Virus record (IMG/VR): IMGVR_UViG_3300022839_000007
Location: 93,789-157,788 of that record
DNA length: 64,000 bases
Strand: one strand, 5' to 3'
From: a virus
The notes beneath the pieces were generated by a model. The model was given only the letters and a program-made list of their open reading frames with translations. It was not told where the DNA came from and did no database searches. Numbering within the stretch: the first letter of the stretch is position 1; each line of letters opens with the position of its first letter. Shown here piece by piece: positions 1-64,000 of the stretch. A program made the translations under genes and the position numbers.

Positions 1-948
1 CTTTCCATGCTGCTCAGTGTGCCAATATACTCCATTAAATTCAATAGCCAAGTTATGATGTGGCATATAAAGATCTAGTTCTACGCCATTGAGTACACAT
101 CGATCACGATGTATTGTTTCGATGCCGTTGTCCTCTAAAAACTGTTTGATCTCTAGTTCGCCTACTGACGTTCCGATCTTAACTTCTTTAAACGGCAGCT
201 GATAGCGATCAGTGATATTAGTTATCACAGCCAACGAAACATTAGTCTCTTTGGCTAATGCTGTTCTCAACGCCGGGGTTTCTTTATTCTTGATATGATC
301 AATTACATATTGATATTGAGCTTGGTAATTTTTGTCTTTGCTGTTCTGTATTTTTTCAATCACACTTGCTAGTTGAGTCGAATGTTCAACTCCGTACTTG
401 CTAAGTGTGCGTTGTCTTTTCTTTTGTTTGACCGATTGCGTTTTTTGTGGATGGCATCCGTATTTTTCGTCAAATGTCTTATGACGTGCGCTCTTCAGTT
501 CTTCTGACTTTGATTTTAACGTACTACTAATTTTTTGCTTTGTTTCTTCGAGGTGGACTGCATTGTCCACTCCGTATTTGTATAAGCAAGTTTCTTTAGC
601 AAGACTTCTATTATTATATACAGCATCGCCGTATTTTTTTAATTTAGTCTCGGCTCTTTTGGTCTTGCTAGTGTTGTCATTCCTTGAACACTGTATACTA
701 CAATGCTCTGAAAAAGTCTTGGTTGAGGAGTTAAAATACCTCACAGGATTGCCACAAATTTTACAACAAGGTACTACTATGTTATTTATTATGCAATGTA
801 TTGCAACTGACGTTTTTAAATTTGGAAATTCGATTGCAATACTATCTTTTATTTCTTGCGAAAGTATCTTTGTGATATTAGGATTGAGCTTTTTATTGTT
901 AGTAAAAAGATTAGGGATACGAGTTAACGCATCCCTAATTTGCTTAAT
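1..948 (-). CDS. Homing-endonuclease-like protein (DUF7487/Hef-like type), C-terminus cut by window edge
   Basis: About 300 residues are visible before the frame leaves the window. Near the N-terminus is a zinc-finger-like pair, CCKICG and then CSIQCS (about 770-690). It is followed by basic repeats centred on KYG (KKYGD, YKYGV, EKYGC, SKYGV), as in free-standing phage homing endonucleases of this family. At the left edge a VSR/EDxHD-like nuclease begins, with GELEI, VELDLYM and IEFNGVYWH. Such enzymes cut alleles that lack them and spread by repair. The frame has no ATG, GTG or TTG upstream of the conserved part. The only start that fits is an ATT at 948 overlapping the TAA of the upstream gene, so the gene may use a rare start, be fused by frameshift, or be 5'-damaged. 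Family assignment is from motif recognition. Confidence 0.75.
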   Translation of the reverse strand, partial: MKQIRDALTRIPNLFTNNKKLNPNITKILSQEIKDSIAIEFPNLKTSVAIHCIINNIVVPCCKICGNPVRYFNSSTKTFSEHCSIQCSRNDNTSKTKRAETKLKKYGDAVYNNRSLAKETCLYKYGVDNAVHLEETKQKISSTLKSKSEELKSARHKTFDEKYGCHPQKTQSVKQKKRQRTLSKYGVEHSTQLASVIEKIQNSKDKNYQAQYQYVIDHIKNKETPALRTALAKETNVSLAVITNITDRYQLPFKEVKIGTSVGELEIKQFLEDNGIETIHRDRCVLNGVELDLYMPHHNLAIEFNGVYWHTEQHGK

Positions 949-2107
949 ACTTGTTTTTTGATACGTGGTCTCTATATCGAGCGTCGTTTCGGTTCCATTG
1001 TTCGCCGGTGCCTTGCATGATGTCGATGCATCTATCAATGGTTTTACTGGTCCAGTCACTGATTTCTCCTATTCGTGTATGCGGATTGTCCAGTAAGTTA
1101 TCTAGTTTATTTGCAGCGTCTTCTACGCTCCACGGAACAAACAACCGTGTGTGGTCGTTGTTGAAAATTTCCGGAAAGCTTCGATATGCTGGATACAACA
1201 CGTTACACCCAAGAGCGTCTGCTTCACTAACTGTATTACTAGTCCAATCCTGTAATGCATTATTTATCATTACACGACTATCATTGAGAATGTTATAGTA
1301 GTCATTCTTTTGTAGATTTTCGTATACTTTCAATACACCTCTACGGGCCAACTCGTTTGCACGTTTGATATACTTAGGATTATTTGAACGTAGCGGTCCG
1401 CCCTGCAATACAGCAAACTCTACATCTGTTTCTGCATATTGTTCGGCAAGATCCATATAAAAATCTGGTTGTTTCTCCTGATCCCACCGAGAAGAAAATA
1501 CAACACGCATTTTACGTTCGTTAAACGGTATAATTCTGCTTACTCGTTCTTGCACTTCTGTTTTGTCAAATGCAAGCCCTGAAATGTTGTAAAGAGGAGC
1601 AGTCCAGTTTGCAATTTTCATGTTAGCAACCATTTCTTCATTGCTTGCTAATACCCCAGTAACAAACTCATTACACATTTGTTCATACAAGCTCATCCAT
1701 TTACTCATGCCCCAAACATGAACAAAATCGTCAGGGTCAATACTTTGTGCTAAACAACGTACCCAGACCTTAGGACGCTGCTCGGCAGGAATCTGATTCA
1801 TTATGTATGGCAACGATTCCATTCCTGGTGCAAACATATCTTCAAAGAATACAACATCTTCTCCAGTACATTCACCGTTACGCATCATTTGCACAAGATT
1901 CATTATTTGACTCATACTAAAATAGCTGCGTCCGTGTGCATCTAACACTTGTCCAACACTAATGGTCTTGGTGTCATCAATTGTAGTACCGGGCACTATA
2001 ACATAGTCGATTCCGCGTCGTTTAAAGGCGCGTTCGCTCCAGTCTTGTAATTGGTAAGTATACCTGGAGATATAACTCTCCAGGCCCATATAAAATAGTT
2101 TACGCAT
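944..2107 (-). CDS. GT-B-fold glycosyltransferase
   Basis: A protein of about 387 residues with the two-lobed layout of GT-B glycosyltransferases. The C-terminal lobe has the donor-site signature: VVFSSRWDQEKQPD, then VLQGGPLRSNNP, then NALQDWTSNTVSEADALGC, where the acidic residue of SEADALG is the usual nucleotide-sugar contact. Phages use such enzymes to glycosylate modified DNA bases or virion and cell-surface sugars; the acceptor cannot be told from sequence. The ATG at 2107 overlaps the upstream TGA (TGATG), so translation is probably coupled. It could be related to T4 alpha-glucosyltransferase, but I cannot confirm that. Confidence 0.75.
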   Translation of the reverse strand: MRKLFYMGLESYISRYTYQLQDWSERAFKRRGIDYVIVPGTTIDDTKTISVGQVLDAHGRSYFSMSQIMNLVQMMRNGECTGEDVVFFEDMFAPGMESLPYIMNQIPAEQRPKVWVRCLAQSIDPDDFVHVWGMSKWMSLYEQMCNEFVTGVLASNEEMVANMKIANWTAPLYNISGLAFDKTEVQERVSRIIPFNERKMRVVFSSRWDQEKQPDFYMDLAEQYAETDVEFAVLQGGPLRSNNPKYIKRANELARRGVLKVYENLQKNDYYNILNDSRVMINNALQDWTSNTVSEADALGCNVLYPAYRSFPEIFNNDHTRLFVPWSVEDAANKLDNLLDNPHTRIGEISDWTSKTIDRCIDIMQGTGEQWNRNDARYRDHVSKNKY

Positions 2108-2340
2108 CAACGCTTCCGATTGTTAATAACCGGACGTCCTTCGCGTTTTGCGCGAGCAACTGCCCGTTTCCATCCACGCCATTTTTTAAATGCGCCCCAA
2201 AGTCTCGACTTTTCGTCATACAACTCTGCCTCGTTAAATGGCAGTAAATTGCCAAATCGGTCTAGTTCAGTTGTACAATAATCGCGAAATTCTTCAAGAT
2301 CGTCAAAAATACGATTAACTACAGTATTGGTAATAGTCAT
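2107..2340 (-). CDS. Small basic hypothetical protein
   Basis: A 77-residue protein I do not recognise. The N-terminal half is acidic (FDDLEEFRDY) and the C-terminal half strongly basic (KKWRGWKRAVARAKREGR), which would suit nucleic-acid contact. It has a Shine-Dalgarno-like AAGGA and a sigma-70-type promoter about 40 nt upstream. It is the first gene of a coupled pair with the glycosyltransferase. Confidence 0.65.
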   Translation of the reverse strand: MTITNTVVNRIFDDLEEFRDYCTTELDRFGNLLPFNEAELYDEKSRLWGAFKKWRGWKRAVARAKREGRPVINNRKR

Positions 2341-2375
2341 AGTAGCAGTCCTTGTGTTATGTGAAAGTATAATTA

Positions 2376-2404
2376 AGTATACAACAGATATTAGTATGCG
2401 TCAA
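2376..2404 (-). promoter_or_regulatory. Sigma-70-type promoter
   Basis: On the minus strand, TTGACG (2404-2399), a 17-nt spacer and TATACT (2381-2376) precede the gene starting at 2340. Box sequence and spacing both fit a host sigma-70 promoter. Confidence 0.7.
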
Positions 2405-2408
2405 CGAA

Positions 2409-2768
2409 TTATGCCGGCGTATACTCAATAATACCGTCGCTTTCGCCATCTTCGGATATTACAATTTCGTAATATCGATCAGATCCATAGGAGGGAATAA
2501 GATGTTGTTTTAAAATATCATCGCCGATCATCTCGCAGCTTTTGTGATTCATGTTACCGGACTTAATAAACTCTTGCAATCGCCATTTAGTAAGAAAAAA
2601 CTCTAGTTCTCTGTCCAAATGAGTAACTGAAATTTTAACCTCTACTTTGAACATATGTCTATGTTCAACTTCAAGAAACTTGATGCGAGAATCAATTTTT
2701 CCTGCGCCTGGATAATAGTGAAAGCCTTCAAATTCTGTTCTAATTTTAATAAATGTCTTAGTTGTCAA
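2409..2768 (-). CDS. T-fold protein related to 6-pyruvoyl/6-carboxy-tetrahydropterin synthase (QueD-like)
   Basis: A 119-residue protein whose motif order resembles the QueD/PTPS T-fold: FEGFHYYPGA near the N-terminus, EVEHRHMFKVEVKI (an HxH-type metal site followed by a beta strand) in the middle, KSCEMIGDDIL, and a C-terminal VISEDGESDGIIEY at the place of the family's catalytic/substrate Glu strand. In queuosine-type pathways QueD makes 6-carboxytetrahydropterin. It lies one gene from a DpdA-like transglycosylase, which fits a 7-deazaguanine role. It may instead be a conserved phage T-fold protein with another job, because similarity is seen only at motif level. Confidence 0.5.
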   Translation of the reverse strand: MTTKTFIKIRTEFEGFHYYPGAGKIDSRIKFLEVEHRHMFKVEVKISVTHLDRELEFFLTKWRLQEFIKSGNMNHKSCEMIGDDILKQHLIPSYGSDRYYEIVISEDGESDGIIEYTPA

Positions 2769-2785
2769 ACTATAATATCCTTGTG

Positions 2786-3310
2786 TTAAGTAATAATTTC
2801 GTCTGCAGTATACTTACTCCAGTCGGTAAATGCAGTACGCGATGTTAGCTCGTTTAGTTTATGTACCCACACTCCTGGGTTTGTAGCATCAAACCCCTTG
2901 TCGTCAATTTTGAGACATGCATTATATCCAAGTTGCGCAATGTAAGGAATCTTAGCAGAAATCATTGGAATAAATCTATTGTGTTCAGTAAATCCAGTTT
3001 CGAGTAATCCCTCAACTTGACTAATGTCCACGTCTAGTGTAACCCAGAGTTTTTTCTCTAACAGTGGAAATATCATAGCTTCCCAAGGTGCCCACTGTTC
3101 AGAACTATTTTCTGTAACATCGAAGCTCATATTAGCACCGCAATACACGTGACTGCATCCATTAAAATTTGCAATGATTGCTACCTCGGCGGCATTTTTA
3201 ATACCTACTACAAATAATGTTTTTTTACCATACCCTGGAGTATGTTCTACTTCGTTACCTACAAAATATTGCACATCTTCTTTTGTGCCTTGGTCGTAAA
3301 CTCTTTTCAT
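2786..3310 (-). CDS. Conserved phage protein of unknown function
   Basis: About 174 residues from the ATG at 3310, chosen because AAGGTAGATAT precedes it; an upstream in-frame ATG at 3346 has no such site. It starts MKRVYDQGTKEDV and has a strand-rich middle (KTLFVVGIKN, HVYCGANMSFDV, KLWVTLDVD). The C-terminal half contains FIPMISAKIPYI and FDATNPGVWVHKLNEL. It has no radical-SAM cysteine motif, so it is not QueE. It sits between the T-fold gene and the DpdA-like gene and may belong to the same modification module. Confidence 0.7.
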   Translation of the reverse strand: MKRVYDQGTKEDVQYFVGNEVEHTPGYGKKTLFVVGIKNAAEVAIIANFNGCSHVYCGANMSFDVTENSSEQWAPWEAMIFPLLEKKLWVTLDVDISQVEGLLETGFTEHNRFIPMISAKIPYIAQLGYNACLKIDDKGFDATNPGVWVHKLNELTSRTAFTDWSKYTADEIIT

Positions 3311-3386
3311 ATATCTACCTTGTGCTTGTGTACTACTATAATACATGCTAGTTGTAAATATTACAACCGCTAATACCTAAAAGTTG

Positions 3387-4937
3387 TTAATCAAACAATT
3401 CGTTAAATTTAGTACTAGCATTTACAGTTTTTTTGCCAATATTAAGACGAGTACCAATTACCTGCATCCAAAATCGATCATATTTTTCAACTACTTCCAA
3501 CGCGGATTCTCTTGTTGTCTTAGAAAAGATTTCGTCTATTGCGTCTCTAAATTTCAGTCCTGACATTCCCCATTTATCATCAATAAGCATATAAGGGAAT
3601 TTGCCTGCATCGTATTCTCTATTAGCGCGTTGTGTACTTTCTACATGCATCCAAACATTGTGTCCCATTTGCAATGCATAGCTGAAACTATCCCAGCTGG
3701 TTGAATCCTTAGTTCGTATGATCTGGTCTCCGTACTTGTCTAGCAATGGAATTCCGGTCTTGTCTAATTCAGGATCTCCTTTGTTAACTTTGATACTACC
3801 TACTTTATTAGTGTCCCCCGGTGCATAGATACAGACGTCGTTCATTTTAAGTATATTGCTAATTGGTGAATTTTCAAAAGATTTAAGTATATTGTCTTGC
3901 ACAACTGCATCGCTAAACTTTCGAATATCGGAAGAGTACTTTAATGCATCGGCGCCCGGAGCCATCATATAACTCCATTTTCCGCGATCCTCGATACGAA
4001 TACTGTGATAAATTTGTCCATTTGCAGTAGCAAGGAATGGACTTGCACAATCATATGTAATCATAAAGTTTTTATTATGATATTTACGGATAGCACGTTG
4101 AATATCAGTAAGCAGAATTGCCCACTCTAATTTACTAGTACCAAGAAAATGCATTACATCGTGCAATCCTTCTTCTAATAGCCCGTCGTATATCATATGA
4201 ACTAACCTACGAAGAATCAAATGAACATCGCACATATTCTGCCCACCCATTGCCCATCCATTAAAGTAAGTGCCGGGGTATTTTGTAGGATCGCAATAGT
4301 CTTTAAATTCATTATACCAGCCATCGGCATCGGCATGGTTACTACCTTGCAATACATTGAGTACTTTAAAATTACCACGACGATTTGCCATGTAATATCT
4401 TGCATTAATATGCGTAGCATCAACTGCATCTTGATAACTGTGAATTCCGGCAGCAGCGGCAGCCTTTGGATCCTGAAAGGTCCATGTTGGAATATCCAAC
4501 ATCATTCCGTAATCCATATATTCTTCCATCCAGTCTACAACTAATTTGCGTTTTTTAGCAGCAAGCGGACAATTGGGGTCCGCCCACTTTCCTGGCCATA
4601 ATCCTTTAGCTATCTGGAATCCTCCAGAGTCACCTAACAGCCACGAACTGTCTCTATCTCGGTTACGCACCATATCTTCTTTTTCGCTAAATTTGTTAAT
4701 ATCAAGTTCGGCATGACCTGCAGAATACAGTGCCCATTTATATTGAAACGCACCTTTCGAGGGATTTAAAAAATTTAATCCCTCAACTCCGCCTAGCCCT
4801 ATAGGGATTCTTGCAGTATCTACATATTCTCCGTATCTCTGCTTACCTATAAAAGTTCCGTAAAATCCACTAATGCTCGGTAAGAAGTAAGCATAATCAT
4901 TTTGTGTCGATGTTAAATCGGTATTAATTTTTGTCAT
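3387..4937 (-). CDS. dpdA: TGT-superfamily transglycosylase, probable DpdA (7-deazaguanine DNA modification)
   Basis: This 516-residue protein carries the tRNA-guanine transglycosylase barrel signatures in order: DSGGFQ at residues 103-108 (Asp103 matches the TGT general acid/base), LDIPTW at about 148, NVLQGSN at about 194, WAMGGQN at about 229, HFLGTSK at about 263, and TYDCASPF at about 294 (Asp296 in the place of the nucleophile). I see no CxCxxC zinc site as in bacterial TGT. Together with its phage context and length, this favours the DpdA branch, which swaps guanine in DNA for a 7-deazaguanine base and can shield phage DNA from restriction. QueD-like genes lie at 2409 and 46132. An AGGAAG ribosome site precedes the ATG. 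Superfamily is firm; DNA rather than tRNA substrate is inferred. Confidence 0.75.
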   Translation of the reverse strand: MTKINTDLTSTQNDYAYFLPSISGFYGTFIGKQRYGEYVDTARIPIGLGGVEGLNFLNPSKGAFQYKWALYSAGHAELDINKFSEKEDMVRNRDRDSSWLLGDSGGFQIAKGLWPGKWADPNCPLAAKKRKLVVDWMEEYMDYGMMLDIPTWTFQDPKAAAAAGIHSYQDAVDATHINARYYMANRRGNFKVLNVLQGSNHADADGWYNEFKDYCDPTKYPGTYFNGWAMGGQNMCDVHLILRRLVHMIYDGLLEEGLHDVMHFLGTSKLEWAILLTDIQRAIRKYHNKNFMITYDCASPFLATANGQIYHSIRIEDRGKWSYMMAPGADALKYSSDIRKFSDAVVQDNILKSFENSPISNILKMNDVCIYAPGDTNKVGSIKVNKGDPELDKTGIPLLDKYGDQIIRTKDSTSWDSFSYALQMGHNVWMHVESTQRANREYDAGKFPYMLIDDKWGMSGLKFRDAIDEIFSKTTRESALEVVEKYDRFWMQVIGTRLNIGKKTVNASTKFNELFD

Positions 4938-4969
4938 ATATCTGCGTTCTTCCTAGTGGAATCTTTAAT

Positions 4970-5368
4970 TTATACAGTTTTTATATTTTTTAGAACCGCG
5001 GTTATTTCGTTAATTGAGTCAATCGTGGACGTAGTAGTGTACGAACTGGGAGGCGCGCCTGTAATTCCGCCGCCCAAAGTATACGTATTCGAATTGTATG
5101 CAGGATACGGGTACGGACTAGCTGCAGGATACGTGTATACACTAGATTTAGAATTACTAGCATGTTGCAAGTCTTTTACCCTGCGTTCTAATAGATCAAC
5201 TTTAATAATAAGCCCCTCTAGCGGTCCTGTAGTAGCATTATCTTTGCAAGGATGAACCATAGCTGCTATTATCATGAAATTACGTAATGCAGCTTTTACT
5301 GCAGGGTTGTCTGATGCAAGTGCTGCATCAAACATTTTAGCAAATTCTTCAAAACTAAAATCTGTCAT
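4970..5368 (-). CDS. Hypothetical protein with Tyr/Pro/Ser-rich tail
   Basis: A 132-residue protein I do not recognise. Residues 1-75 look helical and end in a short coiled-coil-like stretch (LEGLIIKVDLLERRVKDLQ). The rest is low-complexity and rich in Tyr, Pro, Ser and Thr. Its ATG lies 2 nt after the sliding-clamp stop, so it is co-transcribed with gene 45. Confidence 0.65.
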   Translation of the reverse strand: MTDFSFEEFAKMFDAALASDNPAVKAALRNFMIIAAMVHPCKDNATTGPLEGLIIKVDLLERRVKDLQHASNSKSSVYTYPAASPYPYPAYNSNTYTLGGGITGAPPSSYTTTSTIDSINEITAVLKNIKTV

Positions 5369-5370
5369 TT

Positions 5371-6099
5371 TTATTTTACCTGAGCAGGAAGAATATAATC
5401 GTATGTCGCCATGCCTGAATTTACACTAATTTTCATAGCACCTTGACCGGTAATACTCATTACTTTGTCGCCGTTTAATTCAAGAATGGCAATTGTTTGC
5501 GCAACTGGCCACGAATGGACATGCGATAGCTTTCCTGAAATACCACGATGAAAAGTAAACTTACCAGCATGTGTACTCGAGTCGCCAAAGTAAAAATTAA
5601 GATCTCCATTTTCTATTTTAACTCGAAATACAGATTCTTCACTGTGTGCTCCTGCCATTAATTTCATTCGAGCAATATTAGCAAGAGATGGTTCAATTTC
5701 TACTTCCCAACTTTTGCCGTTATATGTTGCACTTTTTAACTTTTCTTCAATTGTAGCAGTATTCATAAAACAATAGTCGTTTTGAAAATCACCGCTGCTA
5801 TTTTTAAAATGCATGTGAGTAGGAAGAACTACCCCATTGCGTTCGTCTTGGACTACTTCAATTGTTGCATTATCTTTGTATTCTGGATTTTTGAGATGAT
5901 ACGCAAGCTTTCCTAAGTCGGGCATACCAAAAGTACCAATAAACTCACCGACTGGAGTTTTTGTAACAGCCTTCATAATAACGCTGCGGTCTTCGGTCAT
6001 TGCTTCGATAACTGTAGTATCTTCAGCAGTGACTTTGAGTATAGTAATAAAGCCCAACGAATGTGTATGGCTTACAATGTCTTTTAAAATATCTTTCAT
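5371..6099 (-). CDS. 45: DNA polymerase sliding clamp (T4 gp45-like)
   Basis: A 242-residue protein, close to the 228 residues of T4 gp45. The gp45-family hallmark GMPDLGKLAYHL is present, followed by the two-domain clamp pattern. A trimer of this protein encircles DNA, tethers the gp43 polymerase and, in T4, activates late transcription. Clamp loader gp44 (28106) and the polymerase pieces (8018-12073) are in the same window. A strong ribosome site (ACAGGAG) and a sigma-70-like promoter lie just upstream. Confidence 0.92.
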   Translation of the reverse strand: MKDILKDIVSHTHSLGFITILKVTAEDTTVIEAMTEDRSVIMKAVTKTPVGEFIGTFGMPDLGKLAYHLKNPEYKDNATIEVVQDERNGVVLPTHMHFKNSSGDFQNDYCFMNTATIEEKLKSATYNGKSWEVEIEPSLANIARMKLMAGAHSEESVFRVKIENGDLNFYFGDSSTHAGKFTFHRGISGKLSHVHSWPVAQTIAILELNGDKVMSITGQGAMKISVNSGMATYDYILPAQVK

Positions 6100-6118
6100 G
6101 TGTTCTCCTGTTAATTTA

Positions 6119-6147
6119 ATTTTATATTAATTATCATAGTTTGTCAA
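6119..6147 (-). promoter_or_regulatory. Sigma-70-type promoter of the sliding-clamp gene
   Basis: On the minus strand, TTGACA (6147-6142), a 17-nt spacer and TAAAAT (6124-6119) lie about 20 nt before the gene 45 start. The -35 box overlaps the end of the upstream sugar-dehydrogenase gene. Confidence 0.6.
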
Positions 6148-6890
6148 GTAATTTTTTTAATTATTTTATTATAATCTACTGCTGCTTCAATCGTATTTAG
6201 GTTAATATTGTTATCTGCTGCCATTTTTAAAAGAGCAGCAGTGTCTTTAGGAAAGCACATTCCGTTCCATCCGCGCTGTTCTACATATGTATGGCTATGC
6301 CCAATCCGTACATCCTCGGCAATGCCAGCTCTAACTTGATCAAAATCAATACCAGTTGCTGCACACATATCGTATACGTGATTAAAGAAGCTAACTTTTG
6401 TAGCAAGAAATGCATTTCTAAAGTATTTGATCATAATTGCTTCCTCGGGCAATATAATATGCTGTTTTATATGAGGTGCCATTGTACGGTATTGGTCTGC
6501 CCAATAGTTACAATTTCCACTAAGTATAACAGTGTCGGTATTTTTGATATCATTCAGATAATTACCGGCACGTAAAAACTCTGGACTAAAGCATAACTCT
6601 TTTTGTGGAAATGTTTCTTTTAATATATTCCATCCGTCTAAGCTAATGGTGCTTTTGATTAATATTCTAGCGTGATCCGGTACTGCTTGTACAACCTCCA
6701 TAACATCACTAATATCGCAGGCACCGTCGATGCCTTGAGGAGTAGGAACACATACAATAAGTTGAGTAGTGTCCTGCCCAATGGTATTTTGATTATATTT
6801 TGGATCGACAATTTTAATCTGGTCACCCCATCCTTTAAAAAATATTTCGTATGCCTTGCCTACAAATCCGTATCCTGCAATAATCATCAT
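6144..6890 (-). CDS. UDP-glucose/GDP-mannose-type nucleotide-sugar 6-dehydrogenase
   Basis: About 248 residues from the ATG at 6890, which overlaps the stop of the upstream gene (ATGA). The N-terminus is an NAD-binding Rossmann motif, IIAGYGFVGKAY. Next come VCVPTPQG, the middle-domain FSPEFLRAGNYLND, the helix with KYFRNAFLATKVSFFN, and the catalytic-cysteine motif GMCFPKDTAAL. These are the signatures of enzymes that oxidise a sugar nucleotide to a uronate. It is shorter than cellular homologues (about 400 residues) because it ends soon after the catalytic Cys and lacks the C-terminal UDP-binding domain. It is the third gene of a coupled nucleotide-sugar cassette. Confidence 0.82.
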   Translation of the reverse strand: MMIIAGYGFVGKAYEIFFKGWGDQIKIVDPKYNQNTIGQDTTQLIVCVPTPQGIDGACDISDVMEVVQAVPDHARILIKSTISLDGWNILKETFPQKELCFSPEFLRAGNYLNDIKNTDTVILSGNCNYWADQYRTMAPHIKQHIILPEEAIMIKYFRNAFLATKVSFFNHVYDMCAATGIDFDQVRAGIAEDVRIGHSHTYVEQRGWNGMCFPKDTAALLKMAADNNINLNTIEAAVDYNKIIKKIT

Positions 6891-7597
6891 TGTGCTATTT
6901 TTTCCTCTTGTAAATATATAAGATGTTTGTATGTATCTCTCCAACTCTTTACTTGATAGGAGTTTTGTACTAGTATTGCCAGCGGCGCGTCGTTGCCGCC
7001 GGGCATTGTTTTGTCACCAAAGAAATAAATATTATCCACACTTGTATCAAAGTCCTTAATAATTTGACTTTTGTCATATCCAGTTGGGTATATATCTATG
7101 CCTGTGTCGCCACCAATAACAGCAGTAAGGTCCTTATAAGCCATGTTAAATTGTAAAGCAATACTTTCTCGTTCTTGTTGCTTAATATCCCATGCTATAT
7201 ACTCGTTACGTTGCGCGATTGTTGCTCCTCTTCCTATAATACTAAAGTTTACAGTGCCAGGACGTTCTTCGATGTGTGTACCTGTACGTATAGGAAACTT
7301 GCTAATTTCTAAACAATATTCTAAGGTTCTGCGACATTTATTTGGTAACGTCCAATTGTTTCTTTTTATATTTTTACCATGTTGCCACACATCATTTCCT
7401 GAGCAGTTGTATACTGTAGTTACATTGTTTACAATATAATCTCCAAGTTGGTCTATAGTTTTTTGATGGTCGCTTCCGGTAACAATATACACATCGTTGT
7501 CTGTGCAGAAACTATGAAAAAAATTCTTGAATACAGGATTAATTAGTTGTCTGCTAGGAGTAAGGGTTCCGTCTACATCAAATATAAACTTATTCAT
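6887..7597 (-). CDS. Eukaryotic-type (HAD) phosphomannomutase, copy 1
   Basis: About 236 residues from the ATG at 7597. The HAD nucleophile motif FDVDGTLTPSR is at the N-terminus, then VTGSD, NFSIIGRGA (like the NVSPIGR segment of eukaryotic PMM), GGDTGIDIYPTGYDKSQ and YFFGDKTMPGGND. This order is that of eukaryote-type phosphomannomutase, which interconverts mannose-6-P and mannose-1-P for GDP-mannose. It overlaps both neighbours (start inside the cytidylyltransferase end, stop within the ATGA of the dehydrogenase). A diverged second copy lies at 56415. Confidence 0.85.
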   Translation of the reverse strand: MNKFIFDVDGTLTPSRQLINPVFKNFFHSFCTDNDVYIVTGSDHQKTIDQLGDYIVNNVTTVYNCSGNDVWQHGKNIKRNNWTLPNKCRRTLEYCLEISKFPIRTGTHIEERPGTVNFSIIGRGATIAQRNEYIAWDIKQQERESIALQFNMAYKDLTAVIGGDTGIDIYPTGYDKSQIIKDFDTSVDNIYFFGDKTMPGGNDAPLAILVQNSYQVKSWRDTYKHLIYLQEEKIAQ

Positions 7598-8012
7598 TTT
7601 TTTCACATTTTGCAACTCGTCTGCGTAGGTCACTAGTACTAAATCTGTGATCACGCTTGTTAAAATGTAAGTCTATGCCTCGTTTGCGACAAATATCTTT
7701 GCCGCTAAACTCCTTCTCTCGATATTCCTCTCCAAGGAATCGAACATCAATTTGAAACAATTCTAATATGTCAACTAGATCCTGCTCTGTTTGATAAGGT
7801 ACTATTTCGTCAACAAACTTAAGAGCATTTAATTGTGCATATCTCTCTACTAATGTTTGCACAGGTTTATTTTTTTCTGTTGGGCGATCTATTGTAGGAT
7901 CAGTTTGTAATCCTACAATAAGATAATCGCAATTTGATCTTGCTTCACGCAACATCCCAATGTGTCCTGCATGAAGCAAATCAAATGAACTAAACGTAAT
8001 ACCTACTTTCAT
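7590..8012 (-). CDS. Cytidylyltransferase (glycerol-3-phosphate/sugar type, TagD-like)
   Basis: 140 residues from the ATG at 8012, six bases after the polymerase fragment's stop. The nucleotidyltransferase signature is clear: ITFSSFDLLHAGHIGML (HxGH) at the N-terminus and the ISSTxxR-like RFSTSDLRRRV at the C-terminus. Single-domain enzymes of this size join CTP to a phosphorylated polyol or sugar. It begins a coupled cassette with the phosphomannomutase and the dehydrogenase, so a surface-sugar or DNA-sugar precursor is likely. The exact substrate is not readable. Confidence 0.8.
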   Translation of the reverse strand: MKVGITFSSFDLLHAGHIGMLREARSNCDYLIVGLQTDPTIDRPTEKNKPVQTLVERYAQLNALKFVDEIVPYQTEQDLVDILELFQIDVRFLGEEYREKEFSGKDICRKRGIDLHFNKRDHRFSTSDLRRRVAKCEKNE

Positions 8013-8017
8013 ATTTA

Positions 8018-9094
8018 TTACCAACTAAACAAATTGCTAAATGTATTATGACGTTTAGTACTTTCTAAGTCGTAGTTTAGCACACCAATTAAGTTGTCTA
8101 ATTTATTATCAATAATTACTTCTTCCATTGCACTGTCGTCAAATGGCAATTCCTTAAACCATGCCGGCATACGCATTTCGTCAGTAGGATATGCAACGCT
8201 AGTAAATCCCAACGGATTAGCTTTAACTTTACAAACGATTACTTTCATTCCGTCGACAATTTCTTGAGAATAACGATCGCCGTTCATTCTTTTAAGTGTG
8301 TTCCAGTTAATGCTTGCTCTAACATGTCCTGGCATGTTTGCCTTGCCTTGTTTTTCTTCCAGTCGCTGATAGTGCAAAATATTGTTTGCACGTTTAGGAG
8401 ATCCCTTTTCGTATCCAGGCCGATCTTTAAATTCTTTACGAAATTCAGTGATTGCATCTAGAATATCACTCTCGTTGGCTTTTTGTAAAACCATCATCAA
8501 TAAAGTGCTAAGGAAAGTTTGCATAAACAAAGGAGTGTCCGATCTCTTGAGATCTAACCCCATAGCTTTAACTTTACCGGGTTTTCCGTCGACGTCTTTT
8601 CTATGTCCTTCAACATCAATAACCAGTGCAGCATATCGTTTTTTAGTAATGAACAACCCGGTTTCTGCAACAATTTCTCGTCCAGCTGCAATAACGTCGG
8701 ACCTAGACTTAGGGCAATGAAATGCTTGTGCCATAAATTTTTCAAACGTTGTATTTGCTTGATCAGCAACTTGATCATATAGTTTAATGGCGTTTTCTTT
8801 ATTCCACGGAACTTTTCCTGCTGCTACATCGTCTTTTATCATCGGCCATGCACTGAAATATACCGAGTTATGTATTAGGATGTTGTTAGCAAAGAACCAG
8901 GGCTGGTCGCTATTTTTCATTCCTATATCATATACATATTCGTCGTTGGCTTTTCGAACTTTAGTAACTCTTTTAACTTTGCTTCGAGATAGACTTAGTT
9001 TTTTAGATCCAACCTCATTGAGAAATTCCTTTACTGCAAAAGCAACTTCCTCTTTAGTTGTTGCTGATAATATCTTGATTAAGTTATCTTTCAT
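8018..9094 (-). CDS. 43: DNA polymerase gp43, C-terminal piece, starting with a C-intein
   Basis: A 358-residue product. Residues 1-76 are the C-terminal half of a split intein: the block F-like EYVYDIGMKN is followed by block G NNILIHN, with Ser77 as the +1 residue. From residue 77 it is a B-family polymerase just after motif C (SVYFSAWPMI), through KKRYAALVIDV and LKRSDTPLF (the KKRY and thumb region), to the C-terminal FSNLFSW, which resembles the clamp-binding tail of gp43. It cannot be a working polymerase alone. It should be joined by protein trans-splicing to the piece ending in YGDTDS at 9560. The start has only a weak ribosome site. Confidence 0.88.
   Translation of the reverse strand: MKDNLIKILSATTKEEVAFAVKEFLNEVGSKKLSLSRSKVKRVTKVRKANDEYVYDIGMKNSDQPWFFANNILIHNSVYFSAWPMIKDDVAAGKVPWNKENAIKLYDQVADQANTTFEKFMAQAFHCPKSRSDVIAAGREIVAETGLFITKKRYAALVIDVEGHRKDVDGKPGKVKAMGLDLKRSDTPLFMQTFLSTLLMMVLQKANESDILDAITEFRKEFKDRPGYEKGSPKRANNILHYQRLEEKQGKANMPGHVRASINWNTLKRMNGDRYSQEIVDGMKVIVCKVKANPLGFTSVAYPTDEMRMPAWFKELPFDDSAMEEVIIDNKLDNLIGVLNYDLESTKRHNTFSNLFSW
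8867..9094 (-). other. C-terminal half of a split intein (IntC)
   Basis: This codes for 76 residues ending in the canonical His-Asn (LIHN), followed by Ser as first extein residue. The FANNILIHN block and the preceding EYVYDIGM strand match intein blocks G and F. There is no endonuclease domain. Confidence 0.88.
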
Positions 9095-9128
9095 TCATTC
9101 TACCATTTTAATATCTGTTGTTCTACTA

Positions 9129-9158
9129 GGTTAGTATTTGCTGTGTAGTGGACTAACC
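9129..9158. other. Hairpin between the two split-intein genes
   Basis: A 7-bp inverted repeat (GGTTAGT/ACTAACC) with a 16-nt loop sits in the 109-nt gap that separates the intein halves. On the plus strand it is followed by CGCTTTTTT, on the minus strand by no T-run. It could be a remnant of a lost endonuclease insert or an RNA-stability element. The rest of the gap shows nothing else. Confidence 0.35.
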
Positions 9159-9203
9159 CGCTTTTTTGCCGTTACGTTTGATTGTTTAATAATAAAATTT
9201 AAA

Positions 9204-9560
9204 TCATACCTGATAAATGTTAAGTGTTATTATAATGTCGTCTTCATTAATTTCCAGAGGCTTAACTTCTATTAATTCGCCATTGCGTTCGATCATTACT
9301 GAATGATCTTCGGTTACGATAACTATATTGCCTTCTGAATCCTCGATTTCGTATAAGTCTTTGGAGACTTTGTGGCGATACACATAATTAATATGTCCCA
9401 TATATGGTTCGTCTCTTTCTTTATCGTATGACATTACCATTACATCGTCGTCGTGTGCGTATTCCTTATCTCCGTTGTTGGTTTTAATTTCCAGTCTATT
9501 GAATAAGCTTTCGATAGTCATATTTCCTATTGAGGTCTCGATTAGTGAATTTGCTTCACA
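9204..9560 (-). other. N-terminal half of a split intein (IntN) at polymerase motif C
   Basis: 118 residues starting with the nucleophile Cys directly after YGDTDS. Block A is CEANSLIETSIGN and block B contains TEDHSVMI. The insertion point, inside the polymerase active-site motif, is a known hot spot for inteins in B-family polymerases. The partner half is at 8867-9094. Confidence 0.88.
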
Positions 9561-10175
9561 AGAATCTGTATCTCCGTAGATTACAGCTTTTCCTACATGA
9601 TCGTATTCGCCTGTAATAATTTTATTAACTTCGGCACTCATATGCTTAACAATCTGCCTACCACTAAGAGTAGTACTCTGTCCAATTCTTTTATCAAAGA
9701 ATCTGCATCCTGGGTTTAAGATAGCACCATACACATTGATGTTCAGTTAGAATCGTTAATTCCAACCCGCCTTGCGGCTGCTGCATGTTACCATGCAGAT
9801 CAGACTATATCACCATCTGTGTTAACACAGATGTTCCCCGTTTCCACTCACTTGAGTGTACGTCTTTCGACTAGTCGTTGAACCTTCCTAACGCATTAGG
9901 CTTGGCTGCTGATTGTCCTTATTGGAGTTTCCAGCAATTAGAGGAATTATTCGACCATTGTTGCCAATGGAAGTCGCAGTACTTTACGAGTTTAGGTTAA
10001 TCTTCTTGACTAGTTGGCGTTTATCCCAAAACGTTATTTGATCTAGTATGTAGTCCTTGTCATTAGAAACGACCTTGTTATCCTTGATTTTTAAATTATG
10101 ATTATCAAGGTACAGCGCAATCTTTTTTGGATCAGCGTCGCTAATTAGTTGTTTAAGTTTTTTAATATCTATCAT
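9204..10175 (-). CDS. 43: DNA polymerase gp43, middle piece (motifs B and C) with N-intein; interrupted by a group I intron
   Basis: Two exons, 10175-9986 and 9733-9204, joined after intron removal. Exon 1 starts at an ATG behind AAAGGAG and reads to FWDKRQLVKKINLNS. Splicing restores Leu (T from exon 1 plus TG from exon 2) to give the polymerase motif B KKINLNSLYGA. Exon 2 continues through CRFFDKRIGQS to motif C YGDTDS. Cys59 of exon 2 (at 9560) then begins the N-intein, CEANSLIETSIGNMTIESLF, with a block-B-like TEDHSV, ending in a stop at 9204. The extein part is only about 121 residues, so the product works only after trans-splicing to the 9094-8018 product and pairing with the 12073-10235 product. 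Confidence 0.88.
9734..9985 (-). ncRNA. Group I self-splicing intron (252 nt, no ORF) in DNA polymerase motif B
   Basis: The minus-strand RNA has the group I core elements in order: P (AATTGCTGGAAACTCC), Q (AATCAGCAGCCAAGCC), R (GTTCAACGACTAG) and S (GATATAGTCTGA). The 5' exon ends ...CTCG-T, and the intron contains GCGA, which pairs with TCGT and leaves the required U.G wobble at the splice site (P1). The intron's last base is G (9734). Removing 9985-9734 fuses the frames and recreates NSLYGA, which fixes both splice sites. Several extra hairpins suggest subgroup IA. It carries no endonuclease gene. Confidence 0.93.
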
Positions 10176-10234
10176 TGGTATTCTCCTTTAAATATCTAAA
10201 AAGATACGGTTCATTTTTTCTCTCCGGAGATAGT

Positions 10235-12073
10235 TCATTTATCATTTATTGTATACTTTTTAATATCTTCAGCTAACGTAGGATCAATATTAATGCCAGA
10301 ATTAAGTTCTGTCCATAGCTCTAGCATACCCTGAAGCTCTTTACGCTCGCTGTACCATCTCTTAAGAAGTCCGGGAATTACTGCTTCAAATTCGTGTGTG
10401 AATATAGTTCCGTTCGCACTAAGCATCCACGGAGTATTACTATCAAAAATCATATTATAAATTTCAGCAGCACTAAGCACGTCTTGACGCCCGTCTTCCC
10501 AATTGACGTGTAATGCAATGTCTTTACGTTGTTCCATTACAGCTTCGTATTCTTCAGTAGCAAATCTTCCTTCCCAACTTGCAGCAAAACTCATTTTCTT
10601 AAGAGTTATATCGTCGTGTACTCGTGCTTCGCTAATATGTGGAACAATTTGTCCTATGATACTTTCTGGTGCCATATTCATGCTACGAATCACACTAGGA
10701 TACAATGAGTTAAGATCCATACTACCTATCCATTCGTGTAATCCCTTTTTAGGAACCGCGACATATGCACCAGCAGCTTGTGTACTATCGCCGTTATTTT
10801 TTCTATTAGGAACTTGCATACCTCTTCGATGTGCTTCGTTGATAATTGCTTGTTCAGTTAGTGCTACTGCACCTGCAGTAGTTTGTAGTAATACTGTATT
10901 TTCGTGAGCAAGGACGTTTGCTAAATCAATAAATTTTAGTTTTTTATCTAATTTATCTAGTAACGCAACGTCTTGTCTATTATATTCAATAAATTTTTCA
11001 AAATCATTATTGTATAACTGATCCAATGTACCTTCGTATATTGTTTTGTTCTCGCCTACTTCCATCTCTCCAATTGCATCAAGTCGATAGCTATGACGTT
11101 CCTCGTAAGTGTATTTGCGATATAAGTTAAGATAATCAAGATGTACTCTTCCGATAGTATCGTAGGTTATGCTAGTTTTTCCGTATTTTTCAAACTCGCG
11201 TTTTTTAGGCAATTGCCCCCATAAACAGAAGCGTCTAGTATCGTCATTGCTCAATACACGTTTGATACGATTAACAGTATAAGGAACGTCGTACCCTTCG
11301 GAATTCCATCCACTATGTACATCGGCATCTTCAATTAAGTCTAGAAACATCTGTAACATAGCACGTTCGCCATTACCTTCTGAATCGTTAGGAAACAATA
11401 TACATTCTTCGCCCCATCGTTCCTTACATATTGCTTGTGCTTTTTCAAACGGTAATCCTTTAGGAGGCATAGCAACTGTAACTAATAAATCTAACCATTG
11501 CAAGTATACAGTAATAGCAGTAATTGGCATAAATGGATCGTCAGTTGGTGCAAAGCCTCTGCCGGCTTTTAAGTAATCACACCCTGAAATTTGCTTCCAC
11601 TTTTTTTCTTTGTGGTTCCATACTTCGTATAGATGCGCATCGGTAATACGCGAAAGTGCATCGACATTTGTATCAATATCTATAACTGTTGACTTTTTTC
11701 TAATTTTTACCTTGTAATCCCTAGGGTACTCAAACGGATCAAAGTCAGTTTCGATATCCCAAAATGCTACATTAAGTTTAGGAGCATCCTGATTAAGATA
11801 GTGTTCGCTTAGGCATTGAAATATTGGATTTACATCAGACTCAAATAATACGTTGCCTTTGTTAATAGCAACTTCTTTTCTATAATCTTTTGTATTTTTA
11901 CACACAATACGGCTTAGAGTGTCTCCAAAAATACTCTTGTACTTTCCTCTAGCGTCTTTGTAATAAAATGTATATTTTGCTTGGTATTCTTGATAAATTC
12001 GTTTACCTTCCTTGCGTTCGACTATGTTAATAGTATCGCTGTCCCGGTTAAAGAAGCTGTCAATGTAGGGCAT
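10235..12073 (-). CDS. 43: DNA polymerase gp43, N-terminal piece (exonuclease and motif A)
   Basis: About 612 residues from the ATG at 12073, set by the AAGGAGAG ribosome site. It has the 3'-5' exonuclease motifs FWDIETD (Exo I), GWNSEGYDVPY (Exo II) and YNRQDVALLDK (Exo III), then polymerase motif A, MDLNSLYPSVIR. It stops after LAEDIKKYTINDK, between motifs A and B, and a new start with its own ribosome site follows 60 nt later. The break is therefore a true gene split, like the gp43A/gp43B split reported in some Aeromonas T4-like phages. The downstream 60-nt spacer shows no intein or intron sequence. Confidence 0.92.
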   Translation of the reverse strand: MPYIDSFFNRDSDTINIVERKEGKRIYQEYQAKYTFYYKDARGKYKSIFGDTLSRIVCKNTKDYRKEVAINKGNVLFESDVNPIFQCLSEHYLNQDAPKLNVAFWDIETDFDPFEYPRDYKVKIRKKSTVIDIDTNVDALSRITDAHLYEVWNHKEKKWKQISGCDYLKAGRGFAPTDDPFMPITAITVYLQWLDLLVTVAMPPKGLPFEKAQAICKERWGEECILFPNDSEGNGERAMLQMFLDLIEDADVHSGWNSEGYDVPYTVNRIKRVLSNDDTRRFCLWGQLPKKREFEKYGKTSITYDTIGRVHLDYLNLYRKYTYEERHSYRLDAIGEMEVGENKTIYEGTLDQLYNNDFEKFIEYNRQDVALLDKLDKKLKFIDLANVLAHENTVLLQTTAGAVALTEQAIINEAHRRGMQVPNRKNNGDSTQAAGAYVAVPKKGLHEWIGSMDLNSLYPSVIRSMNMAPESIIGQIVPHISEARVHDDITLKKMSFAASWEGRFATEEYEAVMEQRKDIALHVNWEDGRQDVLSAAEIYNMIFDSNTPWMLSANGTIFTHEFEAVIPGLLKRWYSERKELQGMLELWTELNSGINIDPTLAEDIKKYTINDK

Positions 12074-12114
12074 CGGGGTCTCTCCTTGCAACTTGTGGCT
12101 TGCTTACCGTGGTA

Positions 12115-12133
12115 TTGCTCGTAAAGTGAGCAA
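12115..12133 (-). promoter_or_regulatory. Hairpin in the gp43 leader
   Basis: A 6-bp stem (TTGCTC/GAGCAA) with a 7-nt loop lies about 40 nt upstream of the polymerase ATG. T4 gp43 represses its own mRNA through a leader hairpin. Whether this one does so is unknown, as it is further from the start than the T4 operator. Confidence 0.3.
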
Positions 12134-12136
12134 GTC

Positions 12137-12352
12137 TTATAACAACAACCCTGCTATATAGATAAGAGTTAGTCCTGAATTAAGAACTATTAAACTTTTT
12201 TCTTTCCATAGTATTCCTATTAGTATCCACAAACTGTTTGATCCTATGAATGCAAATATATAATACGGATAGATATTAAATGCTGCAAGACTAGCAGCAA
12301 TTAGTAATGCTGCGGTGCTAATCCATGCTAGCCATTGATAAGGTTTATTCAT
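12137..12352 (-). CDS. Small integral membrane protein
   Basis: 71 residues, almost entirely hydrophobic, with about three predicted membrane segments (WISTAALLIAASLAAF, YIFAFIGSNSLWILIGIL, SLIVLNSGLTLIYIAGLL). The start overlaps the stop of the upstream gene (ATGA). I do not recognise the family; a small transporter half is possible but unsupported. Confidence 0.65.
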   Translation of the reverse strand: MNKPYQWLAWISTAALLIAASLAAFNIYPYYIFAFIGSNSLWILIGILWKEKSLIVLNSGLTLIYIAGLLL

Positions 12353-12588
12353 TTGTTTTTCTTTAACATGTATATTGTAATTTTAGGATCGGTTATAACT
12401 AGTAAATCTTGTGGATACTTTTTATCTACGTGTTGCCTGCCTACTTCGATTACATTAATCATTTTATTGTTTATTTTTTTAACAATGCCAATAATCATAT
12501 TATTGTGTTTAGGATAGGCAACTATATCACCTAGCTTAATTATTTTATTTAAAATGTCACAATGTTCAGTAATAACAATATTAGTCAT
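12349..12588 (-). CDS. Small hypothetical beta-rich protein
   Basis: 79 residues from the ATG at 12588, which overlaps the end of the dsbA-like gene; an upstream in-frame start would lie inside that gene. The core alternates short strands (KLGDIVAYPKHNNMIIGIVKKI, broken here by turns), suggesting a small SH3-like barrel. Function unknown. It is the middle gene of a three-gene coupled unit. Confidence 0.6.
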   Translation of the reverse strand: MTNIVITEHCDILNKIIKLGDIVAYPKHNNMIIGIVKKINNKMINVIEVGRQHVDKKYPQDLLVITDPKITIYMLKKNK

Positions 12589-12847
12589 CGTTATCATACC
12601 CAATAGTAGCAATAATAGTTTCGAGGTCTTCAAATTCGTCATTCAAACGACTCCAGTCGCGATTTTTTGCAACTTTAATAGCTTTATTAATAATACTAGG
12701 TTTTACGTTTAGTTCTTCTGCAACTGCTTTCACGGTTTCTTTTAATCCGCCCTGCAAATCTTCAATTTCTTGTAGTACAGTTACGCCTTCTTTAACAAGC
12801 CTCTCTAGTTTGGCTTTTTCTTCTTGGCCATAGGTACGGTCGCTCAT
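12581..12847 (-). CDS. dsbA: DsbA-like double-stranded DNA-binding protein
   Basis: 88 residues, the size of T4 DsbA. After an N-terminal helix, the LKETVKAVAEELNVKPSIIN segment matches the DsbA pattern of a helix, then an E-L-G/N-V-x-P turn, then KAIKVAKNRDW and an acidic tail. T4 DsbA binds double-stranded DNA near late promoters and assists late transcription. Assignment is by pattern similarity. A consensus sigma-70 promoter lies just upstream. Confidence 0.6.
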   Translation of the reverse strand: MSDRTYGQEEKAKLERLVKEGVTVLQEIEDLQGGLKETVKAVAEELNVKPSIINKAIKVAKNRDWSRLNDEFEDLETIIATIGYDNDD

Positions 12848-12877
12848 GTATTATCCCTTTTTGTTATTGTTAATTAT

Positions 12878-12906
12878 ATTATATTGTATTATTTAATTTT
12901 TGTCAA
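12878..12906 (-). promoter_or_regulatory. Consensus sigma-70 promoter
   Basis: Perfect TTGACA (12906-12901), 17-nt spacer and TATAAT (12883-12878) on the minus strand, about 30 nt before the dsbA-like gene. Confidence 0.85.
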
Positions 12907-12910
12907 CGTA

Positions 12911-13510
12911 TTATTTGACAAACGCACCAATTCTACCATGTACATCAGGGTATTCTCGGTATCTATATCCAGTTGGCGGAATAGTTGCTTCGCCTTCCCA
13001 TACTGGAATAAAATGGTTTATATTACCGTCAAAATCCTCGTTGCGACGTAGATGTATCTCAATGAGATTGTCTCCAATAAATTCGCAATTAATCCACTGA
13101 TGACGTTGATTAAAATTTCTTAATATTTTTGGAAACGGTTTGCAAATATCATTTCTACGCCAATCTGTCCATTTTGTAAAGGTTGTAGAAGGCTTGTGTC
13201 CTTCTACACATAACATTTGACGTGAATTATAATAGTCAATGCTTAAATGTCTGCCTTCGAACCATTCACACCAAAAGTATCCTATTGGTAAATGCATAGT
13301 GCTACAGTCTATCCACACCTTTGTTGTACCAAGCCCAAGGCCTATCATATTTACACACGGACGAACAATATAGTAATTTGGTGCTGGCACATCTAGCCCA
13401 ACTGGACCCGAAATATACCCTAGCTTACGAGATAAAATAAGTTTATCCAGTACCCAAATGTTATCTGGGTCAATTGTTTCCCAAATTAAATCCTCAGCGC
13501 ACTTCTTCAT
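12911..13510 (-). CDS. Conserved phage protein, possibly ATP-grasp-like
   Basis: A 199-residue protein of a type seen in marine T4-like phages, function unknown. Notable segments are LDKLILSRKLGY, GPVGLDVPAPNYYIVRPCVN, FWCEWFEGRHLSIDYY and, near the C-terminus, WINCEFIGDNLIEIHLRRN. The last, with the earlier EW..GRHLS, recalls the final metal-binding strands of ATP-grasp enzymes (Glu...Asn), but the resemblance is weak. No clear ribosome site is seen. Confidence 0.7.
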   Translation of the reverse strand: MKKCAEDLIWETIDPDNIWVLDKLILSRKLGYISGPVGLDVPAPNYYIVRPCVNMIGLGLGTTKVWIDCSTMHLPIGYFWCEWFEGRHLSIDYYNSRQMLCVEGHKPSTTFTKWTDWRRNDICKPFPKILRNFNQRHQWINCEFIGDNLIEIHLRRNEDFDGNINHFIPVWEGEATIPPTGYRYREYPDVHGRIGAFVK

Positions 13511-13525
13511 ATTACAGAAAATAAA

Positions 13526-13861
13526 TTATTTAATTCGTTTATTAACCATACGCTCGGCCAATGAATGTTTATAAATAGTTGCTGCTTCTGATGTCATTGC
13601 AATGTTTACTTCTGATTGACCGACTTGTTCGTATTCTAGTGCATGATACACACTGCTAATGTAATCTGCTGCTTTTGTAATTTTAGCTTGTTGCCATCCT
13701 TCGATGCCTTCAGATTCGCTTACATTCTTCAGTATATTATGTAATTTAATAGAATATTTTGCAATTTTGTATAATTCTGCACGAGCCATTTGTACTTCGT
13801 GATCTTGTTCAGCTAGGTGAGCCATGTCGCCTAACCCTTCGTTTATCTTCTTTCTAGTCAT
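13526..13861 (-). CDS. Conserved helical phage protein
   Basis: 111 residues from the ATG at 13861 (TTGGAG ribosome site). Nearly all helix. The segment HEVQMARAELYKIAKYSIKL and GWQQAKITKAADYISSVYHA are a domain common at the C-terminus of small virion-associated proteins in marine phages. It begins the run of small putative head or virion genes. A late-type octamer GATAAATA lies about 20 nt upstream of the ribosome site. Confidence 0.7.
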   Translation of the reverse strand: MTRKKINEGLGDMAHLAEQDHEVQMARAELYKIAKYSIKLHNILKNVSESEGIEGWQQAKITKAADYISSVYHALEYEQVGQSEVNIAMTSEAATIYKHSLAERMVNKRIK

Positions 13862-13892
13862 CGGATTCTCCAAGATATGCTAATAAGTATAT

Positions 13893-14084
13893 TTATCGTT
13901 TTTTCTGGTGCCCAAATATATTATCGGGCATATCAAGAGCATTAACGATAGTACCGTCTTTATTTTTCTTTTGAGCAGCTTCTGGTGCTCCGTATTTTCC
14001 ACGACGTTGGGTTCCGCCCATCGGGGTTGCAATACTTGCTACTGACCCCGATGATGTCATTTCAGTAATTTCACGAATTTTCAT
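13893..14084 (-). CDS. Small putative internal head protein with capsid-targeting-like tag
   Basis: 63 residues. It begins MKIREITE, which matches a shared tag (MK[VI]xE[IV]xE) found on several neighbours and resembles the T4 internal-protein tag MKTYQEFIAE cut by the prohead protease after (I/L)xE. The remainder is small, polar and glycine-rich (SSGSVASIATPMGGTQRR), a motif common in marine phage small proteins. No enzymatic motif. Confidence 0.65.
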   Translation of the reverse strand: MKIREITEMTSSGSVASIATPMGGTQRRGKYGAPEAAQKKNKDGTIVNALDMPDNIFGHQKKR

Positions 14085-14085
14085 G

Positions 14086-14622
14086 TTATCCTACTAGCTT
14101 TCCGCCCAACGGATGTGGACCTCTTCGTTTTTTTGCAGGAGTAGGCTCGTTGCCGCGCGCATAGTCGCCATCCTTTTGTTTATACGACTCGTCTTGCATT
14201 TCCTTAGGAGACTTACTCATTAACGCCTTTGCAACCTGAGTACCGCCGTACAATATTGCCACAACTACAATTAACGGTAAACTGTATTTTCCGGCAAACA
14301 TTGCAATCTTCTGTGCAGCAGAAGATCCTAATACGTTCTTAATTAACGGAATAAGATTATCTTCGGTCATGTTTACCACGTCATTTATTGCCAATCCAGT
14401 AGCACCTATACCCACACCTGTTCCGAGACGTCCTGCGGCTGTAGCCCCGGTTGCAACGCCTCTGCCTACCATAGGCACAGCTTTTACACTTCCTATAAGT
14501 ACTCTAGCCCCAGCTTTGGCAGCCCAGGGTAATGCAACTCTTGCTCCTGCAACAACTAATGGAATAAACCAAACAACTTCGGTTATTGGATTTTTTAACT
14601 CTGTGACTTCGCTAACCTTCAT
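14086..14622 (-). CDS. Gly/Ala-rich membrane protein with capsid-targeting-like tag
   Basis: 178 residues. The start is MKVSEVTE, the shared tag. Residues about 15-100 are a Gly/Ala-rich hydrophobic stretch (VVWFIPLVVAGARVALPWAA, GRGVATGATAAGRLGTG), and about 115-135 is a second membrane segment (YSLPLIVVVAILYGGTQVA). The C-terminal tail is charged. A packaged protein with membrane segments could act on the host envelope during DNA entry; that role is inference. Confidence 0.7.
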   Translation of the reverse strand: MKVSEVTELKNPITEVVWFIPLVVAGARVALPWAAKAGARVLIGSVKAVPMVGRGVATGATAAGRLGTGVGIGATGLAINDVVNMTEDNLIPLIKNVLGSSAAQKIAMFAGKYSLPLIVVVAILYGGTQVAKALMSKSPKEMQDESYKQKDGDYARGNEPTPAKKRRGPHPLGGKLVG

Positions 14623-14807
14623 TATAGTTTCCTTAATCCTGTTATTTTAGCATCGGATCCGTATTGTGCATGTATCATCAATTTTGCAGATTGCGCGCTC
14701 TTTGCACTAACTTGAATAGAAATCCATTGAGAATAATACGGTTGGCGTACTTGTACCATTGCATCAAATAAATAAAAATTGCTGTGCTTTATTTCTCGTA
14801 GTAACAT
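14622..14807 (-). CDS. Small hypothetical protein of the tagged gene run
   Basis: 61 residues starting MLLREIK. The body (MVQVRQPYYSQWISIQVSA followed by AKLMIHAQYGSDAKI) looks like a small alpha/beta unit found in other phages as a stand-alone domain. The ATG lies 5 nt after a GATAAATA octamer, so the mRNA is probably leaderless. Confidence 0.65.
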   Translation of the reverse strand: MLLREIKHSNFYLFDAMVQVRQPYYSQWISIQVSAKSAQSAKLMIHAQYGSDAKITGLRKL

Positions 14808-14808
14808 A

Positions 14809-15372
14809 TCAATATTTATCGAAGTTAAAAAGTTTAGTAAGTTCTCTATACAACGGATCTTCCAAAGTATGTCCGCCTTCCATTATAGCCCATTCTATAT
14901 CAGTGTATCGAGGAGCAGCTTCCGAGGTTACTGTCTTAATTGCAAGCGGACCGTGTGGATGGTGAGGGTTGAGTACTACATCTTCGCCGTTCATAAGATC
15001 GCTAATATTAGCAGCTTTTCCTAATCTGTCTAATACCTGATGTAGTCTATCGGTTGGATCGTATCCATATGAATCGTATCCCTTTTTTCCGCGAACCTCT
15101 ACTCTATTCATGCCTCTTTTATTTATATGTAGGATATCGTACAGCAGTCCGCGCTCTAGTTTAATCATTACGCTTTCGGTTATTCCAAGATTAGTTAATA
15201 TATTAGAACTTGTTACTTTAGATTTTTTACCCATGATAGGCGGTCTACCGTCTTTATCTACTATATTACCAAACTTAGCAGCTTGTTTTTTGATTTCGTT
15301 TGGTCCTACATCAACCGTGGTATTAACACCCTTGACTATTCTTCCATCCTCTGCTAAATCGCTAATCTTCAT
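14809..15372 (-). CDS. Putative internal head protein with capsid-targeting-like tag
   Basis: 187 residues, beginning MKISDLAE with an LAE site like those cut by the T4 prohead protease. The next part, NTTVDVGPNEIKKQAAKFGN, with DKDGRPP after it, is a phrase I recognise from small proteins of many marine phages, where function is not known. It is followed by a compact domain with HINKRGMNRVEVRGKKG. No catalytic motif recognised. Confidence 0.7.
   Translation of the reverse strand: MKISDLAEDGRIVKGVNTTVDVGPNEIKKQAAKFGNIVDKDGRPPIMGKKSKVTSSNILTNLGITESVMIKLERGLLYDILHINKRGMNRVEVRGKKGYDSYGYDPTDRLHQVLDRLGKAANISDLMNGEDVVLNPHHPHGPLAIKTVTSEAAPRYTDIEWAIMEGGHTLEDPLYRELTKLFNFDKY
14813..14820 (-). promoter_or_regulatory. 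Late-type promoter octamer GATAAATA
   Basis: Minus-strand GATAAATA, 5 nt before the ATG at 14807. In T4 the transcription start lies about this far after the octamer, so transcription would begin at or next to the start codon. Confidence 0.6.
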
Positions 15373-15405
15373 TTTTTTCCTATCTGTTTTTAGTATTAGT
15401 TAATA

Positions 15406-15891
15406 CTACTTTGAGAATCTTCCTGCTGGACTAAATGCTTTATTTTGATCTTTAGAAAACATCCGTCTATCTTCGGAAGTCATTACTCTGCATGGACCTT
15501 GATCCGGAACCATGAATAATTTTTGAGTACTATACGGAAATAAGTTAGGACCAATTGTTGTAATCTTGTAAACTGTAAAGTTAGTTTCTGTAATTTTACT
15601 TTTTCTAATATCTTTTACAAATGAAATGCCTATATTTTTTTCATTAAATATTGCAAACGAATCATTCTCGTTCAATGATGTAATCATGTTATTTATTGGA
15701 TCTTGTGTTATTTTTTTTAACATAAACATCACAGACGCTTTATTTTCTTGGGCAATTCTCATTAACCTATCATCGACGTGATCGCCAAATATAATCATTC
15801 CATCAGGAAACTTGTACGGTAGCCGTCGTTCAGCTTCCCAGAGCTCGTTGTTGCTAGTAACATACTGTGTAATTATCTCAAATATCTTCAT
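15406..15891 (-). CDS. Hypothetical protein with capsid-targeting-like N-terminus
   Basis: 161 residues from the ATG at 15891, just after the upstream TAA; a longer frame would run through the neighbour. It begins MKIFEIITQYV, similar to the tag of adjacent genes but without a clear (I/L)xE site. The body contains LPYKFPDGMIIFGDHVDD and FSKDQNKAFSPAGRF. Function unknown. Confidence 0.65.
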   Translation of the reverse strand: MKIFEIITQYVTSNNELWEAERRLPYKFPDGMIIFGDHVDDRLMRIAQENKASVMFMLKKITQDPINNMITSLNENDSFAIFNEKNIGISFVKDIRKSKITETNFTVYKITTIGPNLFPYSTQKLFMVPDQGPCRVMTSEDRRMFSKDQNKAFSPAGRFSK

Positions 15892-15892
15892 A

Positions 15893-16312
15893 TTACCAAT
15901 TTCTGCAACTCCAATATCTTGCAGATGTACGAGGTCCAGGATTGTCACAATTATGACGTGCCCTAAAACTTTTTCTTCTTGCAGGATTTGATTTCTTAAT
16001 ACGCATATTTGGATCTCCGAAGTTTACTTTTTTAACATTTCCGGTACTCGGATCTTTTACAAAAACCTTAAACTTTTTTACATCGCCTCGCATAGGTTTG
16101 CCTAGGCTAACTTTGCGTCCTTGATACTCGGCTTCGTCGAGTATATCGTCTTCGTTGAACCACATTTCTCCATATGCTTCAAAGAATTCATTGCCATGAT
16201 AGGTTTCCTCTTTAACGCAATTATTTACACGCTTGCCTTTGTTCTTACCGGTACCGGGCTTTGTGCCGTCTTTTTTGTATCCGTCCCAGCAAGAAATTTC
16301 GTTAACTTTCAT
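15893..16312 (-). CDS. Cys-containing small phage protein (DUF5872-like) with tag-like start
   Basis: 139 residues. It starts MKVNEIS and continues CWDGYKKDGTKPGTGKNKGK, then FKVFVKDPSTGNVKKVNFGD and RARHNCDNPGPRTSARYWSC. The last two phrases are hallmarks of a very common marine-phage family of unknown function (I associate it with DUF5872). The conserved cysteines could bind metal. It overlaps its upstream neighbour by 4 nt. Confidence 0.75.
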   Translation of the reverse strand: MKVNEISCWDGYKKDGTKPGTGKNKGKRVNNCVKEETYHGNEFFEAYGEMWFNEDDILDEAEYQGRKVSLGKPMRGDVKKFKVFVKDPSTGNVKKVNFGDPNMRIKKSNPARRKSFRARHNCDNPGPRTSARYWSCRNW

Positions 16313-16518
16313 TTTCTTCCCCTAAATGTTCCGCCCGTGAGATGCGGCAAAGTAAACCAGAGTTCAAACCATTTTGGATCACCAGGTTGTATATTCTGTT
16401 CACGTTCTTTTTGACGATTACTGTTAGCAGCATCGCTGATATTGCCCAATGAGTATTCGGTATACCCTTTAAATTCGTTTACACCAGCAAGCTTTATAAG
16501 TCTGTCTAAATCGTCCAT
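16309..16518 (-). CDS. Small conserved phage protein
   Basis: 69 residues starting MDDLDRLIKLAGVNEF. The end, EREQNIQPGDPKWFELWF, then LTGGTFRGRK, is a phrase seen in other marine phage small proteins of unknown function. It shares a 1-nt stop/start junction with the upstream gene and overlaps the downstream one. Confidence 0.65.
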   Translation of the reverse strand: MDDLDRLIKLAGVNEFKGYTEYSLGNISDAANSNRQKEREQNIQPGDPKWFELWFTLPHLTGGTFRGRK

Positions 16519-17000
16519 TATAAATCTCTATTAGCAGAACTAGTTGCTGGTTGTTTTTTACGTATTATAAATTCGGTCATTCTACCAATATCGCTCCACG
16601 CAAATTCAAATCCGTTCTTATCAGCAAACTTTTGTATCATTTTTTTATACAACGAAGATCTGCTGTCCTTGATTTTAGGATCTTCTGCGGCAGCGCCTTC
16701 GCGCTTGGCAACAAATGTAATACTCTCGGCTGTTAAATTTAACTTAAAAAATGAAGAAATAATATTAATTACAGTAGCAAATATAGCAAATTCATTACCT
16801 TCTCCGGTACGTTTAATGTTATTATCTTTTTTAAATCCTACTTCAAAATTACGACTATTGTGAGAAAGAGATTCAAAGTATACTACAACATTGCCGCCTG
16901 CTGATGCAAAATGAGCGCGAAAACTATTAACTTCTTGTTGAGTCCATTGCCAGTTATACGGACGATCAAACACTTCAACAATAATCTCGCAGACTTTCAT
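16518..17000 (-). CDS. Putative internal head protein with capsid-targeting-like tag
   Basis: 160 residues. The start MKVCEIIVE has an IVE cleavage-like site followed by VFDRPYNWQW. The rest is an alpha/beta domain: FEVGFKKDN, then FATVINIISSFF, then ITFVAKREG and SRSSLYKKMIQKFADKNGF. This fold recurs in small phage proteins with such tags. No function known. Confidence 0.7.
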   Translation of the reverse strand: MKVCEIIVEVFDRPYNWQWTQQEVNSFRAHFASAGGNVVVYFESLSHNSRNFEVGFKKDNNIKRTGEGNEFAIFATVINIISSFFKLNLTAESITFVAKREGAAAEDPKIKDSRSSLYKKMIQKFADKNGFEFAWSDIGRMTEFIIRKKQPATSSANRDL

Positions 17001-17001
17001 A

Positions 17002-17241
17002 TTATCGATTTCTATCTATTTTTTTTAGCAACTTTTCATCGGGCATTGCGTTGCCTAACTTTTGTGCAATTTTGTATTCAGCTGCACCGCCTGCAACTCC
17101 GCCTGCATACTTTCCTGCTCGTTTAGCTGCTGCCTGTCCGGCAGTTCTTGCTCCTAGTTTTGCTGCTCCGGCTTTTGCCAATTGTCCACCTATATTTGCT
17201 CCTACACCAACTAGGGCACCAACCACTTCGTTTACTTTCAA
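17002..17241 (-). CDS. Ala/Gly-rich small protein with tag-like start
   Basis: 79 residues beginning MKVNEVVGALVG. Residues about 10-55 are Ala/Gly-rich and amphipathic (GANIGGQLAKAGAAKLGA, AKRAGKYAGGVAGGAAEY), then comes a charged tail. The composition resembles membrane-active or DNA-condensing internal proteins. Function is not established. Confidence 0.6.
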   Translation of the reverse strand: MKVNEVVGALVGVGANIGGQLAKAGAAKLGARTAGQAAAKRAGKYAGGVAGGAAEYKIAQKLGNAMPDEKLLKKIDRNR

Positions 17242-17810
17242 GATATTTCCTTTGTTTGTTCCATACCGTTACGAACTGCATTATAAATTTGTATTGCATA
17301 TTTTTTATTAGAAATACCTTGCTTAAATAATTCAAAGTTGCCAGCAAACGCTGCCTCTCGTAACTTACTTGCACTTATACCGTTAACTCCGGCAGCATCA
17401 GGATCTCGATCGCCGGCGCTAACTACAGTTATGTTATCAAAATGATATTCTTTACCATTGTATTTGTTAATTAGCTTAGTAAACTCGTCAATACGATCGC
17501 TGCCTGCAACATATACAATATTTTGATATCCAAGTGATTCGATGCGTTGCAATACTTGTATAATATTCTTAATATGTTTGTTACCAACAATGACATCAGG
17601 AAATAGCAGTTGAACAATTTCTAGCTTGTTGTCAAACTCTAGCGGGTCTGTTTTAGGATGATGACTGTGGCTTAAAAATAAGTAATAGTCGCCTTTTAGA
17701 CTAGTAATTTTATTTACTAGTTTTTTGTGTCCTAGAGTTGGAGGATTCATTCGTGCAAATGCAACAATTGCAGTATTACCAATTACTTTACACTTTTGGT
17801 TAATTATCAT
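17238..17810 (-). CDS. Nucleotidyltransferase of the cytidylyltransferase/NMN-adenylyltransferase type
   Basis: 190 residues. The N-terminal FARMNPPTLGHKKLV is a variant of the (H/x)xGH nucleotide-binding motif, and ISASKLREAAFAG near the C-terminus is the ISSTxxR-like phosphate-binding motif. Other family features are FLSHSHHPKTDPL and VYVAGSDRIDEF. Enzymes of this class transfer NMP to a phosphate acceptor such as NMN. The phage version is often found among tagged head proteins, and here it lies in that run although it has no tag itself. Substrate unknown. Confidence 0.75.
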   Translation of the reverse strand: MIINQKCKVIGNTAIVAFARMNPPTLGHKKLVNKITSLKGDYYLFLSHSHHPKTDPLEFDNKLEIVQLLFPDVIVGNKHIKNIIQVLQRIESLGYQNIVYVAGSDRIDEFTKLINKYNGKEYHFDNITVVSAGDRDPDAAGVNGISASKLREAAFAGNFELFKQGISNKKYAIQIYNAVRNGMEQTKEIS

Positions 17811-18394
17811 TAGTATTCGCCTTTACGAAGACTTTCTACTTCATTTGTTAATAATTTAGTAATGCATTGCATTTTTTCGCTGTCGGTTAACAATTCAGCT
17901 GGGCGTTTTTTAATATTGAATTTCTTAATATATTGAATTATAGCTGTTTCAATAACAGGGAGCATACTTTTCTTATTATATTTTCCGCCCTTTTTAACAG
18001 ACGCTTGTACATCAATTAGTGCCGGATAAAGAGTTTTTCTATAAAATCCTGGATCTTGTTTCATAAAGATGCACAAGTCTTCAACTATATCGTATGGTAG
18101 TTGACTACCAATTTTTAATTCCTGAACTTGATCTTGATCAAAAAATTCGTTTATTTTAGTAGTATTTCCAGAAATTTCAATTTCAAAATTATCGTACCCT
18201 TGCTCCATCATATAATCTGCAAGACGAGATGAATACTCATCTGCTTCGTGATCTAATAAATTTCGCGGTAACGCAATTTCAACAACTAGCCGTCCGTTGC
18301 TGGTTTCTAGTAGCGTCTGATTAGGAAAAATTGATTCGTTTAGAAATGATACCGCTTTATGTTCATCTAATATTACTCTTGCAAAATGCTTCAT
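17810..18394 (-). CDS. Conserved phage protein of unknown function
   Basis: 194 residues. A recognisable conserved part is LPYDIVEDLCIFMKQDPGFY, then LYPALIDVQ, KKSMLPVIETAIIQYIKKF and the C-terminal ESLRKGEY. It is shared by marine T4-like and other phages and probably structural or virion-associated. It overlaps the nucleotidyltransferase start by one base. Confidence 0.7.
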   Translation of the reverse strand: MKHFARVILDEHKAVSFLNESIFPNQTLLETSNGRLVVEIALPRNLLDHEADEYSSRLADYMMEQGYDNFEIEISGNTTKINEFFDQDQVQELKIGSQLPYDIVEDLCIFMKQDPGFYRKTLYPALIDVQASVKKGGKYNKKSMLPVIETAIIQYIKKFNIKKRPAELLTDSEKMQCITKLLTNEVESLRKGEY

Positions 18395-18402
18395 ATAATT
18401 CC

Positions 18403-18765
18403 TTAATGATTTAACATTATACTATCAATGGATCCAGCAGTGTATAATACCATTGCTCTTATCCATACATAGTTACCTGTAAAGTTTTTTAAATGAGATC
18501 CACCGCTATTATCAGTATCTGTTGCATCACTTATATGATTAGATACAGCTAAAGTAAACCAATCTTGTTCAGTTGGCACTGTTGCTAGAGATGCTTGTAT
18601 CGAGGCAGTTCCTATAAAATTAGTTACGGTATATTGTACTGTGTGAAATCCGTCGCTTCTGCTATAAAACCCGTCGCCTTTGAACATGTTACCTATTACA
18701 GTAATTAATACACCGTCTCCGGTATGTACATGATTTGATAAAATTATTTTACTTGTGCTTGACAT
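18403..18765 (-). CDS. Putative beta-rich virion protein
   Basis: 120 residues from the ATG at 18765, 5 nt downstream of a GATAAATA octamer. It is nearly all beta strand with SDGFHTVQYTVTNFIGTASI, VPTEQDWFTL and NYVWIRAMVLYTAG, like small jelly-roll or Ig-like decoration/fibre proteins. The late-type promoter supports a structural role. Confidence 0.65.
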   Translation of the reverse strand: MSSTSKIILSNHVHTGDGVLITVIGNMFKGDGFYSRSDGFHTVQYTVTNFIGTASIQASLATVPTEQDWFTLAVSNHISDATDTDNSGGSHLKNFTGNYVWIRAMVLYTAGSIDSIMLNH

Positions 18766-18769
18766 ACAA

Positions 18770-19477
18770 CTATTTATCAATATCTTCTTTGTATACTAAC
18801 TTGTCAATACGACATATGTTACCGCCTATTATTAGTTGTAGTAACATAATGATATTCTCGTCTCTCACATACACATATTGTCCGTTAATCCATTTTGCAC
18901 CTTCTTGCAAATTTCTCATTAGGACATCGCCAACTTTAATTTTATCTCGGTTGTGTTTGATCCATTCTGCAAAAGAAGGACTAGCTGGCTTATTTCCAAA
19001 TGATACTTTATATGGATAATCAGTTGGACTGTTGACAACAATAACGTTCTTATTATTACTAAGAAAGTCAATGGTTCTTAGGTCAGGTTTCCATAACTCA
19101 ATTATCTTGGTATTTATTTTATTAATAATGTTTTCTAATGTAAAGAGATTATTTCCGTATATTGTTAATGAATCACGTTCGCATCGTAGCGAGAACTCGC
19201 TACGATTTACTAGGATTAATTCTTGATATATAGTAGTTGCATCCGAGAGGTCCTCGAGAGGTACAGTAACGTTGGCCCGGCTTCTTCTTATTACCGGTAA
19301 TATCTTACGTTCAAGATTTTCGTTATAATATTCTAATCTCTCATTAACATAATCAAGGGTTGTTACTTTGCTTGATGTATTTCTAAAAATTATTGCTAGC
19401 TGATTCTTTAGCTTTAGTTTATACAAATATTTTCCGTAATGTAGAAACTTAGTTTCTCGCAGTTTTAATTTTGTCAT
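18770..19477 (-). CDS. Conserved phage hypothetical protein
   Basis: 235 residues, unrecognised function. It starts MTKLKLRETKFLHYGKYLYK and includes VNRSEFSLRCERDSLTIYGN, a phrase that suggests a beta-alpha domain, and a C-terminal region with GAKWINGQYVYVRDE. The start overlaps the clpA end by 29 nt, so it is likely expressed with clpA. Confidence 0.65.
   Translation of the reverse strand: MTKLKLRETKFLHYGKYLYKLKLKNQLAIIFRNTSSKVTTLDYVNERLEYYNENLERKILPVIRRSRANVTVPLEDLSDATTIYQELILVNRSEFSLRCERDSLTIYGNNLFTLENIINKINTKIIELWKPDLRTIDFLSNNKNVIVVNSPTDYPYKVSFGNKPASPSFAEWIKHNRDKIKVGDVLMRNLQEGAKWINGQYVYVRDENIIMLLQLIIGGNICRIDKLVYKEDIDK
18771..18778 (-). promoter_or_regulatory. Late-type promoter octamer GATAAATA
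   Basis: Minus-strand octamer with GTTGT between it and the ATG at 18765. The same GTTGTATG follows the octamer at dnaJ (22990). Confidence 0.6.
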
Positions 19478-21698
19478 GTGTTACTTCTAATACAATTTCA
19501 TTTTCTGATACGTTAATAACTACAGTACCTCCTAGCTTCAAGTCGCCAAACAGCATTGCTCTTGATAACGGACGTTTAATGTCGTTATCAATTACACGCT
19601 GCAATGGTCTAGCACCCATTTTATTATCAAACCCCTTTTCTACTAAATAGTCAAGTGCTTCGTCTGCAATGGAAATCTTAATTCCTTTGTCCTTAACTTG
19701 ATCACGTAGTTCTGCAAGAAAGCTTCCTACAATTTTTAGCATTACTGGTTTGCTAAGTTTAGAAAACGTAACAATAGCATCTAATCTATTACGAAATTCC
19801 GGAGCAAAGAACTTTTTAAGTTCTGTATCTGCGTAATCCTTGCTTGCACTTTCACCAAACCCAATTGTGTTCTTTTCAGAATCTCTTGCACCTAGATTTG
19901 TAGTAAGAATTAGTACACAGTTACGAGCATCTGCTTCTTTACCGTTTGATCCAGTTACCTTGCCGTTGTCCATTAATTGTAATAATATTGAACTTACATC
20001 AGGGTGTGCCTTTTCAATCTCGTCGAGCAGTAGTACACAATTAGGATTTTCTTGTAATTTGACTATTAGTTGTCCAGCATTGTCATCGAACCCGACATAG
20101 CCCGGAGGCGACCCAATTAGCTTGGCTACAGAATGTTTTTCCATGTATTCAGACATATCAAATCGTACAAGCGGTACGCCCAGATGCTTTGCTAATTGCT
20201 TTGCTGCATGAGTCTTACCAACTCCGGTAGGCCCCATAAACACAAAACTTCCAATAGGCTTATTTGCACTTTTAAGTCCGGCTTGTGCAACTAGAACCTT
20301 ATCTACAATTGCGTCAATTGCAGTGTCCTGTCCGTATACACTACCTTTAAGATTTTTCTCAAGACTAGCAAGATTTTCAGTTTCTTGTTCTGCAACTTGC
20401 TCTTGGGGGATCTTAATCATTCGAGATAATTCATACTGAATATTTTTTTCAGTAATAATCTTATCAGTTTCTTGATCGCGTACTTTAAATCGGCTACATG
20501 CAACATCAATAAGATCAATTGCTTTATCAGGAAGCTTTTTATCTGTCTGATACTTGATGCTAAGTTTTACCGCAGCCTCAATTGCAGAATCTTTTATCTC
20601 GACTGTGTGAAAGTCTTCGTAGTACTTTCGTATTCCGTACAGAATTTCTACAGTCATTGCAGCAGACGGTTCGTCGATAGTTACACGCTGGAATCTGCGC
20701 ATCAGCGCTCGGTCTTTTTCAAAGAACTTACGGTACTCGTCCCACGTAGTAGCAGCTATTACTTTAATATTGCCTTTTGCAAGCGCAGGTTTAAGCATAT
20801 TTGCAAGGTCATTTGAACTATTTTGTCCGCCTGCTCCTGCACCGCTAATCATATGAGCTTCGTCGATGAACAGAATAGTCTTACCTTTGTTCTGTAACGC
20901 TTGCAATACCAGTTTGAATCTTTCTTCAAAGTCTCCACGGTATTTTGAACCAGCTAACATACTTCCGATATCCAACGAGTATACGGTATAGTCCTTAAGA
21001 AATGTAGGCACGTCGCCGTGTACAATTTTATAAGCAAGCCCTTCAACTACTGCGGTTTTGCCTACTCCTGGATCTCCTACCATCAGCGCATTACTTTTGC
21101 TACGTCTTCCTAATGCAAGAGCCACCTGTTCAATCTCGTCATGGCGTCCAATTACTGGATCAATTTTGTTAAGAGAGGCGAGGTGATTGAGATCTTCGGT
21201 AAATGCGCGAAGTGCTTTATTTGCAGCACCGCCGTTCTCGGCTTCCTCTGGTTCTTGATTTAAATCCATTTCTGGGTGATGATATCGTGTGTATGTATCT
21301 TTATCAATTCCAGACTGCTGTGTTACAAAATAAGCATAACTACGTTTTTCATTGAGGATGCTTATTAGCACATCGCTTGTAGTAATTTGCTCTCTTCCTT
21401 GAAATAACACCTGTGCAAAAGCACGGTTAAGTACTCGTTCTACAGTTTGCGTTTTTTTAGGCTTATATTTTTCAAGATCTGTTTTAATATCATCACACTT
21501 GGTTTTAAGATAATTATCAAGGGCGGATGTCATTAGTACAGGATCAATGCCGTAATCTGTGATATCTTTTACAAAGGTGTCTTCAAAAAGCATTGCATAT
21601 AGCAAATGTTCAAGTGTTACATATTCGTGTTGTAATTTTTTGGCATTATTAACTGCTTTATCAAAGACTGATTGCAGTTCTGTACTAGGTTCTACCAT
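19449..21698 (-). CDS. clpA: ClpA-like AAA+ unfoldase of the Clp protease
   Basis: 749 residues, the full length of bacterial ClpA. It has an N-terminal Clp-N repeat domain (1-140), D1 with GDPGVGKT (208-215) and Walker B FIDE (277-280), and D2 with GPTGVGKT (489-496) and LLDE (557-560). There is no ClpB middle domain. The loop that in E. coli ClpA holds the ClpP-docking tripeptide IGL reads TIGFGES here (IGF at 612-614), so docking to ClpP is predicted. A phage ClpP is encoded at 47796. The gene lies downstream of peptide deformylase and DnaJ with overlapping ends. It could degrade or remodel host or phage proteins. Confidence 0.95.
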   Translation of the reverse strand: MVEPSTELQSVFDKAVNNAKKLQHEYVTLEHLLYAMLFEDTFVKDITDYGIDPVLMTSALDNYLKTKCDDIKTDLEKYKPKKTQTVERVLNRAFAQVLFQGREQITTSDVLISILNEKRSYAYFVTQQSGIDKDTYTRYHHPEMDLNQEPEEAENGGAANKALRAFTEDLNHLASLNKIDPVIGRHDEIEQVALALGRRSKSNALMVGDPGVGKTAVVEGLAYKIVHGDVPTFLKDYTVYSLDIGSMLAGSKYRGDFEERFKLVLQALQNKGKTILFIDEAHMISGAGAGGQNSSNDLANMLKPALAKGNIKVIAATTWDEYRKFFEKDRALMRRFQRVTIDEPSAAMTVEILYGIRKYYEDFHTVEIKDSAIEAAVKLSIKYQTDKKLPDKAIDLIDVACSRFKVRDQETDKIITEKNIQYELSRMIKIPQEQVAEQETENLASLEKNLKGSVYGQDTAIDAIVDKVLVAQAGLKSANKPIGSFVFMGPTGVGKTHAAKQLAKHLGVPLVRFDMSEYMEKHSVAKLIGSPPGYVGFDDNAGQLIVKLQENPNCVLLLDEIEKAHPDVSSILLQLMDNGKVTGSNGKEADARNCVLILTTNLGARDSEKNTIGFGESASKDYADTELKKFFAPEFRNRLDAIVTFSKLSKPVMLKIVGSFLAELRDQVKDKGIKISIADEALDYLVEKGFDNKMGARPLQRVIDNDIKRPLSRAMLFGDLKLGGTVVINVSENEIVLEVTHDKIKTARN

Positions 21699-22218
21699 AT
21701 TTAATCCTTTTTGTTCGGGCTGTTTGTGCTGTTTGTGCTATTTTTAACTTTAGTTTACTGACTCGATCAACAAATTGTATGCCCTGAAGGTGATCGTATT
21801 CATGTAAAAAGCAACGAGCGTCGATGTCGTCATACGTTGCATCTACACTTATAACACTATTATAGTCACTTGTCAACGTATCAAATTCCACATTGATGCT
21901 ATTTGGACGTTTTATACTTAGAAATAAATCAGTATGACTAAGGCACCCCTCAGGGCCTAATTCTATTTGTTTGCTAACACTTTTAACAACAGGATTTATT
22001 ACAACTGTGACATTTCCGTACTGTTTGTTTAATACGGTTCTCATAACAAATATCTGATACGGAAGCCCTACTTGATTTGCGCTTAATCCTAGACCGCCTA
22101 ATTCATGCATTAAGTTTGTCATCTGTAGGGCAATACTTGCTATGTCAACTTGAGTAGTGTCTACACGCGGCAGAGCAGTTGCAAGTAATATATTAGGCGA
22201 TTTTATTAATGTCATCAT
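21685..22218 (-). CDS. def: Peptide deformylase
   Basis: 177 residues with all three PDF motifs: GLSANQVG at 44-51 (motif 1, variant of GLAAPQVG), EGCLS at 90-94 with the metal-ligand Cys, and HEYDH at 139-143 (HExxH). It removes the formyl group from nascent proteins. Phage PDFs usually lack the bacterial C-terminal helix, but this one has a basic tail (ARTKRIKYGRT) that overlaps the clpA start. Confidence 0.93.
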   Translation of the reverse strand: MMTLIKSPNILLATALPRVDTTQVDIASIALQMTNLMHELGGLGLSANQVGLPYQIFVMRTVLNKQYGNVTVVINPVVKSVSKQIELGPEGCLSHTDLFLSIKRPNSINVEFDTLTSDYNSVISVDATYDDIDARCFLHEYDHLQGIQFVDRVSKLKLKIAQTAQTARTKRIKYGRT

Positions 22219-22984
22219 TAATAGATTGTATCCTTGTTAACAAGTCGTTATCGGTAATAATAGGAGTGATACATTTAATTTTTACATACAAGTTACCAAA
22301 TTTACCAGACCTCGGATCTAAAAGACCGTACCCGGCAATATTTAATATTGTATCGGCTTGCGTACTCTTAGGTATGTTAACACGAAGGACGCCGGATGTC
22401 AACTGGTCTATGTTAACTACAGTTCCTAAAATTAAATCAAACATTTTTAAATTAATAGTAGTTACTAAATGAATACCGTCTCGTTTAAATATAGGATGAT
22501 CAACAACTTTTACATGTACTAACAAATTACCCGGTGTTTGCTGGGCATAGTGGTTGTCTCCAAGCCCTCTAAACTTTAAAACTTCGCCGTGTAATACTCC
22601 GGCATGTATTTTTATATTTGCAGTAGCTATATTGTTACTTCTCATAGCATACGAAACTGTAATATCTTTTCCGTTGGCAACATCCTCTAGAGTTATTACA
22701 ACTTGCAATCTAACATCTGCGTTACGCTGTCGCGGATCGCTTCCAAAGAATTGGGAAAATATGTCTTCAAATTGTGTATCTGAAGAAATTGGTTTGCTAA
22801 CCTGATCGTATTTGGCCCGTGTTTCTGGATTTTTTAATATCTGATAAGCTTCGTTAATACTTGAAAATACATTCTTCTCGCCCCCTTTATCGGGGTGATG
22901 CATCTTAGCTAAAGACTTGTAGGCTTGTCTAATTTCGTGCTGAGTTGCAGTGCTTGATATTCCTAAAGTCGTATAATGTTTCAT
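22193..22984 (-). CDS. dnaJ: DnaJ/CbpA-like J-domain co-chaperone
   Basis: 263 residues. An N-terminal J domain has HPDKGG with the Hsp70-activating HPD at 30-32. A short linker follows, then two C-terminal substrate domains (LQVVITLEDVANGKDI, GVLHGEVLKFRGLGD). The zinc finger of class A DnaJ is absent, so it is class B/CbpA-like. It would recruit host DnaK. It overlaps the deformylase gene and has a late-type octamer 5 nt before the ATG. Confidence 0.92.
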   Translation of the reverse strand: MKHYTTLGISSTATQHEIRQAYKSLAKMHHPDKGGEKNVFSSINEAYQILKNPETRAKYDQVSKPISSDTQFEDIFSQFFGSDPRQRNADVRLQVVITLEDVANGKDITVSYAMRSNNIATANIKIHAGVLHGEVLKFRGLGDNHYAQQTPGNLLVHVKVVDHPIFKRDGIHLVTTINLKMFDLILGTVVNIDQLTSGVLRVNIPKSTQADTILNIAGYGLLDPRSGKFGNLYVKIKCITPIITDNDLLTRIQSINDDINKIA

Positions 22985-22989
22985 ACAAC

Positions 22990-22997
22990 TATTTATT
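22990..22997 (-). promoter_or_regulatory. Late-type promoter octamer AATAAATA
   Basis: Minus-strand AATAAATA followed by GTTGT and the dnaJ ATG at 22984, with the same spacing and sequence as at 18771. Confidence 0.5.
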
Positions 22998-23017
22998 TTT
23001 TCAACTAGTGCAATTTC

Positions 23018-23326
23018 TTATTCGTGATTGTCTTTATTTTCATATGCAGTTTTTCCGTAGAACCCTATCACTATTGCAGCAACTGATACAAAATATGTAG
23101 GAGCCATATCTCCTAGTATAATTGCAGCCTGGTCGAGTTTGACCAAAAATGCCAATACAATAGCAGCTGGGTATAATAACATACCAAACAACGCAAACCA
23201 TGCCATTCTTCGTTGGGCATCTTCCCGTTTATCTTGATTTTCAATACGAAGCATAATTTCTTTTGTTGATAACTCTTCTCCTGTTATTATATTTTCCTGA
23301 ATTTCTGTTGATTTGTATTTGGCCAC
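23018..23326 (-). CDS. Two-segment membrane protein of the lysis region, possible holin
   Basis: 102 residues. A charged cytoplasmic-looking N-terminus (EELSTKEIMLRIENQDKRED) is followed by two membrane segments (AWFALFGMLLYPAAIVLAFL and TYFVSVAAIVIGFYG) and a short charged tail. It sits directly downstream of endolysin and spanin genes, the place expected for a holin. Size and topology fit, but no family-specific motif is known to me. Confidence 0.6.
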   Translation of the reverse strand: MAKYKSTEIQENIITGEELSTKEIMLRIENQDKREDAQRRMAWFALFGMLLYPAAIVLAFLVKLDQAAIILGDMAPTYFVSVAAIVIGFYGKTAYENKDNHE

Positions 23327-23383
23327 TTCTAATCTCCCTCTAGGTTGGCGTTACATATATTATTAGAATATTTTCTCCTTATT

Positions 23384-23402
23384 AACAGTAGCCCTTACTG
23401 TT
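23384..23402 (-). terminator. Hairpin after the spanin genes
   Basis: A 7-bp stem (AACAGTA/TACTGTT) with a 5-nt loop just after the o-spanin stop and before the membrane-protein gene. It has no strong U-run, so it may be an attenuator or mRNA 3' end. Confidence 0.4.
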
Positions 23403-23407
23403 TTATT

Positions 23408-23758
23408 TTAGTTAGTTAATGTTACTGCGTCTTCGTAATATACAATGATGTTGCCCTGTTGGTTAATATATCGTCGAAGTTCGGCAATATTAAGACTTAG
23501 GGTTTCGTAATCTTTTACACTAATAGCAATATACACTAATTCACCATTTTTACTAGCAAACTCTTTGGCAAATTCTTCAAAGTTGTCAACTGTAACTACA
23601 TAAACTTTTATATCATTTAATTGCACTGGTTTAGGTAACGCTACTCTAGGAACTTCGATCTTTACTGTATTTGTTACAGTTTTAATTTCCGGAGGATTAC
23701 CGCAACTTACCAGGAATAGTGTCGTTAGTAATATCGTTCCAAACTTTGTTAGTCGCAT
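23408..23758 (-). CDS. Outer-membrane spanin lipoprotein (Rz1-like)
   Basis: 116 residues with a lipoprotein signal peptide: basic start (MRLTKFG), hydrophobic LLTTLFLV and lipobox LVSC with Cys19 as the lipidated residue. The region after it is Pro-rich (NPPEIKTVTN, PRVALPKPVQL), as in Rz1 proteins. It starts inside the i-spanin gene (62-nt overlap in another frame), the classic spanin arrangement. The globular C-terminal part is longer than in lambda Rz1. Confidence 0.8.
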   Translation of the reverse strand: MRLTKFGTILLTTLFLVSCGNPPEIKTVTNTVKIEVPRVALPKPVQLNDIKVYVVTVDNFEEFAKEFASKNGELVYIAISVKDYETLSLNIAELRRYINQQGNIIVYYEDAVTLTN

Positions 23759-24086
23759 CTTGAATCCTTTTCTGAATTAATCCGGGTTTTTCACGAGACA
23801 ATTTTGTTAAATTGTGTTTTTGCAATACTGATCTCAGTTCGTCGCCGTATAACTCTGCTTTTTGCAAGTCAGTTTGCAGTTTTAAGTTAAGTTTGGCATT
23901 GCGTATTGCATCTTGTCTCAGCAACTTAACGCTAGCCTCTGACGTTTGTACTGCTACCTTTAAAACTGCATTATTAGTTTGCAACAATTCTATTCTATTC
24001 TGGCTGTGATTATAGTACCAATATCCTACGCCGCTAACTGCCAGTAATATCACTAAAAAAATTCCACTTAGCTTTAAACTAGTCAT
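23697..24086 (-). CDS. Inner-membrane spanin (Rz-like)
   Basis: 129 residues with one N-terminal membrane anchor (LSGIFLVILLAVSGVGYWYY) and a long periplasmic coiled coil (RIELLQTNNAVLKVAVQ to LRSVLQKHNLTKLSREK). This is the i-spanin layout. It lies between the endolysin (overlapping its stop) and the o-spanin. With the latter it would fuse inner and outer membranes at lysis. Confidence 0.82.
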   Translation of the reverse strand: MTSLKLSGIFLVILLAVSGVGYWYYNHSQNRIELLQTNNAVLKVAVQTSEASVKLLRQDAIRNAKLNLKLQTDLQKAELYGDELRSVLQKHNLTKLSREKPGLIQKRIQDATNKVWNDITNDTIPGKLR

Positions 24087-24954
24087 CTAATAACTTTCCA
24101 AGAGTATTTGGACCAGCGATTCCGTCGGCTACTAACTTATTAGCAGTTTGCCACTCTATTAATTTACGTTCAGTTCCTGGACCAAATACTCCGTCGGCGG
24201 TAATTTTTAATGCAGTTTGCATTATTTTAACTCCGTTACCACGCGATCCACGTCGTAATACACTAATTTCAGTTAAATCAACTTCGTCGTCGATATCAGT
24301 AACATCGGGTAATATTACAGTGGTTCCTAAAATTTTCATAGCATCGGTGTAACGATTCTGTCGATCTCTAAGCCCAATGTTACCGCCGTTAATGCGTTTG
24401 GTTATTCTTGCAACATCGTCGTTATCAGAAATTGCATTCAAATTATTTTTGCTCCAAAACCAACATGCACTTTCCACAGCGCCCTTTTCCGTAGATACAT
24501 AGTTTGCAGCCTGTTCTGCACTCATTCCAATAGTTTTTCCAAAAGCAGTGTAATTATCGCGACCGGTTAACTGTTTTAATCCACGTCCTCGAAATAACCA
24601 GCCATCGCCTGTTTGTACATTGCCCATCTTGTTTATTCGAAATTTATCCATATATACATAGTTTGCAATTTTCTCAGGTTTGCGAGCATAAGTTTTTGCA
24701 TTTCGCTTTGGAGGAGATCCAAAATAACGTCCAAATACTGCATCTAATGATTTACTACTATAATTAAGATTTTCTACTAGACTACGAAAATTGTTTGATT
24801 CATGGGCGCATTGACTAAGAAAATGAGCTACACGTCTTTGGGTTGTAATGCCGTATTTTGGCAATACATCTACTAGCGCAGTATGCCATGCTTCAACTGC
24901 AAGATTTCCTGGAATAATTGCAGCAAGTTGAGACTTTGTTAATTTAAAACTCAT
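24079..24954 (-). CDS. Endolysin: GH19 chitinase-like lysozyme with C-terminal peptidoglycan-binding domain
   Basis: About 291 residues from the ATG at 24954. The N-terminal GH19-like domain has AHFLSQCAHESNNF with the catalytic Glu in HES, then GDGWLFRGRGLKQLTGRDNY and a second region, RITKRINGGNIGLRDR. The C-terminal 65 residues are a PG_binding_1 domain (LRRGSRGNGVKIMQ, DGVFGPGTERKLIEWQ). It cuts the host murein. It heads a lysis cassette: endolysin, i-spanin, o-spanin, putative holin. Confidence 0.92.
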   Translation of the reverse strand: MSFKLTKSQLAAIIPGNLAVEAWHTALVDVLPKYGITTQRRVAHFLSQCAHESNNFRSLVENLNYSSKSLDAVFGRYFGSPPKRNAKTYARKPEKIANYVYMDKFRINKMGNVQTGDGWLFRGRGLKQLTGRDNYTAFGKTIGMSAEQAANYVSTEKGAVESACWFWSKNNLNAISDNDDVARITKRINGGNIGLRDRQNRYTDAMKILGTTVILPDVTDIDDEVDLTEISVLRRGSRGNGVKIMQTALKITADGVFGPGTERKLIEWQTANKLVADGIAGPNTLGKLLDD

Positions 24955-24963
24955 AATGTTCAC

Positions 24964-25686
24964 CTATCTTAGTCGCTCTAATACAAGCATATGCCCGGCA
25001 TTTTCAAATGTTAATGTATTTTTTCCAAATTTAGTAACATTATAATCGCCGATATATTTAGTTAAAAATATTATTTCCGCAAAATCGTTCATGTTAATCT
25101 TGTCGGTAATACTTTCTAACATACTTTCAGTGGTTCCGAAGTCTTTAACTTTAAATCCTACCGGATCTCCCCATATACGTTTAATAGTTAGTTCTTGATT
25201 TTCTTCTAACTCGATCTCTTCTAAGAAACTTCGATTAAAAAAGTTCTTAAAGTTATTCATGTTAGATTCGGTAACAGTAATATTATACGAATTGTTATCC
25301 AACGGAATTGATACAGTTAGTGTTTCTTTATTAACTGGATAGCTTTTAAATCCTTTATAATATCGAAATCTAAAATTATTGCGACTTGTTAATTTTTCAA
25401 CACCGTTGATAATTTCCATAATTTGATCAGGGACATTGTTGTCTCGTTCGAGTTCAACAAACACTCGATACATTCCGTCTTCCTGCTCGCCGCTACTAAT
25501 GTCAGCATCTAGAACAAAATGATATCCACGTTCAATGAACTCCACAAGATCAGTAGCTGCGGCCTTTTCACTAACAGTAAAACTTAAAACAACAATGTCG
25601 CTGTCGTTTCCCATCTTACTTTTAAAGCTATCTATCTCAAATACCTTGTTAACTAGGTTAATTAAATCGCCTGCTTTTAGTCCCAT
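24964..25686 (-). CDS. Conserved hypothetical protein, likely virion-associated
   Basis: 240 residues, unrecognised. It has strand-rich segments (DIVVLSFTVSEKAAATDLVEF, broken by FVLDADISSG and MYRVFVELERD), a pattern I associate with conserved phage proteins next to baseplate or lysis genes. It abuts the upstream gene by one base and the endolysin downstream. Confidence 0.65.
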   Translation of the reverse strand: MGLKAGDLINLVNKVFEIDSFKSKMGNDSDIVVLSFTVSEKAAATDLVEFIERGYHFVLDADISSGEQEDGMYRVFVELERDNNVPDQIMEIINGVEKLTSRNNFRFRYYKGFKSYPVNKETLTVSIPLDNNSYNITVTESNMNNFKNFFNRSFLEEIELEENQELTIKRIWGDPVGFKVKDFGTTESMLESITDKINMNDFAEIIFLTKYIGDYNVTKFGKNTLTFENAGHMLVLERLR

Positions 25687-26213
25687 TATACTTGTCCTCC
25701 GTCTTGGATCGACTGGTCCGGTGCAGCCCCGTCGGTGATAGTATCTTGTACGTCTATTGCACTTGCAGTTTCGTCTACTTCCAACTCTGCGAGTTCAGAT
25801 TGATAAAGATCTGCAAGTAATTTTTTTGGTAATTGAATTTCGACTATCCATATTGGTTTGCGATCTAGTTTTCCTTTTTTTGTACCAGTTCGCATATCAT
25901 CTGGATTCATAATCTTTCTTGGTTTTACTACATAACTTTTTTTATAACTTACTTTACAGTCATAATCAAGTAACCGTTTACCTCCCATAGGGTCTGGCAT
26001 TTTGCTATATGGCCAAAATAGCTTAATACTAACCCAATGTCTGCTAATGTTTGGTCCGGATGCTAGCTCTCCGTCTTCCCAATTCTTATAAACGTATAAG
26101 TCGAGCTCGTCTAATACTCGTTCTACATCTTTTAATACGTTAAACGCAGTATTACTATCGTACATATTTTCGATATTTTTGATAACATCGATCTCGTCGA
26201 GAATGTTGGCCAT
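25686..26213 (-). CDS. Conserved phage hypothetical protein
   Basis: 175 residues from the ATG at 26213 (GGAAAC ribosome-like site). The conserved core is YVYKNWEDGELASGPNISRH, then FWPYSKMPDPMGGKRLLDYD and RKPIWIVEIQLPKKLL. This protein is found in marine T4-like phages and is likely structural, but its role is unknown. The C-terminal tail is acidic and low-complexity. Confidence 0.7.
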   Translation of the reverse strand: MANILDEIDVIKNIENMYDSNTAFNVLKDVERVLDELDLYVYKNWEDGELASGPNISRHWVSIKLFWPYSKMPDPMGGKRLLDYDCKVSYKKSYVVKPRKIMNPDDMRTGTKKGKLDRKPIWIVEIQLPKKLLADLYQSELAELEVDETASAIDVQDTITDGAAPDQSIQDGGQV

Positions 26214-26238
26214 AATGTTTCCTATTAGTTTACACACT

Positions 26239-26246
26239 TATTTATC
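26239..26246 (-). promoter_or_regulatory. Late-type promoter octamer GATAAATA (leftward)
   Basis: Minus-strand octamer about 25 nt before the ATG at 26213, with room for a normal leader and ribosome site. It forms a divergent pair with 26289. Confidence 0.6.
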
Positions 26247-26288
26247 GTATTATACCATCAGTATAAAAGTTTTAACAACTAGTATGAT

Positions 26289-26296
26289 GATAAATA
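26289..26296 (+). promoter_or_regulatory. Late-type promoter octamer GATAAATA (rightward, phoH)
   Basis: Plus-strand GATAAATAC, 63 nt before the phoH ATG. The leader contains a small hairpin (GTTTC 26311-26315 with GAAAC 26323-26327) and a perfect AGGAGG ribosome site. Confidence 0.6.
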
Positions 26297-26359
26297 CTTT
26301 GCAGGTTAAAGTTTCCTGTAAAGAAACACTAATCTGTCATCCATTCATAGGAGGACTTA

Positions 26360-27091
26360 ATGGGTAAAGCTAGAGCCGCAAAACGGCAAGCATATGTTAA
26401 ATCGAGTAACAACAATACAAATGTTGTTAAACTAACTACATTCCTTCCAAAGAAGGCTAGAACAGTCGACTTACTTCCAAGAAATAAAAGTCAAGAAACT
26501 TACGTATTAGCACTGACTGCACCGGAGAAAGACATTGTCTTTGGCATAGGTCCAGCAGGAACTGGTAAAACCATGTTGGCATGCCAGGCAGCAGTAAAGG
26601 CATTCTTAGCAGGCGAAGTTGATAAAATTATAGTTACACGTCCGGCAGTTAGCACCGACGAGGATTTAGGATTCTTACCAGGCACACTAGAAGAAAAAAT
26701 GGCACCGTGGTGTCGTCCACTTTTTGATGTATTTCAAGAATACTTTTATGCTAGTGAACTTAAAACAATGATGGAAGAAAAGGTACTTGAAATTTCGCCA
26801 TTAGGTTATATGAGAGGAAGAACTTTTAAAAATGCATTTATAATTGCAGATGAATGTCAGTTAACTACTCCGGGACAAATGAAGATGTTGCTTACTCGAT
26901 TAGGAGTAGGTAGTAAAATGATTATTACTGGGGATTTGAAACAAGCTGATCGAGGAAGTGATAACGGATTGCTAGAATTTCTAGACAAGTTTGATCACAG
27001 TAATCGTATTCAGATTGTAAAGTTTAACACCAAGGATGTAGAAAGACATCCGGTAGTTAAAGAGATACTTCGAATTTACGGAGACGAATAG
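26360..27091 (+). CDS. phoH: PhoH-like P-loop ATPase
   Basis: 243 residues on the plus strand, one of two such genes here. Walker A GPAGTGKT is at 64-71. TRPAVSTDEDLGFLPGTLEEK follows in two parts, then Walker B AFIIADECQ, LLTRLGVGSKMIITGD and RHPVVKEIL. These are PhoH/PhoL signatures. PhoH is a predicted RNA-linked ATPase of uncertain role, common in marine phages. It has a strong ribosome site and its own promoter, and it ends at a bidirectional hairpin. Confidence 0.95.
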   Translation: MGKARAAKRQAYVKSSNNNTNVVKLTTFLPKKARTVDLLPRNKSQETYVLALTAPEKDIVFGIGPAGTGKTMLACQAAVKAFLAGEVDKIIVTRPAVSTDEDLGFLPGTLEEKMAPWCRPLFDVFQEYFYASELKTMMEEKVLEISPLGYMRGRTFKNAFIIADECQLTTPGQMKMLLTRLGVGSKMIITGDLKQADRGSDNGLLEFLDKFDHSNRIQIVKFNTKDVERHPVVKEILRIYGDE

Positions 27092-27111
27092 TTACTATCT
27101 GTGTTAGTAAT

Positions 27112-27138
27112 GGTTGATGGAGCATTGCTCCATCAACC
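27112..27138. terminator. Bidirectional hairpin between phoH and thyX-side genes
   Basis: A perfect 12-bp stem (27112-27123 with 27127-27138) and 3-nt loop between two converging genes. There is no long U-run on either side. The position and strength suggest it ends or protects both transcripts. Confidence 0.7.
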
Positions 27139-27169
27139 GCGTATTACTTATATAAAGAGGATGCCATTA

Positions 27170-27400
27170 TCATGTTTTCCTCATTAAATAAAGTAGATAC
27201 TCGTTATTAGATAATAAAACAGTCCAACTTGTTTTATTAATTGGCGGCTTTCCTGATTCGTCATAAAAAATTTGTATAACATGATAGCTAGTTGCCCATA
27301 TTAATTTATTATTAATAGTGCTACGTACTGGCCACCACGCAAAATGCCGTTTATGACATTCTTGGTTGCGTAATTTATTTCCAACAGAATAGCTAGGCAA
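27170..27400 (-). CDS. Small hypothetical protein
   Basis: 76 residues starting at a TTG that directly follows the thyX stop (TAATTG), so probably coupled. Segments such as CHKRHFAWWPVR and FYDESGKPPI look conserved. No function recognised. Confidence 0.55.
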   Translation of the reverse strand: MPSYSVGNKLRNQECHKRHFAWWPVRSTINNKLIWATSYHVIQIFYDESGKPPINKTSWTVLLSNNEYLLYLMRKT

Positions 27401-27403
27401 TTA

Positions 27404-28081
27404 TTATAACTTTTTTGCTAGTGGAAAGATTTCGGCTATTACTGTTGCACACGCCTTAGCAACTTCCATATGCTCTTTTTGTGTACCGTTTTCTTTACGT
27501 AGATCGATATAATGAATCCAACTACGTAGTGTACCATTCATATATAGCCGTGTTTTAGTAAGCCCTTCGGGAAGAACTTTTCGTGCTTGTTCTTTTGCAA
27601 TTCCGTTTTCAATTGCCCAGTTATAAGCAACACTTGCTGTATCAATTACGTTTTGCTGTAACTGTTCCCATTTAATTATTAATTCAGAAACTCCTTCTTG
27701 ATCAAGGTCAAGCTCTATTGAGTTCTGTCTGTTTTTTGGATCTTGTAGTCTAGCTTCGCAAATAACAAACGAGTTTTCAATTTCGCTTACATTTGCATAT
27801 CTTTGGCTAAATTCTTGAAATGCAAAACTTCTGTGTCTTATAATTTGATGAGCAATATCGCGAGTTGTTTCAATTTCAATAACTGCATTAGCCATTTCAA
27901 GCGGAGACCAATGCTGATGTTTAATTAAATATGAAATTAATCGTTCACTAGTTTCGGTATTAATTTGTGCAGACGGGTTACTTACTTTTGCACAAAATGC
28001 AATTAGTTCTTGTACGTCGGTTAACCCTTCGTCTTCAAATTCTTTAGTTGCTCGACTATATGATATTAATTTAGCGTACAT
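27404..28081 (-). CDS. thyX: FAD-dependent thymidylate synthase ThyX
   Basis: 225 residues with the ThyX signature RHRSFAFQEFSQRY at 82-95 (RHRx7SxR). Other family residues are HWSPLEMANAVIEI and the C-terminal ARKVLPEGLTKTRLYMNGT. It makes dTMP from dUMP with reduced flavin and methylene-folate, supplying nucleotides for phage replication. Length is normal. Confidence 0.95.
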   Translation of the reverse strand: MYAKLISYSRATKEFEDEGLTDVQELIAFCAKVSNPSAQINTETSERLISYLIKHQHWSPLEMANAVIEIETTRDIAHQIIRHRSFAFQEFSQRYANVSEIENSFVICEARLQDPKNRQNSIELDLDQEGVSELIIKWEQLQQNVIDTASVAYNWAIENGIAKEQARKVLPEGLTKTRLYMNGTLRSWIHYIDLRKENGTQKEHMEVAKACATVIAEIFPLAKKL

Positions 28082-28105
28082 TAGTATTCCTTTTAAAATA
28101 TGAAA

Positions 28106-29020
28106 TTAAATTCGCGCAAGGCAAATTAGAACTGCGGCAAGATTAATCTCTGGATCGACAACTAGTGCATGATCCACTAGTCCTTGTTTGATAATTAAAA
28201 CTGCTTGATCTTGTTGGTCGTCGGTTCCAAAAATTGTAATGTTTGTATATAACCATACATATACTTCTTCAATCTCTTCGGACCGAAGTTGTCCGCATAA
28301 TAACTTTCTTGCATCTTGTATTTTACCAGCACGGAATAACTCTACCATGTTGACTCTCCATTCAGGAACTCCTGTGTCGGCTTTTTCAGCAGAGTTAAGC
28401 GTTCCGCTTTGTGAGTTTTCCTGTACAAGTTGAATACATTTTCTAAGATCAGGATAAGTAATCTTAACATACGTATCTAACGTATCGATGTCAAACTGGA
28501 TAGTTTCTTCAATAAGAATTTGTGCTACTCTTGCAGTGAATTCAACTTGATCAATTTTAGCAAAATGAAATTGATAACACCGGCTATGCAATGCTGGTAT
28601 AATTCTGTTTGGTGCGTTTGTGGTTAAAATAAATCTAGCAAACTGAGAGTATTGTTCAATGATTCCTTTTAGCGAGTCCTGTCCTTGTGGCGAAATTCGG
28701 TCGCCTTCGTCTAGCAAAATTACCTTAAAGCTTCCCCAGGGAATCATACTAATAAACGGAACTATTCTGTCTCTAATGAAATCAATTCCAGTTTCTCTAC
28801 TAGCATTTACTTCAAGTACGTCTAGCTCATGAACTCCTAGCTCGTTTATCAGCATCTTTGCCATACTAGTTTTTCCAGTTCCAGGCAACCCAGACAAAAT
28901 CAAAGACGGAATCGATTTGTCTTTGATCCATTGTTCTACTTGAGAACGCTGAGTTTTGTCTCGAAACACATATTCGTTAATAGTTTTTGGACGGTACTTA
29001 TCAGTCCATAATTGTTTCAT
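28106..29020 (-). CDS. 44: Clamp loader large subunit (T4 gp44-like AAA+)
   Basis: 304 residues, like T4 gp44 (319). It begins LWTDKYRPKTINEYV, has Walker A GLPGTGKT at 44-51, Walker B ILLDEGD, sensor 1 FILTTNAPN, and the arginine-finger motif HSRCYQF. It loads the gp45 clamp (5371). The partner gp62 is not recognisable in the window. The start overlaps a 58-residue gene. Confidence 0.93.
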   Translation of the reverse strand: MKQLWTDKYRPKTINEYVFRDKTQRSQVEQWIKDKSIPSLILSGLPGTGKTSMAKMLINELGVHELDVLEVNASRETGIDFIRDRIVPFISMIPWGSFKVILLDEGDRISPQGQDSLKGIIEQYSQFARFILTTNAPNRIIPALHSRCYQFHFAKIDQVEFTARVAQILIEETIQFDIDTLDTYVKITYPDLRKCIQLVQENSQSGTLNSAEKADTGVPEWRVNMVELFRAGKIQDARKLLCGQLRSEEIEEVYVWLYTNITIFGTDDQQDQAVLIIKQGLVDHALVVDPEINLAAVLICLARI

Positions 29021-29193
29021 CTGTTTTCCATTTTATAAAGTTCATGTATGCCGTAAAATGTTAACGCTGCAAATCCTAATTGCCACGTAACTAGTCCTTC
29101 GTTCACTAACTTGCAATATTCACGGTACCATCGTTTGTGATTCCCACCGTGTCTTGCTAATAGCAGTAATCTTTTTTTACGCAGAGAAGTCAT
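29017..29193 (-). CDS. Short basic hypothetical protein (58 aa)
   Basis: A short frame that links its neighbours by ATGA overlaps on both sides: its ATG at 29193 overlaps the upstream stop, and its TGA overlaps the clamp-loader ATG. The product starts MTSLRKKRLLLLARHGG, has HKRWYREYCKLVNEGLV, and ends with a hydrophobic TWQLGFAALTFYGIHELYK. Coupled placement supports it being real. Confidence 0.65.
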   Translation of the reverse strand: MTSLRKKRLLLLARHGGNHKRWYREYCKLVNEGLVTWQLGFAALTFYGIHELYKMENR

Positions 29194-29378
29194 TTGTTTT
29201 GCTGCCGTCTTAGTCTAAAAGTACAATAACTATTAGTCCATAAGTCTAAAACAAAATAAGCACCCACGACACCCAACATCTGTATATACCAAATTGGTCC
29301 AGATACTGCTATTACTACATTAGCAACAAAAAAATCTGCGGCTAGAAATGCCACTGCCCAATCATACCATTTAATCAT
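29190..29378 (-). CDS. Small membrane protein
   Basis: 62 residues from the ATG at 29378 (ATGA overlap). It has two membrane segments (WAVAFLAADFFVANVVIAV and YIQMLGVVGAYFVLDLW) and a basic tail, FRLRRQQNK. Function unknown. Confidence 0.65.
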   Translation of the reverse strand: MIKWYDWAVAFLAADFFVANVVIAVSGPIWYIQMLGVVGAYFVLDLWTNSYCTFRLRRQQNK

Positions 29379-29560
29379 TGTTTGCTCCATTTAAGTAAAA
29401 ATAAAATTGCTATTCTAGGGTTGTTAAATTGTACATACCGCAATCTGTCAATGCTCCATAATTTTTTATCAGCAGGTCCATAACAGGAACACAACCATTT
29501 TATTGCATTGAGCCGATGCGATACTGACTGAGAAAGGGTTTCAAGATCGATAGTTGTCAC
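29375..29560 (-). CDS. Small hypothetical protein
   Basis: 61 residues, unrecognised, with an N-terminal helix (TTIDLETLSQSVSHRLNAI) and CSCYGPADKKLW. It overlaps both neighbours by 4 nt in an operon running from 29739 to the clamp loader. Confidence 0.6.
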   Translation of the reverse strand: MTTIDLETLSQSVSHRLNAIKWLCSCYGPADKKLWSIDRLRYVQFNNPRIAILFLLKWSKQ

Positions 29561-29739
29561 TCATCTGCACCTTCAGTAGGCTCAGTTTTCTTAGGACGTC
29601 TACCATAAAATCCCCCGGTGATAATTAAATTTTCACTGACTGCACCCGGAGGTGACACTGTAACTTTTCCTCCAGCAGAAAGATAGTTAAGTATAAGATC
29701 GCTATCATCTTTTTGTAATTTACGCGGAATTGGATTCAT
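29557..29739 (-). CDS. Small hypothetical protein
   Basis: 60 residues. The phrase LNYLSAGGKVTVSPPGAVSE resembles a short strand-turn motif (GG-x-V-T-x-x-PPG) that recurs in small phage proteins. The tail is charged (RRPKKTEPTEG). Function unknown. Confidence 0.6.
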   Translation of the reverse strand: MNPIPRKLQKDDSDLILNYLSAGGKVTVSPPGAVSENLIITGGFYGRRPKKTEPTEGADE

Positions 29740-29746
29740 ATATTAT

Positions 29747-30283
29747 CTACTTTTTAAAACCAAAATGACTAAAGATTTGCTGTACTGACTTTGCCTGAAA
29801 ATACGCATCAGCTAACGCATTATGCAAATCAGTTTGCATAGCCTTACGCGGATCTACAGGCATACGTTTAGTAAGAGTTCTACTGTCAGAAATCTTCCAA
29901 AATTGCCACGGAATAGGTTTTCCTGTCATTTTATACATATTTTCAAGAATTGTATAATCAAACCCGTAACCATGTCCCCATAGCTCGTCAACTCCGACTA
30001 CCCATTTATTAAGTTGAGAAAGAGCGTCATCAACTGATACTGCTCCAGTTTGATCAAATGCTTCCTCCATCACTTTAGGATCTTGCTGACCCCACCATTG
30101 TAAAGTACTGTCGCTTGTTGTTCTTCCAAGCAAATCTTGATTGTCGACACATATTTTAATATAAAACTCTGAATGTGGTTCATCAGTAGTTAATGGATTA
30201 AATTTTACTGCACCTAAGCTAAGAACTGTAGCAGTAGGACGAACATCCAGTGTCTCGACGTCGATCATTCCTGATGTAGACAA
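29747..30283 (-). CDS. dexA: DexA-like 3'-5' exonuclease (DEDDh type)
   Basis: 178 residues. Motif I is MIDVETLDVRPTATVLSLGA (Asp and Glu metal ligands), motif II WGHGYGFDYTIL, and motif III DLHNALADAYFQAK with the His and Asp of the DEDDh class. T4 DexA is the closest functional parallel; the same fold also occurs in exoribonucleases. The frame opens with a TTG at 30283 placed 6 nt after AAGGAGG, so a TTG start is likely; the ATG at 30268 is the alternative. Confidence 0.85.
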   Translation of the reverse strand: MSTSGMIDVETLDVRPTATVLSLGAVKFNPLTTDEPHSEFYIKICVDNQDLLGRTTSDSTLQWWGQQDPKVMEEAFDQTGAVSVDDALSQLNKWVVGVDELWGHGYGFDYTILENMYKMTGKPIPWQFWKISDSRTLTKRMPVDPRKAMQTDLHNALADAYFQAKSVQQIFSHFGFKK

Positions 30284-30317
30284 GATAACCCTCCTTGGTT
30301 ATGTTATACTGTATTTT

Positions 30318-30345
30318 ATTGTAACATGATTTTACAAGTAGTCAA
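30318..30345 (-). promoter_or_regulatory. Sigma-70-type promoter of the dexA-like gene
   Basis: Minus-strand TTGACT (30345-30340), 16-nt spacer and TACAAT (30323-30318). Confidence 0.6.
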
Positions 30346-30349
30346 ATGA

Positions 30350-30718
30350 CTATTTTATAAATTGTGATAAGTTTGGATCTTTCCAACCTTCGGGTTTGAG
30401 AATTTTTCCGTCAGCTCGCCTACGAACTTTTCCAGATTCTACATTAATTTTAGCAAAATTAGTATCCATTACTTCTTTCCATGCAGCTTCTCCTACAGGA
30501 CCGAATCCACTGAGAATTGCACCCGACGTAACGACCATGATATCAATTAATCCATCTAATTGCTTCACTCTATCTTCTTCTTGGCAAGCTACTACCAATT
30601 CGTTATATTCTTCGTCAATTAATCCTAAATACATTTCATATTGATCTTTGTTAGTGCCGTCGGTTGTTTGGTCACATGCTGTCATAAAAACATATGAGTC
30701 GTTAAAAATGTTTGTCAT
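30350..30718 (-). CDS. MazG-like all-alpha NTP pyrophosphohydrolase
   Basis: 122 residues, all helical. The metal-site pattern of the HisE/MazG superfamily is present: LIDEEYNELVVAC (EExxE) and LDGLIDIMVVTSGA (DxxxD). The C-terminal half contains EVMDTNFAKI and DGKILKPEGWKDPNL, typical of the phage-type MazG-like enzymes. It hydrolyses NTPs or dNTPs to NMP and PPi. Substrate not readable. Confidence 0.82.
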   Translation of the reverse strand: MTNIFNDSYVFMTACDQTTDGTNKDQYEMYLGLIDEEYNELVVACQEEDRVKQLDGLIDIMVVTSGAILSGFGPVGEAAWKEVMDTNFAKINVESGKVRRRADGKILKPEGWKDPNLSQFIK

Positions 30719-30727
30719 ATTTGTACC

Positions 30728-31132
30728 TTATTGATTAATAAACGTTCCGGGGTCAACTGTAAACCCTTCGCCGTCTGAATATTCTTTTCCTATAGTAATT
30801 CCAATTGGCGGCGTGTTGCTCCATAGCAATATACTAGAATTTTCTACCATGCGCAGTTCGCGTTGGTCATTTCCAGTTCCTACATTAATTCCACGTGTCC
30901 ATCTGCCGTGTTCTATAAGAATCCAGTCGCCTATATTATAAGGATCGATATTATCTGGTCCTTTATCATATACTTTACCCCAGCGCGGGTAGATGCCTCT
31001 TCCGCTACCGTTGTCGTCTCGCACGATAAGTCCTGACAAGGTCTTTTGTTCACCAAAATACATATCGCTTACAATAACTTTATCACCAATGGCTCTTAAT
31101 GTACCGTTGGATGTGTTTGATGTTAATGTCAT
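30728..31132 (-). CDS. 31: GroES-like co-chaperonin (T4 gp31-like)
   Basis: 134 residues. The beta-barrel pattern of GroES is visible: LRAIGDKVIVSDMYFGEQKT, the mobile-loop region SGLIVRDDNGSGRGI, then KVYDKGPDNID and GDWILIEHGRW. Such proteins replace host GroES on GroEL so the enlarged cage can fold the major capsid protein. The start overlaps the upstream stop (ATGA). Sequence identity to gp31 itself is low; assignment rests on the pattern shared by marine T4-like phages. Confidence 0.75.
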   Translation of the reverse strand: MTLTSNTSNGTLRAIGDKVIVSDMYFGEQKTLSGLIVRDDNGSGRGIYPRWGKVYDKGPDNIDPYNIGDWILIEHGRWTRGINVGTGNDQRELRMVENSSILLWSNTPPIGITIGKEYSDGEGFTVDPGTFINQ

Positions 31133-31485
31133 GATTTACCTTTTTTAATAAAATTTCCCAATTCGTCTTCTTCCCACTGTGTAGCTATTGGTTTTTTAGC
31201 AACTGTACGTTCTTTTTTTACAACTGCTACGTCATCGTTAATTCTGCTGACTTCCCTAATTACCGGTTCGTCGAGAACTGCGTTAGTTTGATTGTAATAA
31301 TCTTTAAGTACATCTTCTCTTTTGCGAACTATTTTACCACCAGGTCCTAACTCGTCGCCTCGGGCATTGACTCTTGCGTTTCCAACTGCAGGAGTTAACT
31401 CATTTCTTGAAATTAGTAAATCTAAGTCAACGCTTTTTCCGTTTGCAGTTTTATAGATTTTTCGACCTTTTCCTTTTGTTGTCAT
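31129..31485 (-). CDS. Conserved small phage protein
   Basis: 118 residues. The core, SVDLDLLISRNELTPAVGNA followed by VNARGDELGPGGKIVRKRED, is strongly conserved in marine T4-like phages and looks disordered and basic. The C-terminal WEEDELGNFIKK may be a docking peptide. Good ribosome site (AAGGAG). Function unknown, likely virion-related. Confidence 0.72.
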   Translation of the reverse strand: MTTKGKGRKIYKTANGKSVDLDLLISRNELTPAVGNARVNARGDELGPGGKIVRKREDVLKDYYNQTNAVLDEPVIREVSRINDDVAVVKKERTVAKKPIATQWEEDELGNFIKKGKS

Positions 31486-31512
31486 AGGAGTCTCCTTATA
31501 ATATACGTATAT

Positions 31513-32073
31513 TTAGTCTCTTAGAAACTCTCGCCAGTCAAGATTATACTTTACAGAGTCTATACGATGCACTCCAATCAAATATAGCACATATGAACTA
31601 ACGCTGCTTCCTCGACCTACTCCCCAAATAATTTTATTTTCACGCATAAAGTCTACTAAGTACACCATATACCGTAACAAGTCCAACATGTTGCGATCTT
31701 TATATGCAGCTAGTTCTTCGCATACAACTTTCCATTCTCGTGTAGCATGGACTTCATACGGTTCAAACAATGGTAGTTTGGTCATTAATTCTGCCATGAT
31801 ATACGGTCCGATATCTAATATTTTATATTCATCAGGCATAAACCATTCGGATTGTAAAGCATGATCAAACTCTTCTTGCTGGACATCGAGTGCAATATAT
31901 TTGGTAAGAGAAGGCATTCCTTGTTCTTGCATTGCAATATTAAACATATCTACTTCGTCACTTGGATCACATAATACCACATGGCATTTATCTGATTGTC
32001 CAGAATAAATTAAATTAATTAAATCACGGTTAGAAAATCTTGGAATTCCTAACGAGTCTGTTTTTATTAGCAT
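31513..32073 (-). CDS. Protein resembling a fragment of bacterial DNA polymerase III alpha (palm GRGSS region)
   Basis: 186 residues. Only the C-terminal part is diagnostic: IIWGVGRGSSVSSYVLYLIG, then HRIDSVKYNLDWREFL. This matches the GVGRGSAAGS...YLLGITDVDP..Y.L.FERFL segment of C-family polymerases. The PHP, fingers and catalytic Asp regions are absent, so it cannot polymerise. It may be a domesticated piece or bind the same partner as DnaE. Confidence 0.65.
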   Translation of the reverse strand: MLIKTDSLGIPRFSNRDLINLIYSGQSDKCHVVLCDPSDEVDMFNIAMQEQGMPSLTKYIALDVQQEEFDHALQSEWFMPDEYKILDIGPYIMAELMTKLPLFEPYEVHATREWKVVCEELAAYKDRNMLDLLRYMVYLVDFMRENKIIWGVGRGSSVSSYVLYLIGVHRIDSVKYNLDWREFLRD

Positions 32074-32082
32074 ACATTAAGT

Positions 32083-32313
32083 TTAACGTACTTTAATTAA
32101 CTTGTCAAGAGTGTTGTTACCATTTTGTTGATCCTTTAGTCTGGAATTTGCTTTGCGTTCTTCTAATTCGAGCTTGTAAGTATCAATTAGTAATACAACT
32201 TGCTGTCTAACAGCTTCATTTTGTGTTGAAAAATATACACTAGTCAACTGTTGCAACTTTTGTTCAATTATAGGATCGCTTAGTGTATGTAAATCATTTA
32301 CACCGGGATGCAT
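32083..32313 (-). CDS. Small helical protein of the tail region
   Basis: 76 residues, mostly helix: SDPIIEQKLQQLTSVYF, then NEAVRQQVVLLIDTYKLELE. The pattern is conserved in T4-like marine phages next to structural genes. It shares one base with the upstream fibre gene's stop. Function unknown. Confidence 0.65.
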   Translation of the reverse strand: MHPGVNDLHTLSDPIIEQKLQQLTSVYFSTQNEAVRQQVVLLIDTYKLELEERKANSRLKDQQNGNNTLDKLIKVR

Positions 32314-32882
32314 TATACAAACGTTCCTAGATATCTTAAAAATACAGTTATGCCGTTATCATATGTAAATGCTTCAATTACAGTAGGAGTTGTGCTACTA
32401 GTTACGGTTAATTTACTCGCGTTCCACGCTACATTACCATCAGTTCTAGTTGTGCCACCCGCACTTCTAATAGTAACTTCTCTTGAAGAACCGTCGGCAG
32501 TTATTATTAGTTGCATTGACGCAAAATTACCATCAGTTGCCCAGCTACCTAATGTTAAATCAAGATTCTGTTCAACTCTGACAACATAAACGTGTCCGCC
32601 TGTTATTGGTAATATCTGGTTTGAAGATATTCCAGTTGCATATGTAGTATTTAATTTTAATGTATTATCTAATAATACTGCACCACTAATAATATTTCTA
32701 TTAAAATTAGTAGTCTCGTCACTACGTACAGAGTTATCCTGCATATCAGTTATTTCTTCTTTGGCAAATGCAAAGTTTTCTTTAATCTGATTAAAGTTAT
32801 CACGAAATCCTTGACTATCGTTGTCGCGACCTGCTACTGGAAAAGTGTCATCTATGTTTGTTATGCTAATATTGCTCGTCAT
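32313..32882 (-). CDS. Tail-fibre-like structural protein with shared N-terminal module
   Basis: 189 residues. The N-terminus, FPVAGRDNDSQGFRDNFNQI followed by KENFAFAKEEI, is a variant of the G-N-D-G-T-G-D...R..F.K.N.NF module found at the start of the next fibre genes. The rest is beta-rich with LTLGSWATDGNFASMQLII. It is preceded by a TATAAATA octamer with an ordinary leader and AAGGAAA ribosome site. Likely a tail-fibre or baseplate-attached component. Confidence 0.75.
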   Translation of the reverse strand: MTSNISITNIDDTFPVAGRDNDSQGFRDNFNQIKENFAFAKEEITDMQDNSVRSDETTNFNRNIISGAVLLDNTLKLNTTYATGISSNQILPITGGHVYVVRVEQNLDLTLGSWATDGNFASMQLIITADGSSREVTIRSAGGTTRTDGNVAWNASKLTVTSSTTPTVIEAFTYDNGITVFLRYLGTFV

Positions 32883-32901
32883 TTGATTTCCTTGTTTGTA
32901 T

Positions 32902-32909
32902 TATTTATA
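32902..32909 (-). promoter_or_regulatory. Late-type promoter octamer TATAAATA
   Basis: Minus-strand TATAAATA 19 nt before the ATG at 32882. It has space for a ribosome site, unlike the leaderless cases. Confidence 0.65.
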
Positions 32910-32913
32910 ATTA

Positions 32914-35900
32914 TTAAACATTGAATTGATAATTTGCGAACAATATGTACTGTTCGTTATTATTGCCAGTAGTAGCATCAACAATATATCTATCTATATC
33001 ATAATTGATTGAATTAAAATTAAACTTGCTATTTGCAATATTATCTTTAACTATTTTACCAAATCCGGGAAGTGTATATACTATAGGAATAGCTAACACA
33101 TATCCTAAATTTATTTGTCCAGACTCTTGTGGAGTTCTCATCCACAACGGAAGAAAGTCTCTACTGGTTGCTGCAATATTGTTACTGCTGGTTTTTATAT
33201 TCTCAATCCTGCTTCGCATGTTATCTATATTACTTATATATCGTTTATTATCAGAATTTTGATCAAGCTGTATTGCATCGCTATCTGCAGTGATAGTATT
33301 TCCGTTTGGACGCTGTCGCCATGGCGACACGTAATTACTAGAAAATTGATCAGTAGACAAGTCGTACTTTACACTATCTGTAGTAATTCGAGTACTTCTG
33401 TTAATGATTTGATATGATGTTTCGGTGTTGCCAGATTGCGGCGATGACGGATCATTTAATTCTAGATATACTATTTCGTATAATATATCAAGTGTGCCTT
33501 CGGCTTTTGCAACGGCTGTTTGAAGAGATCCGATGTTATATTGTTTTCTTTTATGATTCTTTGCTGCCACACTAACAAAAGCAGAGATGTCCTGAGTTTC
33601 AATTCCGGCATACACAAGACTTTTAAGTTCTCGTTGAATTCCAAAGTTTATATCACTTGGTCTATAAACCACAGATGGATCAATTAGTTTTGAATCGTTG
33701 CAAATTTGTAAATACGATTGTTTTTTTTCTTTAGTAAGAAACGGTTTCATGTAGATATTACTATACACTTTGTTATCTATGTCTGTAATAGTTAATGTAA
33801 ACGTTCTACTAATTGCACTATACCCAAATCTGTCTTTTGCGAGTACAGTAAATGTAAACACCCTATCTATAGTAGTTAATGTTCCGTCAAACGTGGTAGT
33901 ATTATTATCAAAAAAGGTTAGTCCTAACAAGTTGTTGATTGTAAAGATAGGAACTTTGCCAGTTATTTCACCGTTATCTTTGAATTCTAATCCCGGGGGC
34001 AAACTTCCTTGAGTTATATAATATTTAATTACAGCATCTGATAACGTAGAAGTTGCCCTTACGTTTAATGTACTTAATCGATTTGCTGCCAATGATCCTA
34101 AATTAACAGAAGTGTCCCATTTTATTGTGCTATCGACTTCTCCTAATAGAGATAAAGTAAAAGTACGAGATGTTTCTAATATGTCAACTTCGGCAACTGA
34201 AAATGTCTTATTAAACTTTGAGCCAATAATTGCACCAAACCCAAGTTGCTGTGTAGCATTAAGATTTCTCAATAGTATACTATCGAGCTCAACTCGTTGG
34301 ATATTAGATATTATGTCTACATATATTTGAGAACTGTCGCTGGTCTGAAATATAGTTTTAATAAAATTTACATTTCTTGATTGTGCAGTAGACGGAACAC
34401 AAATGATTATGTTGTTAGCAGCATCTATCCTAACATACGCAGGATTTTGATTAACGGACAAAAAGTCAATTAGCGTATCAGAAATTGAACCTTGCCAGAC
34501 AGTAACACTATTATTTAAACCAATAACTACATTATTGTTTGCACGTATATTATATTCGATATAATCTACAATATTATTAATTTTATGATATTCGTTATTA
34601 CCAAGTCTAAATATTTTATCAATATAAAAATTTATATCATTGAATGACAGTGGGTTTATAAAAAAGTAATTGTTACCTGCAAGTACATTTCTTTCTACTA
34701 TTATTACTGCTTTATTAACGATCGGTGCAAGAGGTTGTACCAACTGAATAGTATCAAAATCTTCATCAGTGCCGTCGACACTAGCAACAGTGTAATATCT
34801 TCCTTCAATTGGAATTTCTTTGAACGCCAGACTTTCTAAATCATCAAGTCCGTCGACAAGTGTGCGAGGTAGCTTAATGATCTTTATGTTAGTATCGCCT
34901 ACCATAGCAGCTTCGAATAGATTACCAAATACTGTAACTATACCAAAGTTTGCATCATTTCGTATAGCATTAACTGTAAAATTAAAGCTTTTTGTAACAG
35001 CAGGCAAGTAAGGAATTATGCCAGCAAGTTCGCCTGTGCTTTCGTCTAATGTTAATCCTAGAGGCAATTCACTAAGAGTACCGTCATTGTTAATTGGTGC
35101 AAGTAGATAAAATATAGTTCCGCTAGTAAGATTTTGATCAAGTGTTTCTAAAAATACAGTAAGATAGTTGTTTGCACGACGTAACCCTAAGTTTGCAGGC
35201 GTGAGCCAATGCGGCTTTCTTAAATACGTTGCATCAGCAGTAAAAATGCCATCGGCTGCTTTCATTAACGTATTATCGCTTCTTACAAAATCGTCTCCTA
35301 CTACATATATTTGAAACTTACGTTTAGTGTCACTAACATTATCAGCAACTGTTACAATAAATTCATACGTGCGATTTAGTTTTTTTGGACGCCTGGTTGG
35401 TACACTAAAATCATACGTTGTAGCATCATAAAAATAAGTGTCCAACCCACTGCCCGAAGGGATACTAAAATCGTAAGGTAGTTTTGCAAATACGTCAGAG
35501 TCAAACCCGCCATCGCTGTCGTTGAATTCAAAACTCAACAACGGATCAACTTGTCCGAGTAGACGACCTTCTGGTGTTAATTTGATACCCGGCGGCAACT
35601 CTCCGTCACCGTCGGCAATATAGTATCGTAAAAAGTCGCCTGCTGGAATATCGCTGTCGGCTGCTATAAGTTCAAAGTCAATTAGACTGCTATCAAGAAT
35701 AAAGTATACCCCGCTTGGTCCGACTGGTAACCTTCCTGCATTAGTTACCCATAACGGAGCATCTTCGCCCTCTACTATTATAGTAAATGTTCTATCTGAT
35801 ATTCCGGATAAAGTAGATGCTCTAATTACAAACTTACTTACAACAGGTCTTGATACTCCAACCGGAGTTCCTACTAGCTCGTTGTCTTCTAGACGAATGC

Positions 35901-36036
35901 CATTAGGCAACTTTCCACTAATAACTCGAGTAGATACTCCATTTAAACTAACTAATGGTAATGCTATTTGTGTTTGAATACGTTCTTGTATAATTCCAAG
36001 AGTTGTATTATTTGATACTGCCCATTGTGGTAACAT
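32914..36036 (-). CDS. Large tail-fibre/adhesin protein with Ig-like (He_PIG) repeats
   Basis: 1,040 residues. It contains repeated putative-Ig units with the phrase LPxGIxLxxxGxLxG: LPNGIRLEDNELVGTP, LPPGIKLTPEGRLLGQ, LPLGLTLDESTGELAG and LPPGLEFKDNGEITGK, each followed by strands ending in FTxTV. Such units form elongated stalks in phage fibres and cell adhesins. The C-terminal 250 residues lack the repeat and have PLWMRTPQESGQINLGYVLA, perhaps a baseplate or tip part. It probably mediates host contact. No signal peptide, as expected for a virion protein. Confidence 0.82.
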   Translation of the reverse strand: MLPQWAVSNNTTLGIIQERIQTQIALPLVSLNGVSTRVISGKLPNGIRLEDNELVGTPVGVSRPVVSKFVIRASTLSGISDRTFTIIVEGEDAPLWVTNAGRLPVGPSGVYFILDSSLIDFELIAADSDIPAGDFLRYYIADGDGELPPGIKLTPEGRLLGQVDPLLSFEFNDSDGGFDSDVFAKLPYDFSIPSGSGLDTYFYDATTYDFSVPTRRPKKLNRTYEFIVTVADNVSDTKRKFQIYVVGDDFVRSDNTLMKAADGIFTADATYLRKPHWLTPANLGLRRANNYLTVFLETLDQNLTSGTIFYLLAPINNDGTLSELPLGLTLDESTGELAGIIPYLPAVTKSFNFTVNAIRNDANFGIVTVFGNLFEAAMVGDTNIKIIKLPRTLVDGLDDLESLAFKEIPIEGRYYTVASVDGTDEDFDTIQLVQPLAPIVNKAVIIVERNVLAGNNYFFINPLSFNDINFYIDKIFRLGNNEYHKINNIVDYIEYNIRANNNVVIGLNNSVTVWQGSISDTLIDFLSVNQNPAYVRIDAANNIIICVPSTAQSRNVNFIKTIFQTSDSSQIYVDIISNIQRVELDSILLRNLNATQQLGFGAIIGSKFNKTFSVAEVDILETSRTFTLSLLGEVDSTIKWDTSVNLGSLAANRLSTLNVRATSTLSDAVIKYYITQGSLPPGLEFKDNGEITGKVPIFTINNLLGLTFFDNNTTTFDGTLTTIDRVFTFTVLAKDRFGYSAISRTFTLTITDIDNKVYSNIYMKPFLTKEKKQSYLQICNDSKLIDPSVVYRPSDINFGIQRELKSLVYAGIETQDISAFVSVAAKNHKRKQYNIGSLQTAVAKAEGTLDILYEIVYLELNDPSSPQSGNTETSYQIINRSTRITTDSVKYDLSTDQFSSNYVSPWRQRPNGNTITADSDAIQLDQNSDNKRYISNIDNMRSRIENIKTSSNNIAATSRDFLPLWMRTPQESGQINLGYVLAIPIVYTLPGFGKIVKDNIANSKFNFNSINYDIDRYIVDATTGNNNEQYILFANYQFNV

Positions 36037-36045
36037 GCCAACTCC

Positions 36046-36723
36046 TTAAACTATAGATCCTAGGTCAATACTTGAATTAGCCGGGATAACAACTGTTCCT
36101 AAGTCTACTCCTTGTTGAGCTACTACCCAGTCTAATATGCTAGTTATATTAGTATCAAGTTTGCCCATATCAAATCCCTCAGTGTATCTTCCAATACTTT
36201 CGTAATAATTAACATTATTAATATTAGTAGGTACTAGATTAGCTGCAATAACGTTATTAACATTAATAATATTATTATTATCGGCATTTAAAGTAGCAGA
36301 AAGTGTTGGAATACTATCAGACGCTAAATTTCCAGAAATAGTAATAGTTTTTGAATTTTCGTCAGCATGTACTTGAATAGCGTCGGCACCCTGGATACTA
36401 AAACTTGCTCCGTTTCCGGCAATCAAGCTCCCAGTGTCTCCGCTAATTATAAAATTACTATTTGCAGTTGATTCTATAGTAATAGTATTTTCTAATTGAG
36501 ATAACGAAATATTTGTTCCTGCTACTAATCTTCTAAATTTTAATTGATTATTTTCAAGTTTAGAAAACACTTCGGCACCAGCTGACCCAAGATTTCCGCC
36601 GGTTTGTTCTGCAGTACTATCTAACGTTTGAAAGTTTTGATTTATTTTTATAAATGCTTCACGTAAGTCGTCGCCTGTTCCGTCATTAGCAGCTGATCCG
36701 ACACTAATATTTTGAATTGCCAT
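36046..36723 (-). CDS. Tail-fibre protein with N-terminal GNDGTGD-type module
   Basis: 225 residues. The N-terminus, VGSAANDGTGDDLREAFIKI then NQNFQTL, is the module shared with the two adjacent genes. After it come strand-rich repeats (LKFRRLVAGTNISLSQLENT). The preceding GATAAATA octamer and GGAG ribosome site indicate a late gene. It may be an adaptor in the fibre. Confidence 0.78.
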   Translation of the reverse strand: MAIQNISVGSAANDGTGDDLREAFIKINQNFQTLDSTAEQTGGNLGSAGAEVFSKLENNQLKFRRLVAGTNISLSQLENTITIESTANSNFIISGDTGSLIAGNGASFSIQGADAIQVHADENSKTITISGNLASDSIPTLSATLNADNNNIINVNNVIAANLVPTNINNVNYYESIGRYTEGFDMGKLDTNITSILDWVVAQQGVDLGTVVIPANSSIDLGSIV

Positions 36724-36741
36724 CTTAATCTCCGTTTTTAG

Positions 36742-36749
36742 TATTTATC
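36742..36749 (-). promoter_or_regulatory. Late-type promoter octamer GATAAATA
   Basis: Minus-strand octamer 18 nt before the ATG at 36723, leaving room for the ribosome site. Confidence 0.65.
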
Positions 36750-36757
36750 GTAAACCA

Positions 36758-37009
36758 TTAATGAAAGTCAACCCATCCAACCGTACTATCGCCGTTATTG
36801 CCTGCATACCCTTGGAACTTACCTGTGGTGATATTATATACCATCATACCAACAGTTGGTATGATGGTATCTATTTCAACTTGAGTATACGTTGGCGGTC
36901 CGCTGTAGAGCTCTGTAAAATTTTCGTTAATCTTAACAAATGCATTCCTTAACGGATCGCCGTCGCCGTGGTTAGCACTGCTACCTATATTTATTATACG
37001 TTTTGCCAT
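36758..37009 (-). CDS. Short tail-fibre-module protein
   Basis: 83 residues, little more than the shared module: IGSSANHGDGDPLRNAFVKI then NENFTELY. It is followed by TVGMMVYNITTGKFQGYAGN, a strand pair seen at fibre tips and in virion proteins. It ends with VGWVDFH. The start abuts the giant fibre gene's stop. Possibly an attachment adaptor. Confidence 0.72.
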   Translation of the reverse strand: MAKRIINIGSSANHGDGDPLRNAFVKINENFTELYSGPPTYTQVEIDTIIPTVGMMVYNITTGKFQGYAGNNGDSTVGWVDFH

Positions 37010-40000
37010 TATACTCTTCCTACTAACACTTCGACAATACCTTTACTGTCGTCGATCTTAATACCAACTGCTTTTCCAATTACGGTACCTATACTAGGAT
37101 TATTATCAACTATCGCATAACCCGGTACTGCACTTGTTACTAGTAAATCTCCTTTTTTGACTTTACCTAACACCTTGCACGGTACTCTTCCGCTTAGTGC
37201 TACACCAGTAACGTAGTTTCCTTCTAATGCACTATTCATCAAGTGTGCTGGATTAGTAGTAACTACTCCAGCTACTCTTTTATCTCCTTTAACACTTGAT
37301 GCAGTAACTTCTTCTACTCCTCCAAGTATTAAAACTGTACCGGGTTCGTAATACATATCAGCTAAGTAATTTTCAGCAAGGTCGGCATACGTTGCTTTAG
37401 TTGCTGTACCGTTAAAGGTAGTTGCCCATATTGTATTCCATTTTCTAGAACTACTACCGATATCCTGTCCGCTATCAGTTGGGTTATTTACTCGAGGAAG
37501 TATACTTCCTAAAATATCAATTGCATTTACTGATAGGTTATTAACCGAAAGGGTGTCCGTGCTAGGAATATAAGTTAACAAGTTATCAGTAAATAATGCA
37601 AGATTTCCACTAGCTGCTGTTGCAAAGGTTAAAAAATGCGGACTTGCATTGGTATTTCGTGCAGCAATTGTCATCAACGCGGCATTAGTTGCATTAGTTG
37701 CATTAGTGGCATTAGTAGCATTAATAGCAGTCGATGCCGATGCAGCATTTCCTGTAATATTAACATTTATAGTAGACGGCAAACTAACCGTTAATACGCC
37801 AAGATTTTCTATTATATTAATTTGATTTGCAGTGCCATTAAATGCAATAGTACCGCCGAGTGGAATACTTGTACTGTTTGCACCCGATGACACAATTATA
37901 CCATTATTTAAAAGTTTATTGTTAGTAATTCCGCCGGATAATTGTTCATTTGTTATACTGCCATTGGTAATACTTATCCATCCGTTTAGTGATGTAAAAT
38001 TAGAACTACTAAATCTTGCTAACCCTAACAAGCTCTGATCTAGAACCCCTGGTGCGCTTGCTGAAGTAGTTGCAACATTTAATGATAATTTACTTTGTAA
38101 AATAGATGCATTAGCATTTATATCGGCATTATATACTACCCCTGGGTTAAGTTGTGCCGATAATATTCCTACAGAATATGTTAATGTAAAGTCACTTATT
38201 GCACTATCTGATGATAATAGCTTGTTGATCCACTTATTAATCGATGTATCGTAAATTAGCAACGATCCTAACCCTGGAGAACTTATAGTTGTATCGTTTA
38301 ATTCGGACAATGTATCGTATTTTGCAATTTCAGAATCTACATAGTTTTTATTAGTAGCATCAGAACCGGTAGTAGGACTTGCAAGGTTGGTGATTTGATT
38401 ATTACTCATACTCAAATCACCAGTCATATTATCGCCGGCTTTTCTTATTGCGCCGCCACCAATTACGTTCGCAATCTCAATCGAGTCTCCGGTTCTGTCC
38501 CAGCCCAATCTAAAATCAATGTAACTTTGTATTGCAGTTTCAGTTGGTACTGCATCGGCTGTAGCGTTTGTGAATGTGCTATCGGCTGAAAATTCATTGA
38601 TACGTACTCCTCGCTTAAAGCCGATTCCGTCAATATTAGTAAGTACTAACGCTGCATTAAAGGTAATGCGACCTGTACCTTGGTCTACAGTAAAGAATCT
38701 TCCTACACGGAAGAATCCGTCCTGATCGGTACTTGTAAAAAATACACGACCTCGTGAACGTTCTTGAACTTGTGCAACTGGATTAAATCCATTTTGGTCA
38801 ACTGAGTCCTCTCCAGTAACCGGTGTGTTAATTGGAGATCCGTAAATACGATCAGGATAATTTGTTGCATTATACCCTCCGGTGCCGATATCAAGAAAGT
38901 CATGACTAGTAGCACGACATGTACTAATACTTACTGTAATATTAGCACTTTCACCGGATTCTAATCCGGCCTTTAGTGATATATTATTTCCAATAATACT
39001 GTCTACTCTCTCAGACAATCCACCGGCAATATAAGTTGGATGAATACTATAAACTTCTTCAAAGCTTATAATAGCAAACTGTTGATTGGTTGCTGTTTCG
39101 GTAGCTTGTGTATATCCGGTTATTCTAAATACACCGCCGCTCCAGGTAAACAACATTCCAATTATACGAGTTTGACTCATTGTTCCTAGAATTGCTATAG
39201 CAATATTTAAGTCGCCTTGTGTACTACCTAACGTAGTGCCGCCTGCTATGCTTGCTCCGAGTGTGCTAGTAACAGTATATCCGCTACCAATATTTAATAA
39301 TACCTTACTATTGTCTACTAATAAATCTATATAGTTAAAGTTATCATCAATAGTAGTAGTTGCTTGATTGCCAACTACCGGAATTCCACTAACAATAGTA
39401 TTTTCAAATCCGATAGTACGATAAGTGTAAGTAGGAAATTCATCAAAAATAAGTGCAGTGCTAGGTCGTGTAAAAATATTACTGTCAATGCCATTGAGTA
39501 AAAAGTTTTGTTTTGCTCTATACACGGCTAGCGTACCAAAATCAGTTTGTTCTTGTATTCCTGAAGAAAGAGTAGCAACTCCGCTTGACAAATCCATACG
39601 CCATACTTTTCGTCTAATTAACGAATTGCTGCTATTACAAAGAACAGAATCTAATGACAACGGAATCTCTATTCCGGTATCAGATACCGATACTACATCA
39701 TAAGGTTGATATAGTCCGGTATTATGCAATATTTCAATTTCACTTGCATTTAACGGATAGTCTGATAAATCGTATACATGTATTGCTACACTATTTTCAT
39801 CAGCTGAAAAGTTTCTTTTAACAATTTCAGTAGGCATGCCTATTGTTGTGCTTCCTGAATCATATACGTCGTATCCAGTTTGAAAATTCCCAGTAACCTG
39901 TTCTAAATATATTGTAGTAGTATTATCACTAGAATTATAATAGGTAAATGCAGTTTTACCTTGAGAAGGAACGTTACTGTCTTGAGAAACTATTTCTCCA

Positions 40001-43000
40001 TTTAACATTAATGCTGTAACATCGCCGGTAAACATTATTTCGCTATCTACTGCATAAATCTTTGCAGGCTGTACAAGATTTTGCGCAAGTGTTGCAATTC
40101 TTGCAATTTCGTCTGGATCACTACCTTGAGAAACAAGTCCGTAGTTACCGTAACTATTATTACCAGTAAGAGACCGTATCTGCGATCCATTGATAGAATA
40201 ATATCCAGCATGGCAATAATATGTAAACACACTCACAGCTTCGAGTAATGCATTATTAGTGCCTACTATTCCGTATCCTTGATCGTTAATTTGTGTATAA
40301 TCGTTTGACAACATTGATTTGTTGCCTCCGGTTTGTAGTATAATTAATACTTGTCCAGGATTACTATCGTCATCAAACCCAATTCCGTCGTTACTGCCTT
40401 GATCTAGAACCAACGTTACACTTGCTATACCACCTACTACTTGATAATCTCTGATTGTATTAACCTGATAACGCTTTCCTAATAAAAAGAAACTTGACGG
40501 TGTTTGAGGTTTACGAATGCCAAGCCCACTATTAGACGGTGCTTCAACTTGTAAAGTAAAGTTATTAGTGTTTCCTACTATTGTCATTGGCATACTGCCG
40601 GCGTATCCGTCAACAAATTGTCCACCGGCAAAAATTCTATTATTGATACTTTTTGCAAATACGCTAACTGTTTGAACATATGGCGATCTTGTTAAAATTT
40701 GTCCATATGGATCAAGAACCATATGGAAGCCGCCGTGCTTCTGTGCTGTTAAGTTACGAATAATTGTGGAATCATTACATAAAAATACATCCATTTCGTC
40801 GTTATTCTTAGCAGGATTAAATTCGGACTCAAACGCAAAGGAAATTAATTGTACTAATTCCAACGCTTGTGTACTACTATTAACTTCGGCAACTAATGAG
40901 GTATCGACTATTTGTATTTCGTTACCTAATACCGGAGTATAGAGATTAGTGGTATTGTTAATTAATACTTTTTCTATAATATCAGCAATATGATTGATTG
41001 CAGCTTGTTTTTCAACTTCAACAATTATTCCATAATAAGATCCTTGGTTTCTAATGCTAGCGTATCTGTTGCCTGCAATTAAATCTTCTACTATACCTTC
41101 TACAATTAATCTCATGTCTCTACGATAGGTTAATTGGTCATAACTTAATGCAGGGTAAGTTGTGTTTATCCATGCAATAGTTTCTTCAATAATAAAAAGT
41201 TTATTTATTTGTATTAATCTTGCTGCATTAAGAAAGTTTCCTAAGTTATTTGCACCAAAATTGCTAATATTTAAGGGAACATTAGCATCCTTTAAGTAAT
41301 GATATCCAAAATATCCAACTGTATTTCCGTCTACTATACGGGGTTCTCCAGCAACCGCAGTTGTTAAGTCGTCAATTACTGCATCTCTATAGAACCAAGT
41401 ATTAGCAATTTTTGATCCACTAGTGCCTAATGCAGGACGTACAATTACGCGCCGCATTTCGTCGCCCTTAATTGAAATATTTTCTGGAATACGTATAGGC
41501 AATTGCTCGTTATAAATACCGGATTCGATAAGAATAGTAAGTTGTTCGCGTTTTACGTATGCTCCGTATTCAATTAATTCTTGCTCAATAAATTCAGTTG
41601 GAGTTAATAGTTGCAAGCTTAGAGTATCATACTCTGGAGTTCCACCTACATCTACTCCCTGAATGTATGATACAATCCTTCCTACTGCTCCAGAGGTAAC
41701 TCCTCTTACAATTTTTCCAGGAAAAATATCACGATTCGGTTTACTAACTGATGGATCCCCGGACTGAATTGTAAACTTATTTGGACCGCTGTGTGCATAT
41801 AATGTATAGTAGTTTGCAGCTTCAATTACCGGTATACTAGCGTAGTTTCCATCAATAACTTCTAACAGTAAATCAAATAGATTTCTTACTGCAATATACC
41901 ACGAATTTCCGCTGGTAATCCCTGCATTAGATAATTCAGCTAGCAAAGAATTTTTAACATATACTATTGCTGTACTAGTTTCAATATATTGTCCTCTAGT
42001 TGAGATTAAGATTTCTGCATCTGGGCTAGAGTAATACCGCAATCCAGCAAACCTAGTTAGCGAATTATTTTTAATAGTTGTTGTACTTGCACTAATATCA
42101 AGCTTAACACTGTTAATAATTAATTCTAGGTTTTCTCTCCACAACAAAGAATTGTATACAAGATTAGGAAACTGAACATTGATGTAATTAAGTGTATTAT
42201 CTATTATATTAGTCTTCTCTGCTGTAATAGTTGTAGCAACAGTCAACTGATTTCCAGACAGACTATATCCGTAAGTTCCAGGATTATCAACATAGCTTTG
42301 ATATGTGGTTACGCCGTCTACGTATTGCAACGGCTGGATATATGGTCCAATATCAGGCAACGACGCTTCCTGAATTAATGCTGCTTTTTGTGTTGCAGCA
42401 CCAATTGACTTGTATGCATATGCTTCGCTACGCCCTGCGTTTCCGGGAGGCGTAGATCGTTGAAGATCGCTACCAGTTGTGCTAACATATAAATTTACTT
42501 TACTGGTAAACGAACTAGAATCAACATAAAATTTTGTTGCAGCTTGTAGATCATTTGGACTATTCGGAGTTCCAAATCCATTAAACGGGCTAGGGTGATC
42601 GTACAGTTCAAGAGGTCCGGTCATAGTATCGCCGGACCGTTTGACAACTTCTTGGACTTGTGGAACTTGAGTTCCAGTTGCGCCTGATATAGTACTTAAT
42701 GCTCCGGACATAGTATCGCCAGAGGTGTTTATATATTTGTTATCTGCAAATCCTTTACTAATTAACAAATTGTCTTCGGTGATATCTGGTGTATTACTGT
42801 GTATAATATTCCAGTTATTAACTAGTGTCTGTCTTGATGCATCGTTTAACAGTATTGCCTGCGTAGTTGTATTATAAGCTGCACCGGCACCTATATTCAG
42901 CGGACTTATTACAGTTGGTGAAGGATCTAGTTCTAACTTAGTGTTCACCGAGCGAACAACTAGTTTATTGCCGTCTATATTAAATGCAATTGTATTTTCA

Positions 43001-43269
43001 GGATCGTTGGAATTATTAGTTCCTGCATTTGAAACAAGGTCAAAAAATGAAATTCCAGTACCGTCTTGTTTAACCAACAGTACTTTGCCTTCGTTTCCAA
43101 TAGTTGTATTAGGAGTATCGTCTAGACTAGTAAACGAGATTTGTCCACCGAGGCCAAATATTGCATATATTTCATTAAAGTTTTCATTTACTTTACGAAA
43201 ACTTTCTCTAATGCTATCTCCGGTGCCGTCGTTTCCTTCTACACCAATGTCAACGTCTTGCTTTGCCAT
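37009..43269 (-). CDS. Giant tail-fibre protein (2,086 aa)
   Basis: 2,086 residues. It begins with the shared module (VEGNDGTGDSIRESFRKV, then NENFNEIY). The middle contains long beta-rich regions, including a right-handed-helix-like stretch with LLIESGIYNEQLPIRIPENI and later MTIVGNTNNFTLQ. Repeated SGDTMSGALS / SGDTMTGPL / AGDNMTGDL phrases are typical of phage fibre shafts. A low-complexity NAT run is coded at 37682-37729. The C-terminus (YADLAENYLADMYYEPGTVL, GRVPCKVLGKVKKGD) is a domain recurring at the ends of marine myovirus fibres. It is likely the main host-recognition fibre. The ribosome site is good (TGGAG). Confidence 0.85.
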   Translation of the reverse strand: MAKQDVDIGVEGNDGTGDSIRESFRKVNENFNEIYAIFGLGGQISFTSLDDTPNTTIGNEGKVLLVKQDGTGISFFDLVSNAGTNNSNDPENTIAFNIDGNKLVVRSVNTKLELDPSPTVISPLNIGAGAAYNTTTQAILLNDASRQTLVNNWNIIHSNTPDITEDNLLISKGFADNKYINTSGDTMSGALSTISGATGTQVPQVQEVVKRSGDTMTGPLELYDHPSPFNGFGTPNSPNDLQAATKFYVDSSSFTSKVNLYVSTTGSDLQRSTPPGNAGRSEAYAYKSIGAATQKAALIQEASLPDIGPYIQPLQYVDGVTTYQSYVDNPGTYGYSLSGNQLTVATTITAEKTNIIDNTLNYINVQFPNLVYNSLLWRENLELIINSVKLDISASTTTIKNNSLTRFAGLRYYSSPDAEILISTRGQYIETSTAIVYVKNSLLAELSNAGITSGNSWYIAVRNLFDLLLEVIDGNYASIPVIEAANYYTLYAHSGPNKFTIQSGDPSVSKPNRDIFPGKIVRGVTSGAVGRIVSYIQGVDVGGTPEYDTLSLQLLTPTEFIEQELIEYGAYVKREQLTILIESGIYNEQLPIRIPENISIKGDEMRRVIVRPALGTSGSKIANTWFYRDAVIDDLTTAVAGEPRIVDGNTVGYFGYHYLKDANVPLNISNFGANNLGNFLNAARLIQINKLFIIEETIAWINTTYPALSYDQLTYRRDMRLIVEGIVEDLIAGNRYASIRNQGSYYGIIVEVEKQAAINHIADIIEKVLINNTTNLYTPVLGNEIQIVDTSLVAEVNSSTQALELVQLISFAFESEFNPAKNNDEMDVFLCNDSTIIRNLTAQKHGGFHMVLDPYGQILTRSPYVQTVSVFAKSINNRIFAGGQFVDGYAGSMPMTIVGNTNNFTLQVEAPSNSGLGIRKPQTPSSFFLLGKRYQVNTIRDYQVVGGIASVTLVLDQGSNDGIGFDDDSNPGQVLIILQTGGNKSMLSNDYTQINDQGYGIVGTNNALLEAVSVFTYYCHAGYYSINGSQIRSLTGNNSYGNYGLVSQGSDPDEIARIATLAQNLVQPAKIYAVDSEIMFTGDVTALMLNGEIVSQDSNVPSQGKTAFTYYNSSDNTTTIYLEQVTGNFQTGYDVYDSGSTTIGMPTEIVKRNFSADENSVAIHVYDLSDYPLNASEIEILHNTGLYQPYDVVSVSDTGIEIPLSLDSVLCNSSNSLIRRKVWRMDLSSGVATLSSGIQEQTDFGTLAVYRAKQNFLLNGIDSNIFTRPSTALIFDEFPTYTYRTIGFENTIVSGIPVVGNQATTTIDDNFNYIDLLVDNSKVLLNIGSGYTVTSTLGASIAGGTTLGSTQGDLNIAIAILGTMSQTRIIGMLFTWSGGVFRITGYTQATETATNQQFAIISFEEVYSIHPTYIAGGLSERVDSIIGNNISLKAGLESGESANITVSISTCRATSHDFLDIGTGGYNATNYPDRIYGSPINTPVTGEDSVDQNGFNPVAQVQERSRGRVFFTSTDQDGFFRVGRFFTVDQGTGRITFNAALVLTNIDGIGFKRGVRINEFSADSTFTNATADAVPTETAIQSYIDFRLGWDRTGDSIEIANVIGGGAIRKAGDNMTGDLSMSNNQITNLASPTTGSDATNKNYVDSEIAKYDTLSELNDTTISSPGLGSLLIYDTSINKWINKLLSSDSAISDFTLTYSVGILSAQLNPGVVYNADINANASILQSKLSLNVATTSASAPGVLDQSLLGLARFSSSNFTSLNGWISITNGSITNEQLSGGITNNKLLNNGIIVSSGANSTSIPLGGTIAFNGTANQINIIENLGVLTVSLPSTINVNITGNAASASTAINATNATNATNATNAALMTIAARNTNASPHFLTFATAASGNLALFTDNLLTYIPSTDTLSVNNLSVNAIDILGSILPRVNNPTDSGQDIGSSSRKWNTIWATTFNGTATKATYADLAENYLADMYYEPGTVLILGGVEEVTASSVKGDKRVAGVVTTNPAHLMNSALEGNYVTGVALSGRVPCKVLGKVKKGDLLVTSAVPGYAIVDNNPSIGTVIGKAVGIKIDDSKGIVEVLVGRV
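37682..37729 (-). repeat. 9-nt tandem repeat coding for Asn-Ala-Thr units
   Basis: Five to six imperfect copies of a GCATTAGTT-type unit (plus strand) inside the giant fibre gene, giving an ATNATNATNATNA run. Slippage here would lengthen or shorten the shaft in frame. Confidence 0.75.
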
Positions 43270-43279
43270 TTTTACTCCA

Positions 43280-43642
43280 TTACCCTTGTGGTACTAATTT
43301 ATTCATATCAAAATTTACACTTATTCCGCAACCGCACGCACTACGAGCATTTGGGTTTTTAATTTCAAAATTAGATCCTACTAAACTTCTTACGTAGTCT
43401 AATTCTGTTCCAATTAAAAACATAATACTAGTACTGCCAATTACAAATTTTCCAGCGTTGTCTGTATTAATTACTTCGTCGCCTACAACAATCTCTGATG
43501 CAGATGATACAGTTCCCCAGTCATACTCAAAACCAGCACATCCGCCGCCTTTTAAGTTTAGACTAACTGCATAACAGTTAAAGTCGCGACAGAGGGCGTC
43601 AATTTGTATTTTAGCAGACGCAGTTAGGGTACAGATGTTCAT
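43280..43642 (-). CDS. hesB: A-type iron-sulfur carrier (IscA/ErpA/HesB-like)
   Basis: 120 residues with the three conserved cysteines of A-type carriers: Cys in GGGCAGFEYDW and the pair in SACGCGISV near the C-terminus. LTASAKIQIDALC at the start matches the family's first helix. These proteins deliver Fe-S clusters to apo-enzymes; marine phages carry them as auxiliary genes. It lies upstream of the giant fibre gene with an AAGGAAT ribosome site. Confidence 0.92.
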   Translation of the reverse strand: MNICTLTASAKIQIDALCRDFNCYAVSLNLKGGGCAGFEYDWGTVSSASEIVVGDEVINTDNAGKFVIGSTSIMFLIGTELDYVRSLVGSNFEIKNPNARSACGCGISVNFDMNKLVPQG

Positions 43643-43703
43643 GATATTCCTTCTTCTATTGTTATTTACCGTATGATTCTATAATCCTAATGCAAATCAT
43701 ATC

Positions 43704-43711
43704 TATAAATA
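43704..43711 (+). promoter_or_regulatory. Late-type promoter octamer TATAAATA (rightward, leaderless)
   Basis: Plus-strand TATAAATA followed by TAGTT and the ATG at 43717. Spacing matches the minus-strand leaderless cases and so helps choose this start. Confidence 0.65.
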
Positions 43712-43716
43712 TAGTT

Positions 43717-44004
43717 ATGTTTATTCATGAATTTATAGTTTTAACCTGGCATTCTCGAACTAGCAAGCTAGGAAAAATACACAATTATAGCAGAAAAAAA
43801 CGCATAGCAGTATTGCGATGCGATAACTGTAGTATTAAATTTACAAGAGCCTGTAGCAGTATGGATCCAAAACGTCTTAGCAACAATTATTTTCATGTAT
43901 GCAATAATTGTAATTCAAAAAAGTTTGCTCAACGCAAAGGCATTGAGCGAAAAAAAGTATGGGCGTTAAATGCTAGTAGTAACTTACCAATTGGTAAACA
44001 TTAA
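43717..44004 (+). CDS. Zinc-ribbon protein (HNH-like or transcription-type), unknown role
   Basis: 95 residues from the ATG at 43717, chosen because the TATAAATA octamer is 5 nt upstream. Two CxxC pairs (RCDNCSIKF and VCNNCNSKKF) frame SSMDPKRLSNNYFH, a conserved arrangement in marine phages that probably holds one zinc. The tail NASSNLPIGKH is also conserved. It is one of only two plus-strand genes and converges with the gene at 44001, with which it overlaps by 4 nt. Confidence 0.75.
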   Translation: MFIHEFIVLTWHSRTSKLGKIHNYSRKKRIAVLRCDNCSIKFTRACSSMDPKRLSNNYFHVCNNCNSKKFAQRKGIERKKVWALNASSNLPIGKH

Positions 44005-44303
44005 TTAGAAACAATTGGTCTAGGCAACTCAGAAAGTGTAGCTCTTTTTGGTGCTGCATTATTTGCTAATCTTCGTACTTGTTTTTCTAACACAGAAATT
44101 CTAGCATCCTGACGCCGAACTTTTTCTTCTAATCCTTGTACGTATGCTTGCGTTGGAACTTTTCTTTCAGAGCCGTCTTCACCAAGAACACTGTAATGGT
44201 CCACTCCGTGTCCCTTTAATCCTCCTAAAACTCGGTTAGGATTTTTTTCATGTGCAGAGTCTTGTTGAGTTTTTCCGCTATACATATTGTGTAAATAATT
44301 CAT
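44001..44303 (-). CDS. Small coiled-coil phage protein
   Basis: 100 residues from the ATG at 44303, 4 nt after a TATAAATA octamer. LGGLKGHGVDHYSVLGEDGS is followed by a coiled coil (GLEEKVRRQDARISVLEKQV). The pattern is known from marine phages without function. It converges on the zinc-ribbon gene. Confidence 0.68.
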   Translation of the reverse strand: MNYLHNMYSGKTQQDSAHEKNPNRVLGGLKGHGVDHYSVLGEDGSERKVPTQAYVQGLEEKVRRQDARISVLEKQVRRLANNAAPKRATLSELPRPIVSN

Positions 44304-44307
44304 ATAG

Positions 44308-44315
44308 TATTTATA
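44308..44315 (-). promoter_or_regulatory. Late-type promoter octamer TATAAATA
   Basis: Minus-strand exact T4 late octamer followed by CTAT and the ATG at 44303; predicted leaderless. Confidence 0.65.
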
Positions 44316-45339
44316 CAAGACTTTGATCGTATAGCTGCTTACTGGAAATATTCTTTTTCTTACTTTCCGTCATAATGTCTGCATGTTCAAGGAAAGACAA
44401 TGCCCAACTATTTGCTGCATTGTTAGGATAATCTTCACTATGGGCACGAAGCTTTCCTTTTTTGTATCCTTGTTCTAATAATTTTGGAAAGTCTGGTAAT
44501 GTATTTTTATCAACATGACCTACCCATTCTTCTCTACTATAAGAATAGTGTATTGCCGGACGTACTCCCCTCCAGGAGTCGATTATCCGAGAAAATCTAC
44601 AGTCGGTAGGAAGAAAATATTTGCCTTCTCGACAAAGATGATGATGTATATCAACTACTAATGCAAGGTCTCCTGCAAGTTCAAGGGAATCGTCGAGTCC
44701 CCATTTATTTTCGTCATTTTCAATGGTTATTGTATTTCTTGCTTCTGGAGACAATCTCAACAGTGCGGCTTTAATACCAGGCGGACCGTTCTTTCCTGAG
44801 ATGTGTACATTACATTTAAAATCCTGAAATACTTTTCCAAACCCCATCCACCTAATAAGGGTAGCATGATATTCAAATTCTTCTATACTTCTTTCAACAA
44901 TTTCCGGGTTATCACTGGATAAGACACAGAATTGTCCAGGATGCATTGAAAGTCGCACATCAAGGGCTCTTGCCGTTTCTCCAACTGCACCGTAATGGGT
45001 TTCACAATATTCCACAACGTCAGTACGAGACCAAAAATACTTCCAGTCAGCATAGGTAGCACAAGGAAGCTGGTTGCTCCCCAAACGAACCATTCGACGA
45101 CCGCTAGGAAGACTTCCCACATATTCTACTAACCTTTTTGCTGCGGCGGCATTATGTTCCATAATATCCCAAAGCCGCTGTTCTGCTACATCACGTGTTT
45201 GTCTATTAAGCCATGCAACGGTTGTACTGCGTTCAGTAAGAGGGCGTTGCAATTCTTCTAGAATCTTTGTATTCTGTGTTTGATCTTCATGCAAGTATTT
45301 ACAAGCAAACCCAATTCTGTTTACATCTTGTTTAAACAT
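44311..45339 (-). CDS. uvsE: UV-damage endonuclease (UvdE/UvsE-like)
   Basis: 342 residues, TIM-barrel UVDE family. Diagnostic segments are VNRIGFACKYL, RLSMHPGQFCVLSS, FKCNVHISGK, TIENDENKWGL and VVDIHHH, which supply the His, Glu and Asp ligands of the three-metal site. It nicks 5' of UV photoproducts. T4 uses the unrelated DenV for the same task. Normal length. It has its own sigma-70-type promoter. Confidence 0.92.
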   Translation of the reverse strand: MFKQDVNRIGFACKYLHEDQTQNTKILEELQRPLTERSTTVAWLNRQTRDVAEQRLWDIMEHNAAAAKRLVEYVGSLPSGRRMVRLGSNQLPCATYADWKYFWSRTDVVEYCETHYGAVGETARALDVRLSMHPGQFCVLSSDNPEIVERSIEEFEYHATLIRWMGFGKVFQDFKCNVHISGKNGPPGIKAALLRLSPEARNTITIENDENKWGLDDSLELAGDLALVVDIHHHLCREGKYFLPTDCRFSRIIDSWRGVRPAIHYSYSREEWVGHVDKNTLPDFPKLLEQGYKKGKLRAHSEDYPNNAANSWALSFLEHADIMTESKKKNISSKQLYDQSLV

Positions 45340-45363
45340 TGTAATTCCTTATGCTATTAATGT

Positions 45364-45392
45364 ATAATAGCAAATTGCACTACAATAGTCAA
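45364..45392 (-). promoter_or_regulatory. Sigma-70-type promoter of the UV endonuclease gene
   Basis: Minus-strand TTGACT (45392-45387), 17-nt spacer and TATTAT (45369-45364). Confidence 0.65.
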
Positions 45393-46132
45393 TACCAATG
45401 TTTTCGTGTCCATTCGTCGATGCAATCGGGTATATTAGGCTCACCGTGGAATACAGCTATGCTTGTGTTAGGTAATAGTATCGGAGTTCCGGCAGTCTTA
45501 AAGGTACGTTTTCCATTTATTAATACAAGCTCACTACGTCCTCGCATTTCCCATTTGTAACTTTGTATCCATTCGTCTGGCCAAAATTTGTGCGTTTTAA
45601 TGGACTTGTACATCCAGTCTTGATCACCTTGATGTTGTCTTGTTATATTAATAAAATCTCTTTTAAAAGTTTTCCATAAATAATCAAACTTTCCTATATT
45701 AACTCTAAATACACTACTGTTCATTCGATCCCAGTTTGGACGTATGCTACGGTTAAAGTCTCTAATAATTATAAAGTCAGAGGTTGATTCAAAGTCAAAT
45801 AGATAGTTGATATTTTTAAAAACAATTAGGTCTAAGTCTAGAAATAATAAAGTACCATGAATACCGAGTTCGTCACTAAGAAACCAAGGCTTGTACCACC
45901 ACCCGGATAACGGCATTGCAGTTAAATTTCGCACAGTTATATCTTGATCAATATCGGAAGCGTCGTCGGTAAAACATATAAATTCATAATCTATAGTAAG
46001 ATTTCTTTTTACCATATTATGCAAGTTATTTACATATTTGGCATTATATTTTTTACCCCATTTTAAACATGCTACATATTTTTTATTAGGCAACGACGCA
46101 GGATCTGTATTACTAGTAATATACTCGACCAT
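45389..46132 (-). CDS. GT-A-type glycosyltransferase
   Basis: 247 residues. The metal-binding DxD motif is in LLFLDLDLIVFKN, after a nucleotide-binding start (KKYVACLKWGKKYNAKYVNN). It also has DFNRSIRPNWDRMNSSVFRV and, near the end, IAVFHGEPNIPDC, a feature of phage GT-A enzymes. It transfers a sugar to an unknown acceptor. It is adjacent to the QueD-like gene, sharing one base of overlap (ATGG/TAA junction), and may act on modified bases, but this is a guess. Confidence 0.8.
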   Translation of the reverse strand: MVEYITSNTDPASLPNKKYVACLKWGKKYNAKYVNNLHNMVKRNLTIDYEFICFTDDASDIDQDITVRNLTAMPLSGWWYKPWFLSDELGIHGTLLFLDLDLIVFKNINYLFDFESTSDFIIIRDFNRSIRPNWDRMNSSVFRVNIGKFDYLWKTFKRDFINITRQHQGDQDWMYKSIKTHKFWPDEWIQSYKWEMRGRSELVLINGKRTFKTAGTPILLPNTSIAVFHGEPNIPDCIDEWTRKHWY

Positions 46133-46629
46133 TAACCTTCGTATATAGCACTATTAGCATCATGCTCAAACACCTCGGCACTTACTAATCTTACACTTGC
46201 TCCTACTGGATAACGACTATGTGTATTTTTTTTCATACCTTCTAATATCTTTGCCATTTTATCGTAACACATCTTGGCAAACATTTCGCAGCCTACTCCG
46301 TCAACAATGCGTAAATCAATAACTCCGCGATTGTCATATCCGCCTGCAATATTATTAAGTTCTTCAAATACAACTAGATGGGGGTCATCAAATGCTATAA
46401 GCGTAGTATGATCAAACATACTTTCGGACCATTCTTTAAACAGTTTAAGTCCTCCAAAGTCAAGTACCCAGTTTCTATCATCCAGGGTCTCACTTTCAAA
46501 TATTAGTTTAATACCAATTGAGTATCCGTGCAACTGAGAACAATGAGAATGAGTAGCGCGCCATTGCCTAAATGTGCAACTAAGACCTCTATCAGTTCCG
46601 TACTTTTTTGTTGAATAAAATTTAGCCAT
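46132..46629 (-). CDS. queD: 6-carboxytetrahydropterin synthase-like protein (QueD type)
   Basis: 165 residues. The core FRQWRATHSHCSQLHGYSIG carries a QueD-type His plus Cys-xxx-HG site, although the second His of the usual HGH is Tyr here. NWVLDFGGLK, MFDHTTLIAFDDP and a C-terminal SAEVFEHDANSA complete the family pattern. QueD turns dihydroneopterin triphosphate into CPH4 in the preQ0 pathway. With the DpdA-like gene at 3387 it suggests 7-deazaguanine synthesis. QueC, QueE and FolE are not in the window. Confidence 0.8.
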   Translation of the reverse strand: MAKFYSTKKYGTDRGLSCTFRQWRATHSHCSQLHGYSIGIKLIFESETLDDRNWVLDFGGLKLFKEWSESMFDHTTLIAFDDPHLVVFEELNNIAGGYDNRGVIDLRIVDGVGCEMFAKMCYDKMAKILEGMKKNTHSRYPVGASVRLVSAEVFEHDANSAIYEG

Positions 46630-46669
46630 TGTAATAATCCTTTAAATAGAATATAAAAATAGTTACAAA

Positions 46670-46702
46670 GAGAACAATACGTGTTCTCGTTTGAATATTA
46701 TA
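46670..46702 (-). promoter_or_regulatory. TATAAT box and hairpin upstream of the queD-like gene
   Basis: Minus-strand TATAAT at 46702-46697 and, just downstream, a 6-bp hairpin (GAGAAC/GTTCTC, 46688-46670). A TTGACA lies 25 nt from the TATAAT, too far for a standard promoter. The hairpin would be at the 5' end of the mRNA and may regulate or stabilise it. Confidence 0.4.
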
Positions 46703-46737
46703 CTACAGTACATTAAAATAACAATAATGTCAACTGT

Positions 46738-47184
46738 TTACTTGACAATTAATAAAATATTATCATAAGCCCGCGTTGTAGTCTCTTCAAATATCCAGTA
46801 TTTACATGACCAATCTCCGGTCATTGTTACTTTCCATTTTCCAAAATATAATTCTTCAGGCATTGCCATAGTCCACCTGTTAACTACATTATTACCTACT
46901 GAGCTATTACGTGTGTACGGGACAACAAAGTCATGCAAGTATACCGTGTCGGTACCATTAGTTGCAGTTCCAAATACATTATTAACTGAACAAGTTAATA
47001 TTTTTTTTCCAGTTAGTTTGAAATCTATATTATTAGTTGCAAAAATTGGATTATTTATAATTTCAATTGTAAGATTTTCATAAGGATTGGTATTTTTAAA
47101 AATTAAATAATTAATCCCGAGTACAATTAAGAAAATAAGACTCATTCCGCTTATTAGATTAGCGCCGATTACTTTCTTCGTCAT
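46738..47184 (-). CDS. Membrane-anchored hypothetical protein
   Basis: 148 residues with one N-terminal membrane segment (LISGMSLIFLIVLGINYLIF) and a beta-rich outer domain (KILTCSVNNVFGTATNGTD, WTMAMPEELYFGKWKVTMTG). It overlaps the upstream gene by 26 nt. Function unknown. Confidence 0.65.
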   Translation of the reverse strand: MTKKVIGANLISGMSLIFLIVLGINYLIFKNTNPYENLTIEIINNPIFATNNIDFKLTGKKILTCSVNNVFGTATNGTDTVYLHDFVVPYTRNSSVGNNVVNRWTMAMPEELYFGKWKVTMTGDWSCKYWIFEETTTRAYDNILLIVK

Positions 47185-47491
47185 ATAAATCCTTCAATTC
47201 TTCTTTTACTTCTGTTAACTCATGACTTACAATAATTAAATTTTCAGTTGCACGTCTAAACAATCTTACAAGAAATCTCATACTAAATATTGCCCAAAAC
47301 CACCATACTACCGAAGTTGTACTAATAATTCCTATTCCAATATAAAACATTATTTGAAATTCTAATAAATCAAATATCAATACCATAGAGCAAACAAGAA
47401 GAAACAGAGGTGGGACTATTTTTGCAAATAAGTCCCACCTCTCCACTTGTGTTTCAATTTCTTTTGTTTTTCTTAGTGCATCTTCTTCCAT
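47159..47491 (-). CDS. Two-segment membrane protein
   Basis: 110 residues from the ATG at 47491, 5 nt after a CATAAATA octamer. Helical N-terminus, then two membrane segments (PPLFLLVCSMVLIFDLL and IGIISTTSVVWWFWAIFSM) and a charged coiled-coil tail (HELTEVKEELKDLYDEE). A pairing with the adjacent membrane gene is possible. Confidence 0.65.
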   Translation of the reverse strand: MEEDALRKTKEIETQVERWDLFAKIVPPLFLLVCSMVLIFDLLEFQIMFYIGIGIISTTSVVWWFWAIFSMRFLVRLFRRATENLIIVSHELTEVKEELKDLYDEESNRR

Positions 47492-47496
47492 ACTAA

Positions 47497-47504
47497 TATT
47501 TATG
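47497..47504 (-). promoter_or_regulatory. Late-type promoter octamer CATAAATA
   Basis: Minus-strand octamer followed by TTAGT and the ATG at 47491; predicted leaderless. Confidence 0.5.
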
Positions 47505-47539
47505 TTAAGTATTGTTTTTAAAAACACACACTAAAATTA

Positions 47540-47830
47540 TTAAAACATAACTTTGACTTCGCTAATTCGATCGTATCGAAAACTACGAAATTCCGCAGAG
47601 TCAATTGCCCATACTACACATGTACTATTGTTTCGCGCCGTTGTTAACTTGACTTTATCTGCATCAATTAATGGCATAAGATCAGGAATTAATGTACATT
47701 TCATAATGCGTTCATCTCCGTTTATCTTTAAGAAAGTTACTTCAACTACATAAGTTTTTAAGAGTGCTAACAGGCTTTCTTGTACAAGTATGTTCTTATC
47801 TATTTTGGACGATGGAATCTGCAAGTCCAT
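47540..47830 (-). CDS. SH3-barrel-like small protein (DUF2693-like)
   Basis: 96 residues from the ATG at 47830 inside the clpP end. The strand pattern [20 protein letters not shown], then [20 protein letters not shown], fits the short phage family DUF2693 (an SH3-like barrel). Function unknown. Confidence 0.6.
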
Positions 47831-48410
47831 ATGCAACTGCCTCCTCTGCTGTTAGAAATGTGTCAAATTTCATAGTTTCAACTAATTCATCGTATGTTTT
47901 TCCTGCACTGTTATGTTTTACGTATAGTTCAGTTAGTCTGCGATTAATCTTTTTAGACTCTTCCATACTACGCAATGCATCTTCAAACTGCAACTCTTGT
48001 ACATATACGCTGCCACTAGTGCCTTGTGTGCCCGAACTTACCCTATGAATCATAGTGCGTGATTGAGGCAACACATTACGTTTTCCTGCAGTTCCTGCTT
48101 GTGCAAGAAAGCTTCCCATACTCGATGCCCGCCCTAACACAATAGTACGTACATCGCTTTTAATAAAATTCATAGTATCGTAAATTGCCATTCCAGAGGT
48201 TACACTGCCGCCCGGTGAATTGATGTACAAGTTAATTTCTTTATCTGGATTATCAGATTCCAAGTATAACATCTGTGCTACGATCAAGTTGGCCATGTTG
48301 TCCTCAACTGGACCATTTAGCATAATAATACGGTCTTGTAACAACCGCGAGTAAATGTCGTGGGCACGTTCCCCTCGACTGGTTTGTTCTACAACCATCG
48401 GTACTAACAT
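47796..48410 (-). CDS. clpP: ClpP serine protease subunit
   Basis: 204 residues and very close to bacterial ClpP: it starts [20 protein letters not shown], with the catalytic triad Ser97 (GRASSMGS), His122 (MIHR) and Asp183 (KFDTFL). The oligomer-handle helix is intact. It should form the 14-mer protease chamber. A phage ClpA with a docking motif is at 19449. Alternatively it could mix with host ClpP or work with host ClpX. It is the high-similarity type expected of a recent acquisition from a bacterial host. Confidence 0.95.
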
Positions 48411-48429
48411 AGTTCTTCCTTTATATAGT

Positions 48430-49620
48430 TTAGTTATTGATTTTTAAAAGTAAAGTATCGGAATTAATTCTACCATTAAATTTAATTGGAACAGTTTTGA
48501 TATCTTCAAGAAATTTTCTTAACTTAATTTTTCCAGAATTTTTAAATTCTTTGAGAGATTCTGCAGGATTACGCAATGTTTTTCCTACCGACAGCTCTTC
48601 GTCGTACCCAATAATAGTAGTGCCTTTAACATTCATTACACCGCTGTCTTTGTCTGCTACAATCTTATACAGCTTTCGAGTTTTAACATTGTATGCCCAT
48701 ATTTCTGTGGCGTTGATTAACTCTAATGGGCTAACACTAACAATCTGTAACTTTTCGTCTTTGTCAAGGTACTTAACACCTGCTACTCGTTTTTCTTTAC
48801 TAGGAACTTTTTTAATTTTAGGAATTCGAGTTGCCTTAGCAACGTCGATAATCATATCACACGCTCCTGTTAATGTTTCAAGAGCAACTAGATATGCAAC
48901 TGCATCATTCTTTGTAATATGACTATACCCTTCTCTCAATTGTAGAGCATGATCTTTTTCTCGTTCATTTATAATTTTACTAATTTGCTGAGGAGTAGGA
49001 AGCTTTTGTATTAGTCTTACCTCTTCTAACTCGCTTGCATAAAATCCTTTAATTTTTCTTGCATGAGCTTGACTAACTTTCATATTAGAAAAATGGGATA
49101 TAAAATCAAATCCCTTTGGATTAAAGTTTTTTCTATTGGTAATAAATCCTTCTAGCCATTCTTCGATAGCTTCACATGCATCTTGCGATTGCTCATGAAT
49201 ACGTTCTTGAATAGTAGGAACATATGCGTTTCTTTTTTTAACACCGTCTTCTGTAACTTCGCTTTTAATAATACTTCCTTCTTCGATTAATCGATTTATG
49301 CGCATCGGCAACCCCTTGATCCAATCAGGGTGTACTAGTTCAGGGTGTCCATTTAATAAAAGCCAAGCAGCAGTTGCCCATCCGCTGCTCATTCCTAGTC
49401 TACAATCCGGAACTTTGTTAATTGCAGCAATGGCAACTCGAGAATAGTGTCGCGCAATGTATTCCTTGACAGCTACTGTCCATTCTCTACTTTCAACTGA
49501 ATAATGCACATAGAATTGACACTTCTCCCAAGAGCTATTTTTTACTGGCATTGCAGCCATTCCTGTTGTACGTCGTGATACTCTAACAGATTTTTTTCTT
49601 GGTTTAGTTAAACGAGCCAT
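48430..49620 (-). CDS. Conserved phage protein of unknown function (396 aa)
   Basis: 396 residues; a conserved marine T4-like phage protein I cannot assign. The basic start is [18 protein letters not shown]. The middle is helical with AITWLEGF-like stretches ([37 protein letters not shown]). The C-terminus is a set of strands ([35 protein letters not shown]). A consensus sigma-70 promoter precedes it and clpP follows 19 nt later, so they probably share a transcript. Confidence 0.72.
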
Positions 49621-49643
49621 TAATAATTCCTTGCTATTATTTT

Positions 49644-49672
49644 ATTATATAGTAAAAGTTATAAATTGTCAA
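49644..49672 (-). promoter_or_regulatory. Consensus sigma-70 promoter
   Basis: Minus-strand TTGACA (49672-49667), 17-nt spacer and TATAAT (49649-49644), just before the 49620 gene; likely also drives clpP. Confidence 0.85.
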
Positions 49673-49682
49673 CTGAAACAAT

Positions 49683-49910
49683 TTATGTTCCATCGCCATA
49701 CTTAATCCTATAATATGTTTGTTTTTTTTCAGGTAGATGAAAGGTGTATACTATAACCCGTTGATATAGCATACTTTCAAAGTATTCGTGAGACTCAATT
49801 TTATAAGCATTTGTACATAGGTATTTTACCCATTCAAACGTTGAGTAACAGTAACGTAGCCAAGAGTGACAATCGTCGTCACTTGTGATTGTAAATCTAA
49901 CCTCAATCAT
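49683..49910 (-). CDS. Short accessory protein
   Basis: 75 residues, unrecognised, rich in Tyr and Cys (DDDCHSWLRYCYSTFEWVKY). Its ATG overlaps the upstream gene's end. It is the last member of a run of short accessory genes (49683-52257). Confidence 0.55.
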   Translation of the reverse strand: MIEVRFTITSDDDCHSWLRYCYSTFEWVKYLCTNAYKIESHEYFESMLYQRVIVYTFHLPEKKQTYYRIKYGDGT

Positions 49911-50145
49911 GTATTAATTTAATATCAGAAAACAATAATATTAGAAGAGTTTCTTGTTTGCTAGTTGTAACTGTTACATAATTGTAAATTTGTCTTATAT
50001 ATGTTACAGTGCCGGATATTGGAAATTCCAAATCTACTGTATCAAATTCAGTTTCAATATAGATACCGCCGGCATTAAGATTGTGCATTTGAGTTGGTGT
50101 TATTGTATCTAATATCTGATAGCGTTTTTTTATTATGCGCTCCAT
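49903..50145 (-). CDS. Short accessory protein
   Basis: 80 residues, beta-rich (GGIYIETEFDTVDLEFPISG, TVTYIRQIYNYVTVTT). Function unknown. It overlaps both neighbours. Confidence 0.55.
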   Translation of the reverse strand: MERIIKKRYQILDTITPTQMHNLNAGGIYIETEFDTVDLEFPISGTVTYIRQIYNYVTVTTSKQETLLILLFSDIKLIHD

Positions 50146-50369
50146 TTTAAACTAAACAACGCAGCATCTTTATCTGATATAAAATACCAGTATTCATCAA
50201 AATGTTGATATTTATTTTTTATATAAGTATTACACCACGAAGTGTCAACTATTTTAGTTTTTGAAATAATAGCTTCATGATATTTCAACCTCACAAATAT
50301 ATTTCTACTTATTTCTTTATCTATTTCTTTTTGAATTTCATCTGCAAGAATGCTGCCAATATTTAACAT
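50133..50369 (-). CDS. Short accessory protein with KW-type C-terminus
   Basis: 78 residues. The end, YWYFISDKDAALFSLKWSA, resembles the end of the 50722 product (KDHRDYLLFELKWG). This aromatic residue-x-LF-x-LKW tail recurs in small T4-like phage proteins and suggests a common fold. Function unknown. Confidence 0.58.
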   Translation of the reverse strand: MLNIGSILADEIQKEIDKEISRNIFVRLKYHEAIISKTKIVDTSWCNTYIKNKYQHFDEYWYFISDKDAALFSLKWSA

Positions 50370-50416
50370 TATTTCTGTATTCCTTTAAATTTCTAAGACT
50401 TACAACAATCAAGCGG

Positions 50417-50731
50417 TTAATCGTGTTTATAATTACCAGTAAGTGTTAATAGAAAAAATGTAAGACGAGATTGATTTCCACTAAACTTTAAATATCGTTT
50501 TTTATCATGCTGTATCACAGTAAAGCCGTTGTCAAATAACCAAGACTCAAATCTCTGATTTTGCTGCCATTGCCGATTTTCAATTTGATATCCGCGACGA
50601 AAATCCCACTTAGAGGGTAAAAAATCTTTATCTTTAAAAATGCGGTCTCTAATTTGCCATTGTGAATATATTTCATTTAATTGATTAGGCGAGATTGTTC
50701 TCTCCTCATTAATGAATATTTTCATCCCCAT
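50417..50731 (-). CDS. Short accessory protein
   Basis: 104 residues, Trp/Gln-rich (QWQIRDRIFKDKDFLPSKWD, NRQWQQNQRFESWLFDNGF). The start overlaps the upstream stop; either of two ATGs (50731, 50725) could be used. Function unknown. Confidence 0.55.
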   Translation of the reverse strand: MGMKIFINEERTISPNQLNEIYSQWQIRDRIFKDKDFLPSKWDFRRGYQIENRQWQQNQRFESWLFDNGFTVIQHDKKRYLKFSGNQSRLTFFLLTLTGNYKHD

Positions 50732-51168
50732 TTTAGTTCAAACAACAAATAGTCTCGATGGTCTTTAAACCCAAAAAACAATTCATCTGACCCAACTATG
50801 TCATTTAACAAATAATCGCCATTGGGTTCAAGAGTTACTCTTTCGCAAACTCCGCAAAATTTACCTCTACAATATCGATTACACCAATCATATACTTCGG
50901 ACCCCTCGTTACGATTTGCAGACGTTAAAAGTTGATAGTAGTGGGTAACACTAGCCCGACGTACACATGTTATATATGTATATCCGTGTAAAATTTTTGT
51001 TATAGTGCGTCCTCGTATATTATAATCAGGGTCATTGTATCGAAAATAACCATACCACGAGGTGTGTCCGCTATTTTTAAGAATACGCTCCCATTTCCAT
51101 TCTAGCAACCTATATTTAAATTTCTTAAACACTTTTTTTATGTAACTGTTTGTAAAGATAGTAATCAT
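50722..51168 (-). CDS. Short accessory protein with Cys cluster and KW tail
   Basis: 148 residues. A Cys-rich segment, CNRYCRGKFCGVCERVTLEP, may bind metal. The C-terminal KDHRDYLLFELKWG resembles the tail of the 50133 product. It overlaps the upstream gene by 44 nt. Function unknown. Confidence 0.58.
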   Translation of the reverse strand: MITIFTNSYIKKVFKKFKYRLLEWKWERILKNSGHTSWYGYFRYNDPDYNIRGRTITKILHGYTYITCVRRASVTHYYQLLTSANRNEGSEVYDWCNRYCRGKFCGVCERVTLEPNGDYLLNDIVGSDELFFGFKDHRDYLLFELKWG

Positions 51169-51409
51169 TAAATTCTACTTCCTTGGCTTGTAGCTGGATA
51201 ATTATCATTTCGTTAAGTGATAATTGAGGACGGTCCTTGCGAATATTTTTAATTTCAGTAAATTTGTTGGTGCGTGTATTCATCTTCCAAATTCGATGAC
51301 TTCTTCCGTCGATATTTTCTCTATTAACACACATTTGATCTTTTAACATGAAATAATATTCATATCCGTCTTTAACTTTTACTTCGTAATATTCTATATA
51401 CGTTGACAT
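51125..51409 (-). CDS. Short accessory protein
   Basis: 94 residues, unrecognised (EYYEVKVKDGYEYYFMLKDQ at the N-terminus). Start and upstream stop share one base (TAATG). Function unknown. Confidence 0.55.
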   Translation of the reverse strand: MSTYIEYYEVKVKDGYEYYFMLKDQMCVNRENIDGRSHRIWKMNTRTNKFTEIKNIRKDRPQLSLNEMIIIQLQAKEVEFNDYYLYKQLHKKSV

Positions 51410-51711
51410 TATTCGCTATCTAGATTTGCCTGTGTAGCTGGAGGTTTGTCAAACTTTACTGGTTTGTTTTCAAATAATAACGTACTACTGCTCAAGATTA
51501 GACTAGCTGCAAACAACTGACTAGAACTTATTTCAACCAAGCTAAGTGTCACTTCACCGGTATCCGGATGTCGATACACATGTGTATCTGGATCGAAGTC
51601 CTCGTCAATTTTACTTTTGTGTAACCAATCAGTTAGTTCTGCAATTTCTGCATCAAGAATAGCAGTATTTTCTACCCAGAGGTTGCTGTGCTGGTAAGTG
51701 TATCTTGGCAT
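51409..51711 (-). CDS. Hypothetical phage protein
   Basis: 100 residues from the ATG at 51711, which overlaps the stop of the 47-residue gene upstream (TAATG). MPRYTYQHSNLWVENTAILD is followed by PDTHVYRHPDTGEVTLSLVE. Function unknown. Confidence 0.6.
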   Translation of the reverse strand: MPRYTYQHSNLWVENTAILDAEIAELTDWLHKSKIDEDFDPDTHVYRHPDTGEVTLSLVEISSSQLFAASLILSSSTLLFENKPVKFDKPPATQANLDSE

Positions 51712-51854
51712 TATAATTTTCCGCCATTTAGCATAAAAAGAATTTTCCAACAAAGTATTTCAAATTTGTATCTTGCTCGTTGACAACTTGTACAAATTTT
51801 TGAAATAGCCAAAGCAAACTTATTGTCTTTAATGTTGTCTTTTAACTGATTCAT
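51711..51854 (-). CDS. Very short protein (47 aa)
   Basis: An ATG at 51854 with GGAGACTACA upstream opens a 47-codon frame whose stop overlaps the next start. The product has a Cys pair (KICTSCQRARY) and a Cys/Trp-rich end (LCWKILFML). Placement and ribosome site support it. Confidence 0.5.
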   Translation of the reverse strand: MNQLKDNIKDNKFALAISKICTSCQRARYKFEILCWKILFMLNGGKL

Positions 51855-51882
51855 TGTAGTCTCCAATGTTTGTAATAATTGT

Positions 51883-52257
51883 TTAGCTATAATGTACTAG
51901 ATTAACAAGTTTCCACTTTTTTTCATTAAGCCATTCAAACTGTTCAGGATAAAGTAACTTAAACCTAGACATGTAATCTACACGTATTTGTTCTAGAATG
52001 GCATCGCTAATGTCAATCTCGTGTGAGTTAGTCATTTCTCCCCAGCGGCTATCGCCGCTATCGTACAACTGTATTCCAAAAACCATGTAATCTCCAGACA
52101 TGCTGTCTATTAGTATATTTACATCCACTCTCGGATCTATCTTTTGATTATACAAGTATTCTCGGTTTTCACTTACTTCGTCGTTCCATTCAGTACGAAC
52201 TCCCCAATAAGTATATACGTTAACATTAATTCCCAAGATTATAACTCCCTTATGCAT
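51883..52257 (-). CDS. Hypothetical phage protein
   Basis: 124 residues if begun at the ATG at 52257. A TTG at 52236, 8 nt after AAGGGAG, may be the true start, giving (M)GINVNVYTYWGVRTEW. The core has LIDSMSGDYMVFGIQLYDSG and ends FEWLNEKKWKLVN. Function unknown; it is the first gene of the accessory run. Confidence 0.6.
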   Translation of the reverse strand: MHKGVIILGINVNVYTYWGVRTEWNDEVSENREYLYNQKIDPRVDVNILIDSMSGDYMVFGIQLYDSGDSRWGEMTNSHEIDISDAILEQIRVDYMSRFKLLYPEQFEWLNEKKWKLVNLVHYS

Positions 52258-52315
52258 TATACTAACAAGTATCAACACTATTGTCAACACCTAACCAGTA
52301 TACCCCTCTTAGATG

Positions 52316-53326
52316 TTATGCATTATCAACTGCCTTAATCCTTGCTTCTTGCAGCTTACTTTGAATTTTGTTTGCATCAGTTTCTCCATTTGGAAAAACA
52401 TCAATAAACTTAACACTACAGTATGCTTTAAATTTTTGCATCAATACCCAAAGGTGTTCAATACTATTATTTTCGGATCCTAATCTGCCTCTTTCGTCGC
52501 AGATACCAACACTGTATAGAATACTAACTGCTCGAGGATCATTTAACACTTGCATATCGTTAAACATTTTTACATATGTATTAGCTTTGATAGTGTCTAA
52601 CTTATGCATCAGCATATGATATCTAGTAGATTTCATTGAACGATCTCGAATTTTCGAAGGAACAGTTAGTCTGTTAGCAAATGATTCAACTAGTGCAACA
52701 CCATTTACATCGTGTCCGTAATGTTTTGGAAGACGATGAAATGGAGTTAACCCTTTACCAAAGTCATGTACAAGTACAGCAAACATAGCTTCAAGGTCCA
52801 TTTTAAATTCAGCAGCTTGTGTCAGGCAAAGCATTGTATGCTTGTATGCATTTCCTTCTGGGTGCCACCGATGAGATTCCAACGCGGTTAATAACTTATA
52901 GATTTCTGGAAACACCGCATAAAGTGCATCGCATTCCAACAGTGTATCAAAAAACAGCCGCGGAAATGGTTCCAGCAACGCCTGACTCATTTCTTTCCAA
53001 ATTCTTTCAGGAGTTAACTCATCTAGTCCGCCTGACTTTGCTATATTGTAAATCAAAACTTTTGTTTCAGCAGCCACAGTCCATTCAGGACCAAGCCTTG
53101 CACGAAATCTTGCAATCCTTAGTACACGAACTGGATCTTCACTAAATGCATCACTGGTATGACGCAGAATCTTTGCTTGAATATCGGCTCTACCATTATA
53201 AGGATCAATATATTGACGAATACCATCAGGCGAGTTTGGTATATCGCTTTCCATGGCAATGGAGTTTATAGTGAGATCACGACGTGAGGCGTCTGTAACT
53301 AAATCTATAAAATGTGCAAGTTTCAT
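52316..53326 (-). CDS. cca: CCA-adding tRNA nucleotidyltransferase, C-terminal piece with HD domain
   Basis: 336 residues equal to the second two-thirds of a bacterial Cca. It starts with motif B ([11 protein letters not shown]) at about residue 15, then [11 protein letters not shown], the nucleotide-choosing motif D ([17 protein letters not shown]), [14 protein letters not shown], and an HD phosphohydrolase domain ([27 protein letters not shown] region). The catalytic carboxylates are on the other gene. Its ATG overlaps the stop of that gene (ATGA at 53326-53323), so both halves should be made together and form one enzyme. Confidence 0.88.
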
Positions 53327-53715
53327 GTATTTTCTCTCTTGTTTATATTGCGAAAGAATTCAATAAGTGTTTCGGTGTTATATTCTGTTTTTAAATCAAA
53401 CCCAGCATCGATGAACTTTTGTAATAGTTCAGGGTTTATAGTTTTTACATTCTCACCGTTTTCTAACGTTACATCGATATCAAATTCACTAGTAAAGCCA
53501 TGATATCCAACTCCGGTTTTTTTATCGCGACGAGCTAATGCATACTGGTTGCCAGTTGACGGTTGTAGATATACTGGGAAATCTGCACCAACTTTAGAAA
53601 AGCCATTCGCAATCATTTGTTCGGGAGTAGATCCTACTACAACAAAATCTATATCTTTAGGACTAATACCCATCAACATATCTCTAACTGCGCCACCTAC
53701 TAAGTATACATTCAT
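53323..53715 (-). CDS. cca: CCA-adding tRNA nucleotidyltransferase, N-terminal catalytic piece
   Basis: 130 residues from the ATG at 53715 (AAGGAGAG ribosome site). It holds the pol-beta-type active site: [11 protein letters not shown] and DIDFVVVG with Asp21 and Asp23 as metal ligands, then [20 protein letters not shown] and FDIDVTLE. In one-piece Cca the RRDLTIN motif follows at once. Here about 45 unrelated residues (86-130) and 14 residues of the next gene replace the short linker. It is inactive alone by expectation; the pair would restore the 3' CCA of tRNAs. Confidence 0.88.
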
Positions 53716-53737
53716 TATAACTCTCCTTGTTGATATC

Positions 53738-53766
53738 ATAGTATACTAGTATTGTTGTAGAGTCAA
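53738..53766 (-). promoter_or_regulatory. Sigma-70-type promoter of the cca pair
   Basis: Minus-strand TTGACT (53766-53761), 17-nt spacer and TACTAT (53743-53738). The -35 box lies inside the last hairpin of the upstream structured region. Confidence 0.5.
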
Positions 53767-54254
53767 GTCAGAATTTTCCTTAACTCTACAGTGATAATAT
53801 TATACTTTTGTAATTAGTGATTAACTACGTTAATCAGTTAAGTATCTCATTTCGACGTTGTCTCATTCGAATACTTAACCTTTCTTCTTCTATGAATTTT
53901 TTAGAGATTCTATCTAGATTTGGACTCACACTTAGCCCTGTTACAGGCTAAGAGAAAAAGAAACTCTATCTGAGTTCGTTAACACTCTCATATCCAAAAA
54001 CCTATAACGTCAGGTGAAGGGCGGTTACGCGGTACCCTTTTATTTTGTGCTTTAACAACGCGAAACACAAGCCAGGGATATGAGCACCCGGCTTGCAATC
54101 TGTAAGTTCCAATTGTGAGGAGAGCTTACTCATTCTCTCTTGTTAGGAGAAACGATTACAACATACAAAATAGAGTCTAGCTCTATTAGGAAACACTACC
54201 AGATCTGTTCGTTAGACTGCTCTAACTAACTCAAGGTACTGCAATGTGCAGACC
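53756..54254 (-). ncRNA. Large structured non-coding region, candidate novel ncRNA
   Basis: About 570 nt without a gene, holding a chain of hairpins. Minus-strand examples: GGT-CTGCA/TGCAG-ACC (54254-54235), GTTAGA/TCTAAC (54226-54211), AATAGAG/CTCTATT (54187-54169), GCAAGCC-GGG/CCC-GGCTTGT (54096-54067), AACTC/GAGTT (53976-53962), TTAGCCTG/CAGGGCTAA (53951-53932), GTTAAGTAT/ATACTTAAC (53879-53837), TGATTAAC/GTTAATCA (53836-53818) and a 12-bp stem at 53790-53756. Several stems pair fully only on the minus strand because they use G.U pairs, which gives the likely sense. I find no tRNA, tmRNA or group I core. It lies between an accessory gene and the cca pair. Big ornate phage RNAs (GOLLD, ROOL) are possible relatives; unproven. 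Confidence 0.55.
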
Positions 54255-54308
54255 GGTGTTTAATATATAGCCTAAATATGCCTGTATGTTGCCTAAGATT
54301 TTCTAGAT

Positions 54309-54647
54309 TTATTTACTATTATTGCGGTAAACTACGCCTGTTTTAATAATTTGTACAGTGGTCTTTACTTCAACTTCTTCACCAAGAACATAATATTTGT
54401 ATGCATCTGTACGTAGATTACTGTTAAATGACTTTGCTAGTGCTTCGTCGCCTTTAACTAAGAAAATGTTATCACTGGGATGAGATTTATGGATACATAC
54501 ATAAGTTTTAGTATCTTTTAAATTTGCAGTCCGCAGAGTGGATGATGTAGTATCTGCTGTTTTATTGTTTTTGTTGCAGGTTAATTCTTGGCATGTACTA
54601 TAATCCTGCATTTCTTTCCCACAAGAACACCCTCTATCATGACTCAT
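54309..54647 (-). CDS. Hypothetical protein with N-terminal Cys cluster
   Basis: 112 residues. The first 25 residues hold four cysteines (RGCSCGKEMQDYSTCQELTC), perhaps a zinc site; the rest is a strand-rich domain (KTYVCIHKSHPSDNIFLVKG). The ATG overlaps the upstream stop. Function unknown. Confidence 0.6.
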   Translation of the reverse strand: MSHDRGCSCGKEMQDYSTCQELTCNKNNKTADTTSSTLRTANLKDTKTYVCIHKSHPSDNIFLVKGDEALAKSFNSNLRTDAYKYYVLGEEVEVKTTVQIIKTGVVYRNNSK

Positions 54648-55084
54648 TGATATTTTTTACTTTCTTTTAAACTTGTTAGTTGATGGTTTGCACAGTCTTT
54701 TAAAAATATTTCTATATTTTTACTACGCTTGTTTATATTATAACAGAATTCTGAGCCAAAGTAAACTAAAAACTCGCTAGTATAGTTACATTCCAACACA
54801 ATAGTATATGCTGTAGTCATACTGGAACCACCCATGCCGCCGTGTCCTAACGCAGTTGATCCCCACGTTTGTGCAAACATAGCAAAAACACTAAAATCAC
54901 GAGTTGTAGGGCGCCGTACTGCCGGTGTTCTTAATTCTCTAGCTAAAATCCTAGATTCTGGGGTTTTTGCCGTTCGCATAGCTTCGTGATCATAAGTTTC
55001 GTATTTAATGTCACTAAACCCCTGATATTGCGCGTGTGCCAAACATTCATGTAGATCACGAATTGGATTTTCAACATAATTCAT
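54644..55084 (-). CDS. Conserved phage hypothetical protein
   Basis: 146 residues. The phrase FAQTWGSTALGHGGMGGSSM then TTAYTIVLE is a conserved glycine-rich strand pair that I have seen in proteins of large phages without a function. The C-terminus is FLKDCANHQL. Coupled with both neighbours by ATGA overlaps. Confidence 0.62.
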   Translation of the reverse strand: MNYVENPIRDLHECLAHAQYQGFSDIKYETYDHEAMRTAKTPESRILARELRTPAVRRPTTRDFSVFAMFAQTWGSTALGHGGMGGSSMTTAYTIVLECNYTSEFLVYFGSEFCYNINKRSKNIEIFLKDCANHQLTSLKESKKYQ

Positions 55085-55485
55085 TTTGGTTCCTCTGCAT
55101 TAATTACAATTCTACCATGAGTAAGTGTAGTGATGACTCCGTTGTGGTCTTCTGTCCAAGTCTTATTCCATGGCCCGCGAATAGTAAAACACCAAGATGT
55201 TTTATCAGCTATGACTCTATGATTTTTTTCGCGCCGAGTGATCTTAGGAAGAAAACTGCGGTTGTATGGTGTATACTCTAGATTACCATTATATAGTTTT
55301 TCTTCGTACATGTCACCTGAAATGAACCAGGTGAATGCATTAAAAGCGTGAGTATGATGTGCTTCGCGGCAACCTTTATTAAATTTCAATAATGCAACAC
55401 TACATAGTGATCTAATCTCGAATAGAAAATATGCATCAACTGGCGATTCTGGACCACCATCTTTTGTCTTAGTTAAAAATTTCAT
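55081..55485 (-). CDS. Cupin-fold protein
   Basis: 134 residues from the ATG at 55485 (AAGGAA ribosome site). The central CREAHHTHAFNAFTWFISGD fits a cupin metal-binding strand (HxH...). Later strands contain HRVIADKTSWCFTIRGPW. Cupins range from isomerases to binding proteins; no substrate can be inferred. Confidence 0.65.
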   Translation of the reverse strand: MKFLTKTKDGGPESPVDAYFLFEIRSLCSVALLKFNKGCREAHHTHAFNAFTWFISGDMYEEKLYNGNLEYTPYNRSFLPKITRREKNHRVIADKTSWCFTIRGPWNKTWTEDHNGVITTLTHGRIVINAEEPK

Positions 55486-55597
55486 GTTTTTTTCCTTATA
55501 AAGTTTTGTATTGGCTACCAACTCATTGCCGTCTATCGGCTTTCCCTAGCCTCAAAGAATATCGTTACAAATAAGCATAAGATTTCACTTGTCATAT

Positions 55598-56347
55598 TTA
55601 TGGCGAAACCTTTGGGTTCTTGGCAGGGCTTACCTGAATAATTTGTAGGATGAGGTTTAGGTGCTTCTCAGCCCATGATAAAGCGTCGTTATCCATCTTA
55701 GAAACCCAAAGACGACCTGCCTCAGTGTCCCAACGGGACCACTTTTCAATGGCGTGTGTTTGGCAACCTACCTGTAGTGTGTCATATGTGTATCCTACTT
55801 GCCACTTATCAATCTGCATAGTCTTTAGGTAAGCCATATCCCCATAAGTTCGTAGATCGGCACCCTCAAGATCGGCACCAATAAGATCAGCACCCGCAAG
55901 ATTTGCACCCTTAAGATTTGCACCCGCAAGATAGGCACCCACAAGCTTGGAGCCCATGAGATTGACACCCTCAAGATCAGCACCCTCGAGATTGACACCC
56001 TCAAGATAGGCACCCTCAAGATTGGCACCCATAAGCTTGGAACCCATAAGATTGGCACCAATAAGATCAGCACCCTCAAGATTTGCACCCTCAAGATTTG
56101 CACCCGCAAGATTGGCACCCACAAGCTTGGCACCCACAAGCTTGGAGCCCATAAGATTGGCACCCTCAAGATCAGTACCCTCAAGATTTGCACCCGCAAG
56201 ATTGGCACCCACAAGCTTGGCACCCACAAGCTTGGCACCCACAAGCTTGGAGCCCACAAGCTTGGCACCCTCAAGATCAGTACCCCTAAGATTTGCACCA
56301 CTAAGATTGGCGTTTGGGCCGATTGTGTAACCATTAACAGTAATCAT
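55598..56347 (-). CDS. Pentapeptide-repeat protein
   Basis: 249 residues. About 32 tandem A(N/D/K)L.G units (residues 12-170) build a right-handed quadrilateral beta helix; examples are ANLSGANLRGTDLEGAKLVG. The C-terminal 75 residues are a different domain (DTLQVGCQTHAIEKW, WAEKHLNLILQII). Pentapeptide proteins such as MfpA and Qnr mimic DNA and bind gyrase, but many others have no known target. At DNA level the gene is a tandem 15-nt repeat, so it can recombine in length. Confidence 0.93.
   Translation of the reverse strand: MITVNGYTIGPNANLSGANLRGTDLEGAKLVGSKLVGAKLVGAKLVGANLAGANLEGTDLEGANLMGSKLVGAKLVGANLAGANLEGANLEGADLIGANLMGSKLMGANLEGAYLEGVNLEGADLEGVNLMGSKLVGAYLAGANLKGANLAGADLIGADLEGADLRTYGDMAYLKTMQIDKWQVGYTYDTLQVGCQTHAIEKWSRWDTEAGRLWVSKMDNDALSWAEKHLNLILQIIQVSPAKNPKVSP
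55850..56315 (-). repeat. Tandem 15-nt repeats within the pentapeptide gene
   Basis: Repeats of the form GCACCC(T/A)CAAGATTG (plus strand) with near-identical copies, e.g. three successive copies of a CACAAGCTTGGCACC unit around 56205-56245. Near-identity of neighbouring units implies recent duplication rather than old selection on protein alone. Confidence 0.85.
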
Positions 56348-56376
56348 TATATATATCCTTTGCTTTGTGTTAAGTC

Positions 56377-56405
56377 TTTATCTCACAATTCTTTATGTGA
56401 GTCAA
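56377..56405 (-). promoter_or_regulatory. Sigma-70-type promoter with palindrome in the spacer
   Basis: Minus-strand TTGACT (56405-56400), 17-nt spacer and GATAAA (56382-56377). An inverted repeat CTCACA/TGTGAG (56401-56382) fills the spacer and could be an operator. Confidence 0.5.
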
Positions 56406-56414
56406 TCGCTAAAT

Positions 56415-57134
56415 TCATTTTGCTAAATTCTCTTTTTGTAGATGAATTAACTGTTTCCAAGTATCACGCCAATCAACAACCTGATAACTTTTTTTTATTA
56501 TTTTTGCAAGTGGTTCATCATTTCCACCCTGTTCCATCTTGTCACCAAAAAAATAAAGATTGTCATACTTCATATCAAAGTCTACGATTATTTGACCTTT
56601 ATCCCAACCAGTAGGATGAATATCAATACCAGTATCACCACCTACTGTAGCTGTTATAAACTCAAATTTTTCGTTGATGACGGCAGCAATGTTTTCACGT
56701 TCTTTATGGGCAGTATCCCATTTAACGTAAATTTCTCTTTCAGATATAGAAGCACCGCGACCAACAATACTAAAATTAATCATGCCAGTTCTTTGTTCTA
56801 TATGGTCCTCTTGCCTAATAGGAAATTTACTTTCGGCAAGCCAATAATTCAAAGTATGAAAAAGTTCTTTGGGAGCTTTCCATATTTTTTCGCGTACCAA
56901 TAACTCATTGGATCTTACTTCGTTTCCTGCACAATTATATACATAAATTGGCAAACGTAGCAAGTATTCACCTAATTGCTCTTGTGTTTTTGTATGATCG
57001 CTACCAGTCACAATATAGACTTTGTTATCGATGCAAAATTTCACAAAAAAATCTTTAAAATTATCATCTATAGATTTGCGGCTTGGTGTTAGTGTCCCAT
57101 CTACGTCAAAAATAAACTTATTCGTTTTGACCAT
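56415..57134 (-). CDS. Eukaryotic-type (HAD) phosphomannomutase, copy 2
   Basis: 239 residues, a paralogue of the 6887 product: FDVDGTLTPSR, VTGSDHTKTQEQLGEY, INFSIVGRGASISER, GGDTGIDIHPTGWDKGQ and YFFGDKMEQGGND. It keeps the HAD nucleophile Asp and metal-site motif. The two copies differ throughout and in the GDKTMPGGND loop (MEQGGND here), so the duplication is old or the copies came separately. This one stands alone, away from sugar genes, in the accessory region. Confidence 0.85.
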   Translation of the reverse strand: MVKTNKFIFDVDGTLTPSRKSIDDNFKDFFVKFCIDNKVYIVTGSDHTKTQEQLGEYLLRLPIYVYNCAGNEVRSNELLVREKIWKAPKELFHTLNYWLAESKFPIRQEDHIEQRTGMINFSIVGRGASISEREIYVKWDTAHKERENIAAVINEKFEFITATVGGDTGIDIHPTGWDKGQIIVDFDMKYDNLYFFGDKMEQGGNDEPLAKIIKKSYQVVDWRDTWKQLIHLQKENLAK

Positions 57135-57291
57135 TTACCATTTCCAAATACGAATAGAACAATGCTATGACAGCATTGTTCTCTACTAATTCACTATGGC
57201 GTTCGCCATTACGAAACCAAAAAGTTGGTCTATCGTTATTCATTGGGTCATACTCTATTGACCATTTGTCATCAATTTTTAGAATTTTCAT
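57118..57291 (-). CDS. Short accessory protein
   Basis: 57 residues from the ATG at 57291 with AGGGAAT upstream. MKILKIDDKWSIEYDPMNND is followed by FWFRNGERHSELVENNA. Function unknown. It overlaps the phosphomannomutase start by 17 nt. Confidence 0.55.
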   Translation of the reverse strand: MKILKIDDKWSIEYDPMNNDRPTFWFRNGERHSELVENNAVIALFYSYLEMVNGQNE

Positions 57292-57333
57292 TGCACTATT
57301 CCCTAATGTAGCATTCACGCATAAAATCAGATA

Positions 57334-57684
57334 TCACCTTGTGATTTTTTCAATGTAACCTGCCCCAATATTTTCAGAATCAAAAGAGTTGAAGAAATCT
57401 ACAAAATTATAAACTTCTTTGGTTATCATAAAACGATGGGGTATTGAAGAAAGACCAATTTGTCCGCATACTGGGGGGTCAACCATAAGATGCAGATCGC
57501 CGTTATACACGCCTGCTGAAAAACTATGTCTTGGATATTTTTTCTTCCAAATTTCAAGCTGCTTGATAATAATTTTAGTCAAGCCTGTATTAACTTTGTT
57601 GCGCAAATTTTCAATGTCAATTTCAACATCATCTTGTAATTTTAGTTGTGCTGCACTTAAAGCATGATACTGATTTTTTGGCAT
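57334..57684 (-). CDS. Hypothetical protein
   Basis: 116 residues, starting at the ATG at 57684 after AAAGGAT. A helical N-terminus (QLKLQDDVEIDIENLRNKVN) leads into an alpha/beta part with FSAGVYNGDLHLMVDPPVCG. Unrecognised. Confidence 0.6.
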   Translation of the reverse strand: MPKNQYHALSAAQLKLQDDVEIDIENLRNKVNTGLTKIIIKQLEIWKKKYPRHSFSAGVYNGDLHLMVDPPVCGQIGLSSIPHRFMITKEVYNFVDFFNSFDSENIGAGYIEKITR

Positions 57685-57695
57685 CATTAATCCTT

Positions 57696-57830
57696 TCAAG
57701 TAGTAATATATAGTGATAATATGCCTATGTCGGCTTTAAGCCGTACTTGATCGTATATCACATTTTTATGCCTTGTATTGTCGTTGCATTGTATAGGTAC
57801 TCCATTTATTTCAAGTTTTACAATACACAT
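57696..57830 (-). CDS. Very short accessory protein (44 aa)
   Basis: Starting at the ATG at 57830 gives MCIVKLEINGVPIQCNDNTR and so on, ending LSLYITT. It is flanked closely by real genes and keeps their direction. Weak ribosome site. Function unknown. Confidence 0.45.
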   Translation of the reverse strand: MCIVKLEINGVPIQCNDNTRHKNVIYDQVRLKADIGILSLYITT

Positions 57831-57844
57831 TAGTCGTGTTGGTG

Positions 57845-58036
57845 TCAACCAAAAATATATACACCAGAGACAGCCCAAACTGCAAACAGGAGACTTACTT
57901 TCCAGAAGCAAAATTTGCCAGTCTGTATGCCACTTTTTTTGTAAAAATGGCTGTCATTGATACTGACGGCAATAACCAAGAGAATTGCCAAGCTCGCAAA
58001 AGCAAACAAAGCCGATGCTAATATGATACTGAACAT
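57845..58036 (-). CDS. Small membrane protein
   Basis: 63 residues with two membrane segments (IILASALFAFASLAILLVIAV and FWKVSLLFAVWAVSGVYIFG; cytoplasmic loop SINDSHFYKKSG). AAGGAAA ribosome site. Function unknown. Confidence 0.6.
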   Translation of the reverse strand: MFSIILASALFAFASLAILLVIAVSINDSHFYKKSGIQTGKFCFWKVSLLFAVWAVSGVYIFG

Positions 58037-58105
58037 TTATTTATTTCCTTCATCATCTATTGTACTTTGTCAATACATATACGGTGTGTAGTTTGATATT
58101 TATTT

Positions 58106-58612
58106 CTAAAATTGTTCATCTTCTGGAATTAATTTTAGTAGTTCAGCTTCAAATGCCTTAGTAGCTTTCCTACATACTTCCAACACTTCTTCGCGTGTAC
58201 TCTTAGCGCGTGGTGTGGGCTTGTACTTGGGATCGTGCGACCATGCTTCTTGCTCAATTGTAGGCATTGCGCGCATTTTACGAGTTATAGCGATAGAATT
58301 CTCTTTTTCATCATCAGAACCATTACCTGCTTTGACGATCCGACTATACAAAATTTTAAATAGATCACTCATCGCCCAATTCCAATTTTGGCTTTCAACA
58401 GCGTTTTCTTTAGAAATTTCCTGAAAGTCACAATTTGGATCTACATACACTGTCTTGAAGGGGTTATCATATCGGTGAAGCTGTGCAGCAGTCAGAATAG
58501 ACCGCATGTCTCGGTAAGATACACCAGTAATTGTTAAGTTGCCTTCTTTGTCACAAACTACTTTGATATTTTTGAGGTCTTCGAGAGTTTCATCAAGTGG
58601 ATTGATAGACAT
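58106..58612 (-). CDS. Hypothetical protein
   Basis: 168 residues, unrecognised. VSYRDMRSILTAAQLHRYDN and SWNWAMSDLFKILYSRIVK-like helices (residues 75-95) are followed by a charged C-terminal helix. It lies 3 nt after the 58616 gene. Confidence 0.6.
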   Translation of the reverse strand: MSINPLDETLEDLKNIKVVCDKEGNLTITGVSYRDMRSILTAAQLHRYDNPFKTVYVDPNCDFQEISKENAVESQNWNWAMSDLFKILYSRIVKAGNGSDDEKENSIAITRKMRAMPTIEQEAWSHDPKYKPTPRAKSTREEVLEVCRKATKAFEAELLKLIPEDEQF

Positions 58613-58615
58613 ATT

Positions 58616-58783
58616 TTAATTTCCTTTAATTGTATCAAATAGACGAACTAAACTTGTATCATCACAGCTCCATAAGAAATCTTTGACAGCGTTTGCCGCA
58701 GTATGTTGACCTTTAAATGTCAATATAATAGACTCACTATCAAGTGCTTGTTTCATGGTAGATATCTTATCATACTTTTTCAT
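58616..58783 (-). CDS. Short accessory protein
   Basis: 55 residues from the ATG at 58783 (GAGGAA ribosome site; an ATG at 58804 is the alternative). MKKYDKISTMKQALDSESII then DFLWSCDDTSLVRLFDTI. Function unknown. Confidence 0.55.
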   Translation of the reverse strand: MKKYDKISTMKQALDSESIILTFKGQHTAANAVKDFLWSCDDTSLVRLFDTIKGN

Positions 58784-58810
58784 TATGTTTCCTCGCGGTT
58801 TCATACGTTA

Positions 58811-58839
58811 TCAATATAACTACACGAGTCATAAGTCAA
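58811..58839 (-). promoter_or_regulatory. Sigma-70-type promoter
   Basis: Minus-strand TTGACT (58839-58834), 17-nt spacer and TATTGA (58816-58811) before the 58783 gene. Confidence 0.5.
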
Positions 58840-58847
58840 TAACAATA

Positions 58848-59060
58848 TCACTTTTCTAATATTAATTTTGATAAATCCCAAAGTGTTGCCTTGTAGTCGT
58901 CTAGTTCTACTGAGACCATTGTAACAATCTTATCTGGGGAAGTTTTTGACCATCCCCGCAGCACACGATATTCAATATTTACTTTTGAAACTTTACCGGA
59001 TATTCGCTTTGGTGTGTTTTCTTCTGGAAGCTGAAGATGCTTTGGGTATACAGAAGGCAT
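58848..59060 (-). CDS. Short accessory protein
   Basis: 70 residues with a strand-rich middle (KRISGKVSKVNIEYRVL, KIVTMVSVELDDYKATLW). Possibly a small OB or SH3 barrel. Function unknown. Confidence 0.55.
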   Translation of the reverse strand: MPSVYPKHLQLPEENTPKRISGKVSKVNIEYRVLRGWSKTSPDKIVTMVSVELDDYKATLWDLSKLILEK

Positions 59061-59066
59061 GTCTAA

Positions 59067-59174
59067 TTAATAGTATACCTCATCACCAACTCTCGGTATG
59101 ATGTTAGAATAAACTGTAACTGACACATCGTCGTCTTTAGCATCATACAGGTGTATACTTGTAGTTTCATTCAT
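59067..59174 (-). CDS. Very short protein (35 aa)
   Basis: ATG at 59174 opens a 35-codon frame: METTSIHLYDA-like start (MNETTSIHLYDAKDDDVSV) ending IIPRVGDEVYY. The gap it fills is otherwise empty and the next gene begins 7 nt later. No clear ribosome site (GATTTACTT). Confidence 0.4.
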   Translation of the reverse strand: MNETTSIHLYDAKDDDVSVTVYSNIIPRVGDEVYY

Positions 59175-59193
59175 AAGTAAATCCTATCTAAAT

Positions 59194-59448
59194 TTATACT
59201 ATTTTATAGTCAACATCACTTAATAATTGTGCAACACGAACTAAATTATTAGCCCATGTTCCTTTTATTGTAATATAGTATAAAGTATCTGTGTTGTCAA
59301 GCACTTTTTCAATAGTAAAATCAAATAAAATTTCGTCATCTATTAATAATTTAAAAAAATTACGAATTTGTACTTCATCACGGAAATGAAATTCTAGTTC
59401 CCAATTACACACACTTGCTCGATTTGTAATTTTATCGCTAACAGTCAA
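59194..59448 (-). CDS. Short accessory protein
   Basis: 84 residues, alpha/beta (CNWELEFHFRDEVQIRNFFK, LYYITIKGTWANNLVRVAQL). Function unknown. Confidence 0.58.
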   Translation of the reverse strand: MTVSDKITNRASVCNWELEFHFRDEVQIRNFFKLLIDDEILFDFTIEKVLDNTDTLYYITIKGTWANNLVRVAQLLSDVDYKIV

Positions 59449-59468
59449 TTTATATAATTTCCTTAACT

Positions 59469-59822
59469 TTATTTTCTATCAAACTTCAATTTTTTAATGT
59501 ATCTATCAACTTCGTCTTTCGTAAGAAACCAATTATGTAGATATGAATCATCTTCTTCTGGCCAAACTTCGCCATCTGGATACTTAAAATGATATAAATT
59601 TAGGTGATCTTCGTTAAATCTTGTAATTCCTTTTTCAGAAAACCAAGACATTCCGCAATGTTCTGCAACCACAATTTCATATTCCCAATGATCTCTGTCA
59701 TATCTATACCATTCAATTCCATCTGCGTCTACCATCGTTAACTTTGCTTTGTTAAATGCATTATTGATTTCTTTGACATTGTATACTTTATCGCCAAGAA
59801 CCATGCTTTCGAAATTTACCAT
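59469..59822 (-). CDS. Hypothetical protein
   Basis: 117 residues, aromatic-rich (DGIEWYRYDRDHWEYEIVVA, HCGMSWFSEKG, NLYHFKYPDGEVWPEEDD). A good AGGGAT ribosome site. Function unknown. Confidence 0.62.
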   Translation of the reverse strand: MVNFESMVLGDKVYNVKEINNAFNKAKLTMVDADGIEWYRYDRDHWEYEIVVAEHCGMSWFSEKGITRFNEDHLNLYHFKYPDGEVWPEEDDSYLHNWFLTKDEVDRYIKKLKFDRK

Positions 59823-59852
59823 AATATCCCTCTTTTAGTTAATTTATAGGTG

Positions 59853-60260
59853 TTAAATCGTCGGGTTATACTTTTTTTGTAATTCCAAGAAATGCTCGTA
59901 CTCTGCGCGCTTTTTTGCTTGATCATAGGCATCTTTACGGTACTTTTTTTCTTCAGCCGCAGACTTTTTTCCTTCTTCGTAATTTACCAAATACGATGTT
60001 GGTTCGGCAAAATTTGAAAAACTTAAAGCATATTCTTTTTCCGTGCTTTCTTCTTTACTATATCTATATCTCGTATAGAATATACTGTGAACAGTGATAT
60101 AGTCTTCATCGAATTCAAACCTGTCATATGTATAAATATTATGATACTTCTCGTCGCTGTATTTTTCATCAATTTTTTCAATACTTTTAATGATGTATTC
60201 TGCCTGCTGGGCAATTTTAAAGTATTGTTCTTGGAAATTTTTAATTTCGTTTACGTTCAT
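59853..60260 (-). CDS. Hypothetical charged protein
   Basis: 135 residues from the ATG at 60260, overlapping the upstream TGA. Helical, Lys/Glu/Tyr-rich, with FEDDYITVHSIFYTRYRY-like strands in the middle and a basic helix at the end (KKYRKDAYDQAKKRAEYEHF). Function unknown. Confidence 0.6.
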   Translation of the reverse strand: MNVNEIKNFQEQYFKIAQQAEYIIKSIEKIDEKYSDEKYHNIYTYDRFEFDEDYITVHSIFYTRYRYSKEESTEKEYALSFSNFAEPTSYLVNYEEGKKSAAEEKKYRKDAYDQAKKRAEYEHFLELQKKYNPTI

Positions 60261-60673
60261 TTCTCCAAACTCCATTGTGAATTGTCACGCATTTCTTCAT
60301 AAGCAGCAGCTTTTTCTTGGTAGTAAACTATCAAAGTTGCATTCATTGTAATCTCTTCCTTGGTTAAGCTACCTTCGCCGTTCGTTGCCATTAACATAAG
60401 TGCTTTCAGATGGCAGCTGGTAATTGCATCTTGAAACAGATACCCTACCATAAGGGGGTCTTTGTACTTAATAGTAACAAAGCTTTGTTCTTGGGCGCAA
60501 TGGCTGTTTGCTTTTTGTTTGGCTTCTTCTAATGTGAACCCATGACCCAGAGAAAGATCATCGAAATCTACCAGAAATCCATCATCAAACTTAATTAGAG
60601 TATAGGCACCACTGGAATAATGTGCTCCGCCATTTTCTTCCCATACTATTTCTTTGAACTTTTTTTCTATCAT
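60257..60673 (-). CDS. Hypothetical protein
   Basis: 138 residues. An N-terminal strand part (AHYSSGAYTLIKFDDGFLVD) and a helical C-terminus (ATLIVYYQEKAAAYEEMRDN). Own sigma-70-type promoter. Function unknown. Confidence 0.6.
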   Translation of the reverse strand: MIEKKFKEIVWEENGGAHYSSGAYTLIKFDDGFLVDFDDLSLGHGFTLEEAKQKANSHCAQEQSFVTIKYKDPLMVGYLFQDAITSCHLKALMLMATNGEGSLTKEEITMNATLIVYYQEKAAAYEEMRDNSQWSLEK

Positions 60674-60711
60674 TTCACTACCTTTGTATTCTATCAGAGT
60701 ACTTATGGTTA

Positions 60712-60740
60712 TGTATAAACTACAGAGTTGTATTTGTCAA
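60712..60740 (-). promoter_or_regulatory. Sigma-70-type promoter
   Basis: Minus-strand TTGACA (60740-60735), 17-nt spacer and TATACA (60717-60712) before the 60673 gene. Confidence 0.6.
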
Positions 60741-60746
60741 CAACGT

Positions 60747-61121
60747 TTATACATTATTGTCAGGTTTCCAGAGTTTAGCGTATTTCAAAACATTGGGCAA
60801 TTGAGTGCCGTCTGGATATGGACAAACGATTGCGCAACTTTTTTGCGCACCCAGTGTTGTATTTTCATGGCCCAGATACACATCAGGAAGTGCAGCAATC
60901 TTATCAAATTCTTTTTGGTTTACCCGAACAGTAACCTTCTTGAATGAATTTTCAAGCCAATCAATATACTGAGGATACAAATATATACCCAAATTAGGTA
61001 TACCATCTAGTTTTTTGGAAAAACTAAATTTGACATGGGCACCCAATACAGAATGAGCTACCAAAGTCGGAGTCATGAAGTCTGGCACCTGATCCAATAC
61101 CGCAATATACATTTTAGTCAT
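60747..61121 (-). CDS. Peptidyl-tRNA hydrolase 2-like protein
   Basis: 124 residues from the ATG at 61121 (GAGG ribosome site). Pattern: MYIAVLDQVPDFMTPTLVAH, then WLENSFKKVTVRVNQKEFDK, then GHENTTLGAQKSCAIVCPYP and LPNVLKYAKLW. Size and order resemble Pth2 enzymes, which cut peptidyl-tRNA. In this family a loop with T-x-x-G/L precedes a final strand, as seen here. I rate it as likely but not certain. Confidence 0.55.
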   Translation of the reverse strand: MTKMYIAVLDQVPDFMTPTLVAHSVLGAHVKFSFSKKLDGIPNLGIYLYPQYIDWLENSFKKVTVRVNQKEFDKIAALPDVYLGHENTTLGAQKSCAIVCPYPDGTQLPNVLKYAKLWKPDNNV

Positions 61122-61129
61122 AATGGGCC

Positions 61130-61321
61130 TCAACTTTCAGATACAATTGTAAAATCATCTAATGACATGGCAGTAGTAAAGTCTCGAAATCTTGAATGTG
61201 AAGTAAATTTTACACCAATTTCAATTTTGTGATTATAGGGGTGTGCTTTGTAGCCCCCGCCTCTACCGTTTGTTGTTATAGTATACAACATGTTATTTTT
61301 TGTATATCGAAATATTTTCAT
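61130..61321 (-). CDS. Short accessory protein
   Basis: 63 residues (MKIFRYTKNNMLYTITTNGR, then GVKFTSHSRFRDFTTAMSLD). AAGGATG ribosome site. Function unknown. Confidence 0.55.
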   Translation of the reverse strand: MKIFRYTKNNMLYTITTNGRGGGYKAHPYNHKIEIGVKFTSHSRFRDFTTAMSLDDFTIVSES

Positions 61322-61331
61322 AATATCATCC

Positions 61332-61541
61332 TTAGTCTATATAGATGGCATATCCGAGCGATGCTGCTTCATAATATACTTGCACCTCGGAACCGTCGTC
61401 TTGAATCTTATATAACTGCACCGCATGATCGCTTCCTAATAGATCTGACATCTCGCTCTTGATATTTTCCAAGTTATCTGATACATATGGCCTAATAGAT
61501 GCGCCGCCGCCGCCATATCCTTGTGCTTTAATTCTATACAT
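61332..61541 (-). CDS. Short accessory protein
   Basis: 69 residues with a glycine run (QGYGGGGASIRPYV) and AVQLYKIQDDGSEVQVYYEA. Function unknown. Confidence 0.55.
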   Translation of the reverse strand: MYRIKAQGYGGGGASIRPYVSDNLENIKSEMSDLLGSDHAVQLYKIQDDGSEVQVYYEAASLGYAIYID

Positions 61542-61580
61542 TATTTTTCCTTATCTACTAAGTTATATAGTCCCATGCCA

Positions 61581-61877
61581 TTAATAGTTAAAAATTCCGA
61601 ACGGCCAGTTACCTTGTATAACGCCCATAGAATCAAAAACATAAGTTCTCGTTTCTGTGATAATTTCGACATCATTTTTATTGATGTTACCATATTCTAC
61701 TTGCTCACCAAGCATATTGACTAAAGTATCTGAATACACACGAATATTCAGAAAATCATTTGCGTTGACTAATTTCAATACTTTTGCTGCCAAAAGATTT
61801 GGCATCAGATTGAATTGAGTATCTGTATACTCTGTTTTCATATTTGGTTTTGCATTTCCGACATATACAGTAATCAT
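61581..61877 (-). CDS. Hypothetical protein
   Basis: 98 residues: MITVYVGNAKPNMKTEYTDT, LLAAKVLKLVNANDFLNIRV, VEIITETRTYVFDSMGVIQG. Own sigma-70-type promoter. Function unknown. Confidence 0.58.
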   Translation of the reverse strand: MITVYVGNAKPNMKTEYTDTQFNLMPNLLAAKVLKLVNANDFLNIRVYSDTLVNMLGEQVEYGNINKNDVEIITETRTYVFDSMGVIQGNWPFGIFNY

Positions 61878-61901
61878 TTTGAACCTCTTTGTTTACAGTT
61901 T

Positions 61902-61930
61902 CTTATACAAGATATCTATACCCGTGTCAA
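61902..61930 (-). promoter_or_regulatory. Sigma-70-type promoter
   Basis: Minus-strand TTGACA (61930-61925), 17-nt spacer and TATAAG (61907-61902) before the 61877 gene. Confidence 0.65.
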
Positions 61931-61997
61931 TCACTTATTATCTTTTAGTAATGCCTATGTTTTAATAAGAGTCGGTCCGATGTTTTCACCTAACATT

Positions 61998-62120
61998 TTA
62001 ACCGTTTTTACAAGTAGTAACAGAAAACATCTTTGGAATATATGGACAGAAGTATCCGCCGCTACCGTCTTCAAAAATTCCCCACCGTGCGCAGACAGTC
62101 TCACATTCACAAAGCGCCAT
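61998..62120 (-). CDS. Very short Cys-rich protein (40 aa)
   Basis: ATG at 62120 opens a 40-codon frame with five cysteines (ALCECETVCARW, GGYFCPYIPK, TTCKNG), which could bind zinc. It follows the 62129 gene by 8 nt. No strong ribosome site. Between its stop and 61931 I see only a 13-codon frame. Confidence 0.42.
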   Translation of the reverse strand: MALCECETVCARWGIFEDGSGGYFCPYIPKMFSVTTCKNG

Positions 62121-62128
62121 ACTATCAA

Positions 62129-62521
62129 TTACTGACATTTTTTGTTTTCTATTGGAAGTGCTCTAATGTTTACCCATCGTTTTTCGGTAACGGTACCGAG
62201 ATCGTGCGTTACTGTTATAGTTAAGTCGTTAGATGTTGCCCATTCTGTAAGAGTGTACCAAACTGCTTGATAGTCTGCGTTATCCTGAGAAGCATATCTT
62301 ATCCATCGGATAAGATATGGATCGTACACTTTATATAGCGGAACTTTGCCTGTTTCAATACTATCAGTAATATACAGTTTAATATTGTACACCAAACTTT
62401 CTAGTATTGATTTTTCTTTGTGGATTTTTTCCATATCAGCTGCTGCTTGTGCAGCAATTTTTTTGATTTCATCTAACTCTAATTTACGTAGAGTATTTGC
62501 AAGTGTTAATCCTAGCGACAT
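62129..62521 (-). CDS. Hypothetical protein
   Basis: 130 residues with an N-terminal coiled coil (KLELDEIKKIAAQAAADMEK) and a compact domain (DPYLIRWIRYASQDNADYQA). It follows the RNA ligase by one base gap, so is in the same operon. Function unknown. Confidence 0.6.
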   Translation of the reverse strand: MSLGLTLANTLRKLELDEIKKIAAQAAADMEKIHKEKSILESLVYNIKLYITDSIETGKVPLYKVYDPYLIRWIRYASQDNADYQAVWYTLTEWATSNDLTITVTHDLGTVTEKRWVNIRALPIENKKCQ

Positions 62522-62522
62522 A

Positions 62523-63563
62523 TTAGTCTTTCTCCTTTAATAGAAATCGATTACTAATTGTTTTAAAGCTGAAAGAAGAGGTATTGCATTTGTAAACAAG
62601 CCCTTCTCGAACAGGTTGATTTAAGCTAGGACCTTCTGCAAACTCTAATCCTTCGTCGATACTAGCTGGTGCATTTCCAACTACATTAATAATAGGAACG
62701 TGAACTAGCCCGTTATCTTTAGCACATTGCTCTCTGCACACTTCAGGAGACAGATACATCTGTTCTTTGATATTATAGATATTAAACACGTACAATTCAT
62801 GCTTTTGGAGTTTTTCTCGATTGCCTTGAATACCAGGGCCCATTACCTCCCCTTGGTATGCAAATCCGTCTACAATATAATCTTTGAGAGACAATGCCAT
62901 AGCAACTAGCGTGTTGTCTTTGTTTTCGTCATTGACTTTTAATTCAAGATTTCGACTGCATACTCTTAGTTCGTGTTCATAACGAAAGATAGTACAGCTA
63001 GTTCCGTCGAGTTTAAGAGAAATTTCATAAGTTGTGTCATTACGAGCTTGTATGTCATCAAAACAGTTTTGAATTCTCTCTTGGTCAGTTTTTGGAATGA
63101 GATTAGTAGGAAATACTCCTCGCACTTGTCCAGCAAGTTGTGGCGAAATTTCAGGTTCCCATTTCTGAATATCCAAAAGTTCAGTAACATCCATGCCTTC
63201 GACTAGCGTAACAGTAACACTATATTCTCCTCGGTTATCCCAAAGCATTACATAAGAGCCTGTAAAATCATTACAAATAGTAAGCAACAATCCCTGACTT
63301 ACTTGTCCGCGTAGTTTTACTGTACGAAGGCGTTCTCCTTTAATTCCGTTATATTCTCTTGGTTCCTTTCCTTTGCTAAGAAAAGGTGCAAGTTCATGCG
63401 GAATCCAGCTATCGGTTTCCAAGTATATAACAAAGTCACCCACAGAAAATTTATCAATTTGATCTACTACCCACCATCCATTAATTCGATAGGCGCAGAT
63501 TGTATCTGCGCCTACAATGGGTTTAATTTCTTTAATACACTGAATTGAGCCTAGCTTACGCAT
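62523..63563 (-). CDS. RNA ligase (DraRnl/Rnl5 type)
   Basis: 346 residues. An N-terminal OB-like domain (about 1-130; GDFVIYLETDSWIPH, LRGQVSQGLLL) precedes the nucleotidyltransferase core: motif I YEISLKLDGTSCTI with Lys184 as AMP acceptor, motif III/IIIa FAYQGEVMGPGIQ, motif IV REGLVYKC and motif V FSFKTISNRFLLK. An N-terminal OB module is typical of the Deinococcus DRB0094 family. It seals 5'-phosphate/3'-OH RNA ends. It has its own sigma-70-type promoter. Sits between genes for a cyclic-phosphate-processing domain and tRNA-related functions. Confidence 0.9.
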   Translation of the reverse strand: MRKLGSIQCIKEIKPIVGADTICAYRINGWWVVDQIDKFSVGDFVIYLETDSWIPHELAPFLSKGKEPREYNGIKGERLRTVKLRGQVSQGLLLTICNDFTGSYVMLWDNRGEYSVTVTLVEGMDVTELLDIQKWEPEISPQLAGQVRGVFPTNLIPKTDQERIQNCFDDIQARNDTTYEISLKLDGTSCTIFRYEHELRVCSRNLELKVNDENKDNTLVAMALSLKDYIVDGFAYQGEVMGPGIQGNREKLQKHELYVFNIYNIKEQMYLSPEVCREQCAKDNGLVHVPIINVVGNAPASIDEGLEFAEGPSLNQPVREGLVYKCNTSSFSFKTISNRFLLKEKD

Positions 63564-63598
63564 TTTTACATTCCTATTTTATTAGTGACATTACATAC

Positions 63599-63627
63599 AT
63601 AATATGCTAATTGTGCATCAAAGTCAA
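63599..63627 (-). promoter_or_regulatory. Sigma-70-type promoter of the RNA ligase
   Basis: Minus-strand TTGACT (63627-63622), 17-nt spacer and TATTAT (63604-63599). Confidence 0.65.
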
Positions 63628-63659
63628 GCGGAAATATCATTACAAGCATTTGCAAATTA

Positions 63660-64000
63660 CTAAGATCGGTCGCGACATTTCCAGTGTTTAATAAAGTTTT
63701 CTATATAGCAGCGAATATTTTCAGCACCTATTGGGTTCATTGAATGAATAGAATATACAAAGTTTTCGGGAAAGTCAAGATTGTTATCCATAATATATTG
63801 ACAAAGCCATCTTGCAAAAGTATACCCAGTTTTTCCCCCGTCATCGGTAGTATAATGAATGTCTGCCAAATCGTGATCAAAACTAATCTTTGTTGGCAAC
63901 CCATACTGTGTTACACACCATACGGCATCGTCCATAGTACGACAAATAATTAAATCTTTGTATGCACCTAAATCATAGGGAACATCTTCGGGAAATCTCA
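63660..64000 (-). CDS. Cyclic-phosphate-processing receiver-domain protein (cREC/cPRR type), N-terminus outside window
   Basis: The frame continues past the right edge; the visible 113 residues are the C-terminal part. The hallmark motifs are YGLPTKISFDHDLAD, DDGGKTGYTFARWL and YSIHSMNPIGAENIRCYI. This receiver-like domain is predicted to act on 2',3'-cyclic phosphate ends of RNA. Its neighbour is an RNA ligase, so the pair could process and seal cleaved RNAs. Confidence 0.8.
   Translation of the reverse strand, partial: RFPEDVPYDLGAYKDLIICRTMDDAVWCVTQYGLPTKISFDHDLADIHYTTDDGGKTGYTFARWLCQYIMDNNLDFPENFVYSIHSMNPIGAENIRCYIENFIKHWKCRDRS

Follow-up and report, generated by a model that had tools for sequence, protein, structure and literature searches.

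A putative structured noncoding RNA family of T4-like and jumbo phages carrying two identical 7-nt boxes

The window, meaning the whole stretch of DNA analysed here, makes up the final 64 kb of an IMG/VR virus record of 157,788 bp. Inspection of positions 53740-54308 showed no plausible gene, the longest ORFs there reaching 43-44 aa, and this gene-free gap of about 570 nt is flanked by an unassigned small gene (54309-54647, minus strand) and, at 53323-53739 on the same strand, by the opening half of a CCA-enzyme gene that is split. The CCA enzyme (tRNA nucleotidyltransferase; 52316-53739, minus strand) is the downstream neighbour, and its two ORFs (53323-53739 and 52316-53326) matched Pfam PF01743/PF12627/PF01966 and PHROG 2244. 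A first-pass annotation had described the gap as a candidate novel phage ncRNA next to the CCA enzyme, with about eleven stem-loops and without tRNA or tmRNA features. ARAGORN and Rfam likewise found no tRNA or tmRNA in the region, the tmRNA and RNase P RNA models were unmatched there, and the whole of Rfam gave zero matches for the window copy at the gathering thresholds and at E<=10. No clear promoter or terminator was found at the window RNA, and the T4-type late promoter TATAAATA was not enriched in the window.

Folding of the region as one RNA gave -154.1 kcal/mol on the minus strand (z=-4.66), with none of 100 dinucleotide shuffles as good, and the plus strand of the same gene-free region gave z=-3.30 against dinucleotide shuffles. 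The fold z-score alone was regarded as modest to weak evidence for the window RNA, because 200-nt windows taken from the region had thermodynamic z-scores that were unexceptional against the rest of the window and did not discriminate. The decisive evidence for the proposed RNA is comparative, namely that homologous sequences exist and that the proposed helices covary among them. Judged on these comparisons, the minus strand at 53757-54290 encodes a predicted structured noncoding RNA of roughly 500 nt with approximate limits, its putative 5' end lying near 54275-54290 and its putative 3' end near 53757. The RNA probably reaches slightly past the end given in the first-pass annotation (54254), to about 54275-54290, and conserved sequence in common with one relative (L010) extends up to about 54275.

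Relatives were reached through the protein neighbour. The phage contig L003 carries a CCA protein 60% identical to that of the window, and its upstream gap contains a 49-nt stretch that is 82% identical to the window in the same orientation. The core GGTACnGCGTnACCGCC, common to the window and L003, led to L010 in a 382-kb phage contig, and a looser core pattern added at least 60 more true relatives among viral contigs. Thirty-eight of these were used to train a covariance model (R1), with the window, L003 and L010 excluded, and it matched the window at 54135-53969 on the minus strand (E=1.2e-18) and the held-out L010 (E=6e-22) and L003 (E=9e-14), the E-values of this and the second custom model (R2) being rough throughout. 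Across the 158-kb record, R1 found nothing beyond the window copy (E<=10, default filters), and in all it matched 99 loci at E<=0.01. The window copy belongs to the type I core of the RNA family by its R1 match and by forming P1, P2, P4 and the pseudoknots PK1 and PK2. With no gene and with covarying homologues, the gap is a noncoding multi-hairpin region as first proposed. The family was present in at least 200 IMG/VR contigs (lower bounds, as are all contig counts here, with near-duplicates included), in two types, in T4-like and jumbo phages of lakes and seas. The hosts of the window's phage group are likely to be proteobacteria of fresh or marine waters.

Queried by blastn with RNAs of both types, 50,697 phage records returned only short chance matches, as did plasmids queried with type II RNAs. 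The type I core pattern selected 8 stretches in cellular contigs (best 20 bits), whose scores are those expected from the core used to select them, and no convincing cellular homologue was found. At the sensitivity of the searches used, the RNA was absent from cultured phages, and the cultured jumbo gp46 relatives (PA5oct, Atu_ph07, Phosso, XbC2 and an Asterius-like phage) gave no significant covariance-model match. In several cultured jumbo relatives, several hundred nt near the equivalent place are free of genes; in L193, L196 and L198 (Phosso, XbC2 and the Asterius-like phage) this gap spans 770-1000 nt near gp46/gp26 and adjoins a Holliday-junction or endonuclease VII gene, with no significant R1 or R2 match. 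These three gaps may hold a further diverged relative of the RNA.

Read along the minus strand, on which all of the following features lie, the predicted RNA begins with a 5' domain element (ACCUUGAG...AGAUCUGGU, 54197-54237) identified in the alignment of groups B and C and common to L010 and the group B relatives. The P1 hairpin (54102-54129) pairs GUAAG (54125-54129) with CUUAC (54102-54106) and has an inner stem P1b (UCC/GGA); among 77 distinct sequences its cells were paired in 100%, 4 of 5 pairs had double changes, and the variants were GUAGG/CCUAC, GUAAG/CUUAC, GUGAG/CUCAC and UCAAG/CUUGA. P2 (54068-54095) pairs CAAGCC (54090-54095) with GGCUUG (54068-54073), with 99.6% of cells paired and double changes in all three tested pairs, each with 4-5 pair types. 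The P2 loop holds the 5' strand of PK1 (CUCAUAUCC, 54076-54084), whose partner (GGAUAUGAG, 53987-53995) follows P5. PK1 formed 7-15 contiguous bp in 48 of 48 representatives (9 bp in the window copy), and its mean length was 8.98 bp against 6.46 +/- 0.20 with partners swapped (maximum 7.10 of 200). PK2 joins GUUG at 54056-54059 (GUYA/GUUG in the family) to a URAC sequence in the P4 loop, UAAC at 54024-54027 in the window, and a U-A to C-G double change was present in 21 of the 77 sequences.

P3 (53995-54047; CAAAA at 54043-54047 with UUUUG at 53995-54000) encloses P4 and P5, and had 77.6% of cells paired and double changes in four of four pairs. P4 (54017-54039) contains the near-invariant core AAGGGUACCGCGUAACCGCCCUU, which was invariant in the 38-sequence alignment; 93% of its cells were paired, with double changes present, and the core loop UACnGCGURACCG was almost invariant across the family. 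The P5 hairpin (ACCUGACGUUAUAGGU, 54000-54015) is conserved in place, varies in length between groups and is more weakly supported than P1-P4. Further along lies the P6 hairpin (53931-53952), CUUAGCC/GGCUAAG followed by UGUGA, which is conserved in the type I alignment, and the stretch 53757-53876 is predicted to fold into 3' hairpins (53840-53876, 53819-53835 and 53757-53789) that are not alignable across groups. The 5' and 3' domains aligned less well than the core.

Covariation was counted on the alignment of R1 matches (77 distinct sequences, 31 pairs, seven helices). Paired cells made up 90.6%, compared with 69.2 +/- 0.6 after column shuffling and at most 46.4 when the pairing was slid; double-sided changes numbered 526 against 172 +/- 10 in shuffled alignments, and the covariation score, 0.56, fell to 0.12 or less under sliding. 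Because the model had partly shaped the alignment, these pair counts lean its way, but the ranking of column pairs and the PK1 permutation are free of that bias. The unsupervised ranking of all column pairs (APC-corrected G statistic) placed its top four in P1 and P4, with P2, PK1 and PK2 also high. The predicted fold is thus taken as proven by covariation among homologues, which the first-pass annotation had put forward as a check. Support extends to P1, P1b, P2, P3, P4, both pseudoknots and one conserved hairpin on the 3' side; not all of the roughly eleven stem-loops first described are conserved. Paired columns read on the RNA strand contained 66 G.U and 9 C.A cells across the 77 distinct homologues, and therefore the functional, transcribed strand is the minus strand of the window, as had been argued earlier from G.U pairs in the window alone.

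The genomic setting of most relatives differed from that of the window. Most type I copies are preceded by gp46 and a nuclease gene, of the SegE-type GIY-YIG or the PD-(D/E)XK kind, and followed by the baseplate gene gp26, and at this canonical locus the next large downstream gene is often convergent. The RNA precedes the CCA gene in the window and in L003, and the L010 copy lies near TilS- and ClpP-like genes. Two to four copies were found in several genomes at unrelated places; the phage of L003 has four, one of them at the canonical locus, and the phage of L087 has two. In the window's phage, gp46 occupies G000:C1:22034-23800, gp26 lies at about 18.7-19.6 kb, and in the gap beside SegE R1 weakly matched a sequence of the same architecture (E=0.023).

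Were the RNA a cis-acting leader or riboswitch serving the downstream CCA-enzyme gene, this would account for its position upstream of that gene on the same strand in both the window and L003, and the one catalogued relative, RF01718, was listed as possibly cis-regulatory (PMC2864571). This role is refuted as a general one and is extremely improbable. Since downstream genes are convergent in many relatives, the type I RNA is not the leader of a particular gene; most copies sit at gp46/SegE-gp26 and the L010 copy has other neighbours; L002, whose CCA gene is the closest by identity, has no such leader and no room for it upstream; and in L003 a 90-aa ORF separates the RNA from the CCA gene. The usual home being between gp46/SegE and gp26, the CCA enzyme was judged not to be part of the RNA system and its adjacency to be incidental, and the meaning that the first-pass annotation implied for this neighbour was set aside.

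The multicopy state in some phages and the frequent adjoining of a GIY-YIG (SegE) or PD-(D/E)XK nuclease gene could also point to a mobile ribozyme, such as a self-splicing intron of group I or II that has decayed or is unusual, and a true group I intron does occur elsewhere in the window (9781-9995). The group I intron model RF00028 found no match in the gene-free region at E<=10, though it finds 9781-9995, and the Rfam intron models as a whole were unmatched by the window copy at that threshold. The region is intergenic, as are the other copies, with uninterrupted ORFs where examined and no split-gene joins at the RNA, and the adjoining nuclease gene is of varying kind and is missing from non-canonical loci. 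An intron origin is therefore very improbable, and the decayed group I intron named in the first-pass annotation as a possible refutation was not found.

Direct repeats and hairpins at a gene-free site, with the recombination gene gp46 adjoining at the canonical locus, might instead belong to a DNA element, such as a replication origin, a packaging site or a recombination site, in which they act as DNA. We consider this quite improbable, given the 66:9 excess of G.U over C.A cells, the two pseudoknots whose compensatory changes fit a folded RNA strand, and the scattered multiple copies in some phages.

The second copy in the window's phage, through its core CCGGUCAACCG, defines type II of the family, and the type II pattern TACCGGTCAACCGCCTC was present in at least 120 viral contigs. 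SegE or gp46 occurred in the stretch examined for 73 of the 84 parsed type II loci, among the matches listed. The model R2, built from 28 type II loci with none from the window's phage, found this second copy at G000:C1:20897-21038 (minus strand; E=1.0e-18), outside the window; it occupies the canonical gp46-SegE-gp26 locus and is also represented by L217:2560-3171 (minus strand). R2 also matched type I canonical loci (E=6.5e-5, 0.007 and 0.03) and gave a weak match to the window copy (E=0.08), which is what a family with two branches should show. A third, longer form was found at the canonical locus in L033 (R2 E=8.9e-12). The gap of L033 (10238-11278) is about 1 kb long and contains the diverged RNA, whose hairpin is flanked by 10-nt direct repeats that are near-identical (AGCGAAAGAU/AGCGAAGGAU).

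Two 7-nt boxes flank P6 in the window copy, X1 (53965-53971) and X2 (53909-53915), both reading AGAUAGA on the minus strand, and their concordance is family-wide. Each RNA carries one word: AGAUAGA in the window, GAAUGAU in the type II copy of the same phage, AGAAAAAG in L010, and GUGUCAAGU, GGUGAAG, UGCCAAG and others elsewhere. X1 equalled X2 over exactly 7 nt in 84 of 84 parsed type II RNAs, with eight different 7-mers among the matches listed. The boxes were parsed by short anchors beside them, a few of 94 candidates being omitted, and anchors that lie outside the boxes cannot create identity inside them. On a parsimony tree built without the box columns, which accounts for relatedness among type II RNAs, the word changed at least 22 times with no mismatched intermediate, and the counts of changes were equal in both copies at every position. 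The base to the left of the box differed between X1 and X2 in all 84 type II RNAs, so the identity ends exactly at the box on that side. In type I, box concordance was 6.15 against 3.64 +/- 0.15 when permuted, a permutation that leaves relatedness in.

Even in a real RNA, the boxes could be kept identical at the DNA level and not by function, either through gene conversion or through target-site duplications recurring at the P6 segment, and the exact 7-nt limits with a differing left outside base in 84 of 84 do resemble a target-site duplication. Drifting duplications would not be expected to pass through at least 22 word changes without a mismatched intermediate, nor to keep a constant place, a constant X1-X2 spacing (49-64 nt in type II) and a vocabulary limited, in type II, to words such as AGAUGAU and GGAUAAU, and this origin of the identity is considered unlikely. 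Two short identical boxes that change together hint at recognition of something specific. Partners were sought both inside and outside the RNA. No other alignment column tracked the two fast-changing box positions in type II (normalised MI at most 0.43 vs 1.00), type I RNAs contained no consistent complement and only clade-level matches, and within 4 kb neither the box nor its complement was enriched and no trans partner was found.

Within a single genome, paralogues tend to differ in word, as with AGAUAGA and GAAUGAU in the window's phage; the phage of L087 has GACA and ACGAAAU, and that of L003 has CGGAAAU twice and AGGUAAU. As a separate observation, in the 22 type I RNAs of subgroup A2 the variable box base (A/G) tracked a P1 pair (A-U/G-C) perfectly, which is possibly inherited. 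A correlation between box and P1 base pair was considered as a general rule and dropped, as it fails outside this subgroup.

Comparison with catalogued RNAs showed that part of the family had been recorded before. Six of the 12 type I loci tested matched RF01718 at 77-98 bits, reaching its gathering score, immediately upstream of P1, and RF01718 is therefore the 5' domain that one branch of this family carries. The RF01718 (Polynucleobacter-1) model has 141 nt and ends before P1, and the core, the pseudoknots, the X boxes and the phage location of the RNA described here are absent from it. Weinberg et al. (2010, PMC2864571) entered the motif under Burkholderiales, fresh water and estuary. It had no match in the window copy (E<=10), L010, three group B loci or the type II loci scanned, and a search of openly accessible journal literature found no paper placing it inside a longer phage RNA. 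The earlier description as a candidate novel phage ncRNA agrees with a conserved, covarying, minus-strand, noncoding and phage-borne element; the novelty stands for the window copy, which, like all type II copies tested, is unmatched in Rfam, and not for the 5' domain of that one branch.

The GOLLD and ROOL models, also among the checks named in the first-pass annotation, found no match in the window or at the tested loci of either type. GOLLD resembles the new RNA as a large pseudoknotted phage RNA of unknown function with a conserved 3' and a variable 5' part that is found in aquatic metagenomes, and differs in being often >800 nt and often near tRNA islands (PMC12286853). ROOL is likewise phage-borne, about 600 nt long and without a known protein partner, with several pseudoknots (PMC12286853); the new RNA differs in its unmatched ROOL model and in not being seen near tRNA genes, which are common for GOLLD and ROOL, though not strictly required, and were absent from the window and the loci scanned. 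GOLLD and ROOL would offer the best behavioural analogy, by which homo-oligomerisation into an RNA cage might be supposed, and membership in either family is unsupported by their models.

On balance, this large structured RNA, encoded by T4-like and jumbo phages, probably stands alone and acts in trans, its boxes being one recognition word given twice. Its architecture consists of a pseudoknotted core (P1-P5, PK1 and PK2) and a 3' arm in which P6 lies between the identical 7-nt boxes. It would be transcribed and stable, and during infection would serve in trans as a scaffold, either as RNA or as RNP, like GOLLD and ROOL. Both boxes would present the same word to one external partner, be it a nucleic acid, a sibling RNA copy or a protein; the specificity for this partner would change quickly, and the differing words of paralogues in one phage would keep partners apart. 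A bolder form of this interpretation, put forward tentatively, is that of a phage recognition RNA with a reprogrammable double word, which might read a variable external nucleic acid, a sibling RNA or a protein via duplicated identical sites. To our knowledge, recognition through duplicated identical sites has been described for no RNA family.

With at least 200 contigs, the RNA looks to be among the commoner structured RNAs of aquatic T4-like and jumbo phages, and it is nearly absent from RNA databases, which record no more of it than a 141-nt domain from one branch, classed among bacterial motifs without an assigned role. The family offers a deep alignment, a fold for which covariation is the proof, a known genomic address and identical boxes whose joint variation is testable. 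It would extend the puzzle of why phages make large stable RNAs, as posed by GOLLD and ROOL, to a further, unrelated family.

Other features of the window were recorded alongside. The CCA enzyme is split at one place, before the RRDLTINSI motif, in the window (52316-53739, minus strand) and in L003 (4587-6026), with an extra conserved segment at the break, and the L002 gene is intact; the split enzyme could be a functional two-part enzyme or the scar of an inserted element. The DNA polymerase gene (8018-12091, minus strand) is in three ORFs, with the group I intron (RF00028, 9781-9995, 95 bits) between ORFs 1 and 2, and the ends of ORF 2 and ORF 3 resemble split-intein halves inserted at YGDTDS. 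Paralogous HAD/phosphomannomutase-like genes are located at 6887-7654 and 56415-57134 (minus strand), the latter matching Pfam PF03332, and a pentapeptide-repeat-like protein with A(N/D)LxG repeats is encoded at 55598-56347 (minus strand).
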